DNA from: Acidimicrobiales bacterium
GTDB lineage: Bacteria; Actinomycetota; Acidimicrobiia; Acidimicrobiales; Ilumatobacteraceae
Assembly (NCBI GenBank): GCA_030832455.1
Contig: JAURJB010000006.1
Location: 1-48,923, forward strand
Direction of reading: 5' to 3'
DNA: 48,923 nucleotides
The notes beneath the pieces were generated by a model. It had not been told where the DNA came from and searched no databases. It worked only from the letters and a program-made list of their open reading frames with translations. The translations under genes and the position numbers were made by a program. Positions 1 through 48,923 of this stretch are shown here, piece after piece. Position 1 is the stretch's first letter; each line of letters starts with the position of its first letter.

Positions 1-166
1 GATTGATCGTCTTGCGATCGACGCCGGCAATTTCTGCAAGTCGAGCCTGACTGAGTTCTTCAGCTGAACGCAATTCGAACAAGCGATCAGCAAGAACTTT
101 GCGCATGTCTTTAACATCACGCTTGAGGGTTGCTTCGGTTGCTTTGCGTACGGTTGTTTTCCCCAT
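1..166 (-). CDS. HTH (XRE-type) transcriptional regulator, N-terminal part only
   Basis: The gene runs off the left edge; about 55 residues are visible from the ATG at 166. They read as a basic N-terminal arm followed by a helix-turn-helix: helix around FELRSAEEL, then LSQARLAEIAGVDRKTI, the classic XRE/Cro pattern of Q-x-x-L-A-x-x-A-G-V-x-R-x-T-I. This indicates DNA binding; the target is unknown. It is divergent from the phosphofructokinase gene, with a perfect inverted repeat (187-204) in between, so autoregulation is likely. Start choice: a TATCGT -10 box at 179-174 would place transcription start on or next to the ATG. The rest of the protein (dimerisation or effector domain) is outside the window. 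Confidence 0.75.
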   Translation of the reverse strand, partial: MGKTTVRKATEATLKRDVKDMRKVLADRLFELRSAEELSQARLAEIAGVDRKTIN

Positions 167-173
167 ACATCAC

Positions 174-179
174 ACGATA
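174..179 (-). promoter_or_regulatory. -10 box of the XRE regulator (leaderless)
   Basis: On the minus strand TATCGT is followed by 7 bases and then the ATG at 166. The spacing predicts a transcript starting at the start codon. No clear -35 is visible, but the region where it should lie overlaps the inverted repeat 187-204. Confidence 0.45.
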
Positions 180-186
180 ACCAATC

Positions 187-204
187 TTCGGACAAAAGTC
201 CGAA
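187..204. promoter_or_regulatory. Inverted repeat, probable operator of the divergent XRE regulator
   Basis: Perfect inverted repeat of two 7-bp arms, TTCGGAC and GTCCGAA, around AAAA. It lies between two divergent genes, 8 bases upstream of the regulator's -10 box and about 40 bases upstream of the pfkA -10 box. The position over the regulator's -35 region fits autorepression by an XRE dimer; this is inference. As RNA it could also form a short hairpin, but there is no U tract. Confidence 0.5.
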
Positions 205-245
205 TTTCACGACACGAACTACGGCGACTTGGGACACAGTGCTCG

Positions 246-251
246 TAGAGT
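246..251 (+). promoter_or_regulatory. -10 box of pfkA (leaderless)
   Basis: TAGAGT ends 7 bases before the ATG at 258, so the predicted transcription start coincides with the start codon. There is no Shine-Dalgarno in the short gap. No convincing -35 is seen. Confidence 0.45.
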
Positions 252-257
252 GATTTT

Positions 258-1262
258 ATGCGCATTGGAATGTTGACGGGTGGCGGGGATTGCCCAGGGC
301 TTAACGCCGTTATTAGGACCATTGTTCGCAAAGCGGAAACCCAAATGGGTGCTGAAATCATTGGGTTTTATGACTCTTGGGACGGAGTTGTTGAACAGCG
401 ATATTCGTTGCTAAAAACCAACGATGTGCGCGGAATTGCGCCACGTGGTGGCACCATCCTGGGCACTCGCCGTGGCGGGCCATTTGACAAAAAATCTGGT
501 GTTGCCGATGTGCAACGAGCCGTTGCGGACTTGCAACTTGATGCTGTAGTGGTCATCGGGGGCAATGGGTCACTCACCGTTGCGTCGCGACTCTACGAAG
601 AACATGGCCTACCGACGATTGGTGTACCAAAGACCATTGACAACGATGTCCTGGGCACAGACTCCACCTTTGGCTTTCAAACTGCGGTGCAAATTGCAAC
701 TGACGCAATCGACAGGCTGCACACAACCGCCGAAAGCCATGATCGAATTTTGGTAGTTGAAGTGATGGGTCGAGACGCAGGGTGGATTGCATTGCACGCA
801 GGGATTGCGGGCGGGGCTACAGCAATCGTTGTGCCGGAGGATCCGTTTGATATCGACACACTGACCGAAATTGTTCGGCGTCGCCATGACAACGGGCGTT
901 ATGCATCGGTAGTGGTGGTTGCCGAAGGTGCAACCCCGAGGGACACCTCACAAGCAGATCTATATAAAGGAAACGTCTCGGCGATTATTGCGCGAGAACT
1001 GCAAGCACGCACAGGGTATGAGGCGCGACTCGTGCAGCTGGGGCATTTGCAGCGTGGTGGCACGCCAACAAGTTATGACCGAGTACTCGCAACTCGTTTC
1101 GGTTTGGCTGCGGTTGATGCCTGTGTCGACAAGGAGTTTGGTCAGATGGTGGTGCTCCGATGTGGAGAGATTTCACGTGCATCAATGAAGGTGACTAGCG
1201 GGCAGACCCGAACGATCAATTTGGATCTATATCGCGACGTCGTCGCCTCGTTTGTTGGCTAG
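258..1262 (+). CDS. pfkA: 6-phosphofructokinase
   Basis: Phosphorylates fructose 6-phosphate to fructose 1,6-bisphosphate in glycolysis. The 334 residues begin with the family signature GMLTGGGDCPGLNAVIR. The phosphodonor loop reads GGNGS (residues 101-105) and the catalytic loop PKTIDND (124-130), followed by VEVMGRDAGWIA and the sugar-phosphate motif QLGHLQRGGTP. In this superfamily Gly at the position equivalent to E. coli 104 favours ATP and Asp favours pyrophosphate; here it is Gly, while the Lys of PKTIDND is the form seen in pyrophosphate and actinobacterial group III enzymes. The residue equivalent to Asp103, a magnesium ligand in the E. coli enzyme, is Asn. ATP use is more likely, but the donor is not settled. 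The ATG at 258 sits 7 bases after a -10 box. Confidence 0.93.
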   Translation: MRIGMLTGGGDCPGLNAVIRTIVRKAETQMGAEIIGFYDSWDGVVEQRYSLLKTNDVRGIAPRGGTILGTRRGGPFDKKSGVADVQRAVADLQLDAVVVIGGNGSLTVASRLYEEHGLPTIGVPKTIDNDVLGTDSTFGFQTAVQIATDAIDRLHTTAESHDRILVVEVMGRDAGWIALHAGIAGGATAIVVPEDPFDIDTLTEIVRRRHDNGRYASVVVVAEGATPRDTSQADLYKGNVSAIIARELQARTGYEARLVQLGHLQRGGTPTSYDRVLATRFGLAAVDACVDKEFGQMVVLRCGEISRASMKVTSGQTRTINLDLYRDVVASFVG

Positions 1263-1282
1263 GCAACGCAACCGCGCAGTGA

Positions 1283-1918
1283 TCAGTGAGGTGGACCGAA
1301 TTGTCGGTCGCCAGCATCGCCCAAGCCAGGGACAATAAACGCATGCTCATTAAGCCGTTCGTCAATTGATGCAGTCACAATGTGGAGGTCCATTCCTGAT
1401 TTTTCAAGGTAAGCGATTCCTTCGGGCGCTGCCAGCACGCACGCAATCGTGATCGGTTGCGGTGCGCCACGTGCAGCAAGAAGTTTGCAGCCGTATTCAA
1501 GTGAACCACCCGTTGCCAGCATTGGATCAAGCACGATGCAATGTCGTCCCTCAAGGCGTGAAGGAAGCTTGGCGACGTATTCACTTGGCTGATGTGTTGC
1601 TTCATCGCGTTGCACGCCAACAACTGCAATGTCTGCGTCAGGCAGCAACTCCATTGCTGCAGGCAACATGCCAAGTCCGGCGCGCAAAATTGGCACAAGC
1701 ACTGGGCGCTGTGAGATCTTGATTCCGTCGGTTTCGGCGAGCGGTGTAGTGACACGAACTTTTGTGGTGGGTACGTCGCGCAATGCCTCTGCAATCACGA
1801 TGAGAGAAAGGCGACGCATCTCGGCACGGAAGAATTGGTTTGACGAGTTTTGATCGCGCAGGTGCGTGAGTGCCTCGGCGGCTACAGGGTGATCGACAAC
1901 GGTGACGGTTACAGACAT
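1283..1918 (-). CDS. upp: Uracil phosphoribosyltransferase
   Basis: Salvages uracil with PRPP to make UMP in the cytoplasm. The 211-residue length matches the family. Visible motifs are the N-terminal VTVVDHPVAAEALTHLRD, the RAGLGM segment, and the PRPP loop VLDPMLATGGSL with an unusually clean family match; the C-terminal uracil-site segment reads PGLGDAGDRQFG. An in-frame extension upstream exists, but the ATG at 1918 gives the normal length and lies 7 to 8 bases after a TAAAGAT -10-like box. It is divergent from and shares a 35-bp promoter region with the acetyltransferase gene. The pfkA and upp 3' ends are convergent with a 20-base gap. Confidence 0.95.
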   Translation of the reverse strand: MSVTVTVVDHPVAAEALTHLRDQNSSNQFFRAEMRRLSLIVIAEALRDVPTTKVRVTTPLAETDGIKISQRPVLVPILRAGLGMLPAAMELLPDADIAVVGVQRDEATHQPSEYVAKLPSRLEGRHCIVLDPMLATGGSLEYGCKLLAARGAPQPITIACVLAAPEGIAYLEKSGMDLHIVTASIDERLNEHAFIVPGLGDAGDRQFGPPH

Positions 1919-1953
1919 GCACCCATCTTTACCGATCGGTAGTGTTTCGACCA
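1919..1953. promoter_or_regulatory. Compact divergent promoter region of upp and the GNAT gene with a 12-bp palindrome
   Basis: Only 35 bases separate the two start codons. On the plus strand TAGTGT (1940-1945) lies 8 bases before the ATG at 1954. On the minus strand TAAAGAT (1931-1925) lies 6 bases before the ATG at 1918. Between and touching both boxes is the perfect palindrome TACCGATCGGTA (1930-1941). Both transcripts would be almost leaderless and the two promoters physically overlap. Confidence 0.45.
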
Positions 1954-2682
1954 ATGTCGAATCCTTTGCGCATCCAACTCGCTCACAGCCCGGCTGATGC
2001 GGCACTAATTTCGCAGGTCTTTGACACGGTGTGGTCGGTAAAAACAATGGTGTCTCCCGAGATCATCGTTGCTGCACTGCATAACGGGGCTTATGGCTCC
2101 GTGGTCTGGGATGGCGATGAGCCCATTGCTGCAGCGTTTGCACTTGTTGGCAAATCGTTGACGAGCGACCCATCGGAACTTAACTTGCATTCTCACGCAG
2201 CCGGTGTTGTGAGCTCGCGTGCAGGGATGGGCGTTGGGGCAATGCTGAAGCATCATCAATGGCAATGGGCGCGAGAGAATGGATTTGCAACCATCACGTG
2301 GTCGTTCGATCCACTTGTTCGACGTAATGCATGGTTCAACATGATCAAACTCGGTGCACAGGTAACACAGTATTTCCAAAACTTTTACGGCGAACTCGAC
2401 GACGGTATCAACGCTGGCGAGCAAAGCGATCGGGTGTTGGTGCGATGGGAGGTGTTGAGTTCGCAGATGCCTCAAGCGCAAAGCTTGGTTGAAGCGCATG
2501 ATGGAGATGTGGTGATTGCGACGCCGAATGACATTGAAACGTTGCGCAAGGTCGACAAGCAACAAGCACAGCAGTGGCGCACGGAACAACGCACGCTGTT
2601 TCTTGATGCGGTGCAGGGTGGCTATCACGTGCGAGGATTAAACGCAGACTATTCATACGTGCTGAGCAAGGGGATGCGATGA
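1954..2682 (+). CDS. GNAT family N-acyltransferase, putative amino acid N-succinyl/acetyltransferase
   Basis: A 242-residue GNAT-like protein. The core acyl-CoA binding region reads VVSSRAGMGVGAMLKHHQW (R-x-G-x-G-x-x-L pattern), followed by ITWSFDPLVRRNAWFNMIKLGA, which resembles the predicted acetyltransferases of COG3375. It ends in an ATGA overlap with a racemase of the N-succinylamino acid racemase family, so the two are translationally coupled. Known precedent: in some bacteria such a pair, with a deacylase, inverts D-amino acids to L-amino acids through N-succinyl intermediates. That role here is inference. The ATG at 1954 is preferred over the GTG at 1942 because of the -10 box at 1940-1945. 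Confidence 0.7.
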   Translation: MSNPLRIQLAHSPADAALISQVFDTVWSVKTMVSPEIIVAALHNGAYGSVVWDGDEPIAAAFALVGKSLTSDPSELNLHSHAAGVVSSRAGMGVGAMLKHHQWQWARENGFATITWSFDPLVRRNAWFNMIKLGAQVTQYFQNFYGELDDGINAGEQSDRVLVRWEVLSSQMPQAQSLVEAHDGDVVIATPNDIETLRKVDKQQAQQWRTEQRTLFLDAVQGGYHVRGLNADYSYVLSKGMR

Positions 2683-3782
2683 TTCGCAAGATTGAAATTG
2701 TGCGGGCACACATCAATTTGGTTGCGCCGTTTAGAACTTCGTTTGCTACAGAAGTTGATCGTGAATTGCTGTACGTGCATGTGATTGGTGATGACGAAGA
2801 AGGTTGGGGCGAGTGCGTGGCAATGGCAGCACCGTTGTATTCGTCCGAATATGTCGATGGCTGCGAAGAGGTAATGAAGCGATACCTCATACCAATGGTT
2901 ACAGGCGCAACAACCGCAGAAGAGTTTGTGCACAGTGCGGGAGTGATTCGCGGCAACTTTATGGCTAAGGCCGCAATCGAAGCGGCGTTGTTGGATTATC
3001 AATTACGAAAAGCGAATATGTCTCTTGCAACATATCTTGGTGCAACTCAAGCGAAAGTGGCGTCGGGCGTGTCGGTGGGTATTCAGCCAACAATTGACGA
3101 CTTGTTGCGTGTCGTTGCTAATTACCGCGCAGATGGTTATGTCCGCATCAAATTGAAAATCGAGCCAGGCTTAGACATTGATCGTGTTCGTGCAGTGCGA
3201 GAAGCATTTGGTCCGGAGATGTTATTGCAAGTAGATGCCAATGCCGCCTACACCGTTGACGATGCGCAACATTTGGCCAAGCTTGATGAATTCAACTTGT
3301 TGTTAATCGAGCAACCGTTGCCCGAAGAAGACATAGTCGGTCACGTTGATTTGAGTAAGCGTGTGGGAACACCGATTTGCCTTGATGAATCAATTACGTC
3401 GTACGACGTGGCACGTGGGGCATTGGATATCAATGCATGTTCAATCATCAACATCAAGCCTGGTCGTGTCGGTGGATACATCGAGTCAAAACGAATTCAC
3501 GACTTGTGCTTGTCGCGTGGAGTGCCCGTGTGGTGCGGCGGAATGTTGGAAACAGGCATAGGTCGCGCAGCGAACCTTGCACTTGCTGCGATGCCGGGCT
3601 TCACCCTGCCAGGTGACACATCTGCTTCTAAGCGATACTTCACACAGGATGTCACGACACCGTTTGAATTAGTCGATGGTTACATCGATGTTCCAAACTC
3701 AGTTGGAATTGGTGTTAGGCCGATTACTGAAGTGCTTGGCGCGATGACGAGCCGTGTTGATTCGTACTCCGTAACGAACTAA
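2679..3782 (+). CDS. N-succinylamino acid racemase / o-succinylbenzoate synthase family (enolase superfamily)
   Basis: A complete 367-residue member of the MenC class 2/NSAR group. All catalytic residues of the enolase superfamily barrel are visible: the base pair K158-x-K160 in RIKLKIEPG, metal ligands D186 (QVDAN), E211 (IEQP) and D236 (LDES), and the second base K260 (NIKPGRVGG), followed by GGMLETGIGRA. Some family members make o-succinylbenzoate for menaquinone, some racemise N-succinylamino acids, and many do both. No other men gene is near, and the coupled upstream GNAT argues for N-acylamino acid racemisation. The stop codon lies inside a hairpin shared with the convergent gene. Confidence 0.85.
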   Translation: MIRKIEIVRAHINLVAPFRTSFATEVDRELLYVHVIGDDEEGWGECVAMAAPLYSSEYVDGCEEVMKRYLIPMVTGATTAEEFVHSAGVIRGNFMAKAAIEAALLDYQLRKANMSLATYLGATQAKVASGVSVGIQPTIDDLLRVVANYRADGYVRIKLKIEPGLDIDRVRAVREAFGPEMLLQVDANAAYTVDDAQHLAKLDEFNLLLIEQPLPEEDIVGHVDLSKRVGTPICLDESITSYDVARGALDINACSIINIKPGRVGGYIESKRIHDLCLSRGVPVWCGGMLETGIGRAANLALAAMPGFTLPGDTSASKRYFTQDVTTPFELVDGYIDVPNSVGIGVRPITEVLGAMTSRVDSYSVTN

Positions 3783-3790
3783 TCGTTACG
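3770..3790. terminator. Bidirectional hairpin between convergent genes
   Basis: Perfect 8-bp stem CGTAACGA / TCGTTACG with a 5-base loop. It contains the stop codons of both convergent genes (TAA at 3780-3782 on plus, TAA at 3788-3786 on minus). There is no U tract on either side, so intrinsic termination is uncertain; it could equally be a 3'-end stabilising hairpin. Confidence 0.4.
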
Positions 3791-4205
3791 CATCGAGCGT
3801 GACAACGACAGCAGTCTCTGGCTGATCCTTGCTTTTACCAAAACGCTCAGAAACCCAGAGGTAGATCGAAAACACTGTGTAAGTAAATCCGTATTTTGCC
3901 GCGATTGCGTCACGTACTTTTTCGGCTTCTGTGCCGCTAATGACGACTGCTTGGCCCGCAATGATTGGAGCGCCTTCAGTGGTTCGTCCACGAATGTCGC
4001 AGGGCTGGACGGTGACGGCACTGGTATGGGCGAGTCGCTTTGCTTTTCCTGCGTTGGCGTCGATAGTGAACCCAAAAACGTTTGGACCGAGATAATCAAG
4101 AGGAGCTACCCACACGGGAGTGGCGATTGGCGTTCCATTTTTTCGTGTTGAAACAAATGAGATGTATTTCGCCGAGCGCACAGCTGAGATGTTTGATGTA
4201 TTCAT
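3786..4205 (-). CDS. PPOX-class F420-dependent flavin/deazaflavin-binding protein (Rv2061-like family)
   Basis: 139 residues of the split-barrel pyridoxamine 5'-phosphate oxidase-like fold. The motifs SAKYISFVSTRKNGTPIATPVWV, GKAKRLAHTSAVTVQPCDIRGR and KYGFTYTVF match the actinobacterial family named PPOX class F420-dependent, which includes Rv2061c. The substrate is unknown. If correct, the host makes coenzyme F420. The start ATG lies only 4 bases after the encoded CCA of tRNA-Pro on the same strand, leaving no room for a Shine-Dalgarno or promoter, so its mRNA most likely arises from the tRNA transcript. An upstream in-frame extension is only the tRNA read as protein. Confidence 0.8.
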   Translation of the reverse strand: MNTSNISAVRSAKYISFVSTRKNGTPIATPVWVAPLDYLGPNVFGFTIDANAGKAKRLAHTSAVTVQPCDIRGRTTEGAPIIAGQAVVISGTEAEKVRDAIAAKYGFTYTVFSIYLWVSERFGKSKDQPETAVVVTLDA

Positions 4206-4209
4206 GTAC

Positions 4210-4286
<77 letters not shown>

Positions 4287-4297
4287 CTAACCACTTC

Positions 4298-4303
4298 ATC
4301 CTA
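4298..4303 (-). promoter_or_regulatory. -10 box of tRNA-Pro
   Basis: TAGGAT on the minus strand places the transcription start near 4291, about 5 bases before the mature tRNA 5' end. No strong -35 is evident. Confidence 0.45.
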
Positions 4304-4336
4304 GCGATGACAAGTGAAATAACGGCGAGAGAAAAC

Positions 4337-4543
4337 TTATGCGCGCTTTGCGGCGCGAGCCAAACGACGAGCAGTTTTGCCAATCGGTTGCAAGTGGCGA
4401 TGGTCGAGGTCGCCAATTTCGGTGCCATTTGCAAAACGCACTCGATAGCGAAGCCAGTTAAAGCCGTTAGCCAAAATGACCTTGCCCTCAGAGCCAACGG
4501 GCCATCCATCAACTTCGGTGGTGAGGGAGACCGTGTCGCCCAT
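4337..4543 (-). CDS. Small conserved-looking protein, SH3-like barrel suspected
   Basis: A 68-residue ORF that I do not recognise as a named family. The sequence starts MGDTVSLTTEVDGWPVGSEG, continues with KVILANGF, YRVRFANGTEIGDLDHRHL and ends in a strongly basic tail (KTARRLARAAKRA). The alternation of short hydrophobic strands with G-x-x-G turns resembles small SH3-like or KOW-like barrels, and the basic tail suggests nucleic acid contact; both are inference. A GTG about 21 codons upstream could extend it. It lies between tRNA-Pro and the divergent tig gene. Confidence 0.6.
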   Translation of the reverse strand: MGDTVSLTTEVDGWPVGSEGKVILANGFNWLRYRVRFANGTEIGDLDHRHLQPIGKTARRLARAAKRA

Positions 4544-4618
4544 CTTCAGGTTGATCTGGCCCTCATGGGGCGTTGCGAGTGCATGGGGTTTCCACGAGGC
4601 TGTCACGAATGAAAAGGG

Positions 4619-4624
4619 TACACT
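4619..4624 (+). promoter_or_regulatory. -10 box of tig
   Basis: TACACT, with the predicted start near 4631 and the GTG start at 4634, leaving at most a 3-base leader. Confidence 0.4.
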
Positions 4625-4633
4625 TTGCGCCCT

Positions 4634-5959
4634 GTGAAAACCATTATTGAGACCCTCGAGGGCAACAAAGTAAAAGTATCGGTAGAAATTGACGAGGTCG
4701 AGTTTGACCGCAATATCGACCAAGCATTCCGCAAAATTGCTAAAGAAGTTCGTATTCCGGGCTTCCGCCAGGGCAAGGCGCCACGCCAGTTGCTCGAGGC
4801 ACAGATTGGTACAGGGGCTGCGCGTTCGCAGGCAATTCAGGATGCTGTTCCTGAGTATTTGTCACAAGCAGTGCGCGAGCACAAGATCGATCTCATTGCT
4901 ACACCTTCTATTGAGGTGACAAAGGGCGAAGTCGAAGGTGTCGTTGGTTTCGATGCAACGTGTGAAGTGCGTCCGGTAATTACCGTCAGCGGGTATAAAG
5001 GTTTGCGCGTTGAGCTTCCGTCTATTGACGTGAAAGACAGCGAAGTTGAAGACGCGATGAATAGCGAACGTGCCCGTCACGGAACGCTCAAAGATGTTGA
5101 CCGAGTAATTGCGAAAGGCGATCATGTGTCGCTTGACCTCAGTGGCTCTCGTGAAGGCAATCCCGTGCCAGGACTCAACGTTGAAGATTGGGCATATGAA
5201 GTTGGCAAAGCATGGGTCTCGCCAAGTTTTGATGACAAGTTGATTGGCAAGAAGGCCGGCGACACGATTGAGTTCACGGAAGCACCTAATGGCACGACCG
5301 ACGATGCCGACATGAAGGTTGTCGTCAAAAAAGTACAAGAGATGGTTCTTGAAGATCTCACCGACGAGTGGGTATCAAGTCATGTGGCCGAGTTTGATTC
5401 GGTCGATGCATGGAAGACTTCGTTGCGTTCACGATTGGAAGACATGAAGCTCAATCAGGCACGAAGCGTGTTTGTCGATCGCACGACATCAGCGCTTGCC
5501 GAATTGGTCGAAGTCGACTCGCCAGAGGCGATGATCAACAGCGATCTTCAGTCGCGAGTGCGTGGCACTGTCGAGCAATTCCAGGCTCAAGGCATTGCGC
5601 TCGAGCAATGGTTGTCGGCAACACGGCAAACACCTGAGTCGTTTGTCGAGTCATTGCGCGGCGAATCAGAAAAAGCAGTCAAGATCGATTTGGCGCTTCG
5701 CGCGGTCGCATTGGCAGAAGGTTTTGTGGCTGATGATGACGATCTCGAGGCCGAACTAAATCGGATCGCCACGCAAGCTGGACGCAAGTTGGCTCAGGTG
5801 CGTAAGGTGTACGAGCAAAACGATGCAATTGCCGAACTAGAAGCCCAGATTTGCAAGTCGAAAGCAGTCGATTGGTTGCTCCGCAATTCAACCCTTGTAG
5901 ACGCTGACGGTACCGCAATCAGCGCAGACACGCTGTTTGGTGAAGAACTGGGCGAATAG
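4634..5959 (+). CDS. tig: Trigger factor, ribosome-bound peptidyl-prolyl isomerase chaperone
   Basis: Binds the ribosome exit tunnel and shields nascent chains. 441 residues with the usual three parts: the N-terminal ribosome-binding domain (about 1-115) with the signature [13 protein letters not shown], a central FKBP-type isomerase domain (about 150-235, [20 protein letters not shown]), and a long helical C-terminal domain (about 245-430). The GTG at 4634 gives the N-terminus [19 protein letters not shown], typical of the family; a TTG three codons earlier is the other option. It is followed by clpP and clpX, a common arrangement that links folding of new proteins with proteolysis. Confidence 0.95.
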
Positions 5960-6010
5960 GGCATTACACAAGACACACCCAATTGACGCAAGGGTGCGAG
6001 CCCCCGCAAC

Positions 6011-6016
6011 TATCAT
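6011..6016 (+). promoter_or_regulatory. Possible -10 box of clpP
   Basis: TATCAT about 33 bases upstream of the clpP ATG, giving a short leader that includes the GAGGAG ribosome binding site at 6037-6042. Low confidence because no matching -35 is evident. Confidence 0.3.
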
Positions 6017-6048
6017 CGTCTTCACAAGGTTTTCCTGAGGAGATGCGC

Positions 6049-6687
6049 ATGCGTGAAAATAATGTGATGCGGAATTACTACATTCCGAGTGTCACGGAGA
6101 CGACGAGCCGCGGTGAGCGCACGTCCGATTTGTACAGCCGCCTGCTCAAGGAAAACATCATTTTCCTAGGCACGCCAATTGATGACACGATCGCCAATCT
6201 GATTTGCGCGCAGCTCATTCACTTAGAGAGTGAGAACCCCGATAAGGACATCAATATCTATATCAATAGTCCCGGTGGCGATATCACTGCATTGTTTGCA
6301 ATTTACGACACGATGCAGTTCATCAAGAACGACATTGCCACCATCTGTTTAGGTCAGGCAGCATCTGCGGCAGCGGTATTGCTGGCAGCCGGAACAAAAG
6401 GTAAGCGCCTTGCTCTTCCGCATGCGCGAGTGTTGTTGCATCAGCCATATGGCCAGGTTGGCTATGCGCAAGTTACCGATCTAGAAATTGCAGCGCGAGA
6501 GATTTTGCGAATGCGCGAATTGCTTGAGCAGATTTTGGCAAAACACACTGGTCAGACAGTCGACCGGGTGCATGTTGACACCGATCGCGATTTCACGCTT
6601 GAGGCACAAGCAGCTCTTGACTACGGCGTAATTGACGAGATCATCACCACGCGTTCGCTTGCTGATCGCTCAGGCCCGATTCGCTGA
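6049..6687 (+). CDS. clpP: ATP-dependent Clp protease proteolytic subunit
   Basis: Serine protease that forms the barrel chamber used with ClpX or ClpC. 212 residues. The catalytic triad is visible: S106 in GQAASAAA, H131 in LLHQP and probably D181 in DTDRDF; the INSPGGD segment forms the oxyanion region. Start choice: the GAGGAG Shine-Dalgarno at 6037-6042 is 6 bases from the ATG at 6049, while the ATG at 6043 would touch it. Many actinobacteria carry two adjacent clpP genes; only one is present here. clpX follows after 17 bases. Confidence 0.95.
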
Positions 6688-6704
6688 AGACTGAGTAACG
6701 CAAC

Positions 6705-7979
6705 ATGGCAAAATTTGGTGATACCGCAGAACTCGTGAAGTGTTCTTTTTGCGCTAAGTCGCAAAAACAAGTGAAGAAACTCATCGCTGGTCCTGGCGTC
6801 TATATCTGCGACGAGTGCATTGACCTGTGTAACGAGATCATCGATGAAGAATTTACGCAGACTCCTGCAGTTGGCGTTGAAGAATTGCCAATCCCTCGCG
6901 ACATTCGCTCGTTTCTCGATGAATATGTAGTTGGTCAAGATCAAGCAAAGAAAGTGCTTGCAGTGGCAGTGTTCAATCACTATCGCCGCATCAAGCACAA
7001 GTCGTCCTCACCGCGCAAGGACGAAGTTGAGTTGCAAAAGAGCAATATTTTGTTGCTTGGTCCTACGGGTTGCGGCAAAACGCATATGGCGCAAACACTT
7101 GCGCGACTGCTCAATGTTCCATTTGCCATCGCAGACGCAACTGCTCTCACCGAGGCAGGTTATGTTGGCGAAGACGTAGAGAATATTTTGTTGAAGTTGT
7201 TGCAAGCTGCAGATTTTGACGTTGCTCGTGCCGAGACCGGCATCGTGTACATCGACGAAATCGACAAGGTCGCACGTAAGAGCGAGAACCCTTCAATTAC
7301 ACGCGATGTGTCAGGTGAAGGCGTACAGCAAGCCTTGCTTAAAATTCTTGAAGGAACGGTTGCATCGGTTCCTCCGCAGGGCGGTCGTAAGCACCCGCAT
7401 CAGGAGTTCATACAGATTGACACCACCAACGTATTGTTCATTGTTGGTGGGGCCTTTGCTGGCCTCGACAGCATCATCGAACAACGGATTGGCCACAAGG
7501 GTGTTGGGTTCCACGCAACGGTGCGCTCAAAGTCTGAAAAGGACCCGGGTGAACTGTTCGCGCAAGTGCTGCCAGAAGACTTGCAAAAGTTTGGCATGAT
7601 TCCCGAGTTCATCGGACGTTTGCCGATGATTGGCGCTGTCCACAGCCTTGATAAGAACGCGCTAATTCAAATCTTGACCGAGCCAAAGAATGCGCTCATC
7701 AAGCAGTATCAAAAGTTCTTTGAATTTGAAGATATTGAACTTGAGGTCACCCCTGACGCACTTGTTGCAATTGCTGAACAGGCATTGCAACGCGGTACAG
7801 GTGCCCGTGGGTTGCGTGCAATTCTTGAAGAAGTGTTGCTCAACACCATGTACGACTTGCCTGGTCGTACCGATGTTGCCAAGGTGATCGTCGAAAAAGA
7901 AACGGTGTTGGAAAAAGCTATCCCCACCGTGGTTCCGCGAAGCGCAAAAATTGCGCGCCAGCGTCGTGCTGCTTCATAG
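6705..7979 (+). CDS. clpX: ATP-dependent Clp protease ATPase subunit ClpX
   Basis: AAA+ unfoldase that delivers substrates to ClpP. 424 residues. The N-terminal zinc-binding domain has C13, C16, C35 and C38. The Walker A motif is GPTGCGKT (119-126) and the Walker B is VYIDEIDK. The pore and substrate loops are visible as [11 protein letters not shown] and [13 protein letters not shown], plus the RIGHKGVGF (IGF-type, ClpP docking) region; here the tripeptide at the loop is VGF. The C-terminal small domain carries GTGARGLR. Immediately downstream of clpP, surely one operon. Confidence 0.96.
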
Positions 7980-7983
7980 CATC

Positions 7984-7989
7984 TAGCCT
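7984..7989 (+). promoter_or_regulatory. -10 box of folC (leaderless)
   Basis: TAGCCT ends 8 bases before the ATG at 7997, in the 17-base gap after clpX. This would give folC its own leaderless mRNA in addition to readthrough. Confidence 0.45.
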
Positions 7990-7996
7990 CACCGTT

Positions 7997-9289
7997 ATGA
8001 ATTTTGCTGAGGCTCTTGTCTATTTGGACGAGCATGCAAGCTACGAGAAAACAGGTCGCGTCGAGTCGCCATCACTTGACAACATTTCTGCGTTCATGGA
8101 CGTCATGGCGCACCCCGAACTGAGCTACCCGGTTATTCATGTCACGGGCACCAACGGCAAAGGTTCAACTACGCAGATCATCACCAAGTTGTTGATGGCA
8201 CATGGTCTACATGTAGGTACCTATACCAGTCCTCATCTTGAGCATCTCACTGAACGAATTTCGCGTAATGGTGTTCCCATCTCCGAGCAAGCCTTCGCAG
8301 AATGCGTTGCAGCAATCGCTGATGCCGAAGCTATTTCTGGTGTGCGGCCAACATATTTTGAAGTGATGACGGCTGCTGCATTTCGTCACTTTGCCGATGA
8401 AGCGGTTGACGTAGCGGTGATTGAGGTAGGCATGTTGGGTAGATGGGACGCAACCAATGTTGTGCGTTCAGAAGTTGCGGTCATCACTAACATTGCGCTT
8501 GATCACATGGAGTTTGCGGGACCAACGCATGCTCACATTGCACGCGAGAAAATGGGCATCTCAAAAGAGAACAGCACCTTGGTGATTGGTGACGTGAATC
8601 CCGAACTTGACTCGGTGTGGACAGAAGCGGTGTCAGCCAAATCGTTAAAACGCGATGAGCATTTTGATTGTGTCAACAATGAACTAGCCATCGGAGGAAG
8701 ATTGATTGATGTTAAGACACCGCGATCGATGTACCAAGAACTCATGTTGCCGCTGCACGGCCAGCACCAAGGTGATAACGCGTCACTTGCAATCGTTGCC
8801 GTGGAGGAGTTCTTCGATGCGGAACTGAACGTTGACATCATTCGTGAAGGCTTTGCGATGGTTGAGATGCCAGGGCGTTTTGAAGTACTCGGACATCAAC
8901 CACTCGTGATCGTTGATGGTGCGCATAACCCTGCAGGTGCAGACGTGTGCGCCCAGGTGTTCTTTGAAGACTTTTCTCCGGAGGGAAGGCGCATCGCAGT
9001 TGTCGGACAGTTGCAAGGCCGTGATCCTGAAACGTTGCTGTCTGCATTACGCATTGACGAGTTTGATCTCGTGGTGTGTTGTACGGCGCCGTCGTCGCGT
9101 GGCATGAGCGGCGAGCAGGTTGCGACCGTTGCGCGAGCGATGGGCTGCGATGATGTTGTGGTGTGCGACACCGTTGACCAGGCATGTTCACGAGCGCTCA
9201 AGGACGCGGGTGCGCAAGATGCCGTATTAATTGCGGGATCTTTGTATGTAGTAGGTAGTGCGCGTACCTATTTACGGCGTAACCTATAG
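7997..9289 (+). CDS. folC: Folylpolyglutamate synthase / dihydrofolate synthase
   Basis: Mur-ligase superfamily enzyme adding glutamate to (dihydro)pteroate or folates. 430 residues. The ATP loop is VTGTNGKGSTTQI, followed by GTYTSPHLEHLTERI, the folate-site segment, IEVGMLGRWDATNVV, and DGAHNPAGA in the C-terminal domain. IEVGMLGRWDATN replaces the more common IEVGLGGRLDATN, a mild change in the omega-loop region. Transcribed from a probable leaderless promoter. The C-terminal end overlaps the predicted ndk -10 box. Confidence 0.92.
   Translation: MNFAEALVYLDEHASYEKTGRVESPSLDNISAFMDVMAHPELSYPVIHVTGTNGKGSTTQIITKLLMAHGLHVGTYTSPHLEHLTERISRNGVPISEQAFAECVAAIADAEAISGVRPTYFEVMTAAAFRHFADEAVDVAVIEVGMLGRWDATNVVRSEVAVITNIALDHMEFAGPTHAHIAREKMGISKENSTLVIGDVNPELDSVWTEAVSAKSLKRDEHFDCVNNELAIGGRLIDVKTPRSMYQELMLPLHGQHQGDNASLAIVAVEEFFDAELNVDIIREGFAMVEMPGRFEVLGHQPLVIVDGAHNPAGADVCAQVFFEDFSPEGRRIAVVGQLQGRDPETLLSALRIDEFDLVVCCTAPSSRGMSGEQVATVARAMGCDDVVVCDTVDQACSRALKDAGAQDAVLIAGSLYVVGSARTYLRRNL
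9280..9285 (+). promoter_or_regulatory. -10 box of ndk (leaderless)
   Basis: TAACCT lies inside the last codons of folC and ends 8 bases before the GTG at 9293. Confidence 0.4.
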
Positions 9290-9292
9290 GTC

Positions 9293-9703
9293 GTGAGCAA
9301 CCGAACCTTAATTCTCCTCAAGCCCGATGCAGTGGAACGCCAATTAGTCGGAAGCATCGTCTCCCGTTTTGAGACAAAAGGTCTCAAAATCGTGGCCATG
9401 GAATTGCGCACACTTGATGCCGCAATTCTCGAGCGCCATTATGAGGAGCACAAGGGCAAGGGTTTCTACCCAGAACTTGTTTCATTCATGTCGCGCGGTC
9501 CTGTTGTTGCAATGGTGGTTGAAGGCCCAGAAGATACGTGGGAGATTTTGCGCAACATGATGGGTGCAACGAACCCGCAAAACGCAGCACCTGGCACCAT
9601 TCGTGGTGATTACGGCACGTTATTTACGGAAAACCTCATTCACGGGAGTGACTCTGCAGCATCTGCAGCCCGCGAAATTGGTATCTTTTTCCCAAACCTG
9701 TAA
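9293..9703 (+). CDS. ndk: Nucleoside diphosphate kinase
   Basis: Transfers the gamma phosphate from ATP to nucleoside diphosphates through a phosphohistidine. 136 residues, normal length. RTLILLKPDAVERQ starts the protein, and the active-site histidine is H117 in NLIHGSDS, followed by the expected AREIGIFF. The start codon is GTG, placed by the -10 box in the end of folC; no Shine-Dalgarno. Three bases separate it from folC. Confidence 0.97.
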   Translation: MSNRTLILLKPDAVERQLVGSIVSRFETKGLKIVAMELRTLDAAILERHYEEHKGKGFYPELVSFMSRGPVVAMVVEGPEDTWEILRNMMGATNPQNAAPGTIRGDYGTLFTENLIHGSDSAASAAREIGIFFPNL

Positions 9704-9708
9704 GCGCA

Positions 9709-9723
9709 AGGCGTTTGTCGCCT
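9709..9723 (+). other. Short hairpin between ndk and mreB
   Basis: AGGCG-TTTGT-CGCCT, a perfect 5-bp stem in the 38-base gap, 3 bases before the mreB Shine-Dalgarno GAGGAG. No U run follows, so it is not a convincing terminator; it could trim readthrough or affect mreB translation. Confidence 0.3.
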
Positions 9724-9741
9724 GCTGAGGAGACTTGATTC

Positions 9742-10776
9742 ATGGCTGGTGGTGGCGCACTTTCGTTAGGGCGGGATATCGCCATTGACCTTGGCACCGC
9801 CAACACGTTGGTGTATGTCAAAGGCGAAGGTGTTGTTCTCAACGAGCCAAGCACTGCTGCTGTGGACAGCCGCACCGGGCAGTTGGTTGCCGTTGGTTTC
9901 GAGGCCAAGCGAATGTGGGGAAGAGCGCCACAAAACATCCGCCTCGTTCGTCCGTTAAAAGATGGCGTCATCGCCGATTTTGACGTCTGCGAAAAAATGT
10001 TGCGGTTCTTCATTCAAAAGGTGCACACCAGTAAATGGAATAAGCCTCGAATGATTATCTGTGTTCCATCGGAGATCACCGGTGTTGAAAAGCGCGCGGT
10101 TCAAGATGCGGCAGAGTTTGCTGGTGCTCGTCGCCCCGTATACATCATCGAAGAGCCAATGGCGGCTGCAATCGGTGCAGGATTGCCCGTGCACTTACCA
10201 AGCGCCAACCTCATTGTTGATATTGGTGGTGGCACCACCGAGGTTGCAGTTATCTCTATGGGTGGCATCGTTACTGCACATTCGGCTCGTGTTGCAGGTG
10301 ACGAATTAAATGAAGCAATTGTCTCAATGTTTAAAAAGGAGTTTGGTCTTGAAATCGGAGAAAACACTGCAGAAGAAGTCAAACTTCAACTCGGTTCTGC
10401 GTGGCCACTTGCCGAAGAGCTGACTGCAGACGTTGGCGGCCGTGACATCGCTACCGGATTACCACGAACCCAGGTGGTTACCAGTGAAGATGTGCGTGCT
10501 GCATTAGATGAGTCAGTGACGGCAATTGTTTCTGCAATCAAAACGACTCTCGAGCGAACTCCGCCAGAACTTGCTGCAGATGTCATTGGCCATGGTTTGG
10601 TGATGTCTGGCGGTGGAGCATTGTTGGCAGGATTGTGCGAACGAGTCACCTATGACACGGGTATTCATGCATATTTAGCTCCAGAGCCGTTGTATTCGGT
10701 CGTACTTGGTTGTGGATTAACACTCGACAACATCGAAGCGATGAAGGGTCTGACCACACAGACCTCATTCGAATAG
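9742..10776 (+). CDS. mreB: Rod shape-determining protein MreB (bacterial actin)
   Basis: Membrane-associated actin-like filament that guides lateral wall synthesis. 344 residues. The phosphate 1 loop reads DIAIDLGTANTLVYV, the connecting and phosphate 2 region LIVDIGGGTTEVAVIS, and the adenosine motif GLVMSGGGALLAGL; EEPMAAAIGAG is also conserved. A GAGGAG Shine-Dalgarno at 9726-9731 precedes the ATG. First gene of the mreBCD-mrdA-rodA elongasome block. Confidence 0.97.
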   Translation: MAGGGALSLGRDIAIDLGTANTLVYVKGEGVVLNEPSTAAVDSRTGQLVAVGFEAKRMWGRAPQNIRLVRPLKDGVIADFDVCEKMLRFFIQKVHTSKWNKPRMIICVPSEITGVEKRAVQDAAEFAGARRPVYIIEEPMAAAIGAGLPVHLPSANLIVDIGGGTTEVAVISMGGIVTAHSARVAGDELNEAIVSMFKKEFGLEIGENTAEEVKLQLGSAWPLAEELTADVGGRDIATGLPRTQVVTSEDVRAALDESVTAIVSAIKTTLERTPPELAADVIGHGLVMSGGGALLAGLCERVTYDTGIHAYLAPEPLYSVVLGCGLTLDNIEAMKGLTTQTSFE

Positions 10777-10781
10777 GCGCG

Positions 10782-10787
10782 TACGGT
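10782..10787 (+). promoter_or_regulatory. Possible internal -10 box before mreC
   Basis: TACGGT in the 19-base mreB-mreC gap, 8 bases before the GTG at 10796. It would allow leaderless mreC expression independent of mreB; the spacing matches the other boxes in the window. Confidence 0.3.
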
Positions 10788-10795
10788 AAACGGCT

Positions 10796-11863
10796 GTGTC
10801 TGTCCTTTCAGCGAAACGAAAAAGAGCTATCGCGCTTCTTTCGCTGACTTCAATCATTTTGATCACACTCGATCTTCAGGGCAGCGCGTCAACTTCAGTG
10901 TTGCGTGGAACGTTTGGCACATTTTTTCGACCGATTGAAGGAGTCGCGCGTGTTGTGACTCGGCCACTTAGCAATGCTTGGTACGGGATTACGAATTACA
11001 ACGACGTCACTAAAGAAAACAATTTGTTGCGTGAAAAGATTGCCCAACAAGAAGGCGCTGCAGTTGCAGCAGCAGCCTCGGTTCGTTTGTCACAAGAATT
11101 GCTTGCATTGAACGGATTGCCAACGCTCGCTGGAATCAATTCGGTGAGTGCGCAAGTAATCGGTGACTCGCCATCAAATTTTTCGCAAACTGTTGAGATC
11201 AATCAGGGCAGTGAGAGCGGAATCAAAGTGGGTATGCCAGTTATGAACGCTGCTGGTTTGGTTGGCAAGATCACTAAAACGTTCGCTCGACGATCGATTG
11301 TGATGCTGATTACCGATCCCGAGTACGCGCTGTCGGTGAAAGTAATTAACGGTCCTGAAGCACCGACAACTCCCATTAACGATCCGGAAGCTGCCGTATC
11401 AACGACAACATCAACAACAACAACAACGATTCCGACGACTCAAGCAACTTCAAATATCCCCGGATTCACACCTGGAGCAACGACGATTCCTTTGACAACT
11501 GTCAACGTAACGGTGTCAGTCCCTGCGCTCGCACCAACATTGACGGTTCCGGTGAATGGCGCATTGCCTGTTCGCGAAACAGGAATCTTGGAAGGTCGTG
11601 GCCCAACTCGCGTACCAATCGTGCGGTTCATTGACAGTGCTCAGCGCTTTGGCACCATTTTGCCGGGTGCGCCAATTGTGACTTCTGGTGGGTCGTTGAG
11701 CCTTGCTCCTCCAGACATCGTGGTTGGAACTGTGACAAAGGTGAGAGATCGTTTGGGAACAGCCGGACCAATCCTCGAAATCAATCTGGTGGCCGACCTC
11801 ACCAATCTTTCATTCGTGAGAATTTTGTTGTACCAACCAATCACGGAACGGGTAGCACCATGA
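10796..11863 (+). CDS. mreC: Rod shape-determining protein MreC with a threonine-rich insert
   Basis: Links MreB to PBP2 and RodA in the periplasm-facing space. 355 residues: one N-terminal membrane segment (about 12-28), a coiled coil (about 70-105, KENNLLREKIAQQE), then the MreC beta-barrel core (VIGDSPSNFSQTVEINQG, GMPVMNAAGLVGKI). Between the two beta domains, at about residues 185-260, sits a 75-residue low-complexity insert rich in Thr and Pro (a tract of ten Thr/Ser residues near 202-211) before the core resumes at ETGILEGRG. GTG start; its stop overlaps the mreD ATG. Confidence 0.93.
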   Translation: MSVLSAKRKRAIALLSLTSIILITLDLQGSASTSVLRGTFGTFFRPIEGVARVVTRPLSNAWYGITNYNDVTKENNLLREKIAQQEGAAVAAAASVRLSQELLALNGLPTLAGINSVSAQVIGDSPSNFSQTVEINQGSESGIKVGMPVMNAAGLVGKITKTFARRSIVMLITDPEYALSVKVINGPEAPTTPINDPEAAVSTTTSTTTTTIPTTQATSNIPGFTPGATTIPLTTVNVTVSVPALAPTLTVPVNGALPVRETGILEGRGPTRVPIVRFIDSAQRFGTILPGAPIVTSGGSLSLAPPDIVVGTVTKVRDRLGTAGPILEINLVADLTNLSFVRILLYQPITERVAP

Positions 11864-12378
11864 GTCTCAGATTCCTGCGGTTTATTACTTCTCGTTGGAC
11901 ACGCTTGGTTCTGGTGTCTTCAGTGCTGCTGGGACTACAAACGACGTTGCTCAATGACATGCGCCCGTTTGGTGTGATGGCTCAAGTGATGGTCTTATTC
12001 GCCGCTTCAGCAGGTGTGGTGTACGGTTCGGAAATTGGCGCACTTGCTGGACTCATCATCGGTTTGATGTATGACAGCGTGCTCACAACTCCACTTGGGC
12101 TGGCTTCATTAGTACTCGGCGCGACCGCTTATATTGCTGGCGCAGTTCCATACTTTGTGCGTGATGCAACGTGGTGGAGCAAGATCATTGCAGTTGCTAT
12201 CGCGAGTGCGATCGGCGAGCTTCTGTTTCCGATTGCGCAAGCAATGGTGGGCTACGGCGGTTGGGTTGAGTGGAGAGTATTTATCGTTGCACTGGTTGTC
12301 GGCGGAGTGAATCTTGTGTTCGCGCCATTGATGTTGCTCATCACGAAGTGGACGCTTAAAGAGACGCTGGTCGGGTAA
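11860..12378 (+). CDS. mreD: Rod shape-determining protein MreD
   Basis: Small polytopic membrane protein of the elongasome. 172 residues with about five hydrophobic segments, for example LVLVSSVLLGLQTTLL, VMVLFAASAGVVYG, LAGLIIGLMYDSV, LASLVLGATAYIAG and VFIVALVVGGVNLVF. The sequence is weakly conserved in general; position after mreC (ATGA overlap) and topology make the call secure. Six bases separate it from mrdA. Confidence 0.88.
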   Translation: MSLRFLRFITSRWTRLVLVSSVLLGLQTTLLNDMRPFGVMAQVMVLFAASAGVVYGSEIGALAGLIIGLMYDSVLTTPLGLASLVLGATAYIAGAVPYFVRDATWWSKIIAVAIASAIGELLFPIAQAMVGYGGWVEWRVFIVALVVGGVNLVFAPLMLLITKWTLKETLVG

Positions 12379-12383
12379 CGAAG

Positions 12384-14579
12384 ATGGCTAACCAGCAGCA
12401 ATCACGTCGTCTGATTTCGCTTGGAGTTGTCGCGATTTCGTTAATCAGTATTTTGACCGTTCGCATGTGGTTCTTGCAATCGGTGAAAGCCGAATCAAAT
12501 GAGGAGATCGTGCTGTCGGTGCGGACGAGAACCATTCGTTTGTATCCAGAACGCGGCAGAATCTTCGACATCAAGGGCCGAGTGGTTGCAGACAATAAGC
12601 GTGTGTTGACTGCAACAATCGATCGTGAGGTGATCCGCGATCCGGAAGATCGACTGTTGATGTTCCAGCGCTTATCGGGGCCGTTGCAGATTTCGGTTGA
12701 AGGTCTGTTCAAGCGATATGAAGACAAGCGGTACGGTCCCCTCGAGGCTCTCCCTCTGAAGGACGATATCTCAGAAGAAACGGCACAGTTTTTGATGGAG
12801 CGTTCGGAGGATTATCCCGGGATTTATGTGCGGGAAGATTGGAAACGCAATTATCCGTACGGCGCAATTGGTAGCCATGTCATCGGATACATGGGTGCAA
12901 TCTTGGAAAGAAATGTCGAGTACTACAAGTCGATTGGTTATAACCAAAACGAACGAGTCGGTGGTTATGGAGTGGAGCAGTCGTACGAAACTGTGCTGCG
13001 TGGAACTCCGGGTTATGTGCGTTATGAAGTAAACGCACAGGGAAAGTTGTTGCGCTTGGAAGAACGAGTTGAGCCCATCGTAGGTAACGACATCGTGTTG
13101 TCGATTGACATGGAGATGCAACAGTTTGCCGAACAGACGTTGGAAACACAGCTGGTCATGCGCAAGCGGGTAGAGGCTGGAATCGTCAAGTTGGAAGACG
13201 GAACTCCAGACCCTGCAAATCCTGAACCTGTGTTGTACAAAGCACCAGCAGGTTCAGTGGTGATGTTGAATCAAGATAATGGACAGGTACTCGCAATGGC
13301 TTCCTATCCACGTTTTGATTTGCGGTGGTTTACCTCAGGCATTAGTGCTGAAAAATTCGCACAGATTTTTCCTCAGTCAGATGATCCTGACATGTCGATT
13401 TTGGTGAATCGTGCAGTTTCTGGTAGGTACAACTTGGGCTCATCCTTTAAGCCATTTGTTGCCTACGCGGCATTAGATACGGGTCAACTTGCCGGTGGTG
13501 CTGACTACAAGTTCGTTGATCTTGGAACCTACAGGTTGGAAAGCATTCCAAAGGATCGTTGCCAGCAAGGTGTGAAGTGTGTCTTCCGTAATGCGATTTG
13601 TCGCTCGACAGGCGCGCCATGTCGTTACGGGCCAGTGAATGTGGAAAGCGCCTTAGCGGTTTCGAGTGATGCGTTTTTCTATAAGATTGGCGAACAGATT
13701 TTGACCGAACGTGGTTACCAGGCAATCCTTGAGCAAGAGGTGCGTAAGTTTGGCTTTGGTTCTCCGACAAATATTGACTTGCCTAATGAATATGCAGGAA
13801 CTATTCCGAGTAAGGCATTGAAACAGCGATTGGCTGATATCGGGGCAATCTCGAAAGAATCAGGTAGTGCTTACTACGTTGGGGATCAGGTTTTATTCGC
13901 AATTGGTCAGGGTTTGTTATCAGCGACTCCCATTCAGGTAGCTGTTGCATACGGCGTATTGGGTAGCGAGGGGAAGGTTATGCAACCCCATGTTGTTCAT
14001 GCAATTGTTGCGCCGGGAACACCAGATATTCGACCCGGAATAGCAAATTTGGATTTCCTTGGGATTGCCGATGCGTCTCAAATAGTTGAAAGATTTGATG
14101 ATGAACTCCCCACAAGCACTATTGAAATTGGCGAAGATCGACTCGACCCAATTGTCCGTGGTCTGACACGAGTGATTCGCGGTCCTGGCGTGAACTATCA
14201 GGGTTATCACAAGACAACAGGAGAGTTGCTATTCCGCGGCTATCCATACGCCGAACTTCCTATCGCAGGAAAAACTGGAACCGCACAAGGTCTTGGTAAC
14301 TTGCCCTGGAACGACTCGTCAGCATTCGGTGCGTTCAGTTTGAGTCCGCGCCCCGAGTATCGCTATGCAGCGTTTGCGTATTTAGAAAAGGCAGGTTACG
14401 GTTCGCAGGCCGCAGCCCCAGTGGTCAAATGTCTGTATATGGCGTTAGCGGGCAAGTATCGGTTTGATCCAATCGTTGTGGCTGATCCACTCAACACCAA
14501 CGTTGGCACTGCAGCGCCACCGTCGTATATGCGTAATCCTTCATGTCTTGTTGGTGGACGATCGGATAGTCGCGACTAG
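12384..14579 (+). CDS. mrdA: Penicillin-binding protein 2, elongation transpeptidase, with a four-cysteine insert
   Basis: Class B PBP that crosslinks lateral wall peptidoglycan with RodA. 731 residues, long for the family. N-terminal membrane anchor (about 10-30), then the dimerisation domain beginning RTIRLYPERGRIFDIKGRVV. The catalytic motifs are S353-x-x-K356 (SSFK), S427-S428-D429 (the SxD form usual in PBP2) and K630-T631-G632. Between the first two motifs lies a segment with C393, C399, C406 and C413, unusual for a PBP and able to form two disulfides outside the cell. The last base of its stop codon is the first base of the rodA GTG. Confidence 0.95.
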   Translation: MANQQQSRRLISLGVVAISLISILTVRMWFLQSVKAESNEEIVLSVRTRTIRLYPERGRIFDIKGRVVADNKRVLTATIDREVIRDPEDRLLMFQRLSGPLQISVEGLFKRYEDKRYGPLEALPLKDDISEETAQFLMERSEDYPGIYVREDWKRNYPYGAIGSHVIGYMGAILERNVEYYKSIGYNQNERVGGYGVEQSYETVLRGTPGYVRYEVNAQGKLLRLEERVEPIVGNDIVLSIDMEMQQFAEQTLETQLVMRKRVEAGIVKLEDGTPDPANPEPVLYKAPAGSVVMLNQDNGQVLAMASYPRFDLRWFTSGISAEKFAQIFPQSDDPDMSILVNRAVSGRYNLGSSFKPFVAYAALDTGQLAGGADYKFVDLGTYRLESIPKDRCQQGVKCVFRNAICRSTGAPCRYGPVNVESALAVSSDAFFYKIGEQILTERGYQAILEQEVRKFGFGSPTNIDLPNEYAGTIPSKALKQRLADIGAISKESGSAYYVGDQVLFAIGQGLLSATPIQVAVAYGVLGSEGKVMQPHVVHAIVAPGTPDIRPGIANLDFLGIADASQIVERFDDELPTSTIEIGEDRLDPIVRGLTRVIRGPGVNYQGYHKTTGELLFRGYPYAELPIAGKTGTAQGLGNLPWNDSSAFGAFSLSPRPEYRYAAFAYLEKAGYGSQAAAPVVKCLYMALAGKYRFDPIVVADPLNTNVGTAAPPSYMRNPSCLVGGRSDSRD

Positions 14580-15760
14580 TGGATCTTTCGTTTTTGCAAC
14601 GCGTAATCCCGCGTAAACATGCAACTAATCCATTGGGTTTGCGGGGAAGTTATGCCGACCCGATTCGCAACATTGACTGGGTGCTGTTGACAGCTGTCAT
14701 TGCGCAGGCCGTGATCGGACTGTTCACCGTGTTTAGTGCCACGCGACAACGTCTCATTGATCAACGGATGGATGTCTTCGTGTACACCCAGCGGCAAGTG
14801 TTGTTCGTAATAATCGCTGCTGCAGTAATGGCAATTGTGATGGCACTCGGACACGATTGGTTTCGAGCGCAGAGCGGTTTTTTGTATGGAGGCATTCTTG
14901 TTGCATTGATGCTGGTGCTCGGAGCTGGTGCAGTGACAGGTGGGGCGCGCTTGGCGTTTGACTTTGGTCCGTTTTCAATTCAGCCAGCAGAGTTAGCAAA
15001 ACCTGTGCTGTTAATTTTGGTTGCCAGCTATCTCAGCGAATCGGTCCCAGACCGAATTGATTGGCATCACTTTGTGATGACGCTGTACATCGTGTTGATA
15101 CCAAGTGGGCTGATCTTGATGCAGCCAGACCTTGGATCGGCTTCCGTGATTCTGGCTGGCGTTGCTGGCATTTTGTATATCGGTAACGCACGCCGTAGAT
15201 ACCTCGCGCTGATTGGTGGAATGTTTCTTGGAACAGCGATAGCACTCATGGCCGCGTTGCCGAGTTTGCGTTATCAGGGCGATCGATTTGTGGCATGGTT
15301 TTTGCAGAACTCAAATAACAAAGAATACGAAACGATTGTGTTGCAAGTGCGTTATGCCAAGCGTGCGGTATCAACGGGTGGTTTCTTCGGTAAGGGTTAT
15401 CTTCAAGGTCCATTGACAAACGGGAAGTATGTTCCCGTCCAATTCACTGACTTCCCGTTTTCTGCAATTGGGGAGCAGTTCGGAATGATTGGTGGGGCAG
15501 TGGTGCTGGCATTATTCACCATCATCTTGTGGCGGATCTGGCGCACTGCCCAGATGGCACGAGATCGATTCAGTTTCTTCCTCGCCAGTGGCGCGTTCAC
15601 GATGGTGTTGTGGCAGGTATTTCAGAACATCGGAATGACCCTTGGTGTGATGCCGGTCAGTGGATTACCCCTACCATTCATCAGTTATGGCGGCTCGCAC
15701 CTGATCTCCTCGGCTATTTTGATCGGCTTGGTGCAAAGCATCCACATGCGACGGTTGTAG
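14579..15760 (+). CDS. rodA: Rod shape-determining glycosyltransferase RodA (SEDS family)
   Basis: Polymerises lipid II into glycan strands with PBP2. 393 residues with about ten membrane segments. SEDS hallmarks are visible: GPFSIQPAELAKPVLLILV, MQPDLGSASVI, FPFSAIGEQFGMIGG and the C-terminal GLPLPFISYGGSHLISS. The start GTG at 14579 overlaps the mrdA stop by one base, giving tight translational coupling. Last gene of the mre block; a structured leader for rne follows. Confidence 0.95.
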   Translation: MDLSFLQRVIPRKHATNPLGLRGSYADPIRNIDWVLLTAVIAQAVIGLFTVFSATRQRLIDQRMDVFVYTQRQVLFVIIAAAVMAIVMALGHDWFRAQSGFLYGGILVALMLVLGAGAVTGGARLAFDFGPFSIQPAELAKPVLLILVASYLSESVPDRIDWHHFVMTLYIVLIPSGLILMQPDLGSASVILAGVAGILYIGNARRRYLALIGGMFLGTAIALMAALPSLRYQGDRFVAWFLQNSNNKEYETIVLQVRYAKRAVSTGGFFGKGYLQGPLTNGKYVPVQFTDFPFSAIGEQFGMIGGAVVLALFTIILWRIWRTAQMARDRFSFFLASGAFTMVLWQVFQNIGMTLGVMPVSGLPLPFISYGGSHLISSAILIGLVQSIHMRRL

Positions 15761-15781
15761 GAAAGCCCCTCCACTGTGGGG

Positions 15782-15787
15782 TAGCCT
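15782..15787 (+). promoter_or_regulatory. Possible -10 box for the rne leader transcript
   Basis: TAGCCT gives a predicted start near 15794, so that the transcript would begin 2 bases before the hairpin 15796-15816 and carry a leader of about 165 bases before rne. Confidence 0.35.
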
Positions 15788-15795
15788 GATCTGAC

Positions 15796-15816
15796 GGAAG
15801 GGCGCTTTGCCCCTCC
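15796..15816 (+). promoter_or_regulatory. 5' leader hairpin upstream of rne
   Basis: GGA-A-GGGC / GCCC-C-TCC stem (7 base pairs with one A-C mismatch) and a 5-base loop. With the predicted start near 15794 it would sit at the very 5' end of the RNase E/G transcript, where it would limit access of 5'-end-dependent RNases. Regulation is inference. Confidence 0.4.
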
Positions 15817-15832
15817 CAAGGTCGATCACGCG

Positions 15833-15964
15833 ATGGCGATTCGAACCCGACGCGCAGTAATGCAGCGGTGGGAAGAAGCGCTGGACCGCGACGATATTGC
15901 ACGATGTGGGCGACGTTGCCGCATGATTGCGATATCCAATACAGGAAACGAGCTAGCACAATGA
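15833..15964 (+). CDS. Possible 43-residue leader ORF coupled to rne
   Basis: An ATG-initiated ORF of 43 codons fills the space between the leader hairpin and rne. Its product is rich in Arg and charged residues (MAIRTRRAVMQRWEEALDRD at the start, a C-G-R-R-C cluster near 25-29) and is not recognised. Its TGA overlaps the rne ATG as ATGA, the same junction style as the true operons here, which is the main reason to take it seriously. The ribosome binding site is weak: AAGG at 15818-15821, 11 bases from the ATG. Could be a regulatory leader peptide or chance. Confidence 0.4.
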   Translation: MAIRTRRAVMQRWEEALDRDDIARCGRRCRMIAISNTGNELAQ

Positions 15965-17763
15965 GTGACATGAGCCCAGGGGTCCCATCCCCCGAGCAGC
16001 CCCAAACACCAGTAGAGGGTGGCGGGCAAGCACGAACCCCAGGTACTCCAGGTGGAGTGAAGAAGCGTCGCCGTGGAAAACGTGGTGGTCGCAACCGCAA
16101 CAAAACGCGCATAGATGGCGCCACCTCAACATCGCGTCCGGCACCTCCTCGTTCGGGGCGCCCAAGCGCTGATACGGGTTCGCCGCAAGATATTGAACTT
16201 CCCGATCCACCTCGCGAGGGCAAAATGGCCTCACCGCAGGCAGTTGAGGCTGCAGCGGTTCGGAAACCACAAATTGGCGATACTCGACCTGCACCAACAG
16301 CTGTAGCGGCGGCCAAACCTGCTCCAGCAATGGGTGATGGCGAGGCAAAGCCAAAGAGTCGCAATCGTCGTGGGGGCAAACGTGGCGGTCGCAATCGTCG
16401 TAAGTCATCAGAACGCAGTGGCGACACTTCTGTAGTCGGTACCGACGCAGAATTGATTGAGCGTCGTCGTGGTAAAGAGCGCAACGGGAAAGCCGTTGGC
16501 CGCTACATGATGTGCGTTCAGGTGCGTGAAGAATTCACGCAAGTTGCCATGCTCGAAGGCCGCAGTCTCATTGAGCATTATGTGTCGCGTCCTGCCGATG
16601 ACGAAACCCAAATTCACGGCAACATTTACTTGGGACGTGTGCAAAACGTGTTGCCTGGCATGGAAGCCGCGTTTGTTGACATTGGCACGCAGAAAAATGC
16701 TGTGTTGTATCGCGGCGATGTGCAATTCGACAAAGATGACGTGGTCGAACAGGGTCCGGACCCACGCATTGAGCAGGTATTGAAGTCGCGTCAAATGATT
16801 TTGTGTCAGGTGACAAAGAATCCAATTGCGGCAAAGGGTGGGCGCTTGACACAGGAAGTGTCATTGCCTGGACGTTTCGTTGTCCTCATTCCTGATTCGC
16901 GTACATATGGAATTTCAAAGCGACTGCCAGAAGGCGAGCGTCGTCGGTTGCGTGGAATTCTTGATCGCATCAAGCCAGAACAGCATGGCATCATCGTGCG
17001 CACCGCTGCAGAAAATGCGACCGAACACGAACTCACCACCGACCTCACACGTTTGATTGAGCAATGGAACGACATTCGCGCCAAAGCAGAGAAGGCAACT
17101 TCGCCAACATTGTTGTACCGCGAACCGCCACTTGCTGTACGCGTGATTCGTGAAGAGTTCAGCAGCGACTACCGCGGAATTGTTATTGATGACGCTGCAC
17201 TGTATGAAGAAGTGCGCGACTACATCGGCGCGTTTAATCCAGAATTCGCTGATCGTATCGAGCTCTACGACGCGGAAAAAGAAGGCTTGCCGCTGTTCGA
17301 GCAACATCGCGTGCACGAGCAGTTGCGTAAGGCCCTCGACCGCAAAGTGTGGTTGCCTTCAGGTGGATCGCTCATCATTGAACACACTGAGGCGCTCACC
17401 GTGATCGACGTCAACACGGGCAAGAACGTGGGCAAGTCCAACCTTGAAGAAACCGTGTTTCATAACAACCTCGAAGCAGCAGATGAAATTGCTCGCCAGT
17501 TGCGCTTGCGCGACATCGGCGGAATCATCGTCATCGACTTCATCGACATGGAAATTCGAGAGAATCGCCGCAAGGTGCTCGAAGCATTTAAAGATGCTCT
17601 GTCGCGCGATAAAACCCGCACTCAGGTATTTGAGATTTCCGAGCTTGGCTTGGTGGAAATGACCCGCAAACGCATTGGTGAGGGGCTATTGACCAACTTC
17701 GCCGATCCGTGTGTGACCTGTGAGGGTCGCGGGGTCATGATCGACCTCACCATGTTGGATTAG
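15961..17763 (+). CDS. rne: Ribonuclease E/G family endoribonuclease
   Basis: Single-strand-specific endonuclease for rRNA processing and mRNA decay. 600 residues. Residues 1-180 are a disordered, Pro/Ala-rich extension with two basic blocks, KKRRRGKRGGRNRNK (34-48) and RNRRGGKRGGRNRRK (134-148), likely RNA-binding. From about 182 the catalytic module follows: S1 domain (NIYLGRVQNVLPGMEAAFVD), 5'-sensor/RNase H-like part, and the DNase I-like site with D483, N485 and D526 as the magnesium residues equivalent to E. coli D303, N305, D346. C584-x-x-C587 is the zinc link. No C-terminal degradosome tail. An earlier in-frame start at 15868 is possible, but the ATG at 15961 closes an ATGA junction. 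Confidence 0.93.
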   Translation: MSDMSPGVPSPEQPQTPVEGGGQARTPGTPGGVKKRRRGKRGGRNRNKTRIDGATSTSRPAPPRSGRPSADTGSPQDIELPDPPREGKMASPQAVEAAAVRKPQIGDTRPAPTAVAAAKPAPAMGDGEAKPKSRNRRGGKRGGRNRRKSSERSGDTSVVGTDAELIERRRGKERNGKAVGRYMMCVQVREEFTQVAMLEGRSLIEHYVSRPADDETQIHGNIYLGRVQNVLPGMEAAFVDIGTQKNAVLYRGDVQFDKDDVVEQGPDPRIEQVLKSRQMILCQVTKNPIAAKGGRLTQEVSLPGRFVVLIPDSRTYGISKRLPEGERRRLRGILDRIKPEQHGIIVRTAAENATEHELTTDLTRLIEQWNDIRAKAEKATSPTLLYREPPLAVRVIREEFSSDYRGIVIDDAALYEEVRDYIGAFNPEFADRIELYDAEKEGLPLFEQHRVHEQLRKALDRKVWLPSGGSLIIEHTEALTVIDVNTGKNVGKSNLEETVFHNNLEAADEIARQLRLRDIGGIIVIDFIDMEIRENRRKVLEAFKDALSRDKTRTQVFEISELGLVEMTRKRIGEGLLTNFADPCVTCEGRGVMIDLTMLD

Positions 17764-17810
17764 CCAGAGTTGGGAAGCCCGATAGTTCAGGGGTAGAGTA
17801 GGAGACCGTT

Positions 17811-18122
17811 ATGTACGCAGTAATCGCAACCGGAGGAAAGCAGGAGAAAGTTGCTCAGGGCCAAAAGGTCCAGGTCGAACTTCTCAATGCAGTAGATGGA
17901 GCCGAGGTGAAGTTCACCCCGGTGCTCCTTGTCGACGGCGCGACCGTGTTGTCAACACCTGGCGACTTGGCCAAGGCAACAGTTACCGCAAAGATCATTG
18001 GCAAGGCTGCCGGTCCAAAGATCGATGGCTTTACCTACAAGCGCCGCACTAACCAGCGCCGTCGCTTCGGACATCGTCAAAAGTATTCGGTGATTGAAAT
18101 CACCAGCATCGCGAAAGGCTGA
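17811..18122 (+). CDS. rplU: 50S ribosomal protein L21
   Basis: 103 residues, normal length. MYAVIATGGKQEKVAQGQ at the start and the C-terminal GFTYKRRTNQRRRFGHRQ are the L21 signatures, binding 23S rRNA. An AGGAG Shine-Dalgarno at 17800-17804 is 6 bases from the ATG. The 47-base gap after rne holds nothing else certain, apart from a tRNA D-arm-like sequence that was rejected. rpmA follows after 3 bases. Confidence 0.98.
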   Translation: MYAVIATGGKQEKVAQGQKVQVELLNAVDGAEVKFTPVLLVDGATVLSTPGDLAKATVTAKIIGKAAGPKIDGFTYKRRTNQRRRFGHRQKYSVIEITSIAKG

Positions 18123-18125
18123 AAC

Positions 18126-18380
18126 ATGTCAAAGACCAAGGGTGGCGGTTCTACACGTAACGGTCGCGATTCAAACGCGCAACGACTTGGTGTCAAGGTA
18201 TTTGACGGCACCAAGATCACCGCAGGCACGATTCTTATTCGTCAGCGTGGCACCAAAGTGCACCCTGGCAAAAACGTTGGCATTGGCAAAGACGACACCT
18301 TGTTCGCTCTTGCACACGGCAGCGTAAAGTTTGGCGAACGTCGTGGCCGCAAGGTTGTTGACGTTCTTCCAACTGCATAA
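18126..18380 (+). CDS. rpmA: 50S ribosomal protein L27
   Basis: 84 residues, normal length. The N-terminus [20 protein letters not shown] reaches into the peptidyl transferase centre; this form lacks the cleavable N-terminal extension found in Firmicutes. [20 protein letters not shown] is diagnostic. The rplU-rpmA-obg association is conserved widely, but here dgt on the other strand interrupts rpmA and obg. Confidence 0.98.
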
Positions 18381-18395
18381 CGCTTCTTGCGTTTT
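18379..18395. terminator. Short hairpin between convergent rpmA and dgt
   Basis: AACGC-TTCTT-GCGTT followed by TT on the plus strand, overlapping both stop codons (rpmA TAA at 18378-18380, dgt stop at 18396-18394). The stem is only 5 bp and the U run short, so termination would be weak. Confidence 0.35.
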
Positions 18396-19548
18396 AGTGC
18401 GTATCGATTCCTTGAGGGAGTCGGCTTTCATCCCAACCGAGTAGAGCAGCGCCTTGTCGGCATGCGAACCTGTCGGTCATACCACCGACGTATGCAACTG
18501 CTTCACGCAATGCTTGCTCGCTGTGGCTTGGCGCAATCTCGGGTTGTGGTTGAGTTGCCATGAGATGAGGATGCGCAACGTAGTGCTCGACAAGTGCGCG
18601 AAGTAAGTCGATCACAGACTTTGCTTGATTGCGCGACGCTTCGCGCATATAGATGTTGTCGTAGTTAAATTTACGAAACGCTGCAAGAGCATCGGCTTCG
18701 TTTGATTTCATGCCAACGCGTCCGTTGTGCAAACTTGCCCCGATCATTGATGAGATGAATGCGCGTAGTTGGCTTGAACGTGTTTCTCCGCAGTAGGTGC
18801 GCACAATGTCGGGAAGTTGGCTTGGCGAGACAATGCCGGTGGCCACTGCGTCTTCGAAGTCGTGACATACATATGCGATGCGATCAGCCCACGACACCAC
18901 TTCACCTTCTGGCGTTTGCGGTGCTGGGCGCGACCACGAGTGATTGCGAATGCCATCGAGTGTTTCGGTGCACAAGTTAAGTGGAACCAACGTGACGTCA
19001 GCACCCCACACCGAATGATCAAAGCCTTCTGCAAGGAAGGGGCTCAGTGCGTCTTCACTTGCATGACCGCCTGGGCCATGACCGCAATCGTGGCCTAAGG
19101 CAATTGCTTCGGTGAGCGCAACATTGAGGCCGAGTGCTCGTGCCACTGCTGTTGCAATTTGAGCAACCTCGAGAGCATGCGTGAGTCGTGTGCGTTGGTG
19201 ATCTTGTGGGAACACAAACACTTGAGTTTTGCCCGCGAGCCTGCGGAAAGCAGAAGCGTGCAAGATGCGATCGCGATCGCGTTCGAAGCATGTGCGAAAT
19301 GGGTCTGCTTCTTCGGCAATCGCACGATTGCCAGCACCAAACGAGCGAGTGGCGAGAGGGGCAAGTACATCGTGGTCACGGGCTTCACGCTCGACGCGAT
19401 CGACGATATGGGTGCTGCCAGACCCGGCCCACGAGTCAGCATGAGCGAATCGAATGCCATCGCTATCAAACCCATGCATGGTCTGGGCCCACGCAATGGC
19501 GCGCGAATGGGGTTCGCTTGGATCGATACCTTCTAGTGGCGTATTCAC
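18394..19548 (-). CDS. dgt: Deoxyguanosinetriphosphate triphosphohydrolase-like protein (HD domain)
   Basis: Hydrolyses dNTPs to nucleosides and triphosphate. About 384 residues. The HD-domain metal ligands are H124 (RTRLTHALEVA) and H153-D154 in GHDCGHGPGGH; the more usual form of the last motif is GHDLGHPPFGH. The segment EADPFRTCFERDRDRILHASAFRR before the HD core is characteristic of this group. Start choice: the longest frame begins with a TTG at 19581, but the GTG at 19548 lies 8 bases after a TATCGT box, in keeping with the leaderless pattern of the window. The gene is divergent from obg. Confidence 0.88.
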   Translation of the reverse strand: MNTPLEGIDPSEPHSRAIAWAQTMHGFDSDGIRFAHADSWAGSGSTHIVDRVEREARDHDVLAPLATRSFGAGNRAIAEEADPFRTCFERDRDRILHASAFRRLAGKTQVFVFPQDHQRTRLTHALEVAQIATAVARALGLNVALTEAIALGHDCGHGPGGHASEDALSPFLAEGFDHSVWGADVTLVPLNLCTETLDGIRNHSWSRPAPQTPEGEVVSWADRIAYVCHDFEDAVATGIVSPSQLPDIVRTYCGETRSSQLRAFISSMIGASLHNGRVGMKSNEADALAAFRKFNYDNIYMREASRNQAKSVIDLLRALVEHYVAHPHLMATQPQPEIAPSHSEQALREAVAYVGGMTDRFACRQGAALLGWDESRLPQGIDTH

Positions 19549-19555
19549 ATTGTTC

Positions 19556-19561
19556 ACGATA
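19556..19561 (-). promoter_or_regulatory. -10 box of dgt (leaderless)
   Basis: TATCGT on the minus strand, followed by 7 bases and the GTG at 19548. It supports the shorter dgt start. Confidence 0.4.
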
Positions 19562-19600
19562 TGGCGTTCACGATAGATCAAGGGTGTGGCACTAGTAGCC

Positions 19601-19606
19601 TAGAAA
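19601..19606 (+). promoter_or_regulatory. -10 box of obg (leaderless)
   Basis: TAGAAA(T) ends 7 bases before the ATG at 19613. No Shine-Dalgarno is present in the gap. Confidence 0.4.
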
Positions 19607-19612
19607 TCCCCT

Positions 19613-20863
19613 ATGAGCGCATTTGTCGACGAAGCCCAACTCAACGTTCGCGGTGGCGACGGCGGTTTTGGCTGTGTCAGTTTCCGTCGTGAGGGCCCTG
19701 TTGCATTCGGTGGGCCAAACGGTGGCGATGGTGGCGATGGTGGATCTGTCTGGCTGGTAGCCGACCATAACGTTGCTTCTCTGTTGGCGTTTCGTGATCA
19801 CCCTCACCGTCGAGCAGGCGATGGTGTTAATGGAATGGGTAAGGACTTGCACGGTCGTCGTGGATCCGAATTGATTGTCAATGTTCCCGAGGGAACGGTG
19901 GTCAAAGATTTATATACCGGTGAAGTACTTGCCGACCTTCCCGTACATGGATCGAAGTGGTGTGCATCGCGGGGTGGACAAGGTGGGCGAGGCAACGCGC
20001 GCTTTTTATCAAACCGTCGTCGTGCGCCTAAGTTCGCCGAACAGGGTGAGCACGGTGTCGAGCGCTGGCTGAAACTTGAATTGAAGTTGATGGCCGATGT
20101 TGCGTTGGTGGGTTTTCCAAACGCAGGCAAGAGCACGTTCATCAGCTCGGTGTCGGCAGCCAAACCAAAGATTGCTAACTATCCGTTCACCACATTGGAG
20201 CCACATCTTGGTGTCGTTCGCCTCGATGCAGAAACTGAATTCATTATCGCAGATATTCCAGGAATTATCGAGGGCGCAAGCCAAGGTAAAGGTCTTGGCC
20301 ATCAATTTTTGCGACACATCGAACGTGCACGTGTGCTGTGCGTTCTTGTCGACCTTGCGCCAATGGACGGCATGCCTGCGAGCGAGCAAGAACGAATTTT
20401 GTTGCACGAACTTGGCGAGTATCGCCCCGACCTTCTTGAACGGCCACGCTTGGTAGTTGCCACGAAGACCGATGCTGCAGATGCGCAAACTACTGCTGAG
20501 TGGGCTGGGTCGAAGATGTCTGCGGTAACTCGCGACGGAGTTCGCAAAGTGTTGGGAGACCTTGCTGACCTCGTGAAGCATGCGCGGACATTGGAGCCAC
20601 CAAAGCAAGGCGCTGTAGTGATCAAGCCAAAGGCTGAAGGCACGAAGGTGAACAAGATCGCTGACCTCGAGTTCCGTTTGGAGGGGCGCGAGGTAGAACG
20701 CGCGGTTGCATTAAATGACGTGACCACTCCCGATGCAATGAATTACATTGACGAACGCCTAAAGAGTCTCGGCGTGCATCGTCTATTAGCGCGCGCCGGT
20801 GCAGTTGAAGGCACCGTTGTTCATATCGGTACGTTTAGTTTTGAGTACACACCAGAGAGTTAA
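19613..20863 (+). CDS. obg: GTPase Obg
   Basis: Ribosome-associated GTPase needed for 50S maturation and stress control. 416 residues: glycine-rich Obg fold (1-158, VRGGDGGFGCVSFRREG, GGDGGDGGSVWL), G domain with P-loop GFPNAGKST (167-175), DIPGIIEGASQGKGLG (G3) and TKTDAAD (G4), and a C-terminal OCT domain (about 335-410, EFRLEGREVERAV) present in actinobacterial and Firmicute Obg proteins. Stop overlaps the proB ATG by one base. Confidence 0.97.
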   Translation: MSAFVDEAQLNVRGGDGGFGCVSFRREGPVAFGGPNGGDGGDGGSVWLVADHNVASLLAFRDHPHRRAGDGVNGMGKDLHGRRGSELIVNVPEGTVVKDLYTGEVLADLPVHGSKWCASRGGQGGRGNARFLSNRRRAPKFAEQGEHGVERWLKLELKLMADVALVGFPNAGKSTFISSVSAAKPKIANYPFTTLEPHLGVVRLDAETEFIIADIPGIIEGASQGKGLGHQFLRHIERARVLCVLVDLAPMDGMPASEQERILLHELGEYRPDLLERPRLVVATKTDAADAQTTAEWAGSKMSAVTRDGVRKVLGDLADLVKHARTLEPPKQGAVVIKPKAEGTKVNKIADLEFRLEGREVERAVALNDVTTPDAMNYIDERLKSLGVHRLLARAGAVEGTVVHIGTFSFEYTPES

Positions 20864-21960
20864 TGATGCGAATTGTCGTCAAAATCGGAACCTCATCTGT
20901 AACCGATGAGCATGGTGCAATGAACGATCAGGCCATTGCGACACTGTGTGATCAAGTAGCTCAACTACGCGAGCAGCATCACGAAGTGCTGGTCGTTACC
21001 TCTGGCGCAGTCGCCGGTGGTGTTGCAGCGCTGGGTTTGAGTCATCGGCCAACGGATACCCAAACATTGCAGGCTCTTGCGGCAGTAGGGCAGAGCCAGT
21101 TGATGAATCGCTATAACCATTATTTGGCAGAGCGGTCATTGATTGGCGCACAGGTCTTACTCGTACCAAACGACTTCATTGACCGCACACAATATTTGCA
21201 CGCTCGTCAAACACTTGGTCGATTGCTCGAACTTGGTTGTGTGCCGATCATCAATGAAAATGATGCCATCGCCAGTGACGAAATTCGATTTGGCGACAAT
21301 GACCGAATCGCAGCATTGGTGGCGCACAGCGTTGGTGCTGATGTGTTGATCTTGCTTACCGACATCGGCGGATTGTTTACTTCTGATCCGCGCACTGATC
21401 CAACAGCAACACTTATCGCCAGCGTGAGTGCCGATGATCCGCTGCTGTCCGTACATGCGGGTAGTGCTGGTACGGCTCGCGGAAGTGGTGGCATGGCTTC
21501 AAAGTTGTCGGCGGCTCGAATTGCATCATGGTCGGGTGTGCGCACGGTGATTGCGGCTGCCAGCCGAGTCAACGTGTTGCAGGATGCGCTCAACTCCATC
21601 AGCGGAGCAGGAACACAGTTCCTGCCTCACAATCGCAACTTGTCCGCTCGCAAACTATGGATTGCTTTTGCTGCGCAACAAGCAGGAACGATCGTTGTTG
21701 ATGATGGCGCACGTAACGCATTGATCACCCGAAACACATCGCTCTTACATGCTGGTGTTGTGGAAGTGAGTGGCGACTTTGTTGGTGGCGATACGGTCGA
21801 AATTGCCGATGTACGTGGAGAGGTGTTTGCGCGTGGAATGGTTGGCATCGATGCAGTGCAGGCGGGCGCCGCCGCTGGATTGCAGAGTACCGATCTACCT
21901 GAAGGTGTCGATCCCGAACTTGTTCATCGTGACGATCTGGTTGTTTTGCTCGACAAGTAG
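20863..21960 (+). CDS. proB: Glutamate 5-kinase
   Basis: First step of proline synthesis from glutamate. 365 residues: amino acid kinase domain (VVKIGTSSVTDEHG, VTSGAVAGGVAALGL, NENDAIASDEIRFGDNDR, ILLTDIGGLFTSDPR, RGSGGMASKLSAARIA) and a C-terminal PUA domain (about 270-350). proA, often the next gene, is not here. Its 3' end overlaps the 3' end of murJ on the opposite strand by 37 bases. Confidence 0.96.
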   Translation: MMRIVVKIGTSSVTDEHGAMNDQAIATLCDQVAQLREQHHEVLVVTSGAVAGGVAALGLSHRPTDTQTLQALAAVGQSQLMNRYNHYLAERSLIGAQVLLVPNDFIDRTQYLHARQTLGRLLELGCVPIINENDAIASDEIRFGDNDRIAALVAHSVGADVLILLTDIGGLFTSDPRTDPTATLIASVSADDPLLSVHAGSAGTARGSGGMASKLSAARIASWSGVRTVIAAASRVNVLQDALNSISGAGTQFLPHNRNLSARKLWIAFAAQQAGTIVVDDGARNALITRNTSLLHAGVVEVSGDFVGGDTVEIADVRGEVFARGMVGIDAVQAGAAAGLQSTDLPEGVDPELVHRDDLVVLLDK

Positions 21961-23519
21961 TCGCGCAACGTCGATTCGCCAAAGACACGCAACGCCACTA
22001 CGTACGCAGCACCGCCGACGACCACGCCGACGACCAAGCGTGACAACGCCGCAAATCCGGCGTCTCCATCAATCGCTGATGTCGCGACCCAAACTGTAAG
22101 CACCAGCACGCCGCCCGCTGCAACGATGCGCACAATATTGCCAAGTAGCTGCGAAATATTGATATCTACTTCAGTTCGTTCAAGCACAGTGAGTGCAACC
22201 GCGGCAGAAATGAGATAGGCGAGCGAGAATGCGATCCCTAAGCCAAACACTCCGTGGCGATCAACGAGGACAATCGCAAAAACAATGTTGAGTGCATTCT
22301 CGAAGAGGTTGAGAAAAAACGGAGTTTTCGTGTCATTACGTGCATAAAACCCACGGAGCACAAAGAGGTACAGAGAAAACCCTGCGAGTCCAAGTGCGAG
22401 TCCGGATAGGGCTCGCGCTGTAGTAGTGGTTGCTTGGGCCGAGAAATTTCCATGCTGAAACAGCACGCCGACAATTGGGGTGGCAAGTACCCATAGGCCA
22501 AGGGCAGCCGGAACTGTGAACAATGCTGTTAGGCGAATGCCAGTCGACATCGTTGTAGAGAATGCATTGTGGTCACCGCGATGGAACATGCGTGCGAGTT
22601 CGGGAACGAACGTGGTGGCAATCGAAACAGCAAGCAAACCGTGTGGAAGTTGCAACAATACGAACGCCTTGGCATAGGCGTCAACACCTCCGCTGCCGGG
22701 TGATGCAAGATTCTTGATGACAACGAGTGCAACCTGGTTCGCGGCTACATATCCAAGCGTCCACATAGAGAGTGTGAGCAACTTGCGTACTGCAGGATGC
22801 GAGAACTTTGGAGCAAAACTGAAGCTCAGCCCATGGCGGACAACGGCAACTACCTGAATGATCGCCATGGTGGCAATACCGAGCGTGGTGCCAAGCGCAA
22901 GCAGCCAGACGACACCCTGTTGATCGTTGGCAAATGCGATATCAATCCGCCCATCCGGATAGCGCAGGGGAATGAAGCAAAAGACAGCGATCGTGACGAG
23001 GTTGGCAACCGCAGGTGACCATGCCGCGGCAAAGAACAGCTTTTTTGCATTCAGCAATGCTGATGTAAGTGCACTGAGTCCGTAGAAAAAGATCTGTAGT
23101 ACCACGATTCGTGTGATTGCAGAGCCCACACTTCGGAATGTTTCAACGTCTACACCTGGGGCAGGGTTGAGAGAAAAGAGATGAAAGATGGCAGGCGAAA
23201 ACACCACTGCAAGTGCGGTGAGTGTAAAAAGTGCGATAACTGCGACACTGATGATTGCGTCAGTGCTTTTGGTACCGACATATTCGTATTCGTCGCGTTC
23301 GACAAACTGGGCAAAGAGCGACACAAGGCTTGCCGAAAGTACGCCACCAATGAGTAACTCATAGATGGCATTTGGTGAATTATTGGCACTATCAAATGCA
23401 TCGGCAAGTGCTGTCTGGCCAATGATGACTCCGAAGACGACAATGCGTGCAAGACCAGTAAGTCGGGAGACCGCGGTACCCGCGGCAACGACGAGGTTCG
23501 ATCGAGCGAGACCGGTCAT
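21924..23519 (-). CDS. murJ: Lipid II flippase MurJ (MOP/MVF family)
   Basis: Moves lipid II across the membrane for wall synthesis. 531 residues with about 14 hydrophobic segments. The N-terminal motif LVVAAGTAVSRLTGLARIVV, the GVLSASLVSLF segment with preceding NNSPNAIYELLIGG, and LFQHGNFS are family marks. Actinobacterial homologues often have a pseudokinase tail; this one ends after the membrane part. Start: GGAG lies 6 bases before the ATG at 23519; ATGs at 23525 and 23531 are alternatives, and the longer reading to 23624 would run into the divergent ATPase gene. Confidence 0.92.
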   Translation of the reverse strand: MTGLARSNLVVAAGTAVSRLTGLARIVVFGVIIGQTALADAFDSANNSPNAIYELLIGGVLSASLVSLFAQFVERDEYEYVGTKSTDAIISVAVIALFTLTALAVVFSPAIFHLFSLNPAPGVDVETFRSVGSAITRIVVLQIFFYGLSALTSALLNAKKLFFAAAWSPAVANLVTIAVFCFIPLRYPDGRIDIAFANDQQGVVWLLALGTTLGIATMAIIQVVAVVRHGLSFSFAPKFSHPAVRKLLTLSMWTLGYVAANQVALVVIKNLASPGSGGVDAYAKAFVLLQLPHGLLAVSIATTFVPELARMFHRGDHNAFSTTMSTGIRLTALFTVPAALGLWVLATPIVGVLFQHGNFSAQATTTTARALSGLALGLAGFSLYLFVLRGFYARNDTKTPFFLNLFENALNIVFAIVLVDRHGVFGLGIAFSLAYLISAAVALTVLERTEVDINISQLLGNIVRIVAAGGVLVLTVWVATSAIDGDAGFAALSRLVVGVVVGGAAYVVALRVFGESTLRDYLSSKTTRSSR

Positions 23520-23555
23520 GAGCATCTCCATCGTAGGCGCAAGGGGTCTAAACGC

Positions 23556-23561
23556 TAGGGT
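23556..23561 (+). promoter_or_regulatory. -10 box of the MoxR ATPase gene (leaderless)
   Basis: TAGGGT ends 8 bases before the ATG at 23569, in the short divergent gap to murJ. Confidence 0.45.
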
Positions 23562-23568
23562 TGCTCGG

Positions 23569-24435
23569 ATGAGCAAGAGCTTTGAATCAGTACAAGAAGT
23601 CCGTGATGGATTGAAAAAGGTCAACTATTTAGCCGACTCAGGAATTGCTGGAGTGGTCTACTTGGCCCAGCGATTGGGCAAGCCAATCCTTGTTGAAGGT
23701 CCTGCAGGAACAGGCAAGACACAGTTGGCAAAGAGCGTCGCTGAGATGCTTGGCGCGCGACTCATTCGTTTGCAGTGCTACGAAGGCCTCGACGAATCTA
23801 AGGCGCTGTATGAATGGAACTACAAGAAGCAGTTACTTCGAATTCAGGCTGACAAATCAAGTGATTCGTGGTCTGAAGTGCACGATGACATCTTCAGCGA
23901 TGAATTCTTGCTCACTCGGCCATTGCTCGAGGCAATCAGCAGCACCGATCCGGTCGTATTGCTCATTGACGAAGTTGACCGTGTTGAAATTGAGACTGAA
24001 GCGCTGTTGCTCGAAATTCTCTCCGAATATCAGGTGTCTATTCCTGAATTAGGAACGATCACGGCAAAGCAAATTCCGATGGTGTTTCTTACCTCAAACA
24101 ACACACGTGAGCTTTCAGAAGCATTGAAGCGTCGTTGTTTGTTCCTGCATATCGATTACCCCGACATGGATCGCGAGAAGGAAATCGTTCTCACCAAGGT
24201 TGAAGGCATTACCGAAAATCTTGCAGATCAAATCGCCCGAATTGTGCGCAGCATTCGCCAACTCGACTTGAAGAAGGCTCCATCAGTGAGCGAAACGTTG
24301 GACTGGGCCCGCACGCTAATTTTGCTTGGCATCGATCACATTGATGCGCAAGAAGCAAAAGACACGCTACACATTCTCCTCAAATACCAAACCGACATTG
24401 CCAAAGCGGCGAAGGAATTGTCGGTTGACAAGTGA
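23569..24435 (+). CDS. MoxR-family AAA+ ATPase
   Basis: 288 residues. Walker A GPAGTGKT (44-51), Walker B VVLLIDEVDR, sensor VFLTSNNTRELSEALKRRC with the arginine finger. MoxR ATPases work as chaperones that insert cofactors or activate partner complexes, nearly always with a VWA-domain protein; here the VWA gene follows after 9 bases. The pair resembles CoxD/CoxE-type proteins of carbon monoxide dehydrogenase maturation, but no molybdenum hydroxylase genes are near, so the client is unknown. Start from the leaderless -10 box; the longer frame upstream lies inside murJ antisense. Confidence 0.9.
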   Translation: MSKSFESVQEVRDGLKKVNYLADSGIAGVVYLAQRLGKPILVEGPAGTGKTQLAKSVAEMLGARLIRLQCYEGLDESKALYEWNYKKQLLRIQADKSSDSWSEVHDDIFSDEFLLTRPLLEAISSTDPVVLLIDEVDRVEIETEALLLEILSEYQVSIPELGTITAKQIPMVFLTSNNTRELSEALKRRCLFLHIDYPDMDREKEIVLTKVEGITENLADQIARIVRSIRQLDLKKAPSVSETLDWARTLILLGIDHIDAQEAKDTLHILLKYQTDIAKAAKELSVDK

Positions 24436-24444
24436 GTTGATGTA

Positions 24445-25887
24445 ATGCCAGTCCTTGACTTGATGTCAGGTTTTATCGTCGAGCTGCGTAACGCTGGCTT
24501 GCCCGTAAGCCTGACCGAAAACTTGGATGCGATGGAGGCAGTAAAGGAAATTCCGCTGGAAGATCGCGATGCTTTCAAGTACGCGCTTGCTGCAACATTG
24601 GTTAAGAGCCAAAACCATTGGCGCGCCTTTGAAACCATTTTCGAAGTGTATTTTTCGTTGCGCGGCCCTGAATACAGCATTGCGCAAGACGGCAGCGAAG
24701 ACAGCGAGATGTGGCGCGAGCAACAGGACTTGCAGATGCAAGGTGAAGGCAAGGGTCAAAGTGGCGGCAGCATGGATGGCCTCACCCCAGAAGAAATTGC
24801 GCAGATGTTAATGAACGCATTGATGAATGGCGATCAAGCAATGATGAAGGCTTTGGCCAAGCAGTCGGTGCAGCGCTTTGCTGGAATGGAACCTGGTCGC
24901 CCTGTAGGTGGAACGTATTACTTGTATCGCACACTGCGCAACCTTGATCTCGACAACATGCTCGACAGGTTGATGGATGCAAACAAGCAACAGGCTGCCG
25001 AAGAGCTGACCAATCTGGAGCAACGTCTTGAAAAAGACGAATTCGAAAGTCGGATTGAGCAGTTCAAGCAAGAAGTTGAAGCTGAAATCCGACGGCGACT
25101 TGTTGCCGACCGTGGGGCAGAGGCGATGGCAAAGACGCTGCGCAAACCGCTTCCCGAAGATGTCGAGTTCATGCATGCAAGTCGTGATGAAATGCAAAGC
25201 CTGAAGAAAGCTCTGCAGCCATTAACTCGCAAACTTGCCGCACGATTGGCGCGCAAGCGTCGACATGGTCGCAAAGGACCGCTCGATTTTCGCAATACCG
25301 TTCGTCACTCGCTCAGCTATGGCGGTGTACCAGCTGACCCGAAGTTCAAGTACCCACGGCCTGCAAAGCCCGAATTGATGGTGGTTGCCGATATTTCGGG
25401 TAGCGTCGCGGCATTTGCACGGTTCACATTGATGTTGGTGTACGCGATTCAGGGGCAATTCTCGAAGGTGCGCTCATTCGTGTTCATAGATGGCATTGAC
25501 GAAGTGACGAGCTACTTCAAGAACACCGAAGATATTTCTGATGCGATTCATCGCGTGAACACCGAAGCCGATGTGGTGTGGGTGGATGGCCATTCTGACT
25601 ACGGTCACGCCTTCGAAGTGTTCTGGGAGCGTTACGGCAAAGACATCAATTCAAAGACAACGATCTTGCTGCTTGGCGATGCGCGAAATAACTACCACGC
25701 AACTAGTTCCTGGGTAGTAAAGGAAATGCAAAAACGTGGCCGCCATGTGTATTGGCTCAATCCTGAACCGAAGAGTTACTGGAATACCGGAGACTCGGTG
25801 GTAGGCGAATACGGCAGCTTCACCGATGGTGTGTATGAATGCCGCAACTTGCGTCAGTTGGAAGGTTTTGTCGAAAAGCTGGTATGA
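24445..25887 (+). CDS. VWA domain protein, CoxE-like, partner of the MoxR ATPase
   Basis: 480 residues. The N-terminal 170 residues are helical; a region from about 185 to 275 is strongly charged, with coiled-coil character (EELTNLEQRLEKDEFESRIE). The VWA domain follows from about 310, with the MIDAS motif D316-I-S-G-S320 and a later acidic residue in LLLGDARNN. Conserved CoxE-like blocks include GPLDFRNTVRHSLSYGGVP before the VWA and SDYGHAFEVFWERYG in it. It should bind the ATPase and a client protein in a metal-dependent way. ATGA overlap with the next gene. Confidence 0.87.
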   Translation: MPVLDLMSGFIVELRNAGLPVSLTENLDAMEAVKEIPLEDRDAFKYALAATLVKSQNHWRAFETIFEVYFSLRGPEYSIAQDGSEDSEMWREQQDLQMQGEGKGQSGGSMDGLTPEEIAQMLMNALMNGDQAMMKALAKQSVQRFAGMEPGRPVGGTYYLYRTLRNLDLDNMLDRLMDANKQQAAEELTNLEQRLEKDEFESRIEQFKQEVEAEIRRRLVADRGAEAMAKTLRKPLPEDVEFMHASRDEMQSLKKALQPLTRKLAARLARKRRHGRKGPLDFRNTVRHSLSYGGVPADPKFKYPRPAKPELMVVADISGSVAAFARFTLMLVYAIQGQFSKVRSFVFIDGIDEVTSYFKNTEDISDAIHRVNTEADVVWVDGHSDYGHAFEVFWERYGKDINSKTTILLLGDARNNYHATSSWVVKEMQKRGRHVYWLNPEPKSYWNTGDSVVGEYGSFTDGVYECRNLRQLEGFVEKLV

Positions 25888-26540
25888 GCAAAACGCGCAT
25901 CGTGCTGGTGCGGCACGGCGAATCAATTGTCACGGTGAATCGAATTCTTGGTGGTCCTCGCACGTGTTCGGGTTTATCCGAGTTGGGTAAATTGCAGGCA
26001 GCGCGTTTGCGCGACCGTCTTGCACATACACGAGAACTCGATGTCGACATCTTGATGTCGAGTGGTTTTCCTCGTGCACGTGAAACCGCAGAAATTATTG
26101 CGCCAGCACTGTCGAGTCTGCCGATCTCAATTGATACCGGGTTTGGCGAACATGATCCCGGTCCAGAATGCGACGGACTCACCTTTGATGAGTTTGTTCG
26201 CCGTCACGGAACACCTAATTGGGCGGGTGATCCCAACGCCGTGTTCTTTCCGGGTGGCGAAACGATTGCCCAGTTCCATCGCCGTGTTTCAGAAGCACTC
26301 AATCAGGTGTTGCGAAAACACGCTGGCAAGTCGGTGCTGATCGCGTGTCATGGTGGAGTGGTAGATGCAATTCTGCGAACCACAATGCAAACTCCGCCGA
26401 CGGGCGCTTTTGAAGTGCACACGAAAAACTGTTCGATCACCGAGTTGGTCGAGGTGCGAGCGGGACATTTTGCAATCGTGCGCTACAACGATCATGCACA
26501 TCTACATGGATTGCCAAGCGCAACAAATATCGCTAATTGA
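25884..26540 (+). CDS. Histidine phosphatase superfamily protein (phosphoglycerate mutase-like)
   Basis: 218 residues. LVRHGES (phosphohistidine motif, R-H-G), the second Arg in SGFPRARETAEII, and the second His in ACHGGVVDAIL define the family. Substrate not predictable; the enzyme could be a phosphatase or mutase. Coupled to the VWA gene by an ATGA overlap, so it is part of the MoxR-VWA unit. Its stop lies 6 bases from the convergent glpK stop. Confidence 0.88.
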   Translation: MSKTRIVLVRHGESIVTVNRILGGPRTCSGLSELGKLQAARLRDRLAHTRELDVDILMSSGFPRARETAEIIAPALSSLPISIDTGFGEHDPGPECDGLTFDEFVRRHGTPNWAGDPNAVFFPGGETIAQFHRRVSEALNQVLRKHAGKSVLIACHGGVVDAILRTTMQTPPTGAFEVHTKNCSITELVEVRAGHFAIVRYNDHAHLHGLPSATNIAN

Positions 26541-26546
26541 TGTTGA

Positions 26547-28022
26547 TCACTCCGGTTGCGCCCAGTTGAGGCTTCGGTTAACTGCGCGTTTCCATAACAT
26601 GTAATCGTGAGTCTCTGTGCCCGTGGGTTGAGGGGCGAACACGGTGTCAAGTTTCCAGGCGTCAGTAACAGACTGCAGTGATGTCCACACGCCTTCAGCA
26701 AGACCTGCAAGATATGCGGCACCCATTGCGGTGGTTTCAAGCTCGCGAGGGCGTATCACGGAAACGCCAAGCTGATTGGCTTGTAACTGCAGAAGCAGGT
26801 TCATGACAGCAGCACCACCATCAACTTTCATGTCGGTAACGGTGACGCCAGCGGCGTGAGACATTGCTTCAACGACATCACGCGTTTGATAGGAAATTGA
26901 TTCGACAACAGCGCGTGCGATGTGTGCGCGAGTTGTACCCCGGGTTATGCCGAGCACCGCGCCGCGTGCATACGGATCCCACCACGGACTACCGAGTCCG
27001 GTGAAGGCAGGCACGACAACAACTCCGTCAGTTGAAGGCACTGACTCGGCAAGTGGACCAATTTCAGGTGCAGAGTCGATGATATTGATGCCATCACGGA
27101 GCCATTGAATGGCGCTTCCAGTGACAAAAATTGCTCCCTCAAGTGCGTAGACAGGTGCATCTGAACCCAACTTCCATGCCACCGTGGTGAGCAGACCTTC
27201 GCTTGGCGCTGGACACGTGGTCCCCACATTCATCAGTACGAAACTTCCTGTGCCGTACGTGTTTTTACTACTGCCGGGGTTGAAACAAGCCTGACCAAAC
27301 AATGCAGCCTGTTGGTCTCCGGCAATTCCGGAAATGGGAATTCCGGAGGGAATCGATTGCGTCTGTGCAGTAACGCCAACACGCTCGCTTGATGCAACAA
27401 CACGAGGCAGTGCACGCTCGGGGACCCCAAACATCGCGCACAGTTCTTTGCTCCATTGCATCAATGTGATGTCGAACAACATTGTGCGACTTGCATTGGT
27501 GACATCGGTGACAAATGATGCCCCCTGAGTCAGATTCCAGACAATCCACGAATCAATGGTGCCGAGTGCCAGATCGGAGTTGTTCGGGACGTTGCCGTGC
27601 TTCAGCAACCATTCCATTTTCGATCCTGAAAAATATGGGTCAAGAACAAGTCCTGTGGTTGCACGAATGAGATCAAGTTGAGGAGTGAGTTGTGAGCATC
27701 GCTCGGCGGTCCGACGGTCCTGCCACACGATTGCGTGACCATATGGTTTGCCGGTCGACTTATCCCAAGCCACCACGGTTTCGCGTTGATTAGTGATGCC
27801 GATTGCGGCGATCGGTTCGGAAACTCTGTTGATCACGCTCGACAGCGTGTTGTGCACGGCTTGCCAGATTTCATTGGCATCGTGTTCAACCCATCCGGGA
27901 GTGGGAAAATGTTGAGTGAACTCTTGATACGACGAAATAGATTCGCGTCCATCGGCAAAAACTGCGCGCGATCGAATTCCTGTGGTTCCCGCATCAATTG
28001 CGATAACGACTGATGTGCTCAT
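26547..28022 (-). CDS. glpK: Glycerol kinase
   Basis: Phosphorylates glycerol to glycerol 3-phosphate. 491 residues, normal length. AIDAGTTGIRSRAVF (phosphate loop), ITNQRETVVAWDK, YFSGSKMEWLLKH, GIAGDQQAALFGQ, FTGLGSPWWDPYARG and the C-terminal DGGAAVMNLLLQLQA are all family motifs. No glpF or glpD is near. Its ATG overlaps the stop of a 49-residue lipoprotein in the mtrAB operon, so it is most likely cotranscribed and translationally coupled with a two-component system, an unusual place for this gene. Confidence 0.95.
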   Translation of the reverse strand: MSTSVVIAIDAGTTGIRSRAVFADGRESISSYQEFTQHFPTPGWVEHDANEIWQAVHNTLSSVINRVSEPIAAIGITNQRETVVAWDKSTGKPYGHAIVWQDRRTAERCSQLTPQLDLIRATTGLVLDPYFSGSKMEWLLKHGNVPNNSDLALGTIDSWIVWNLTQGASFVTDVTNASRTMLFDITLMQWSKELCAMFGVPERALPRVVASSERVGVTAQTQSIPSGIPISGIAGDQQAALFGQACFNPGSSKNTYGTGSFVLMNVGTTCPAPSEGLLTTVAWKLGSDAPVYALEGAIFVTGSAIQWLRDGINIIDSAPEIGPLAESVPSTDGVVVVPAFTGLGSPWWDPYARGAVLGITRGTTRAHIARAVVESISYQTRDVVEAMSHAAGVTVTDMKVDGGAAVMNLLLQLQANQLGVSVIRPRELETTAMGAAYLAGLAEGVWTSLQSVTDAWKLDTVFAPQPTGTETHDYMLWKRAVNRSLNWAQPE

Positions 28023-28168
28023 GGCTTACTCAGATTAGTTTGCAGTGCAGGATCGATGTTCCGTGGTTGATCATCTGTGGGTATTCCACACGCTGCTGTA
28101 ACGATTGACAGACACGTGACAGCCACGAGCACAGCGGTGAAGCGACGCCAGTTTGCGGGGTGGTTCAT
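28019..28168 (-). CDS. 49-residue lipoprotein, possible LpqB remnant
   Basis: An ORF filling the gap between the histidine kinase and glpK. Its ATG overlaps the kinase stop (ATGA) and its TGA overlaps the glpK ATG (ATGA), so it is coupled at both ends. It has a basic N-terminus with W-R-R, a hydrophobic stretch (TAVLVAVTCLSIVTAA) and a cysteine at residue 27 followed by GIPTDDQPRNID, a lipoprotein signal with a lipobox-like TAAC. In actinobacteria mtrA-mtrB is normally followed by the large lipoprotein lpqB (GerMN and propeller domains), whose mature start has a similar style. Only the first part exists here. Confidence 0.65.
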   Translation of the reverse strand: MNHPANWRRFTAVLVAVTCLSIVTAACGIPTDDQPRNIDPALQTNLSKP

Positions 28169-29661
28169 AAAGGTGATTCGCTAGTCGTCATAGGAATCTC
28201 TATTGGAAGTTCAACGATAAACCGAGCACCGCGGATTCCGTCAGTGCGGTTGGTAGCCCAAATCCGGCCGCGATGGAGAGCCACATGTTCGCGGGCAAGT
28301 GCTAATCCAAGACCTGCACCTTCTGTGCCAGCGCGGCGGCCAGCAGCTCCACCGCGTGAGAAGCGTTCGAAGATGTGCTCAAATTCTCCTTCGATCAAAC
28401 CGTCTCCGTCGTCTTCGACAACGATCCACACATGTGTTGGGGGTTCGTCGTCTTGAGCGCGCTGAATCACAATCTTTGGTTTGCCCCCACTATGGATTCG
28501 GGCGTTGTCGATAAGGTTGGCGATGACTCGCGCGAGTCTTCGCTTGTCTCCACGTATCGCAACGAGTACATCAATATCGTCGCACACAATCTCGGTGCGT
28601 GGAATACTGCTGACTGACACTGCTTGTTTTATGAACTCATACAGCGACAACGGTTCGAGGACCAACCTGATTGCGCCAGCGTCGAAACGTGAAATCTCCA
28701 GCAAGTCTTCAACAAGACCCTGGAAACGAAGGACATCGCTAGACAATAGGTCGAGTGCTGCCTGTGATCTCTCAGGTAGTTCATCCCGTCGGGATTCCAT
28801 GACTTGCACCGATGCGGCGAGTGTCATCAGTGGACTGCGCAATTCATGACTGACATCCGATGTGAACCGCGCATCTCGTTCAACGCGCTGTTGCAGTGTG
28901 TTCACCATGTCATTGAATGCTGACGTTAATGCTTGCATGTCGGGGTCATCTGTTGGTTCGAGGCGGGTTTCAAGTCGGCCATCGGCAATTGCTCGCGCCG
29001 CTTGGGCTGCGTTCGCGAGAGGGCGGACGGCTCGGCGTGAGGCAAACAGTCCAAGCGAAACTCCCACCATCGTGGTGATCACCGTCGCAATCAGCAGCGC
29101 CAGCTGAAGGCTTTGCAATGCAGCGCGCACCTCGCGCATGTTGTCGAACTCAAAATACAAAGCATCAACACGAGGTAGTGGTATGCCGACGATCATTGCT
29201 TCACCCTTTGGGGTGTCCACAATCATCAGTGCGGCTCGCCCTTGATTCCGCACTCGCTCAAGCAAAACCTCTGGGATCATGTCTTGCAGGAACTGTGGAC
29301 TGCTTGCAAACCATTGACCTTTCATCAAGATCAGCTTCTGGGTGTTCCCGGCTTGGTCAAGTGCAAGTGTGATTTCGTCGGGCGCCAGAATCAGGTCATT
29401 CTGGGCTCGTCGCGCATTGGTGAGTGCCTGATTGGTCTCGGCGTTGATCCGCTGATCGACAAGGTTTGATCGTGTGAATGAGTAGGTGATTGATGCCAGC
29501 ACGACGGCCAAGATCAGTGCGCCAGCGACAAAGATCAGCAGTATTCGGTTACGCAAGCCGATGCGCGTCGGAGTGATTCTGCGCACGAATGTGCGAATAA
29601 GTCGTCGCGCTCGAGTGAGGCGATAGCGAGGTGTTGAGGTTTCGGTGAAGATGTCGGTCAC
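28165..29661 (-). CDS. mtrB: Sensor histidine kinase, MtrB-like
   Basis: 498 residues. Membrane segments at about 38-62 and 183-207 enclose an extracellular domain of about 120 residues; then a HAMP domain (208-262), HisKA with phospho-acceptor H272 in VSHELRSPLM, and an HATPase domain with the N box NLIDNARIHSG, G1 EDDGDGL, F box and G2 GAGLGLALA. The HisKA region (VEDLLEISRFDAG) strongly recalls MtrB. In actinobacteria MtrAB links cell division and wall hydrolase control. GTGA overlap with mtrA and ATGA overlap with the small lipoprotein. Confidence 0.88.
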   Translation of the reverse strand: MTDIFTETSTPRYRLTRARRLIRTFVRRITPTRIGLRNRILLIFVAGALILAVVLASITYSFTRSNLVDQRINAETNQALTNARRAQNDLILAPDEITLALDQAGNTQKLILMKGQWFASSPQFLQDMIPEVLLERVRNQGRAALMIVDTPKGEAMIVGIPLPRVDALYFEFDNMREVRAALQSLQLALLIATVITTMVGVSLGLFASRRAVRPLANAAQAARAIADGRLETRLEPTDDPDMQALTSAFNDMVNTLQQRVERDARFTSDVSHELRSPLMTLAASVQVMESRRDELPERSQAALDLLSSDVLRFQGLVEDLLEISRFDAGAIRLVLEPLSLYEFIKQAVSVSSIPRTEIVCDDIDVLVAIRGDKRRLARVIANLIDNARIHSGGKPKIVIQRAQDDEPPTHVWIVVEDDGDGLIEGEFEHIFERFSRGGAAGRRAGTEGAGLGLALAREHVALHRGRIWATNRTDGIRGARFIVELPIEIPMTTSESPL

Positions 29662-30344
29662 GACTGAAGGCGATAGCCAAGGCCGCGAACGGTGACGACG
29701 TGCGTTGGGTTTGCTGGATCGACTTCAACCTTCATACGTAAGCGCCGAATATGAACGTCGACCAATCGACCGTCTCCGAAGTATCCGTATCCCCATACTT
29801 TGTCGAGCAATAGTTCGCGGCTAAACACGCCACCTGGATCATTGGCAAGTTCGCACAACAGTCGGAACTCGGTTTTTGTCAGTTCTACTTCGTGGTTATC
29901 GAGTAATACTTTTCCTTCATCAGGAATGATCTCGAGGTTGCCAAACACCAACTTTGAGTGGCCAGGCTGAGATGGGCGCACGCGCCGCAATAGCGCTCGG
30001 ATTCGTGCAGCAAGTTCTTTGGGTGCAAATGGTTTGGTCAGGTAGTCATCTGCTCCCGCCTCCAACCCTGCAACAACGTCGTGAGTATCTGCTCGGGCTG
30101 TCACCATCACGATGGGAACATTGCTCGACTTGCGAATGGTTCGGCACAATTCGAAGCCGTCAATTCCGGGCAGCATGATGTCAATGAGTACGACGTCTGC
30201 TGGGTGCTTGCTGAACAGTGTGATGGCATCTTCACCGCTTGCTGCTTCGTCAACGATCCATCCTTCGTCTTCAAGAGCGAGTTTTACTGAGGCCCTAATC
30301 CGTTCGTCGTCTTCGACTGCCAATACGCGAATACCCACAGTCAC
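29658..30344 (-). CDS. mtrA: Response regulator, MtrA-like (OmpR family)
   Basis: 228 residues. Receiver domain with acidic pair E11-D12-D13, phosphorylated D55 (LIDIMLPG), and K104 (YLTKPF); winged helix from about 130 with WGYGYFGDGRLVDVHIRRLR and NPTHVVTVRGLGYR, very close to MtrA. AAGGAG, 8 bases before the GTG start, lies inside the end of the inositol monophosphatase gene. Regulates wall and division genes in relatives; targets here are unknown. Confidence 0.9.
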   Translation of the reverse strand: MTVGIRVLAVEDDERIRASVKLALEDEGWIVDEAASGEDAITLFSKHPADVVLIDIMLPGIDGFELCRTIRKSSNVPIVMVTARADTHDVVAGLEAGADDYLTKPFAPKELAARIRALLRRVRPSQPGHSKLVFGNLEIIPDEGKVLLDNHEVELTKTEFRLLCELANDPGGVFSRELLLDKVWGYGYFGDGRLVDVHIRRLRMKVEVDPANPTHVVTVRGLGYRLQS

Positions 30345-30349
30345 AATGT

Positions 30350-31144
30350 TTACTCCTTTGAGACGCTGGCGGCGATGATGAGGTTGGATAGCTGGTCAAA
30401 GATGGCTGGGGCAGAGACGAGTATCTCGGATGGGTGGGCGACTGCGCCAGAAAAGTCCCCACTGGTACACCCGGCCTCATGGGCGATCAAAATGCCAGCC
30501 GCAATGTCCCACTGATGGAGGTTCTCTTCAAAGTAGGCGTCAATTCGGCCGCACGCGACATAACACAGGTCAATTGCGGCTGCACCTGCACGTCGGATAT
30601 CGCGAATGAGATGAATAAATCTGGACACCCGACGTGACTGAATGGTTCGTTGCTCAGGCGAATAACTGAATCCTGTGCACACCAATGCTTGGGAAACGTC
30701 TGTTATTTGGTTGCAGTGGATGGGCGAATCGTTAAGAAATGCGCCACCTCCGCGTGTTGCGGAAAACATTTCGCCTAGTGCGGGTATGTAGACGACCCCA
30801 GCAATAGGGCCTTGCGTATCTGATGCTCCGATTGAGACTGCCCAAGCCGGTAAATCGTAGAGAAAGTTGGTGGTTCCATCGATGGGGTCAATGTGCCATG
30901 TAATTCCCGATGAGCCCGCAAAGTTTGCACCTTCTTCGCCAACAATGGCATCAAGGGGTCGTTGCTGGCGCAATCCCTCGACGATGAGTTTTTCAGATGC
31001 CTGATCGAATTCGGTCACCATGTCGGTGGCAGTGGTTTTGGTGTGGACATGCTGGAGGCCAGCCTTGCGTCCAGCAAGAGCCATGTCTCCAGCCGAGGTT
31101 GCAAGATCACGTGCGATAGAGAGCAGCTCGTGAGCGGGTGGCAC
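30350..31144 (-). CDS. Inositol monophosphatase family phosphatase
   Basis: 264 residues. Magnesium-dependent phosphatase motifs: VGEEGANF, WHIDPIDGTTNFLYDLP and HQWDIAAGILIAHEAGC. Likely substrates are inositol phosphates, relevant to phosphatidylinositol or mycothiol in actinobacteria, but also other sugar phosphates or histidinol phosphate; the sequence does not decide. GTG start 2 bases after the stop of the upstream membrane protein gene. The mtrA Shine-Dalgarno is in its last codons. Confidence 0.88.
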   Translation of the reverse strand: MPPAHELLSIARDLATSAGDMALAGRKAGLQHVHTKTTATDMVTEFDQASEKLIVEGLRQQRPLDAIVGEEGANFAGSSGITWHIDPIDGTTNFLYDLPAWAVSIGASDTQGPIAGVVYIPALGEMFSATRGGGAFLNDSPIHCNQITDVSQALVCTGFSYSPEQRTIQSRRVSRFIHLIRDIRRAGAAAIDLCYVACGRIDAYFEENLHQWDIAAGILIAHEAGCTSGDFSGAVAHPSEILVSAPAIFDQLSNLIIAASVSKE

Positions 31145-31146
31145 AA

Positions 31147-31431
31147 TTATTGCTGTTCCCGGTCAGAGAGTTCGCGCCATTCACCAAGTGCGCGCAGCAC
31201 GAGTACCGCAACAACACTCATACCAGCTGCTCCGATTAATGCTCCAATGAACATGCCAATTCCATTTGGAACTGCGCATGATCCTGAGCACTGCACATCA
31301 ACCATCGAGAAGCCAATTGACGCACCAGCAAGTCCGGCTACGCAGATTCCGACAAAGGCAATGATGCGTGCACGAATACTGGGTAGTGCAGAGAGTGGGC
31401 GAGTTGATGTAACTGGATCGTCGTTCGGCAC
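31147..31431 (-). CDS. Small membrane protein of unknown function
   Basis: About 94 residues with two hydrophobic segments, around RIIAFVGICVAGLAGASIGFSM and IGMFIGALIGAAGMSVVAVLVL in the middle and C-terminal halves (separated by a short loop with two cysteines, CSGSC). No family recognised. GTG start at 31431, chosen because TACGCT (31443-31438) lies 6 bases upstream, giving a leaderless mRNA; a longer frame to 31500 would overlap dinB. It is the first gene of the phosphatase-mtrAB-lipoprotein-glpK operon. Confidence 0.65.
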   Translation of the reverse strand: MPNDDPVTSTRPLSALPSIRARIIAFVGICVAGLAGASIGFSMVDVQCSGSCAVPNGIGMFIGALIGAAGMSVVAVLVLRALGEWRELSDREQQ

Positions 31432-31437
31432 GATGAC

Positions 31438-31443
31438 AGCGTA
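31438..31443 (-). promoter_or_regulatory. -10 box of the mtrAB-containing operon (leaderless)
   Basis: TACGCT on the minus strand, followed by 6 bases and then the GTG at 31431. It is the most likely promoter for the six-gene minus-strand operon. Confidence 0.45.
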
Positions 31444-31481
31444 GTTGTCGTATCGTGGTGCTTCTAGTGGAGCCCTCAGCA

Positions 31482-32750
31482 ATGCATTCCTCGCGCACAA
31501 TTGCCCATGTTGATATGGATATGTTTTTCGTCGCTGTCGAGTTGAGGAAACGCCCCGATCTCATCGGAAAGCCAGTGGTAGTAGGTGGCGATGGTCGACG
31601 CGGAGTTGTTGCGGCAGCCTCGTATGAAGCGCGTCGGTTTGGTGTGTTCTCGGCGATGTCATCATCGCGCGCTCGTCGGCTGTGTCCTGAAGCCATTTTT
31701 TTACCGGGGGATATGAGTCTGTATTCCGAAGTCAGCGCATTGGTGTTTGGCATCTTTCGTGACTACACGCCACTTGTTGAAGGTCTGTCGCTAGATGAAG
31801 CATTTTTGGACATCACAGGAGCATTGAAGTTGTTCGGTGATGCGGTCTCGATAGCTGAGTCGATTCGCTCACGTGTGCATGATGAAGTGGGATTGGTGTG
31901 CAGTGTAGGAATTGGGCCAAGCAAGTTCATTGCAAAACTTGCCTCCAAGCAGGCCAAACCCATCGCCGACCAGCAAGGTGTGCGGCCAGGAAAGGGTGTT
32001 GTTCAGGTGCGCCTCGGCGAAGAGATTTCCTTTGTTCATCCACTTCCGGTGAAGTCACTATGGGGAGTTGGCCCGGCGACATTGGAAAAACTTGAACGGA
32101 TAGGTATCAGAAAGGTTTCAGACCTCGCCAATGTCGACCGAGTGGCGCTTCAACATTCGATTGGGGAAGCACATGCCAATCATCTTTTCAATTTGGCGCA
32201 TGGCATTGATCATTCCATGGTTGTTTCCGACCGCGAAGCAAAATCAATCGGTAATGAAGAGACGTTTTCGCATGATCTGTTTGATCGCGACCAGCTGCGC
32301 ACGCATTTGGTGAGATTGGCTGATGAAGTGGCAAGACGTTGCCGCAACGAACAGCAACTGCCACGAACGATCACACTGAAAGTGAAGTTTTCGGATTTTC
32401 AAACGGTGACTCGATCGCATACGTCGTCATCGAGCATCGTCTCTGCTCAGGCAATGCTGCAGGTTCTGGATCCGCTTCTGGAAAGTCTTGATCTCTCTCG
32501 GGGTGTTCGTTTGATCGGAATCAGTACACGAAATTTTGAAGAGCACGAACCACAGTTGAGCCTGTTTGATGATGGGGCGTTAACTGCAGATGCCAGCGCC
32601 CTCGATGAAGTCTGGGCACCCGCGACGAGAGCAATTGACGACATTCGTGAACGGTTTGGTGATTCAGCGATACGCCCTGCGAGCACATTGAGGTCGGGTA
32701 AGCGGCCGGGTACCTCTAAATGGGGTCCCGGCGATGTATCTCACGAATAA
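31482..32750 (+). CDS. dinB: DNA polymerase IV (Y family)
   Basis: Translesion polymerase. 422 residues. HVDMDMFFVAVE and SLDEAFLDIT hold the catalytic acids; VCSVGIGPSKFIAKLASKQAKP and the helix-hairpin-helix LWGVGPATLEKL belong to the palm and thumb; the little finger follows. QLSLF near the C-terminus is a canonical beta-clamp binding motif. The ATG at 31482 is used; a GTG at 31467 is an alternative. Divergent from the mtrAB operon. No LexA-like box was recognised upstream. Confidence 0.93.
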   Translation: MHSSRTIAHVDMDMFFVAVELRKRPDLIGKPVVVGGDGRRGVVAAASYEARRFGVFSAMSSSRARRLCPEAIFLPGDMSLYSEVSALVFGIFRDYTPLVEGLSLDEAFLDITGALKLFGDAVSIAESIRSRVHDEVGLVCSVGIGPSKFIAKLASKQAKPIADQQGVRPGKGVVQVRLGEEISFVHPLPVKSLWGVGPATLEKLERIGIRKVSDLANVDRVALQHSIGEAHANHLFNLAHGIDHSMVVSDREAKSIGNEETFSHDLFDRDQLRTHLVRLADEVARRCRNEQQLPRTITLKVKFSDFQTVTRSHTSSSSIVSAQAMLQVLDPLLESLDLSRGVRLIGISTRNFEEHEPQLSLFDDGALTADASALDEVWAPATRAIDDIRERFGDSAIRPASTLRSGKRPGTSKWGPGDVSHE

Positions 32751-32802
32751 ATAGGTTTCGTCCTGCGTTGAGTTGGCGGCTGATTCGTGGAACAATAGGG
32801 GT

Positions 32803-33159
32803 GTGCCACTATCTGACGATGAAAAACGAATCCTGAGCGAGCTGGAAGAGCAGTTACAAACTGATACCAAGTTTGCTAATGCTGTTTCTTCATCAGGTTT
32901 GTACAGCTATGCAATTCGTAAAGTCCGCTGGGCGACACTTGGGGTGCTGGTGTCATTGGTGTTTACGGTGCTCACTCTGCAGGTTCACTTCCTTGTTGCA
33001 TTTCTTGGCTTCCTCGGGATGCTCGCCTGCGTACTGGTGATTGAGCACCAACTTCGGGCGATGAGTAAGGCAGGTATGAAAGACGTAGCCGACACCATAC
33101 GCTCTGCTGCCAAGGTGGGTGGCTTTCGCGCTCGCAGCATTTTTGACCGCGAACAGTAG
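32803..33159 (+). CDS. DUF3040 membrane protein
   Basis: 118 residues. The N-terminus PLSDDEKRILSELEEQLQTDTKFAN is the DUF3040 pattern, an actinobacteria-restricted family of unknown role, followed by two adjacent membrane segments (about 45-62 and 66-84) and a basic C-terminus. GTG start. The short space after dinB holds a poor -10 (AACAAT, 32791-32796) at leaderless distance. Confidence 0.8.
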   Translation: MPLSDDEKRILSELEEQLQTDTKFANAVSSSGLYSYAIRKVRWATLGVLVSLVFTVLTLQVHFLVAFLGFLGMLACVLVIEHQLRAMSKAGMKDVADTIRSAAKVGGFRARSIFDREQ

Positions 33160-33214
33160 GCAATTATCCCTGACGGGTGCAGCCTTCGGTTGCTTGTTGT
33201 TGCAACGATGCGAC

Positions 33215-33220
33215 TAGTTT
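33215..33220 (+). promoter_or_regulatory. -10 box of the acyl-CoA dehydrogenase gene (leaderless)
   Basis: TAGTTT ends 8 bases before the ATG at 33228. Confidence 0.45.
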
Positions 33221-33227
33221 TTCATTT

Positions 33228-34448
33228 ATGAATCCTGCGTATACCCCAGAGGCCGAGGAGTATCGACTCACCGTTCAAGAGTTTCTTAACGCCAATCTCC
33301 CTGCAGATTGGAAGGGCATCGGAACACTTGAGGGCAAACCACTTGAAGATTTCGTGGCGCAGTGGCGCAAGGTGTTGGCGGCAGGTGGTTTTTTAGCGAT
33401 GGGTTGGCCAAAGCAATACGGCGGTGGTGGTTTATCTGCTCTCGAGCAAGTGATTGCAGCTGAGGAGTTCGAGCGTGCAGGTGTGCCAACGGGTGGATCA
33501 AACGACGTGTTCAGCATTCAGATGCTGGGGAACACGCTGTTGTTGTTTGGAACTGAAGAGCAAAAGCAGCATTACCTTCCGCGAATCATTTCGGGCGATG
33601 ACGTGTGGTGCCAGGGATATAGCGAGCCGAATGCGGGAAGTGACTTGAGCAATGTCGGATTGAAGGCAGTGCTCGACGGAGATGAATGGATTTTGAATGG
33701 ACAAAAGATTTGGACTTCTGCCGGTCATTTAGCCGACCACATCTTCACTCTTGCGCGTACCGATGCCGATGCACCTAAGCACAAGGGCATTTCGTTCTTG
33801 CTGGTGGATATGCGTCAACCCGGTATCGAGGTTCGCCCAATCAAAATGATTTCTGGTGAAAGCGAATTCAATGAAGTGTTCTACACCGATGTTCGTGTTC
33901 CGAAAGAAAATGTTGTTGGTGGTATCAATAACGGTTGGGCAGTAGCAATGGGATTGCTCGGTTTCGAACGTGGTGAAGCGGCTGCAACTGCACCGATTCG
34001 TTTTCAGGCAGAAATCGATCGGTTGTTCGCGCTTGCGCGTGACAAGGGCGTTGCTGATGACCCGCGCATTCGTCAGCGTCTGGCTAAGTGCTATTCGGTT
34101 GTGCAAGTCATGCGCTTTCTCGGCATGCGCACGCTGACTCAGTTCTTGAAGGGTCACCATCCTGGTCCCGATGGAGCAATTTTTAAGTTGTATTGGAGTG
34201 AATACCACAAGGTGGTTACTGAGCTGGGCGTCGACATCATGGGTATGGAGGCATTGGTGCCTTCGGGCCGACGTCCTTCAAGTGCATTTCAGACAGATGA
34301 TGCAGGTGCTCCAAACGACTCGATGAGTTGGGCGATGACCTTTCTCAATGCCCGTGCAGGAACGATCTATGCCGGCTCATCGCAAGTTCAACGCAACATT
34401 ATTGGTGAAATGGTGCTTGGTCTACCTAAGGAACCAAAACCCAATTAG
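33228..34448 (+). CDS. Acyl-CoA dehydrogenase family flavoenzyme
   Basis: 406 residues. FAD-dependent alpha,beta-desaturation of acyl-CoA thioesters. GYSEPNAGSDLSNVGLKA (flavin and substrate binding), WILNGQKIWTSAGHLAD, and the C-terminal AGTIYAGSSQVQRNIIGEMVLGLPKEPKP are standard; the T-I-Y-A-G-S-S-Q form of the last motif is typical of the FadE subgroup in actinobacteria. The chain length or steroid/other substrate cannot be told. Transcribed from a probable leaderless promoter and followed after 15 bases by a small unknown gene. Confidence 0.92.
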   Translation: MNPAYTPEAEEYRLTVQEFLNANLPADWKGIGTLEGKPLEDFVAQWRKVLAAGGFLAMGWPKQYGGGGLSALEQVIAAEEFERAGVPTGGSNDVFSIQMLGNTLLLFGTEEQKQHYLPRIISGDDVWCQGYSEPNAGSDLSNVGLKAVLDGDEWILNGQKIWTSAGHLADHIFTLARTDADAPKHKGISFLLVDMRQPGIEVRPIKMISGESEFNEVFYTDVRVPKENVVGGINNGWAVAMGLLGFERGEAAATAPIRFQAEIDRLFALARDKGVADDPRIRQRLAKCYSVVQVMRFLGMRTLTQFLKGHHPGPDGAIFKLYWSEYHKVVTELGVDIMGMEALVPSGRRPSSAFQTDDAGAPNDSMSWAMTFLNARAGTIYAGSSQVQRNIIGEMVLGLPKEPKPN

Positions 34449-34463
34449 TCTGAGCAGATCCAC

Positions 34464-34748
34464 ATGATGACCACGATGACATTCGCCAAGTTAATTGCAG
34501 CGTTGTTGATGCGCCCGTGGTTATGGATGACTGCAATTCGTCAGGCATATCGGCTTGCGCCAACGCGTTGGTGGACTCGTGCCCCCTATCTTCCATTGCC
34601 TACCCCCGCATACGTACAATTCAGAACCTCGACTCAATATGGTGGCCAGCGTCGCGAACCAGAGGTGTACGACATTATTGATTACCTCGAATGGGCTCGT
34701 GATTGGCACAGTACAACGAGGTTGAGTCGCCGAGGGCGACGAGGCTAA
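34464..34748 (+). CDS. 94-residue protein of unknown function
   Basis: The protein has a hydrophobic N-terminal stretch (AKLIAALLMRPWLWMTAI), then RWWTRAPYLPLPTPAYVQFR, TQYGG and a basic tail. From memory, short proteins with the pattern R-x-P-x-L-P-x-P-x-x-Y-x-x-F-R-x-x-T-x-Y-G-G occur in other actinobacteria, so I take it as a conserved hypothetical; not verified. The stop is 2 bases before the HNH gene, so the two are coupled. Confidence 0.65.
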   Translation: MMTTMTFAKLIAALLMRPWLWMTAIRQAYRLAPTRWWTRAPYLPLPTPAYVQFRTSTQYGGQRREPEVYDIIDYLEWARDWHSTTRLSRRGRRG

Positions 34749-34750
34749 TC

Positions 34751-35248
34751 ATGCGTAGCGCGCTCGTTCTCAACGCAACATACGAGCCGCTGAGTGTCGT
34801 GTCTGCAAGACGAGCCGTATGTTTGGTTCTGTCCGACAAAGCCGACATTGTTGAAGACGATGGCACCGAAGTTCGTTCCGAGAATTTCTCGTTACCTGGT
34901 CCACTGGTGATTCGACTTCGTTACGTTGTCAAAGTTCCGTATCATCGACGAACGGCCTTGTCACGTCGAGCAGTGTTTGCTCGTGACGATCACCGTTGTC
35001 AGTATTGCGGAGGAGTTGCCGACTCCATCGACCATGTGATGCCTCGTTCGCGTGGCGGCATGAACGTCTGGGAAAATGTGACTGCAGCATGTCGTCCGTG
35101 CAACTTGCGAAAACGCGATCGCACTCCAGAAGAAGCAGGCATGAGACTTGCAAACCAACCTCATGCGCCGCGAGAGTTGACGTGGATTTCGGTGTCGGTT
35201 GGGCGAGTGCCTGACGTGTGGAAGCAATATCTTGCCCACGCCTCTTAG
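34751..35248 (+). CDS. HNH endonuclease domain protein
   Basis: 165 residues. The zinc-finger-type HNH motif is complete: CQYCGG, then DHVMPRSRGG with the catalytic His, N in NVTAAC and CNLRKRD. The N-terminal half (SALVLNATYEPLSVVSARRAV) is the hallmark of a group widespread in actinobacteria and cyanobacteria whose cellular role is unknown; housekeeping location argues against a restriction system. The end overlaps the next gene by 17 bases. Confidence 0.85.
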   Translation: MRSALVLNATYEPLSVVSARRAVCLVLSDKADIVEDDGTEVRSENFSLPGPLVIRLRYVVKVPYHRRTALSRRAVFARDDHRCQYCGGVADSIDHVMPRSRGGMNVWENVTAACRPCNLRKRDRTPEEAGMRLANQPHAPRELTWISVSVGRVPDVWKQYLAHAS

Positions 35249-35909
35249 TCATACATGGACTGAGTTTCACGAGAGGATTTCTGCTGGTGAGCAGCATCTT
35301 CGTGAGCTTCCCGCGCAACGCGGGGTGTGGAATATTGATGTAACGCATCCTGCTTTAGTGCTGGGATCACGTCAACAAGAATCATTGTTAAACACACAGC
35401 AGTGTGCACTTGATGGAATAGACATCGTGCGTCGTCGTAGTGGTGGGGGCGTTGTGTACCTGGCACCTAGCGAGCAGGTATGGATCGATGTTGTGATCCC
35501 GCGTGGTGACGCACTGTGGAGTGACGATGTTGCACAAGCCTCATGGTGGCTTGGCGAAACATGGCAGAGTGCACTTGGCAGTCTCGGCGTCACTGATCTC
35601 GATGTGCATCGTGACTCGGTGCACAGTGATGCGTGGGGTGAACTGTTGTGTTTTGCCGGTGTAGGACCAGGTGAAGTGATATCAGCACGTGGCGACAAGC
35701 GGGCCAAAGTAGTGGGGATCAGTCAGCGGCGGACCCGCGATTACGCGCGCTTTCAATGCACCATATATATGAAATGGAATCCACATCATCTTGCGCATTA
35801 TTTCGCTTCGCTACCAGGTGCAATTGATGAAGTAATCCCTCGCGTTGTCACGATTGATGCTGATGCTTCGACCATCGTCGAAACATTCGTCGCACATCTG
35901 CCTCGTTAA
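35232..35909 (+). CDS. Lipoate-protein ligase / biotin-lipoate transferase family protein
   Basis: 225 residues of the LplA/BPL fold. RRRSGGGVVYLAPSEQVWIDV matches the lipoate-binding R-R-x-S-G-G-G loop, and KRAKVVGISQRRTRDYARFQ carries the lysine usually contacting the lipoyl-AMP. Probable role: attaching lipoate or octanoate to carrier proteins. Short form, without the C-terminal accessory domain. The start is unclear: TTG at 35232 has GGAAG 7 bases upstream; a TTG at 35199 is possible, and no ATG or GTG occurs before the conserved core. Confidence 0.75.
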   Translation: MPTPLSHTWTEFHERISAGEQHLRELPAQRGVWNIDVTHPALVLGSRQQESLLNTQQCALDGIDIVRRRSGGGVVYLAPSEQVWIDVVIPRGDALWSDDVAQASWWLGETWQSALGSLGVTDLDVHRDSVHSDAWGELLCFAGVGPGEVISARGDKRAKVVGISQRRTRDYARFQCTIYMKWNPHHLAHYFASLPGAIDEVIPRVVTIDADASTIVETFVAHLPR

Positions 35910-36003
35910 ACCATTTTTTTCCTCGCCATCTGGCGTTGTGCTGCATAAAAGTCATTTCTGCCAATAAACACTGCGTTTTTTGCGCATTTCTGCGTCCCCA
36001 AGA

Positions 36004-36053
36004 AAGTGGGGAAAAGTGGTGGAAAATACCTAAAAGTGGGGGGAAGTGGGGAT
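36004..36053. promoter_or_regulatory. MraZ operator: five tandem 10-bp units
   Basis: Five consecutive 10-base units begin at 36004, 36014, 36024, 36034 and 36044. Four fit AAGTGGNGNN (first and last units AAGTGGGGA-); the middle one (AAATACCTAA) is degenerate. MraZ is known to bind direct repeats of a TGGG-type core with a 10-bp period upstream of its own operon. The array covers the -35 region of a TAGTCT -10 box at 36053-36058, fitting autorepression of dcw transcription. The rest of the gap 35910-36003 is AT-rich with T runs and nothing else certain. Confidence 0.8.
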
Positions 36054-36058
36054 AGTCT
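36053..36058 (+). promoter_or_regulatory. -10 box of the dcw promoter
   Basis: TAGTCT directly abuts the last MraZ unit; predicted start near 36065, leaving a leader of about 90 bases before mraZ. Repressor bound to the array would block polymerase. Confidence 0.45.
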
Positions 36059-36155
36059 CTATTTCGTTGTTCCGGAGTGCGGACTCCCTTCAACGGCAGC
36101 AATTCAAGGGAAAGCAATCCCCACAAGGGTTTGCTTGGGCAAGCGGAGGAAAACA

Positions 36156-36572
36156 GTGTTTGTAGGAGTGCATGAACGACAGCTAGACCCAAAGGGTCGC
36201 CTGGCGTTGCCTGCCTCATTTCGCCCTCGATTAGAGCCACGATGCTTCTTGTCCATCGGCCGCGACAAGTGCATCGACATCTTGACCGCCGAAGCCTTCG
36301 AAACGGCAGCACGTGACTCGATGGAAAAGGTCCGCAATGGTGAGATGTCGCTGAATCAGCAACGGGCACAAGCCAGCAACACCTTTGAGGTTGCCATTGA
36401 CGCTCAGGGTCGCATCAACATTGAAGAAAAGCTTCGTGAATATGCCGGTCTCACCCTCAACTCGCGCGTCGTGGTGAGCGGTTCATTTGATCGTGTTGAA
36501 ATTTGGGACCCAGAGCGTCATGACCGAGTCGTGACCATGGGCATTGAACAAATCGCCGGATCAGGCGAGTAG
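36156..36572 (+). CDS. mraZ: Transcriptional regulator MraZ
   Basis: 138 residues, a doubled AbrB/SpoVT-like fold that forms rings and binds DNA. HERQLDPKGRLALPASFRP and the repeat VAIDAQGRINIEEKLREYAGL hold the two D-x-x-G-R motifs. The start is the GTG at 36156, with GGAGGA at 36145-36150 five bases upstream; an in-frame GTG at 36006 lies inside the operator and is rejected. It represses dcw in E. coli and activates in some Mollicutes. Separated from rsmH by a 222-base structured leader. Confidence 0.96.
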   Translation: MFVGVHERQLDPKGRLALPASFRPRLEPRCFLSIGRDKCIDILTAEAFETAARDSMEKVRNGEMSLNQQRAQASNTFEVAIDAQGRINIEEKLREYAGLTLNSRVVVSGSFDRVEIWDPERHDRVVTMGIEQIAGSGE

Positions 36573-36628
36573 CGGCAAAGGAGCACATCGACCACCTTTA
36601 CCTTTTTGCAAGCGAATCGCACATATCC

Positions 36629-36754
36629 GTTTCGCTGTACTGCAGTCCTTCGGTCAGCACGATGGACAGCCCCAACTCCGCCCGCTTCCATTTCGTCGAA
36701 TCGGGGAGACATCCCGACGACAACGCCGGCCGAGGGACTGCAGTACAGCGAAAC
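36629..36754 (+). ncRNA. Structured leader RNA between mraZ and rsmH (mraW-motif-like cis element)
   Basis: A perfect 20-bp inverted repeat (36629-36648 and 36735-36754; arm begins GTTTCGCTGTACTG) closes the element and continues inward by seven more pairs with two G-T wobbles (36649-36655 with 36728-36734), about 27 bp in all. The 72-base loop contains a smaller hairpin, TCGTCG (36693-36698) with CGACGA (36715-36720), capped by GGA-GACA-TCC. An mraW RNA motif is known upstream of rsmH in some actinobacteria; whether this is a member, a divergent relative or something new cannot be told by eye. rsmH starts 41 bases later without a clear Shine-Dalgarno. Confidence 0.6.
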
Positions 36755-36794
36755 ATTGGCGGTTACAAGCAAGAAAAAGAATCGACACTGCACC

Positions 36795-37748
36795 ATGAAC
36801 ACTCTCGCTACTGACTCAACCTTTAATCACGACCCTGTAATGGCTGCTGAAATCGTGGAGTTGTTTGGCAGTGTTCCTCACGGAGTAGTGGTCGATGCGA
36901 CATTGGGTGGTGCGGGTCATGCGACGCGACTGCTCAACACCTATTCGTGGATGACCGTCATGGGGATTGATCAGGACCCTTTTGCCATTCGGCATGCACA
37001 GACAATTGCTCCCGACTTTGGAGGTCGTTTGATCGTTCAGCAAGGTCGGTTCGATGGTATTGCCGAGTATTTGATGAAGCATGAGATCGCAGGAATTTCG
37101 GGAGCACTGTTTGACTTGGGCGTTTCGTCGCCACAGTTCGATGAGGCGGATCGTGGGTTTTCATACCGCCACGACGGTCCACTCGATATGCGCATGGACA
37201 CGACGCAAGTGTTTTCTGCGGCAGATGTAGTGAATGGTTATGAAGTTCAGCAACTGGCAGACGTATTGCGGGGTCATGCCGATGAGCGATTTGCTTTTCG
37301 GATTGCTACGGCGATTGTTTCAGCGCGCCCCGTGACTTCAACAAAACAGCTTTCCGAGATTGTGTCAGCAGCAATTCCTGCGCCTGCACGTCGTACGGGT
37401 GGGCATCCAGCCAAGCGAACTTTCCAGGCCATTCGAATTGAAGTGAATAAGGAACTAGAAATTTTGCCACGAGCGTTAGCAGAAGCGATTGCAGCAACTC
37501 AAGTGGGTGGCCGGATTGCTGTGTTGTCGTATCACTCAGGCGAAGACCGCATTGTTAAACAAGCTTTCCGTGATGCAGAACGCAACCCAGAAGTTGCAAC
37601 GATTGCTTCGCCTTTCCAGCACCACGGATCAGCAGGAAAACTTGTGAAAAAAGTGCGTGTTCCTGAGCATGCCAGCGCAATTGAAATTGAACGCAACCCC
37701 CGCGCATCATCGGCGCGACTTCGGGTTATTGAAAAGGTCGGCTGCTGA
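36795..37748 (+). CDS. rsmH: 16S rRNA (cytosine1402-N4)-methyltransferase
   Basis: 317 residues. FNHDPVMAAEIVELF starts the protein, SAM-binding GVVVDATLGGAGHATRLL follows, then ALFDLGVSSPQFDEADRGFSY (active-site D-L-G-x-S-S), HPAKRTFQAIRIEVNKELE and IAVLSYHSGEDRIVKQAF. The ATG at 36795 matches family starts; the frame upstream to 36606 is the leader RNA region read as protein. Second gene of the dcw operon; ftsL starts 1 base after its stop. Confidence 0.96.
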   Translation: MNTLATDSTFNHDPVMAAEIVELFGSVPHGVVVDATLGGAGHATRLLNTYSWMTVMGIDQDPFAIRHAQTIAPDFGGRLIVQQGRFDGIAEYLMKHEIAGISGALFDLGVSSPQFDEADRGFSYRHDGPLDMRMDTTQVFSAADVVNGYEVQQLADVLRGHADERFAFRIATAIVSARPVTSTKQLSEIVSAAIPAPARRTGGHPAKRTFQAIRIEVNKELEILPRALAEAIAATQVGGRIAVLSYHSGEDRIVKQAFRDAERNPEVATIASPFQHHGSAGKLVKKVRVPEHASAIEIERNPRASSARLRVIEKVGC

Positions 37749-37749
37749 G

Positions 37750-38256
37750 ATGGCGTTAGCGATCAATACTCAACGGGTGCCGCAACGGCAACCTCGCGGT
37801 GTTCAATCGATACCCCCTGAACGCCATCTCACAGTCATCCCTGGCACATCAAAGCGAACCATTGTGTTCTTCAGCACCATGGTGCTGGGATTATTCATTG
37901 TGGTGTCGTCGGTAATTGGGTTGCAGGCGTATATCGCTGGTCAACAACTCAAGCTTGACCGTGTGACGAGTGAGATTCGACTTGCAACGGCGTACAAACT
38001 TGAGTTGCAGCAACAGCGAGCAGAGTTGTTGGCACCCGAGTACCTTCGTGCAAAGGCAATTGAGATGATGATGACTCCTGGTCTGGGTTCAAAGTTCGTT
38101 GAGATTCCGCAAGACGCAGTTGCAGCAGTAGTGATTTCAACAGGGGAAATGGACCCAAGATTTGCGGATCCATCTGGACTTCCTTCGTTGAATCCCCTTG
38201 CCAATCTTGGCCAGAAACTAACCCAAGGCATTCGGGCAGGAGGTGAGCAACCGTGA
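37750..38256 (+). CDS. ftsL: FtsL-like cell division protein
   Basis: 168 residues, bitopic: basic cytoplasmic N-terminus of about 40, one membrane segment (TIVFFSTMVLGLFIVVSSVI, about 41-60), then an extracellular leucine/glutamine heptad coiled coil (about 65-105, AGQQLKLDRVTSEIRLATAY) and a Pro/Gly-rich tail. Sequence identity in FtsL is always low; topology and position between rsmH and ftsI make the call. It would form the FtsQLB complex that activates FtsWI. GTGA overlap with ftsI. Confidence 0.82.
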   Translation: MALAINTQRVPQRQPRGVQSIPPERHLTVIPGTSKRTIVFFSTMVLGLFIVVSSVIGLQAYIAGQQLKLDRVTSEIRLATAYKLELQQQRAELLAPEYLRAKAIEMMMTPGLGSKFVEIPQDAVAAVVISTGEMDPRFADPSGLPSLNPLANLGQKLTQGIRAGGEQP

Positions 38257-40124
38257 GTATTGCAGCAGGATCTCGTGGGCGACGTTACGAGCAGCCACGT
38301 GCAGGCGACATCGCTCGCAATGCGGCTCGCAGTACAGCACGCGCGTTGACCGAAGATTTACGACCAGGAAGAATTAAGCATCGCATCGTCTATGTACGCG
38401 TTGTCGTTACCTTGTTGCTTGTTTTGATGATGGGTCGCACTGGCTACTTGCAAACAATTGGTTCGTCAAAGTACCGCGAAGCAAGCGTTGCTCAGCGAAC
38501 ACGCATTAATACCCTCAAGGCAGACCGCGGAGCAGTGTTGGATCGTAACGGTCTTGAGCTTGCCATTGCTGTACCTGCACGTACAGTGTTTGCGGATCCT
38601 CGCGAAATTGAAGATGGAGTCGGAACCGCACGTGCACTTTCTGTTGCACTTGGGTTGGACCCAGAGCAAGAGGCGGCACTATCCGAGCGCTTGCAGAATC
38701 GCAATTCAAGTTTTGTCTACATTGCTCGACAGGTAACGCAAGAAGTTGCTGATTCGTTACTTGGGCTCAATCTGCTTGGCGTGTCTTCGTATTCAGAGCC
38801 ATCACGTGCACTCACAAGCGAAGGGTTGCGTGCCTTGGTGGGACGTACCGACCCCGATGGCGTAGGTACATCTGGTCTTGAAGAAAAGTTTGATGAGTTA
38901 CTTGCTGGTGTCAACGGCCGACAGGTCCGCGAAGTCAGTGCAAAGAATCAGTCAATGCCGATTACTAACGATCAAAGTGTTCCAGCGATACCTGGAAAGA
39001 CGCTTGTCACCACCATTGATCGCAACATCCAATATCAAGTTGATGGAATTCTTGCTCAGCAGATTGCGCGACTTAACGCGCGTAGCGGTACAGCAATCGT
39101 GATGGATTCAGCAACCGGTGAGATTTATGCACTTTCAACGTTGCGACGCAACGAGGATGGAAGCTATTCGGCTGACTCGGGCAACCTTGCGGCAGTTGAG
39201 GCCAACGAGCCTGGTTCGGTGGCAAAAGTATTCAGCATTGCCGCTGCTATTAACGAAGGTACTGTGGAGTCTGGGACCGTGTTCACTGTGCCTCCATCAT
39301 TTATTGCTAACAAAGGCACGAAGTGGGAACAGAGGATTAATGATGCGTACCCACACGGTATTGAAGATATGACCGTTCGCAAGATCATTGTTGACTCATC
39401 AAACGTTGGCACCTTGTTGATCGGCAACACGATTAGTAATGACACACTGCACGATTATTTGCAGTCCTTTGGGTTTGGTAAAAAAACTGCCATCGATTTT
39501 CCCGGCGAGACTAAGGGCATCTTGCAGTCAGCCGACAAGTGGGCTGGGGCGAGGAAGTTCACGACTTCATATGGTTACGGTTACTCGACCACTGCCTTGC
39601 AGATGATTGCAGGAGTGAATGTCGTTGCAAACAATGGCAACTATGTTGCACCGCGATTGGTGACAGCAACCGTGACTAAAGATGGAGTGAACGAGTCGAT
39701 TCCGCCAGCCGAACAGCGGTCTGTAATTTCACCAGAAACAGCTGCGGTAATGCGCACATTGATGTCAGATGTGGTGTGCTTTGGTACGGCAACCTTAGGA
39801 AAAGTTCCGGGTATGACGGTTGCGGGTAAAACGGGCACAGCCTACAAGCGTCAAGACAATGGCACATATGTCGCTGATGATGGATCACGTTCATACTTTG
39901 CTTCATTCGTTGGATTCGTTCCCGCGTTGCAGCCTCGGTTCACTGTCTTGGTCTCTATTGACGAGCCGAATGCGGATTCAATGGATCGCTTTGGTGGCAC
40001 GGCAGCTGCACCAGTATTTGCAAATATTTCTCAGGTACTGATCAATGAGTTGGACATTCGTCCAGATGCAACTGATCATGGTTGCCCCAAAGTGCGTCCA
40101 GCAGAGCTCGGACCAAAGCACTAG
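38253..40124 (+). CDS. ftsI: Penicillin-binding protein 3, division transpeptidase
   Basis: 623 residues; septal crosslinking with FtsW. Basic cytoplasmic tail, membrane anchor (about 48-68), N-terminal domain with RGAVLDRNGLELA, and transpeptidase motifs S322-V-A-K325 (in EPGSVAKVF), S382-S383-N384 and K526-T527-G528. The C-terminus ends shortly after the transpeptidase domain; no PASTA domain, unlike several Gram-positive relatives. GTG start in a GTGA overlap with ftsL. Confidence 0.95.
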   Translation: MSIAAGSRGRRYEQPRAGDIARNAARSTARALTEDLRPGRIKHRIVYVRVVVTLLLVLMMGRTGYLQTIGSSKYREASVAQRTRINTLKADRGAVLDRNGLELAIAVPARTVFADPREIEDGVGTARALSVALGLDPEQEAALSERLQNRNSSFVYIARQVTQEVADSLLGLNLLGVSSYSEPSRALTSEGLRALVGRTDPDGVGTSGLEEKFDELLAGVNGRQVREVSAKNQSMPITNDQSVPAIPGKTLVTTIDRNIQYQVDGILAQQIARLNARSGTAIVMDSATGEIYALSTLRRNEDGSYSADSGNLAAVEANEPGSVAKVFSIAAAINEGTVESGTVFTVPPSFIANKGTKWEQRINDAYPHGIEDMTVRKIIVDSSNVGTLLIGNTISNDTLHDYLQSFGFGKKTAIDFPGETKGILQSADKWAGARKFTTSYGYGYSTTALQMIAGVNVVANNGNYVAPRLVTATVTKDGVNESIPPAEQRSVISPETAAVMRTLMSDVVCFGTATLGKVPGMTVAGKTGTAYKRQDNGTYVADDGSRSYFASFVGFVPALQPRFTVLVSIDEPNADSMDRFGGTAAAPVFANISQVLINELDIRPDATDHGCPKVRPAELGPKH

Positions 40125-40126
40125 CC

Positions 40127-41578
40127 ATGGCTGAGTCGCCGGCTTCCTCCGGCCATATGGCCGTCAGTCACCTGGTGGCTGCTTCAGGTTTGGCAAAGCG
40201 CGGTGTGTTGACACGTGTGGTGGGAGATGATTGCGAAATCTGTGATGTGACTCACACATCACAGGAAGTTAAGTCGGGATCGCTGTTTTGCTGCATTATC
40301 GGCGAAACCAATGACGGTCATGACTATGCCGAACAAGCGATTGCTGCAGGTGCTTCAGCGCTACTTGTGCAACGAGAGTTGCCCGTATCTATTCCTCAGG
40401 TAGTGGTGTCTGATGTTCGAGTTGCGATGGGATTGATGTCGGCAGCGTTGCGTGATTTCCCGAGCCAAAAGATGGTGGTGATCGGCGTGACGGGTACTAA
40501 CGGCAAGACTACGACCGCACAGTTGTTGAGCAGCGTGCTCGGTGAGCATGGACTTGATACGCGAGTACTGGGAACGTTGAGTGGTGAACGCACAACGATG
40601 GAATCAACTGACCTGCAACGGACTCTTGCTTCGTTTGTAGTCGAAGGAGTGCAGGCAGTGGTGATGGAGGTGACGTCGCATGCGATGGTGCTCCATCGAG
40701 TTGTGGGAACAACATTTGCCGCTGCGGTGTTCACGAACTTGTCGCAAGATCATTTGGACTTCCACCACACGATGGAGCAGTACTTTGCAGCAAAAGCATC
40801 GCTGTTTACCCCCGAGTTCACTAACGACGCTGTAGTTAATGAGGATGATGTCTATGGAAGATTGCTGATTGATGCCGCGAAAATCGTCGTACACCCATTT
40901 TCACAACATGATGTGCGCGATATTGAGATCACACCTCGTCATCACAGTTTTGTCATTGATGGGCACGAATGTGTGGTGCCACTTGGTGGAAGGTTTAATC
41001 TCCACAACTCGTTGGCGGTTATTGCCACCGCCCGGTTCCTTGGCGTGCCGATGTCAACAATTATGCGTGGATTGGCATCAACTTCAGCAGTCCCAGGAAG
41101 ATTTGAATCAGTCGTAGCCGGTCAAAGTTTTGATGTCGTTGTTGATTATGCGCACACACCAGACGCATTGGAGCGAGTGTTGCAAACTTTGCGCGAATCA
41201 GTAGGCAGCTCGGTAAAGATTCTTGTGGTATTTGGCTGCGGCGGAGATCGTGATCAGCACAAGCGTCAACTCATGGGTAAAGTTGCTGGTGCGCTAGCAG
41301 ATGGCGTAGTGATTACCTCAGACAATCCGCGCTCAGAATCTGCAGGTGACATCGCTGCGCAGATCAATGCTGGAGTTGATGTGGCTGATTCGCATAAAGT
41401 AATCGCCATTGAGTTAGATCGTCGAGCAGCAATCGCAAAAGCATTTGATGTTGCGAAGACGGGCGATGTGGTTGTGATCGCAGGAAAAGGTCACGAACGC
41501 ACGCAGACGATCGGTACAGACATTTTTTCGTTTAGCGATGTTGAAGTCGCTCGTGAGATATTGGGAGCACATTCATGA
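40127..41578 (+). CDS. murE: UDP-MurNAc-L-Ala-D-Glu ligase MurE (meso-diaminopimelate type)
   Basis: 483 residues. ATP loop GVTGTNGKTTTAQ, carbamylated lysine region FAAKASLF, HNSLAVIATA, and GKGHE near the end. D399-N-P-R402 followed by S-E is the motif that recognises meso-diaminopimelate rather than lysine. ATG 2 bases after the ftsI stop. The next gene is mraY through an ATGA overlap, so the usual murF is not present between them. Confidence 0.95.
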   Translation: MAESPASSGHMAVSHLVAASGLAKRGVLTRVVGDDCEICDVTHTSQEVKSGSLFCCIIGETNDGHDYAEQAIAAGASALLVQRELPVSIPQVVVSDVRVAMGLMSAALRDFPSQKMVVIGVTGTNGKTTTAQLLSSVLGEHGLDTRVLGTLSGERTTMESTDLQRTLASFVVEGVQAVVMEVTSHAMVLHRVVGTTFAAAVFTNLSQDHLDFHHTMEQYFAAKASLFTPEFTNDAVVNEDDVYGRLLIDAAKIVVHPFSQHDVRDIEITPRHHSFVIDGHECVVPLGGRFNLHNSLAVIATARFLGVPMSTIMRGLASTSAVPGRFESVVAGQSFDVVVDYAHTPDALERVLQTLRESVGSSVKILVVFGCGGDRDQHKRQLMGKVAGALADGVVITSDNPRSESAGDIAAQINAGVDVADSHKVIAIELDRRAAIAKAFDVAKTGDVVVIAGKGHERTQTIGTDIFSFSDVEVAREILGAHS

Positions 41579-42621
41579 TTGCAGTACTCATCGCGGGCGC
41601 AGTAGGGATGCTCGTTTCACTCGCTGCGACGCGACTGCTGATCAGTTTTTTTGAACGTCTCGGTAAGGGCCAGCCAATTCTCGGCGCGGAAGATCACGGG
41701 CCAGTACATCAGATGGCTAAGCAGGGGACACCCACAATGGGTGGTATTGCAATCTTGGCTGCCGGATTCTTTGGCTGGATTGCGGCACATTTACGCGGTG
41801 GGTTGCCGTTTTCAGATCAAGCAGCGGTGATTTGGTTGACAGTGTTTGTGCTCGCAGGAATCGGATTTCTTGATGACTATCTCAAGGTCAAGCGCCAACA
41901 TAATCGTGGAATCTTTTGGAAGAAGAAGGGATGGATCACCTTTGGTATCACGATTTTGCTGATGTTCATCCTTGCGTCAACCACCGGCGTCGCGCAGACC
42001 ATCTCATTCACACGTGCAATGAGTCCAGGTTGGGAGCTGTCGGGACCACTGTTCATTGTCTGGACTGCTGTCATGGTGTGGAGCACCACTAATGCAGTAA
42101 ACGTAACAGATGGCTTAGATGGACTCGCTGCTGGATCTGCATTGTTCGGCTTCCTTGCATTTACGATCATCGCATATTGGGCGTTTCGTAATCCAAAAAT
42201 TTATGACATCGTAAACCCACTCGACTTGGCAGTGTTGTCGGCCGCACTTGCGGGTGCCTGCGGTGGCTTTCTATGGTGGAACGCAGCCCCCGCACGTATC
42301 TTCATGGGCGATGTTGGTGCGCTTGGTTTGGGTGCTGCACTTGGCACGCTTGCAGTCACGACGAATACCCATTTGATGCTTCCGATTATCGCCGGTATCA
42401 ATGTCTTCGAAGCCGGTTCTGTTGCTGTGCAGATGGGAGTGTTTAAAGCATCTGGGCGGAAAAAGCGTTTGCTAAAGATGTCGCCGATACACCACCATTT
42501 CGAGTTGAGTGGCTGGCCAGAGACCACAGTGATTATTCGATTCTGGATAATCTCTGGTATTTGTGTTGCTACAGCAGTAGCTATTTTTATCGCCGACTTC
42601 ACTAACCAAGTATCGCGATGA
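41575..42621 (+). CDS. mraY: Phospho-MurNAc-pentapeptide translocase
   Basis: 348 residues, about ten membrane segments. Transfers phospho-MurNAc-pentapeptide to undecaprenyl phosphate to form lipid I. GPVHQMAKQGTPTMGG, FLDDYLKVKRQHN, NAVNVTDGLDGLAAG (catalytic Asp residues), FMGDVGALGLGA and MSPIHHHFELSGWPE are all diagnostic. ATGA overlaps at both ends, with murE and murD. Confidence 0.97.
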   Translation: MIAVLIAGAVGMLVSLAATRLLISFFERLGKGQPILGAEDHGPVHQMAKQGTPTMGGIAILAAGFFGWIAAHLRGGLPFSDQAAVIWLTVFVLAGIGFLDDYLKVKRQHNRGIFWKKKGWITFGITILLMFILASTTGVAQTISFTRAMSPGWELSGPLFIVWTAVMVWSTTNAVNVTDGLDGLAAGSALFGFLAFTIIAYWAFRNPKIYDIVNPLDLAVLSAALAGACGGFLWWNAAPARIFMGDVGALGLGAALGTLAVTTNTHLMLPIIAGINVFEAGSVAVQMGVFKASGRKKRLLKMSPIHHHFELSGWPETTVIIRFWIISGICVATAVAIFIADFTNQVSR

Positions 42622-43967
42622 CCACTGCGCCAAACACTGTATTCGTGTTTGGTTTGGCGGTTGCTGGTCGCGCCGTAGCCAAAGCGCTAGCGACACGTGG
42701 AATGACGGTGAGCGTTGGTGACGATGCGTTGAACCAGGAGCACCGTGATTTTGCTCGTGAAATTGGCGCACATGTTGTTGATGTAACCAACACGTCAGAG
42801 TTGGAGGAGGTGATGAGTTCGATCAACATTCTTGCGCCAGCACCCGGGGTGCCCGAGCAGCATCTCGTCATCCGGAGCGCTCGTGAGCATCAGGTGTCGA
42901 TCCAGTCCGAAATTGAGATCGCGTATCGCATTGAGCAGCATCGGCCAGGTGGTTCACGGCCAATGGTTGCCATCACTGGTACAGATGGAAAGACATCCAC
43001 AACGCTGATGGTTAGCTCGATTCTTAATGCATCAGGGTTTCAATCTGAGGCAGTAGGAAATACCGATATTCCGCTTATCGATTCACTCGCCTCGAGCGCA
43101 ACTGCTTTCGCTGTTGAGTGTTCAAGTTTTCGCCTGGAGCACATTGATACGTTTCGCGCGCAAGCATCTGTATGGCTCAATATTGCCCCTGATCACTTGG
43201 ACTGGCACAGCAGTTTCCAGAAGTACTTCGATGCCAAAGCAAAAATGTGGGCCCACTGTGTGTCTACCGATGTTGCCGTTGCGCCTGCAAGCGACCCGCG
43301 AATACTCGAGGTGGCGCAAGGAAGTAAGGCCCGTGTTGTTACCTTTGGCCTTACTGATGGCGATTATCGTTTGCGTGATGGGCAACTCGTTGGCCCGCGC
43401 GGGGTGATTATGTCTGCATCTGACATGCAGCGGTCACTGCCACACGATGTTTCGAATGCTCTTGCCGCTGCGGCCGTATGCATCGAGTCTGGTTTGGCGA
43501 CAGAGCCACACGTTGCTGCAGCGCTCGCTGCGTTTACCAATGCGGCGCATCGAATTCAATTCGTGCGTGAACTTGATGGAGTGCGTTGGTTTAACGACTC
43601 GAAGGCAACGAGCCCACACGCCGCAGGTGTTGCGTTGAAGTCATTTGAACACGTAGTGCTGATTGCAGGGGGTAAGAACAAGGGTTTAGACCTTTCACTC
43701 ATGGCACTTGAACCTCAGCGCATGCGCGCAGTGGTGGCAATTGGTGCAGCTGCGTCAGAGATTGCGCAGGCATTTTCTGGTGTGTGCACGGTGGAGGTTG
43801 CAGAGTCGATGAAGCGTGCAGTGGAGAGTGCTCGGGCCTTAGCGCAACCGGGTGATGTTGTGTTGTTGTCGCCAGGATGCACCAGTTATGACTGGTACTC
43901 AAACTACGGTGAACGTGGCGATGACTTTATGAATTGTGTCAAGCATCTATCTGAACATCGTCTCTAG
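42618..43967 (+). CDS. murD: UDP-MurNAc-L-Ala:D-glutamate ligase MurD
   Basis: 449 residues. N-terminal UDP-binding VFVFGLAVAGRAVAKAL, the ATP loop ITGTDGKTSTT (usually GTNGKTT; here N is D), WLNIAPDHLDWH, carbamylated Lys region YFDAKAKMW, HRIQFVRELDGVRWFNDSKAT and the C-terminal LSPGCTSYDWY (commonly SPACASFDMF). The last two are divergent but recognisable. Coupled to mraY by an ATGA overlap; ftsW follows after 9 bases with its own Shine-Dalgarno. Confidence 0.94.
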   Translation: MTTAPNTVFVFGLAVAGRAVAKALATRGMTVSVGDDALNQEHRDFAREIGAHVVDVTNTSELEEVMSSINILAPAPGVPEQHLVIRSAREHQVSIQSEIEIAYRIEQHRPGGSRPMVAITGTDGKTSTTLMVSSILNASGFQSEAVGNTDIPLIDSLASSATAFAVECSSFRLEHIDTFRAQASVWLNIAPDHLDWHSSFQKYFDAKAKMWAHCVSTDVAVAPASDPRILEVAQGSKARVVTFGLTDGDYRLRDGQLVGPRGVIMSASDMQRSLPHDVSNALAAAAVCIESGLATEPHVAAALAAFTNAAHRIQFVRELDGVRWFNDSKATSPHAAGVALKSFEHVVLIAGGKNKGLDLSLMALEPQRMRAVVAIGAAASEIAQAFSGVCTVEVAESMKRAVESARALAQPGDVVLLSPGCTSYDWYSNYGERGDDFMNCVKHLSEHRL

Positions 43968-43976
43968 GAGGACAAT

Positions 43977-45167
43977 ATGGTGACCAATGTTTCAACTTCG
44001 CTCAGTCCGGCTCAACGCCGTCGAGCCGTCCTCGACAAAAAGGGTGTTGGTTCGATGCGTCGACTCACATCAGCAGCTCCAAACAAGGTGTTTTGGGGGA
44101 TCCTCGCAGTGACCACGTTGCTCATGGTGTTTGGTTTGATGATGGTCTTGTCGGCAACATCTATTGAAGCTGTTAACCGTGGTGGATCTCCGTGGGCAAT
44201 GTTTCAAAAACAATTCATGTGGGCCGCCTTTGGCATGTTTGCTGCATGGTTCACGTATCGCATGCCGTATCACCAGTGGCACAAGTTTGCGAAGTACGCA
44301 TTGTGGGCTTCATATGGTCTGATGGCCTTGCCGATGGTCCCTGGCGTAGGACTCGTCATCAACGGAGCGCGCGCATGGGTGGCACTAGGTCCAATTCGAT
44401 TTCAGCCATCAGAGATCTTGAAGGTGACCTTGCTGCTGTTTTGTGCAAGTGTGCTCTCGCGTCGTCGTGCAGAAATGACCGATTGGCGCCGCACCTTGAA
44501 GCCAGTCATGACAGCGTGGGCGATCACCGTTGCATTGTGCATCGTGTTGCAGAAAGACTTGGGAGCAGCAATTGTGTTTACATGCATCGTGATGGCGACA
44601 CTGTTTATTGCAGGTGCTCCCATTCGTTGGATGGGAGCAATGACAGGCTTGTTTCTCGTTGTCGCCACAGGGTTGGTTCTCACGAGTTCGCGATTGCAAA
44701 ATCGATTCTTTGCCTTCACCGATTTAGAAGGGAACAAAGGGCACTGGGCGTATCAAGTGTGGCAATCGGTAATCAGTATCGCCAACGGAGGAGTCACGGG
44801 AGTTGGCATTGGTGAGGGCACAGGAAAATGGGGCTATGTCCCACTAGTGCATAGCGATTTTATTTTCGCAATCATCGCGGAGGAATTTGGTCTCATCGGA
44901 ACAGTAGGTGTGATTGGTGGCTTTGTACTGTTGCTCAGCCTTGGTACGCAGGCCGCTCTTGGTGCACGCGATCACTTTGGTGCACTGTTGGCTGGTGGGA
45001 TTACAACATGGTTATGTGTACAGGCTTTGATCAATATCGGAGGAGTAATCGGTGCGATGCCAGTAACTGGTCTCACATTGCCCTTGATGTCATACGGCGG
45101 TTCATCGTTGTTTATGACACTTGCGGCAGTTGGGCTGCTGCTTAATGTTGCACGTAATATGAAGTAG
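43977..45167 (+). CDS. ftsW: Division glycosyltransferase FtsW (SEDS family)
   Basis: 396 residues, about ten membrane segments, N-terminal cytoplasmic tail of about 35. NGARAWVALGPIRFQPSEILKV, LQKDLGAAIVF, HSDFIFAIIAEEFGLIG and TGLTLPLMSYGGSSL are SEDS signatures, the paralogue of rodA in this window. AGGAGG 8 bases before the ATG is the best ribosome binding site in the cluster. Works with FtsI at the septum. Confidence 0.95.
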   Translation: MVTNVSTSLSPAQRRRAVLDKKGVGSMRRLTSAAPNKVFWGILAVTTLLMVFGLMMVLSATSIEAVNRGGSPWAMFQKQFMWAAFGMFAAWFTYRMPYHQWHKFAKYALWASYGLMALPMVPGVGLVINGARAWVALGPIRFQPSEILKVTLLLFCASVLSRRRAEMTDWRRTLKPVMTAWAITVALCIVLQKDLGAAIVFTCIVMATLFIAGAPIRWMGAMTGLFLVVATGLVLTSSRLQNRFFAFTDLEGNKGHWAYQVWQSVISIANGGVTGVGIGEGTGKWGYVPLVHSDFIFAIIAEEFGLIGTVGVIGGFVLLLSLGTQAALGARDHFGALLAGGITTWLCVQALINIGGVIGAMPVTGLTLPLMSYGGSSLFMTLAAVGLLLNVARNMK

Positions 45168-45170
45168 TTC

Positions 45171-46322
45171 ATGACTGCATCTGCTTCGTCCACCTTTGCC
45201 GTGATCACTGGCGGTGGCACAAGTGGGCATGTCGTGCCGGCTGTTGCCATTGCAGAATTACTCGTTGATCAAGGCTATTTAGCAAGTCAGATTTATTACG
45301 TTGGTTCAACCCGTGGCGTCGAGGCGACCATGGTTCCTGGACTTGGGATTGGGTACTCGTTGCTCAAGGTGGATGGGTTGCAACGGGGAATCTCTCCACG
45401 CATGATCCGACGCAACATTGCGATGGTGTTTGCCTTGCTGAAAGCAAATCGACAGGCCAAGCAACTACTCGCATCGTTGCAGCCACACGTTGTGATCTCG
45501 GTTGGTGGATACGCGAGTATTCCAACATGTCGAGCCGCCCGTGTGCTGAACATCCCTGTGGTTACGTGTTCGTATGATCGCCGTCCTGGACTTGCGACAA
45601 AGGTGCAGTCCCGTTATGCGTTCGCCTCGGCGGTTGCATATGAAGGAAGTTCGTTACCGAGAGCAATAGTCACAGGTGCCCCTGTGCGTCGAGTATTGCG
45701 AACGGCGCAATTGGCGGAGTTGCGCGATGCTGCGCGCACTCAACTAGGCATTGGCTTGGGTGATCGCGTGGTGTTGGTGATGGGTGGCTCACTTGGTTCA
45801 GCGGTACTCAATGCTGCAACCGAACATCTCGTGAAGAGTCTTCACGGCAGTCAGCACACATGTGTCGTCCACATTGCCGGCGAACGGTACATGCACCAGA
45901 TTCAACTCCCCGAGCACGTGCAGCATGACAATGGAAACCTTGCCTATCTGCGGTTGGCATATTCCGCTGACATGGTTGGCATGTACGCCGCAGCAGATGT
46001 TGTTGTGTGTAGGGCAGGGGCGAGCACGATTGCCGAGATCGCTACGGTGGGAGTGTGCTCCGTTGTGGTTCCATGGAAGGACGCCGCAGAGAATCATCAG
46101 CTCGTCAATGCGCGATGGCTTACCGATCACGACGCTGCATTGCTTATGGAAGAAAGCACGATGACGCATCATGATTTTGCTGCTGTCATTGAGAGTCTTC
46201 TGATTGACGATGACCGACGAATGACGATTGCGCGCAACGCTAAGGCCTTAGGTATTGCGCATCGGGAAAGCAAGATTGTTGATGTCATCAACGAGGCAGC
46301 ACGGAGTGGGAAACTGCAATGA
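45171..46322 (+). CDS. murG: Lipid I N-acetylglucosaminyltransferase MurG, atypical acceptor motif
   Basis: 383 residues; adds GlcNAc to lipid I to make lipid II at the inner membrane face. The N-terminal loop is TGGGTSGHVVPAVAIAE, VGGYASIP is conserved, VMGGSLGS forms the second loop and CRAGASTIAEIATVG the UDP-GlcNAc site. At the position of the almost invariant H-E-x-N-x-x-x-G-x-x-N motif the sequence is C133-S-Y-D136 then RRPGLAT: the His, Glu, Asn and the last Asn are all changed. The rest of the enzyme looks intact and the gene sits in an intact operon, so it is likely functional with a variant site. Confidence 0.92.
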   Translation: MTASASSTFAVITGGGTSGHVVPAVAIAELLVDQGYLASQIYYVGSTRGVEATMVPGLGIGYSLLKVDGLQRGISPRMIRRNIAMVFALLKANRQAKQLLASLQPHVVISVGGYASIPTCRAARVLNIPVVTCSYDRRPGLATKVQSRYAFASAVAYEGSSLPRAIVTGAPVRRVLRTAQLAELRDAARTQLGIGLGDRVVLVMGGSLGSAVLNAATEHLVKSLHGSQHTCVVHIAGERYMHQIQLPEHVQHDNGNLAYLRLAYSADMVGMYAAADVVVCRAGASTIAEIATVGVCSVVVPWKDAAENHQLVNARWLTDHDAALLMEESTMTHHDFAAVIESLLIDDDRRMTIARNAKALGIAHRESKIVDVINEAARSGKLQ

Positions 46323-47728
46323 GCACTATGTTTGACCTATCGACACCCCGCAGGGTGCATGTTGTCGGAGTGGGGGGCCCGGGAATGAGTGCGATTGCCC
46401 AGGTGCTTGCACAGATGGGCAATGTTGTTTCAGGTAGTGACGTGCGTGAGTCCGAGGCGATCGAACGACTCCGCGCATTAGGTGTTGTTATCAATATCGG
46501 ACATGATCCTCGCGCAGTTGATGGATGCGATGCGGTCACCGCCTCTTCTGCCATTCCGCAGAGCAATAGCGAACTACGCGAAGCAACAGCGTTGGGGATC
46601 ACGACTTTGACGCGTGCGCACATATTGGCAGCAATTTGTGCTGCGAAAGACACCATTGCAGTTGCGGGCACTCATGGCAAAACCACAACATCGTCAATGT
46701 TGATGACGGTGATGGCTGGCGCTGGTCTGTCTCCCAGTTTCATTATTGGTGGTGATGTCCGTGAACTTGGTACAGGTGCAGCATGGAACACGGGAAAGCA
46801 CTTGATTGTTGAAGCAGACGAAAGCGATGGTACCCACGAGCAGTTGCCAATTTCAGCAACGATTTTGACCAATATTGATCTTGATCATCTTGATCACTTC
46901 CAATCGTTTGAACGTTTGCTGGAAAGCTTTGCTCGTTACCTCGGTTCGGTTCCTGGAAGCAAAGTGGTGTGTGTCAGCGATGAGCACATTGCAGCGATGG
47001 TGAAGACGTTGCAGTCCACGGTGGGACTCACCACATATGGAATTGATGTAGATGCCGATGTAATTGGCAGCAATCTTGAGTTTGCTCATGGTGGCTCGCG
47101 ATTTTCGGTAGCGCTAAATGGTGCAGTGCTTGGGGAGGTCTCATTGCGCCTGCGCGGTCGACACAACGTGCTTAATGCTCTTGGTGTGATTGCCATGTCG
47201 ATGAGGCTTGGTGTTTCCTTTGCACAAATCCAGGAATCTCTCGCAGGTTTTGGTGGGGTAGTACGCAGATTTGATCTTCGCGGCACTGATGATGGCGTAA
47301 CGTTTGTCGATGACTACGCCCATCTTCCCAATGAAATCGCAGCTGTCCTGGGCAGTTGTCATGACGCAACTGATTCATGGAAACGCATTGTTGCTGTATT
47401 TCAGCCGAATCGCTTCAATCGAATGAGCGTTATGTCAGAAGCTTATGCGGGTTGTTTTTTGGATGCAGATGTTGTAGTCGTAACTGATATTTACTCTTCT
47501 GGTACGGCGCCAATTGAAGGCGTAACGGGCGAGCTCGTCGTAGATGCCGTTACTGCAATGCATCCAACAACGCATATCGAATGGAAGCAGTCTCGAACGG
47601 AGTTAATCGAGTACTTGGCCACCGAGCTTCGGGCAGGCGACCTATGCATCTCGATGGGGTGTGGAGATATCCAATCGCTTCCTGATGAAGTGATTGATCG
47701 GCGTAGTCGGATGCGAGGTGCTCAGTGA
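46319..47728 (+). CDS. murC: UDP-MurNAc:L-alanine ligase MurC
   Basis: 469 residues. VGVGGPGMSAIAQVLAQMG (UDP binding), AVAGTHGKTTTSSM (ATP loop), EADESDGTHEQL, NIDLDHLDHFQSF, HNVLNALG and DDYAHLPNEIAAVL, with FQPNRFNRM in the C-terminal domain. ATGA overlap with murG and GTGA overlap with murB, as expected in dcw clusters. The murC-murB pair normally precedes ftsQ and ftsZ, which lie beyond the window. Confidence 0.96.
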   Translation: MSTMFDLSTPRRVHVVGVGGPGMSAIAQVLAQMGNVVSGSDVRESEAIERLRALGVVINIGHDPRAVDGCDAVTASSAIPQSNSELREATALGITTLTRAHILAAICAAKDTIAVAGTHGKTTTSSMLMTVMAGAGLSPSFIIGGDVRELGTGAAWNTGKHLIVEADESDGTHEQLPISATILTNIDLDHLDHFQSFERLLESFARYLGSVPGSKVVCVSDEHIAAMVKTLQSTVGLTTYGIDVDADVIGSNLEFAHGGSRFSVALNGAVLGEVSLRLRGRHNVLNALGVIAMSMRLGVSFAQIQESLAGFGGVVRRFDLRGTDDGVTFVDDYAHLPNEIAAVLGSCHDATDSWKRIVAVFQPNRFNRMSVMSEAYAGCFLDADVVVVTDIYSSGTAPIEGVTGELVVDAVTAMHPTTHIEWKQSRTELIEYLATELRAGDLCISMGCGDIQSLPDEVIDRRSRMRGAQ

Positions 47729-48923
47729 ACTCACCTGCGCAGTTGCGTAAGCCCGCAACTCCCGATGCACTTGACGAGGCTTATGGGTTGCTTGCCGGCC
47801 GAGCTAAACGTGATGTGTCGCTAGCTCAGTACACGACATATCGAGTGGGTGGATCCGCAGCGTTGCACATGCATGTCACCACCATTGACGATCTGTACGC
47901 GGTGAGTTCGGTATTGGCTCACGTTGAACTGCCGTTGTTAGTGATTGGGCGTGGAAGCAACTTGTTGATCTCAGACAGTGGTTTTTCTGGTCTAGCGCTC
48001 ACGATGGGAGGGGTAGCCGAATACATCGATCTACCTGATCGCTCGGAAGATCCTGATGTTGAGCCGATTGCGTTGTTTGGTGGGTCAACTACCTTGCCGG
48101 TGGCAGCTCGGCAAAGTGTGGCGCGTGGTCTTAAAGGATTTGAGTGGGGCGTTGGTGTTCCCGGTTCAATTGGCGGAGCAGTGCGGATGAACGCTGGAGG
48201 ACACGGTTCGGACATGGCCTCTTCGTTGACGTCGGTGCGGATCTTCCATTTGCGCAAGGGAATGGAAGCAGATGTCCAGGCTGTTGATTTAGGTTTGCGC
48301 TTCCGAGGATCGGCATTAGATGACCACCATGTTGTGCTCAGTGCAACCGTTGATTTGGAGTGGTCGTCCGATATGAATGCTTCCGAAATCGAATTGCAAG
48401 AAGTGGTGAAGTGGCGCCGCGAAAATCAGCCGGGCGGACAGAATGCAGGTTCGGTATTTGTTAACCCCGAGCCGGGGCGTGTGTCAGCCGGTGCGGTCAT
48501 CGATGAACTTGGATTGCGAGGCTTGCGCATTGGTTCGGCACATGTTTCAGAAAAGCACGCAAATTTTATTCAAGCCGATGAGGGTGGCAGCGCTCACGAT
48601 GTGGTGGCGTTGATGGCCCACGTGCGCAAACGCGTGCGTGAAGAGCGAGGCTATGCATTGCGAAGCGAAATTCGTCTTGTTGGATTCGAGACAGAGACCG
48701 ATCCAGACATTGTCGATTTGTTGAATAAGGATTCCGAATTCGGTGTGTCGACGATTCGTCTCGAGCAAGTGTTCGCAAAGACAGGTGTCGCCAACCCGGT
48801 TGATGCATCCATTCCGCTGTCTGTTCTTGATGGAAACGTTGTTCGAATTGTCGACGCCGAAGTGTCTGAAGAAGTTTTAGAAGAATTAGCGGATGCGTTC
48901 GGTCGCGACGTAACGCGCGATAT
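47725..48923 (+). CDS. murB: UDP-N-acetylenolpyruvoylglucosamine reductase MurB with C-terminal extension, partial
   Basis: FAD/NADPH-dependent reduction of UDP-GlcNAc-enolpyruvate. GTG start in a GTGA overlap. Type I MurB motifs: TTYRVGGSA, VIGRGSNLL, GVPGSIGGAVRMNAGG, NAGSVFVNPEPG (active-site Ser), SEKHANFI and LRSEIRLVGF at residues 313-321, where a MurB normally ends. The frame stays open without a stop for at least 77 more residues to the window end (for example FGVSTIRLEQVFAKTGV and VVRIVDAEVSEEVLEEL). The extension is acidic, lacks a membrane segment so far and is not recognised. The 3' end is outside the window. Confidence 0.93.
   Translation, partial: MNSPAQLRKPATPDALDEAYGLLAGRAKRDVSLAQYTTYRVGGSAALHMHVTTIDDLYAVSSVLAHVELPLLVIGRGSNLLISDSGFSGLALTMGGVAEYIDLPDRSEDPDVEPIALFGGSTTLPVAARQSVARGLKGFEWGVGVPGSIGGAVRMNAGGHGSDMASSLTSVRIFHLRKGMEADVQAVDLGLRFRGSALDDHHVVLSATVDLEWSSDMNASEIELQEVVKWRRENQPGGQNAGSVFVNPEPGRVSAGAVIDELGLRGLRIGSAHVSEKHANFIQADEGGSAHDVVALMAHVRKRVREERGYALRSEIRLVGFETETDPDIVDLLNKDSEFGVSTIRLEQVFAKTGVANPVDASIPLSVLDGNVVRIVDAEVSEEVLEELADAFGRDVTRD

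Follow-up and report, generated by a model that had tools for sequence, protein, structure and literature searches.

The gap between mraZ and rsmH (mraW) in Acidimicrobiia harbors what is almost certainly a conserved cis-acting RNA; this RNA constitutes a family of the class, absent from Rfam 15 and without a match to the mraW motif. It is best explained as a leader for translational control of rsmH, most likely autogenous, with about even chances that RsmH itself is the ligand. The element lies in a 48,923-nucleotide stretch of DNA (the window) from an Ilumatobacteraceae MAG of 1.47 Mb, where its predicted fold, spanning positions 36629-36754, is a stem of 27 pairs (P1) around two hairpins (P2 and P3):

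36156..36572, + strand: mraZ, the gene 5' of the element (PF02381); GTG start following GGAGG, chosen by reading the sequence
36629..36655, + strand: P1 5' arm (inverted repeat, fold, covariation)
36661..36692, + strand: P2 hairpin, with a 13-nt loop at 36671-36683 (fold; 7/7 P2 pairs of the family model changed on both sides)
36678..36684, + strand: CCGCCCG in the P2 loop, identical to 16S rRNA 1399-1405 (E. coli numbering)
36695..36721, + strand: P3 hairpin, with a GGGGAGACAUCC core (fold; absent in some class members)
36728..36754, + strand: P1 3' arm (inverted repeat, fold, covariation)
36732..36736, + strand: G-rich stretch GAGGG, where many relatives have the rsmH Shine-Dalgarno (alignments)
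36744..36746, + strand: UAC, where many relatives have the rsmH AUG or GUG (alignments)
36795..37748, + strand: rsmH (mraW), the presumed regulated gene (PF01795)

The stem described in the initial annotation is borne out: an outer 20-bp perfect inverted repeat (36629-36648 with 36735-36754) extends, counting wobbles, to 27 pairs, and is the sole inverted repeat detected within 36450-36900. The 72 bases between the arms are as described, but they hold two hairpins, P2 and P3, rather than one; the third helix had been overlooked, as had the rsmH start codon within the stem of relatives and the rRNA-like loop. That such a stem is far beyond chance agrees with the minimum free energy of the 222-nt gap, -94.4 kcal/mol vs. 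-58.1 +/- 4.3 for dinucleotide shuffles (z -8.5, with 0/200 shuffles as low). The flanking domains, PF02381 and PF01795, confirm the placement between mraZ and rsmH, and the sequence around 36795 contains, as had been observed, no visible Shine-Dalgarno for rsmH. Neither a promoter nor a terminator was found within the gap itself by a simple scan. The predicted fold continues below P1 toward the rsmH start, where 36594-36610 (CUUUUUGC) can pair with 36770-36785 (GCAAGAAAAAG). A mobile or REP-like repeat, one of the prospects that might have undone the initial annotation, is ruled out: the element is single-copy in its own genome and is therefore no scattered mobile repeat. Upstream of mraZ, at 36006-36052, are repeated GTGGGGA-type boxes, which we take to be probable MraZ operator sites.

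Among 221 family genomes searched at the DNA level, more than 100 contain the element, and 90 loci were retrieved; wherever the contig includes the genes, mraZ lies 5' and rsmH 3' of the element. RNAalifold, applied to an alignment of 50 divergent family members, predicts 42 pairs, 31 of which show changes on both sides, and in a class-wide alignment (81 members) such double changes occur in 25/25 predicted P1 pairs, the compensatory pattern in the arms that the initial annotation had proposed seeking. The number of doubly changed pairs is stronger evidence than either control on the family alignment: 93.6% of cells pair in the family structure vs. 33-45% with partners slid by 1-3 columns, a comparison that flatters the structure, which was derived from that same alignment, and 0/500 shuffles reach the observed covariation, although these ignore relatedness. 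Class-wide conservation and covariation together support the suggestion of a new cis-regulatory element at the mraZ-rsmH junction, and neither outcome that the initial annotation named as refuting it (arms that are not conserved or do not covary, or a repeat scattered in the genome) was observed.

Within the order, covariance model searches matched 131/198 genomes, and within the class 87/148. All 14 matching genomes in a phylum sample of 296 belong to Acidimicrobiia, with no match outside the class; these large searches were strictly filtered, with weak matches lost, and the absence thus means that no close relative occurs there. Among 119 hits to a sequence pattern, rsmH comes next in 107, another 7 are cut off downstream but have mraZ on the 5' side, and 5 look like chance. 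Three loci with the loop pattern and a downstream rsmH come from records titled Acidobacteria (L364, L380, L381), and may be MAG contigs that were wrongly labelled or binned. Other families of the class contain a short form lacking P3 (L272, L274, L276, L278-L282, L284, L285, L287-L301), in which the P2 loop is retained and the rsmH start codon is often found in the stem. Two genomes of the family without a model match, G033 (L027) and G034 (L032), have no room for the element, because their mraZ and rsmH genes nearly abut or overlap. A literature search found nothing on this mraZ-rsmH element.

The position of the rsmH start relative to P1 is one of two features that suggest a function, the other being the P2 loop. 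At 44 of 100 class loci, rsmH begins with an ATG or GTG within the P1 3' arm, following a G-rich stretch (GGGGGGCUGNN-AUG) such that the Shine-Dalgarno is in the arm as well, and the ribosome-binding site would be occluded by structure; this is not the case in the window. The distance between in-frame start codons and the end of the element has a single peak (38 loci, vs. 12 at the next offset), and for loci at the peak offset the start codon has a predicted pairing of 0.91 and the Shine-Dalgarno stretch one of 0.99. Several other loci (e.g. L070, L097, L211, L219) use the stem codon to open a short ORF with a stop overlapping or touching the rsmH start, which suggests translational coupling. 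Control through the start site is likely in members with a start codon in the stem, a form that we infer to be ancestral from its occurrence in several orders or families of Acidimicrobiia rather than from a tree. The remaining configuration, no start codon in the stem, is found at 31/100 loci including the window, where UAC occupies the place of the AUG and GUA the partner arm, preserving the helix without the codon; the start of rsmH, at 36795, lies 40 nt beyond the stem. Hiding of the start is therefore strongly supported in many relatives, not demonstrated for the window.

The core of the P2 loop, CUCCGCCCG, is almost invariant across the class, and its four C's are the only invariant columns in the 81-member alignment (CC and CC flanking the G, 81/81; the G, 79/81; the next C, 79/81; the last G, 75/81). 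One locus outside this alignment (L322) has CCGUCCG, with U at the place of C1402. The longest loop string shared with the whole of 16S rRNA is CCGCCCG, which occurs there once, at the target of RsmH; as rRNA mimicry would have it, the leader contains the rRNA site of the protein, and in a form that is nearly invariant in the class. The 16S copy, at 1399-1405, surrounds C1402, with window position 36681 corresponding to that base. RsmH is the N4-methyltransferase of C1402 (PMC5053481). Taken alone, this sequence match of 7 nt is suggestive only, as 1.8% of shuffled loops match the 16S decoding segment equally well; it carries weight because the loop is invariant and the downstream gene is rsmH.

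Other roles for the loop were considered within the locus. No conserved pairing partner was detected in the flanks, where the best downstream score was 7.64/9 vs. 7.58 for shuffled sequence, and the best upstream score 7.30, a value with no shuffle control behind it. Pairing of the P2 loop CUCC with the P3 GGAG is not conserved: one clade has GGAU, and P3 is missing in short members. Mimicry by P3 (GGGGAGAAAUCC) of the opposite h44 strand (GGGGUGAAGUCG) is too weak to consider, its 9/12 match being joint best, tied with other 16S sites.

We propose that the element acts in cis as a leader RNA controlling rsmH translation. In many class members, the P1 3' arm would sequester the rsmH ribosome-binding site and start codon, keeping translation low, and P2 would display CCGCCCG, a copy of the 16S site around C1402. 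RsmH not engaged by new 30S subunits could then switch off its own synthesis by binding the P2 loop and stabilising the fold. In the lineage of the window, where 40 nt separate the stem from the rsmH start, control must act at a distance, and might do so by translational coupling, mRNA processing or an extended stem. That RsmH is the ligand (about even odds) and that its binding represses are both inferred; the 31/100 loci with no start codon in the stem and the U of L322 speak against this reading. METTL15, the mitochondrial RsmH homologue, binds isolated h44 RNA with a Kd of ~1-2 uM, and also binds poly-A (PMC10828496); by analogy, affinity of RsmH for the loop is plausible, and specificity is not implied. 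An improbable elaboration is that RsmH also methylates the leader, at the C matching C1402, such that the methyl mark reports free RsmH and sets rsmH translation; the mark would perhaps report S-adenosylmethionine too, with a hairpin near metX (below) tying in methionine supply.

A leader for translational control that is read by something other than RsmH (S-adenosylmethionine or another metabolite, an sRNA pairing with the C-rich loop, or some other RNA-binding protein) is a tentative possibility, in which P1 would still hide the start in many species. It fits all of the structural evidence equally well, but short class members retain P1 and P2 alone, leaving little for a metabolite pocket, no conserved loop partner occurs downstream within the locus, and the identity of the loop with the RsmH target is left as coincidence. 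Support for such a ligand also comes from elsewhere in these genomes, where a hairpin carrying the P2 loop lies close to metX and a SAM-I/IV riboswitch. Its presence suggests a factor that is linked to methionine or SAM, or that acts on multiple genes, and it counts against RsmH autoregulation, since the latter does not predict it. This hairpin (ACAGC-NCCAACUCCGCCC-GCUGUGG), with the full CUCCGCCCG loop, lies 5' of a SAM-I/IV riboswitch preceding a metX-like gene in nine genomes of the genus to which the window belongs, and a weaker form is present in two genomes of another (loci L161, L162, L171, L182-L186, L188, L077, L078 and L449); Rfam confirms the riboswitch in 5/5 metX loci tested. In the genome of the window, too, the hairpin precedes a SAM-I/IV riboswitch, with its loop altered to CAACAAUGCCCG (G000:C108:12856-12880, L458). 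A promoter-like TANNGT stretch separates the metX hairpin from the riboswitch, and the hairpin may be the sign of a trans factor reading it, or a DNA site.

That P1 acts instead in RNA processing or stability, as an RNase III-type substrate separating mraZ from rsmH mRNA or setting their dosage, with the loop serving a nuclease or protector, seems unlikely. The length of the near-perfect duplex (30 pairs in the family model) would suit this role, as would retention of the stem in lineages with the start codon outside it, that of the window included; yet neither the single fixed place of the start codon in the arm nor the invariant loop is explained. An ATG or GTG lies just 5' of the loop, in frame, in 49/93 elements, raising the question of whether the loop encodes a leader peptide (frame ..S-A-R..) rather than being read as RNA. 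Coding is rejected, and its probability negligible, on the basis of codon third positions, two of which are invariant (81/81) while the third is C in 78/81, despite a locus GC content ranging from 37 to 75%, and of in-frame stops inside the element in 43/93, much like the other frames (38 and 42). Membership in the mraW RNA motif (RF01746), as an outlying member, was the first suggestion of the initial annotation, and is very unlikely. Both occupy, as noted there, the same genomic place, 5' of mraW/rsmH, and both combine a long stem with a C-rich loop; however, the Rfam covariance model finds no match in the window at the gathering score, nor any in 36000-36900 at E values up to 10, and exceeds its cut-off in 0/60 class genomes, vs. 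7/149 phylum genomes (of other classes). True mraW members also differ in architecture, forming one hairpin with a ACUUCCCC loop, whereas the element described here has three helices and a CUCCGCCCG loop.

The element is a class-wide regulatory RNA, not included in Rfam 15, located ahead of the 16S methyltransferase gene in the division and wall cluster. Were its control autogenous, it would tie the expression of rsmH, and perhaps that of the division and wall genes downstream, to ribosome maturation, and the old question of why an rRNA methyltransferase gene is present in this cluster would become testable. The proposed role also offers a candidate function for comparison with the still unexplained mraW motif.

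Among known systems, that motif (RF01746; Weinberg et al. 2010, PMC2864571) is alike in being an actinobacterial structured RNA with a long stem, associated with mraW/rsmH. It is listed for Actinomycetales, whereas the present element is found in Acidimicrobiia, and the two share a position and perhaps a role, which does not imply common descent. No match to the SAM riboswitch families of Rfam was detected in the window. In the autogenous leaders of ribosomal proteins, an rRNA-binding protein represses its own mRNA via an rRNA-like structure near the ribosome-binding site; the logic proposed here would be the same, except that the gene encodes an rRNA-modifying enzyme, not a ribosomal protein. 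The sgm leader reportedly contains a CCGCCC motif implicated in autoregulation; we know of no such conserved three-helix leader for either Sgm or KgmB, which, unlike rsmH, are resistance genes of antibiotic producers. Negative autoregulation at the level of translation has been reported for both of these 16S methylases (PMC2791848), in likeness to the control of a 16S methylase gene by its own product that we propose for rsmH, and the base methylated by KgmB, G1405 (PMC2791848), is three bases from C1402.
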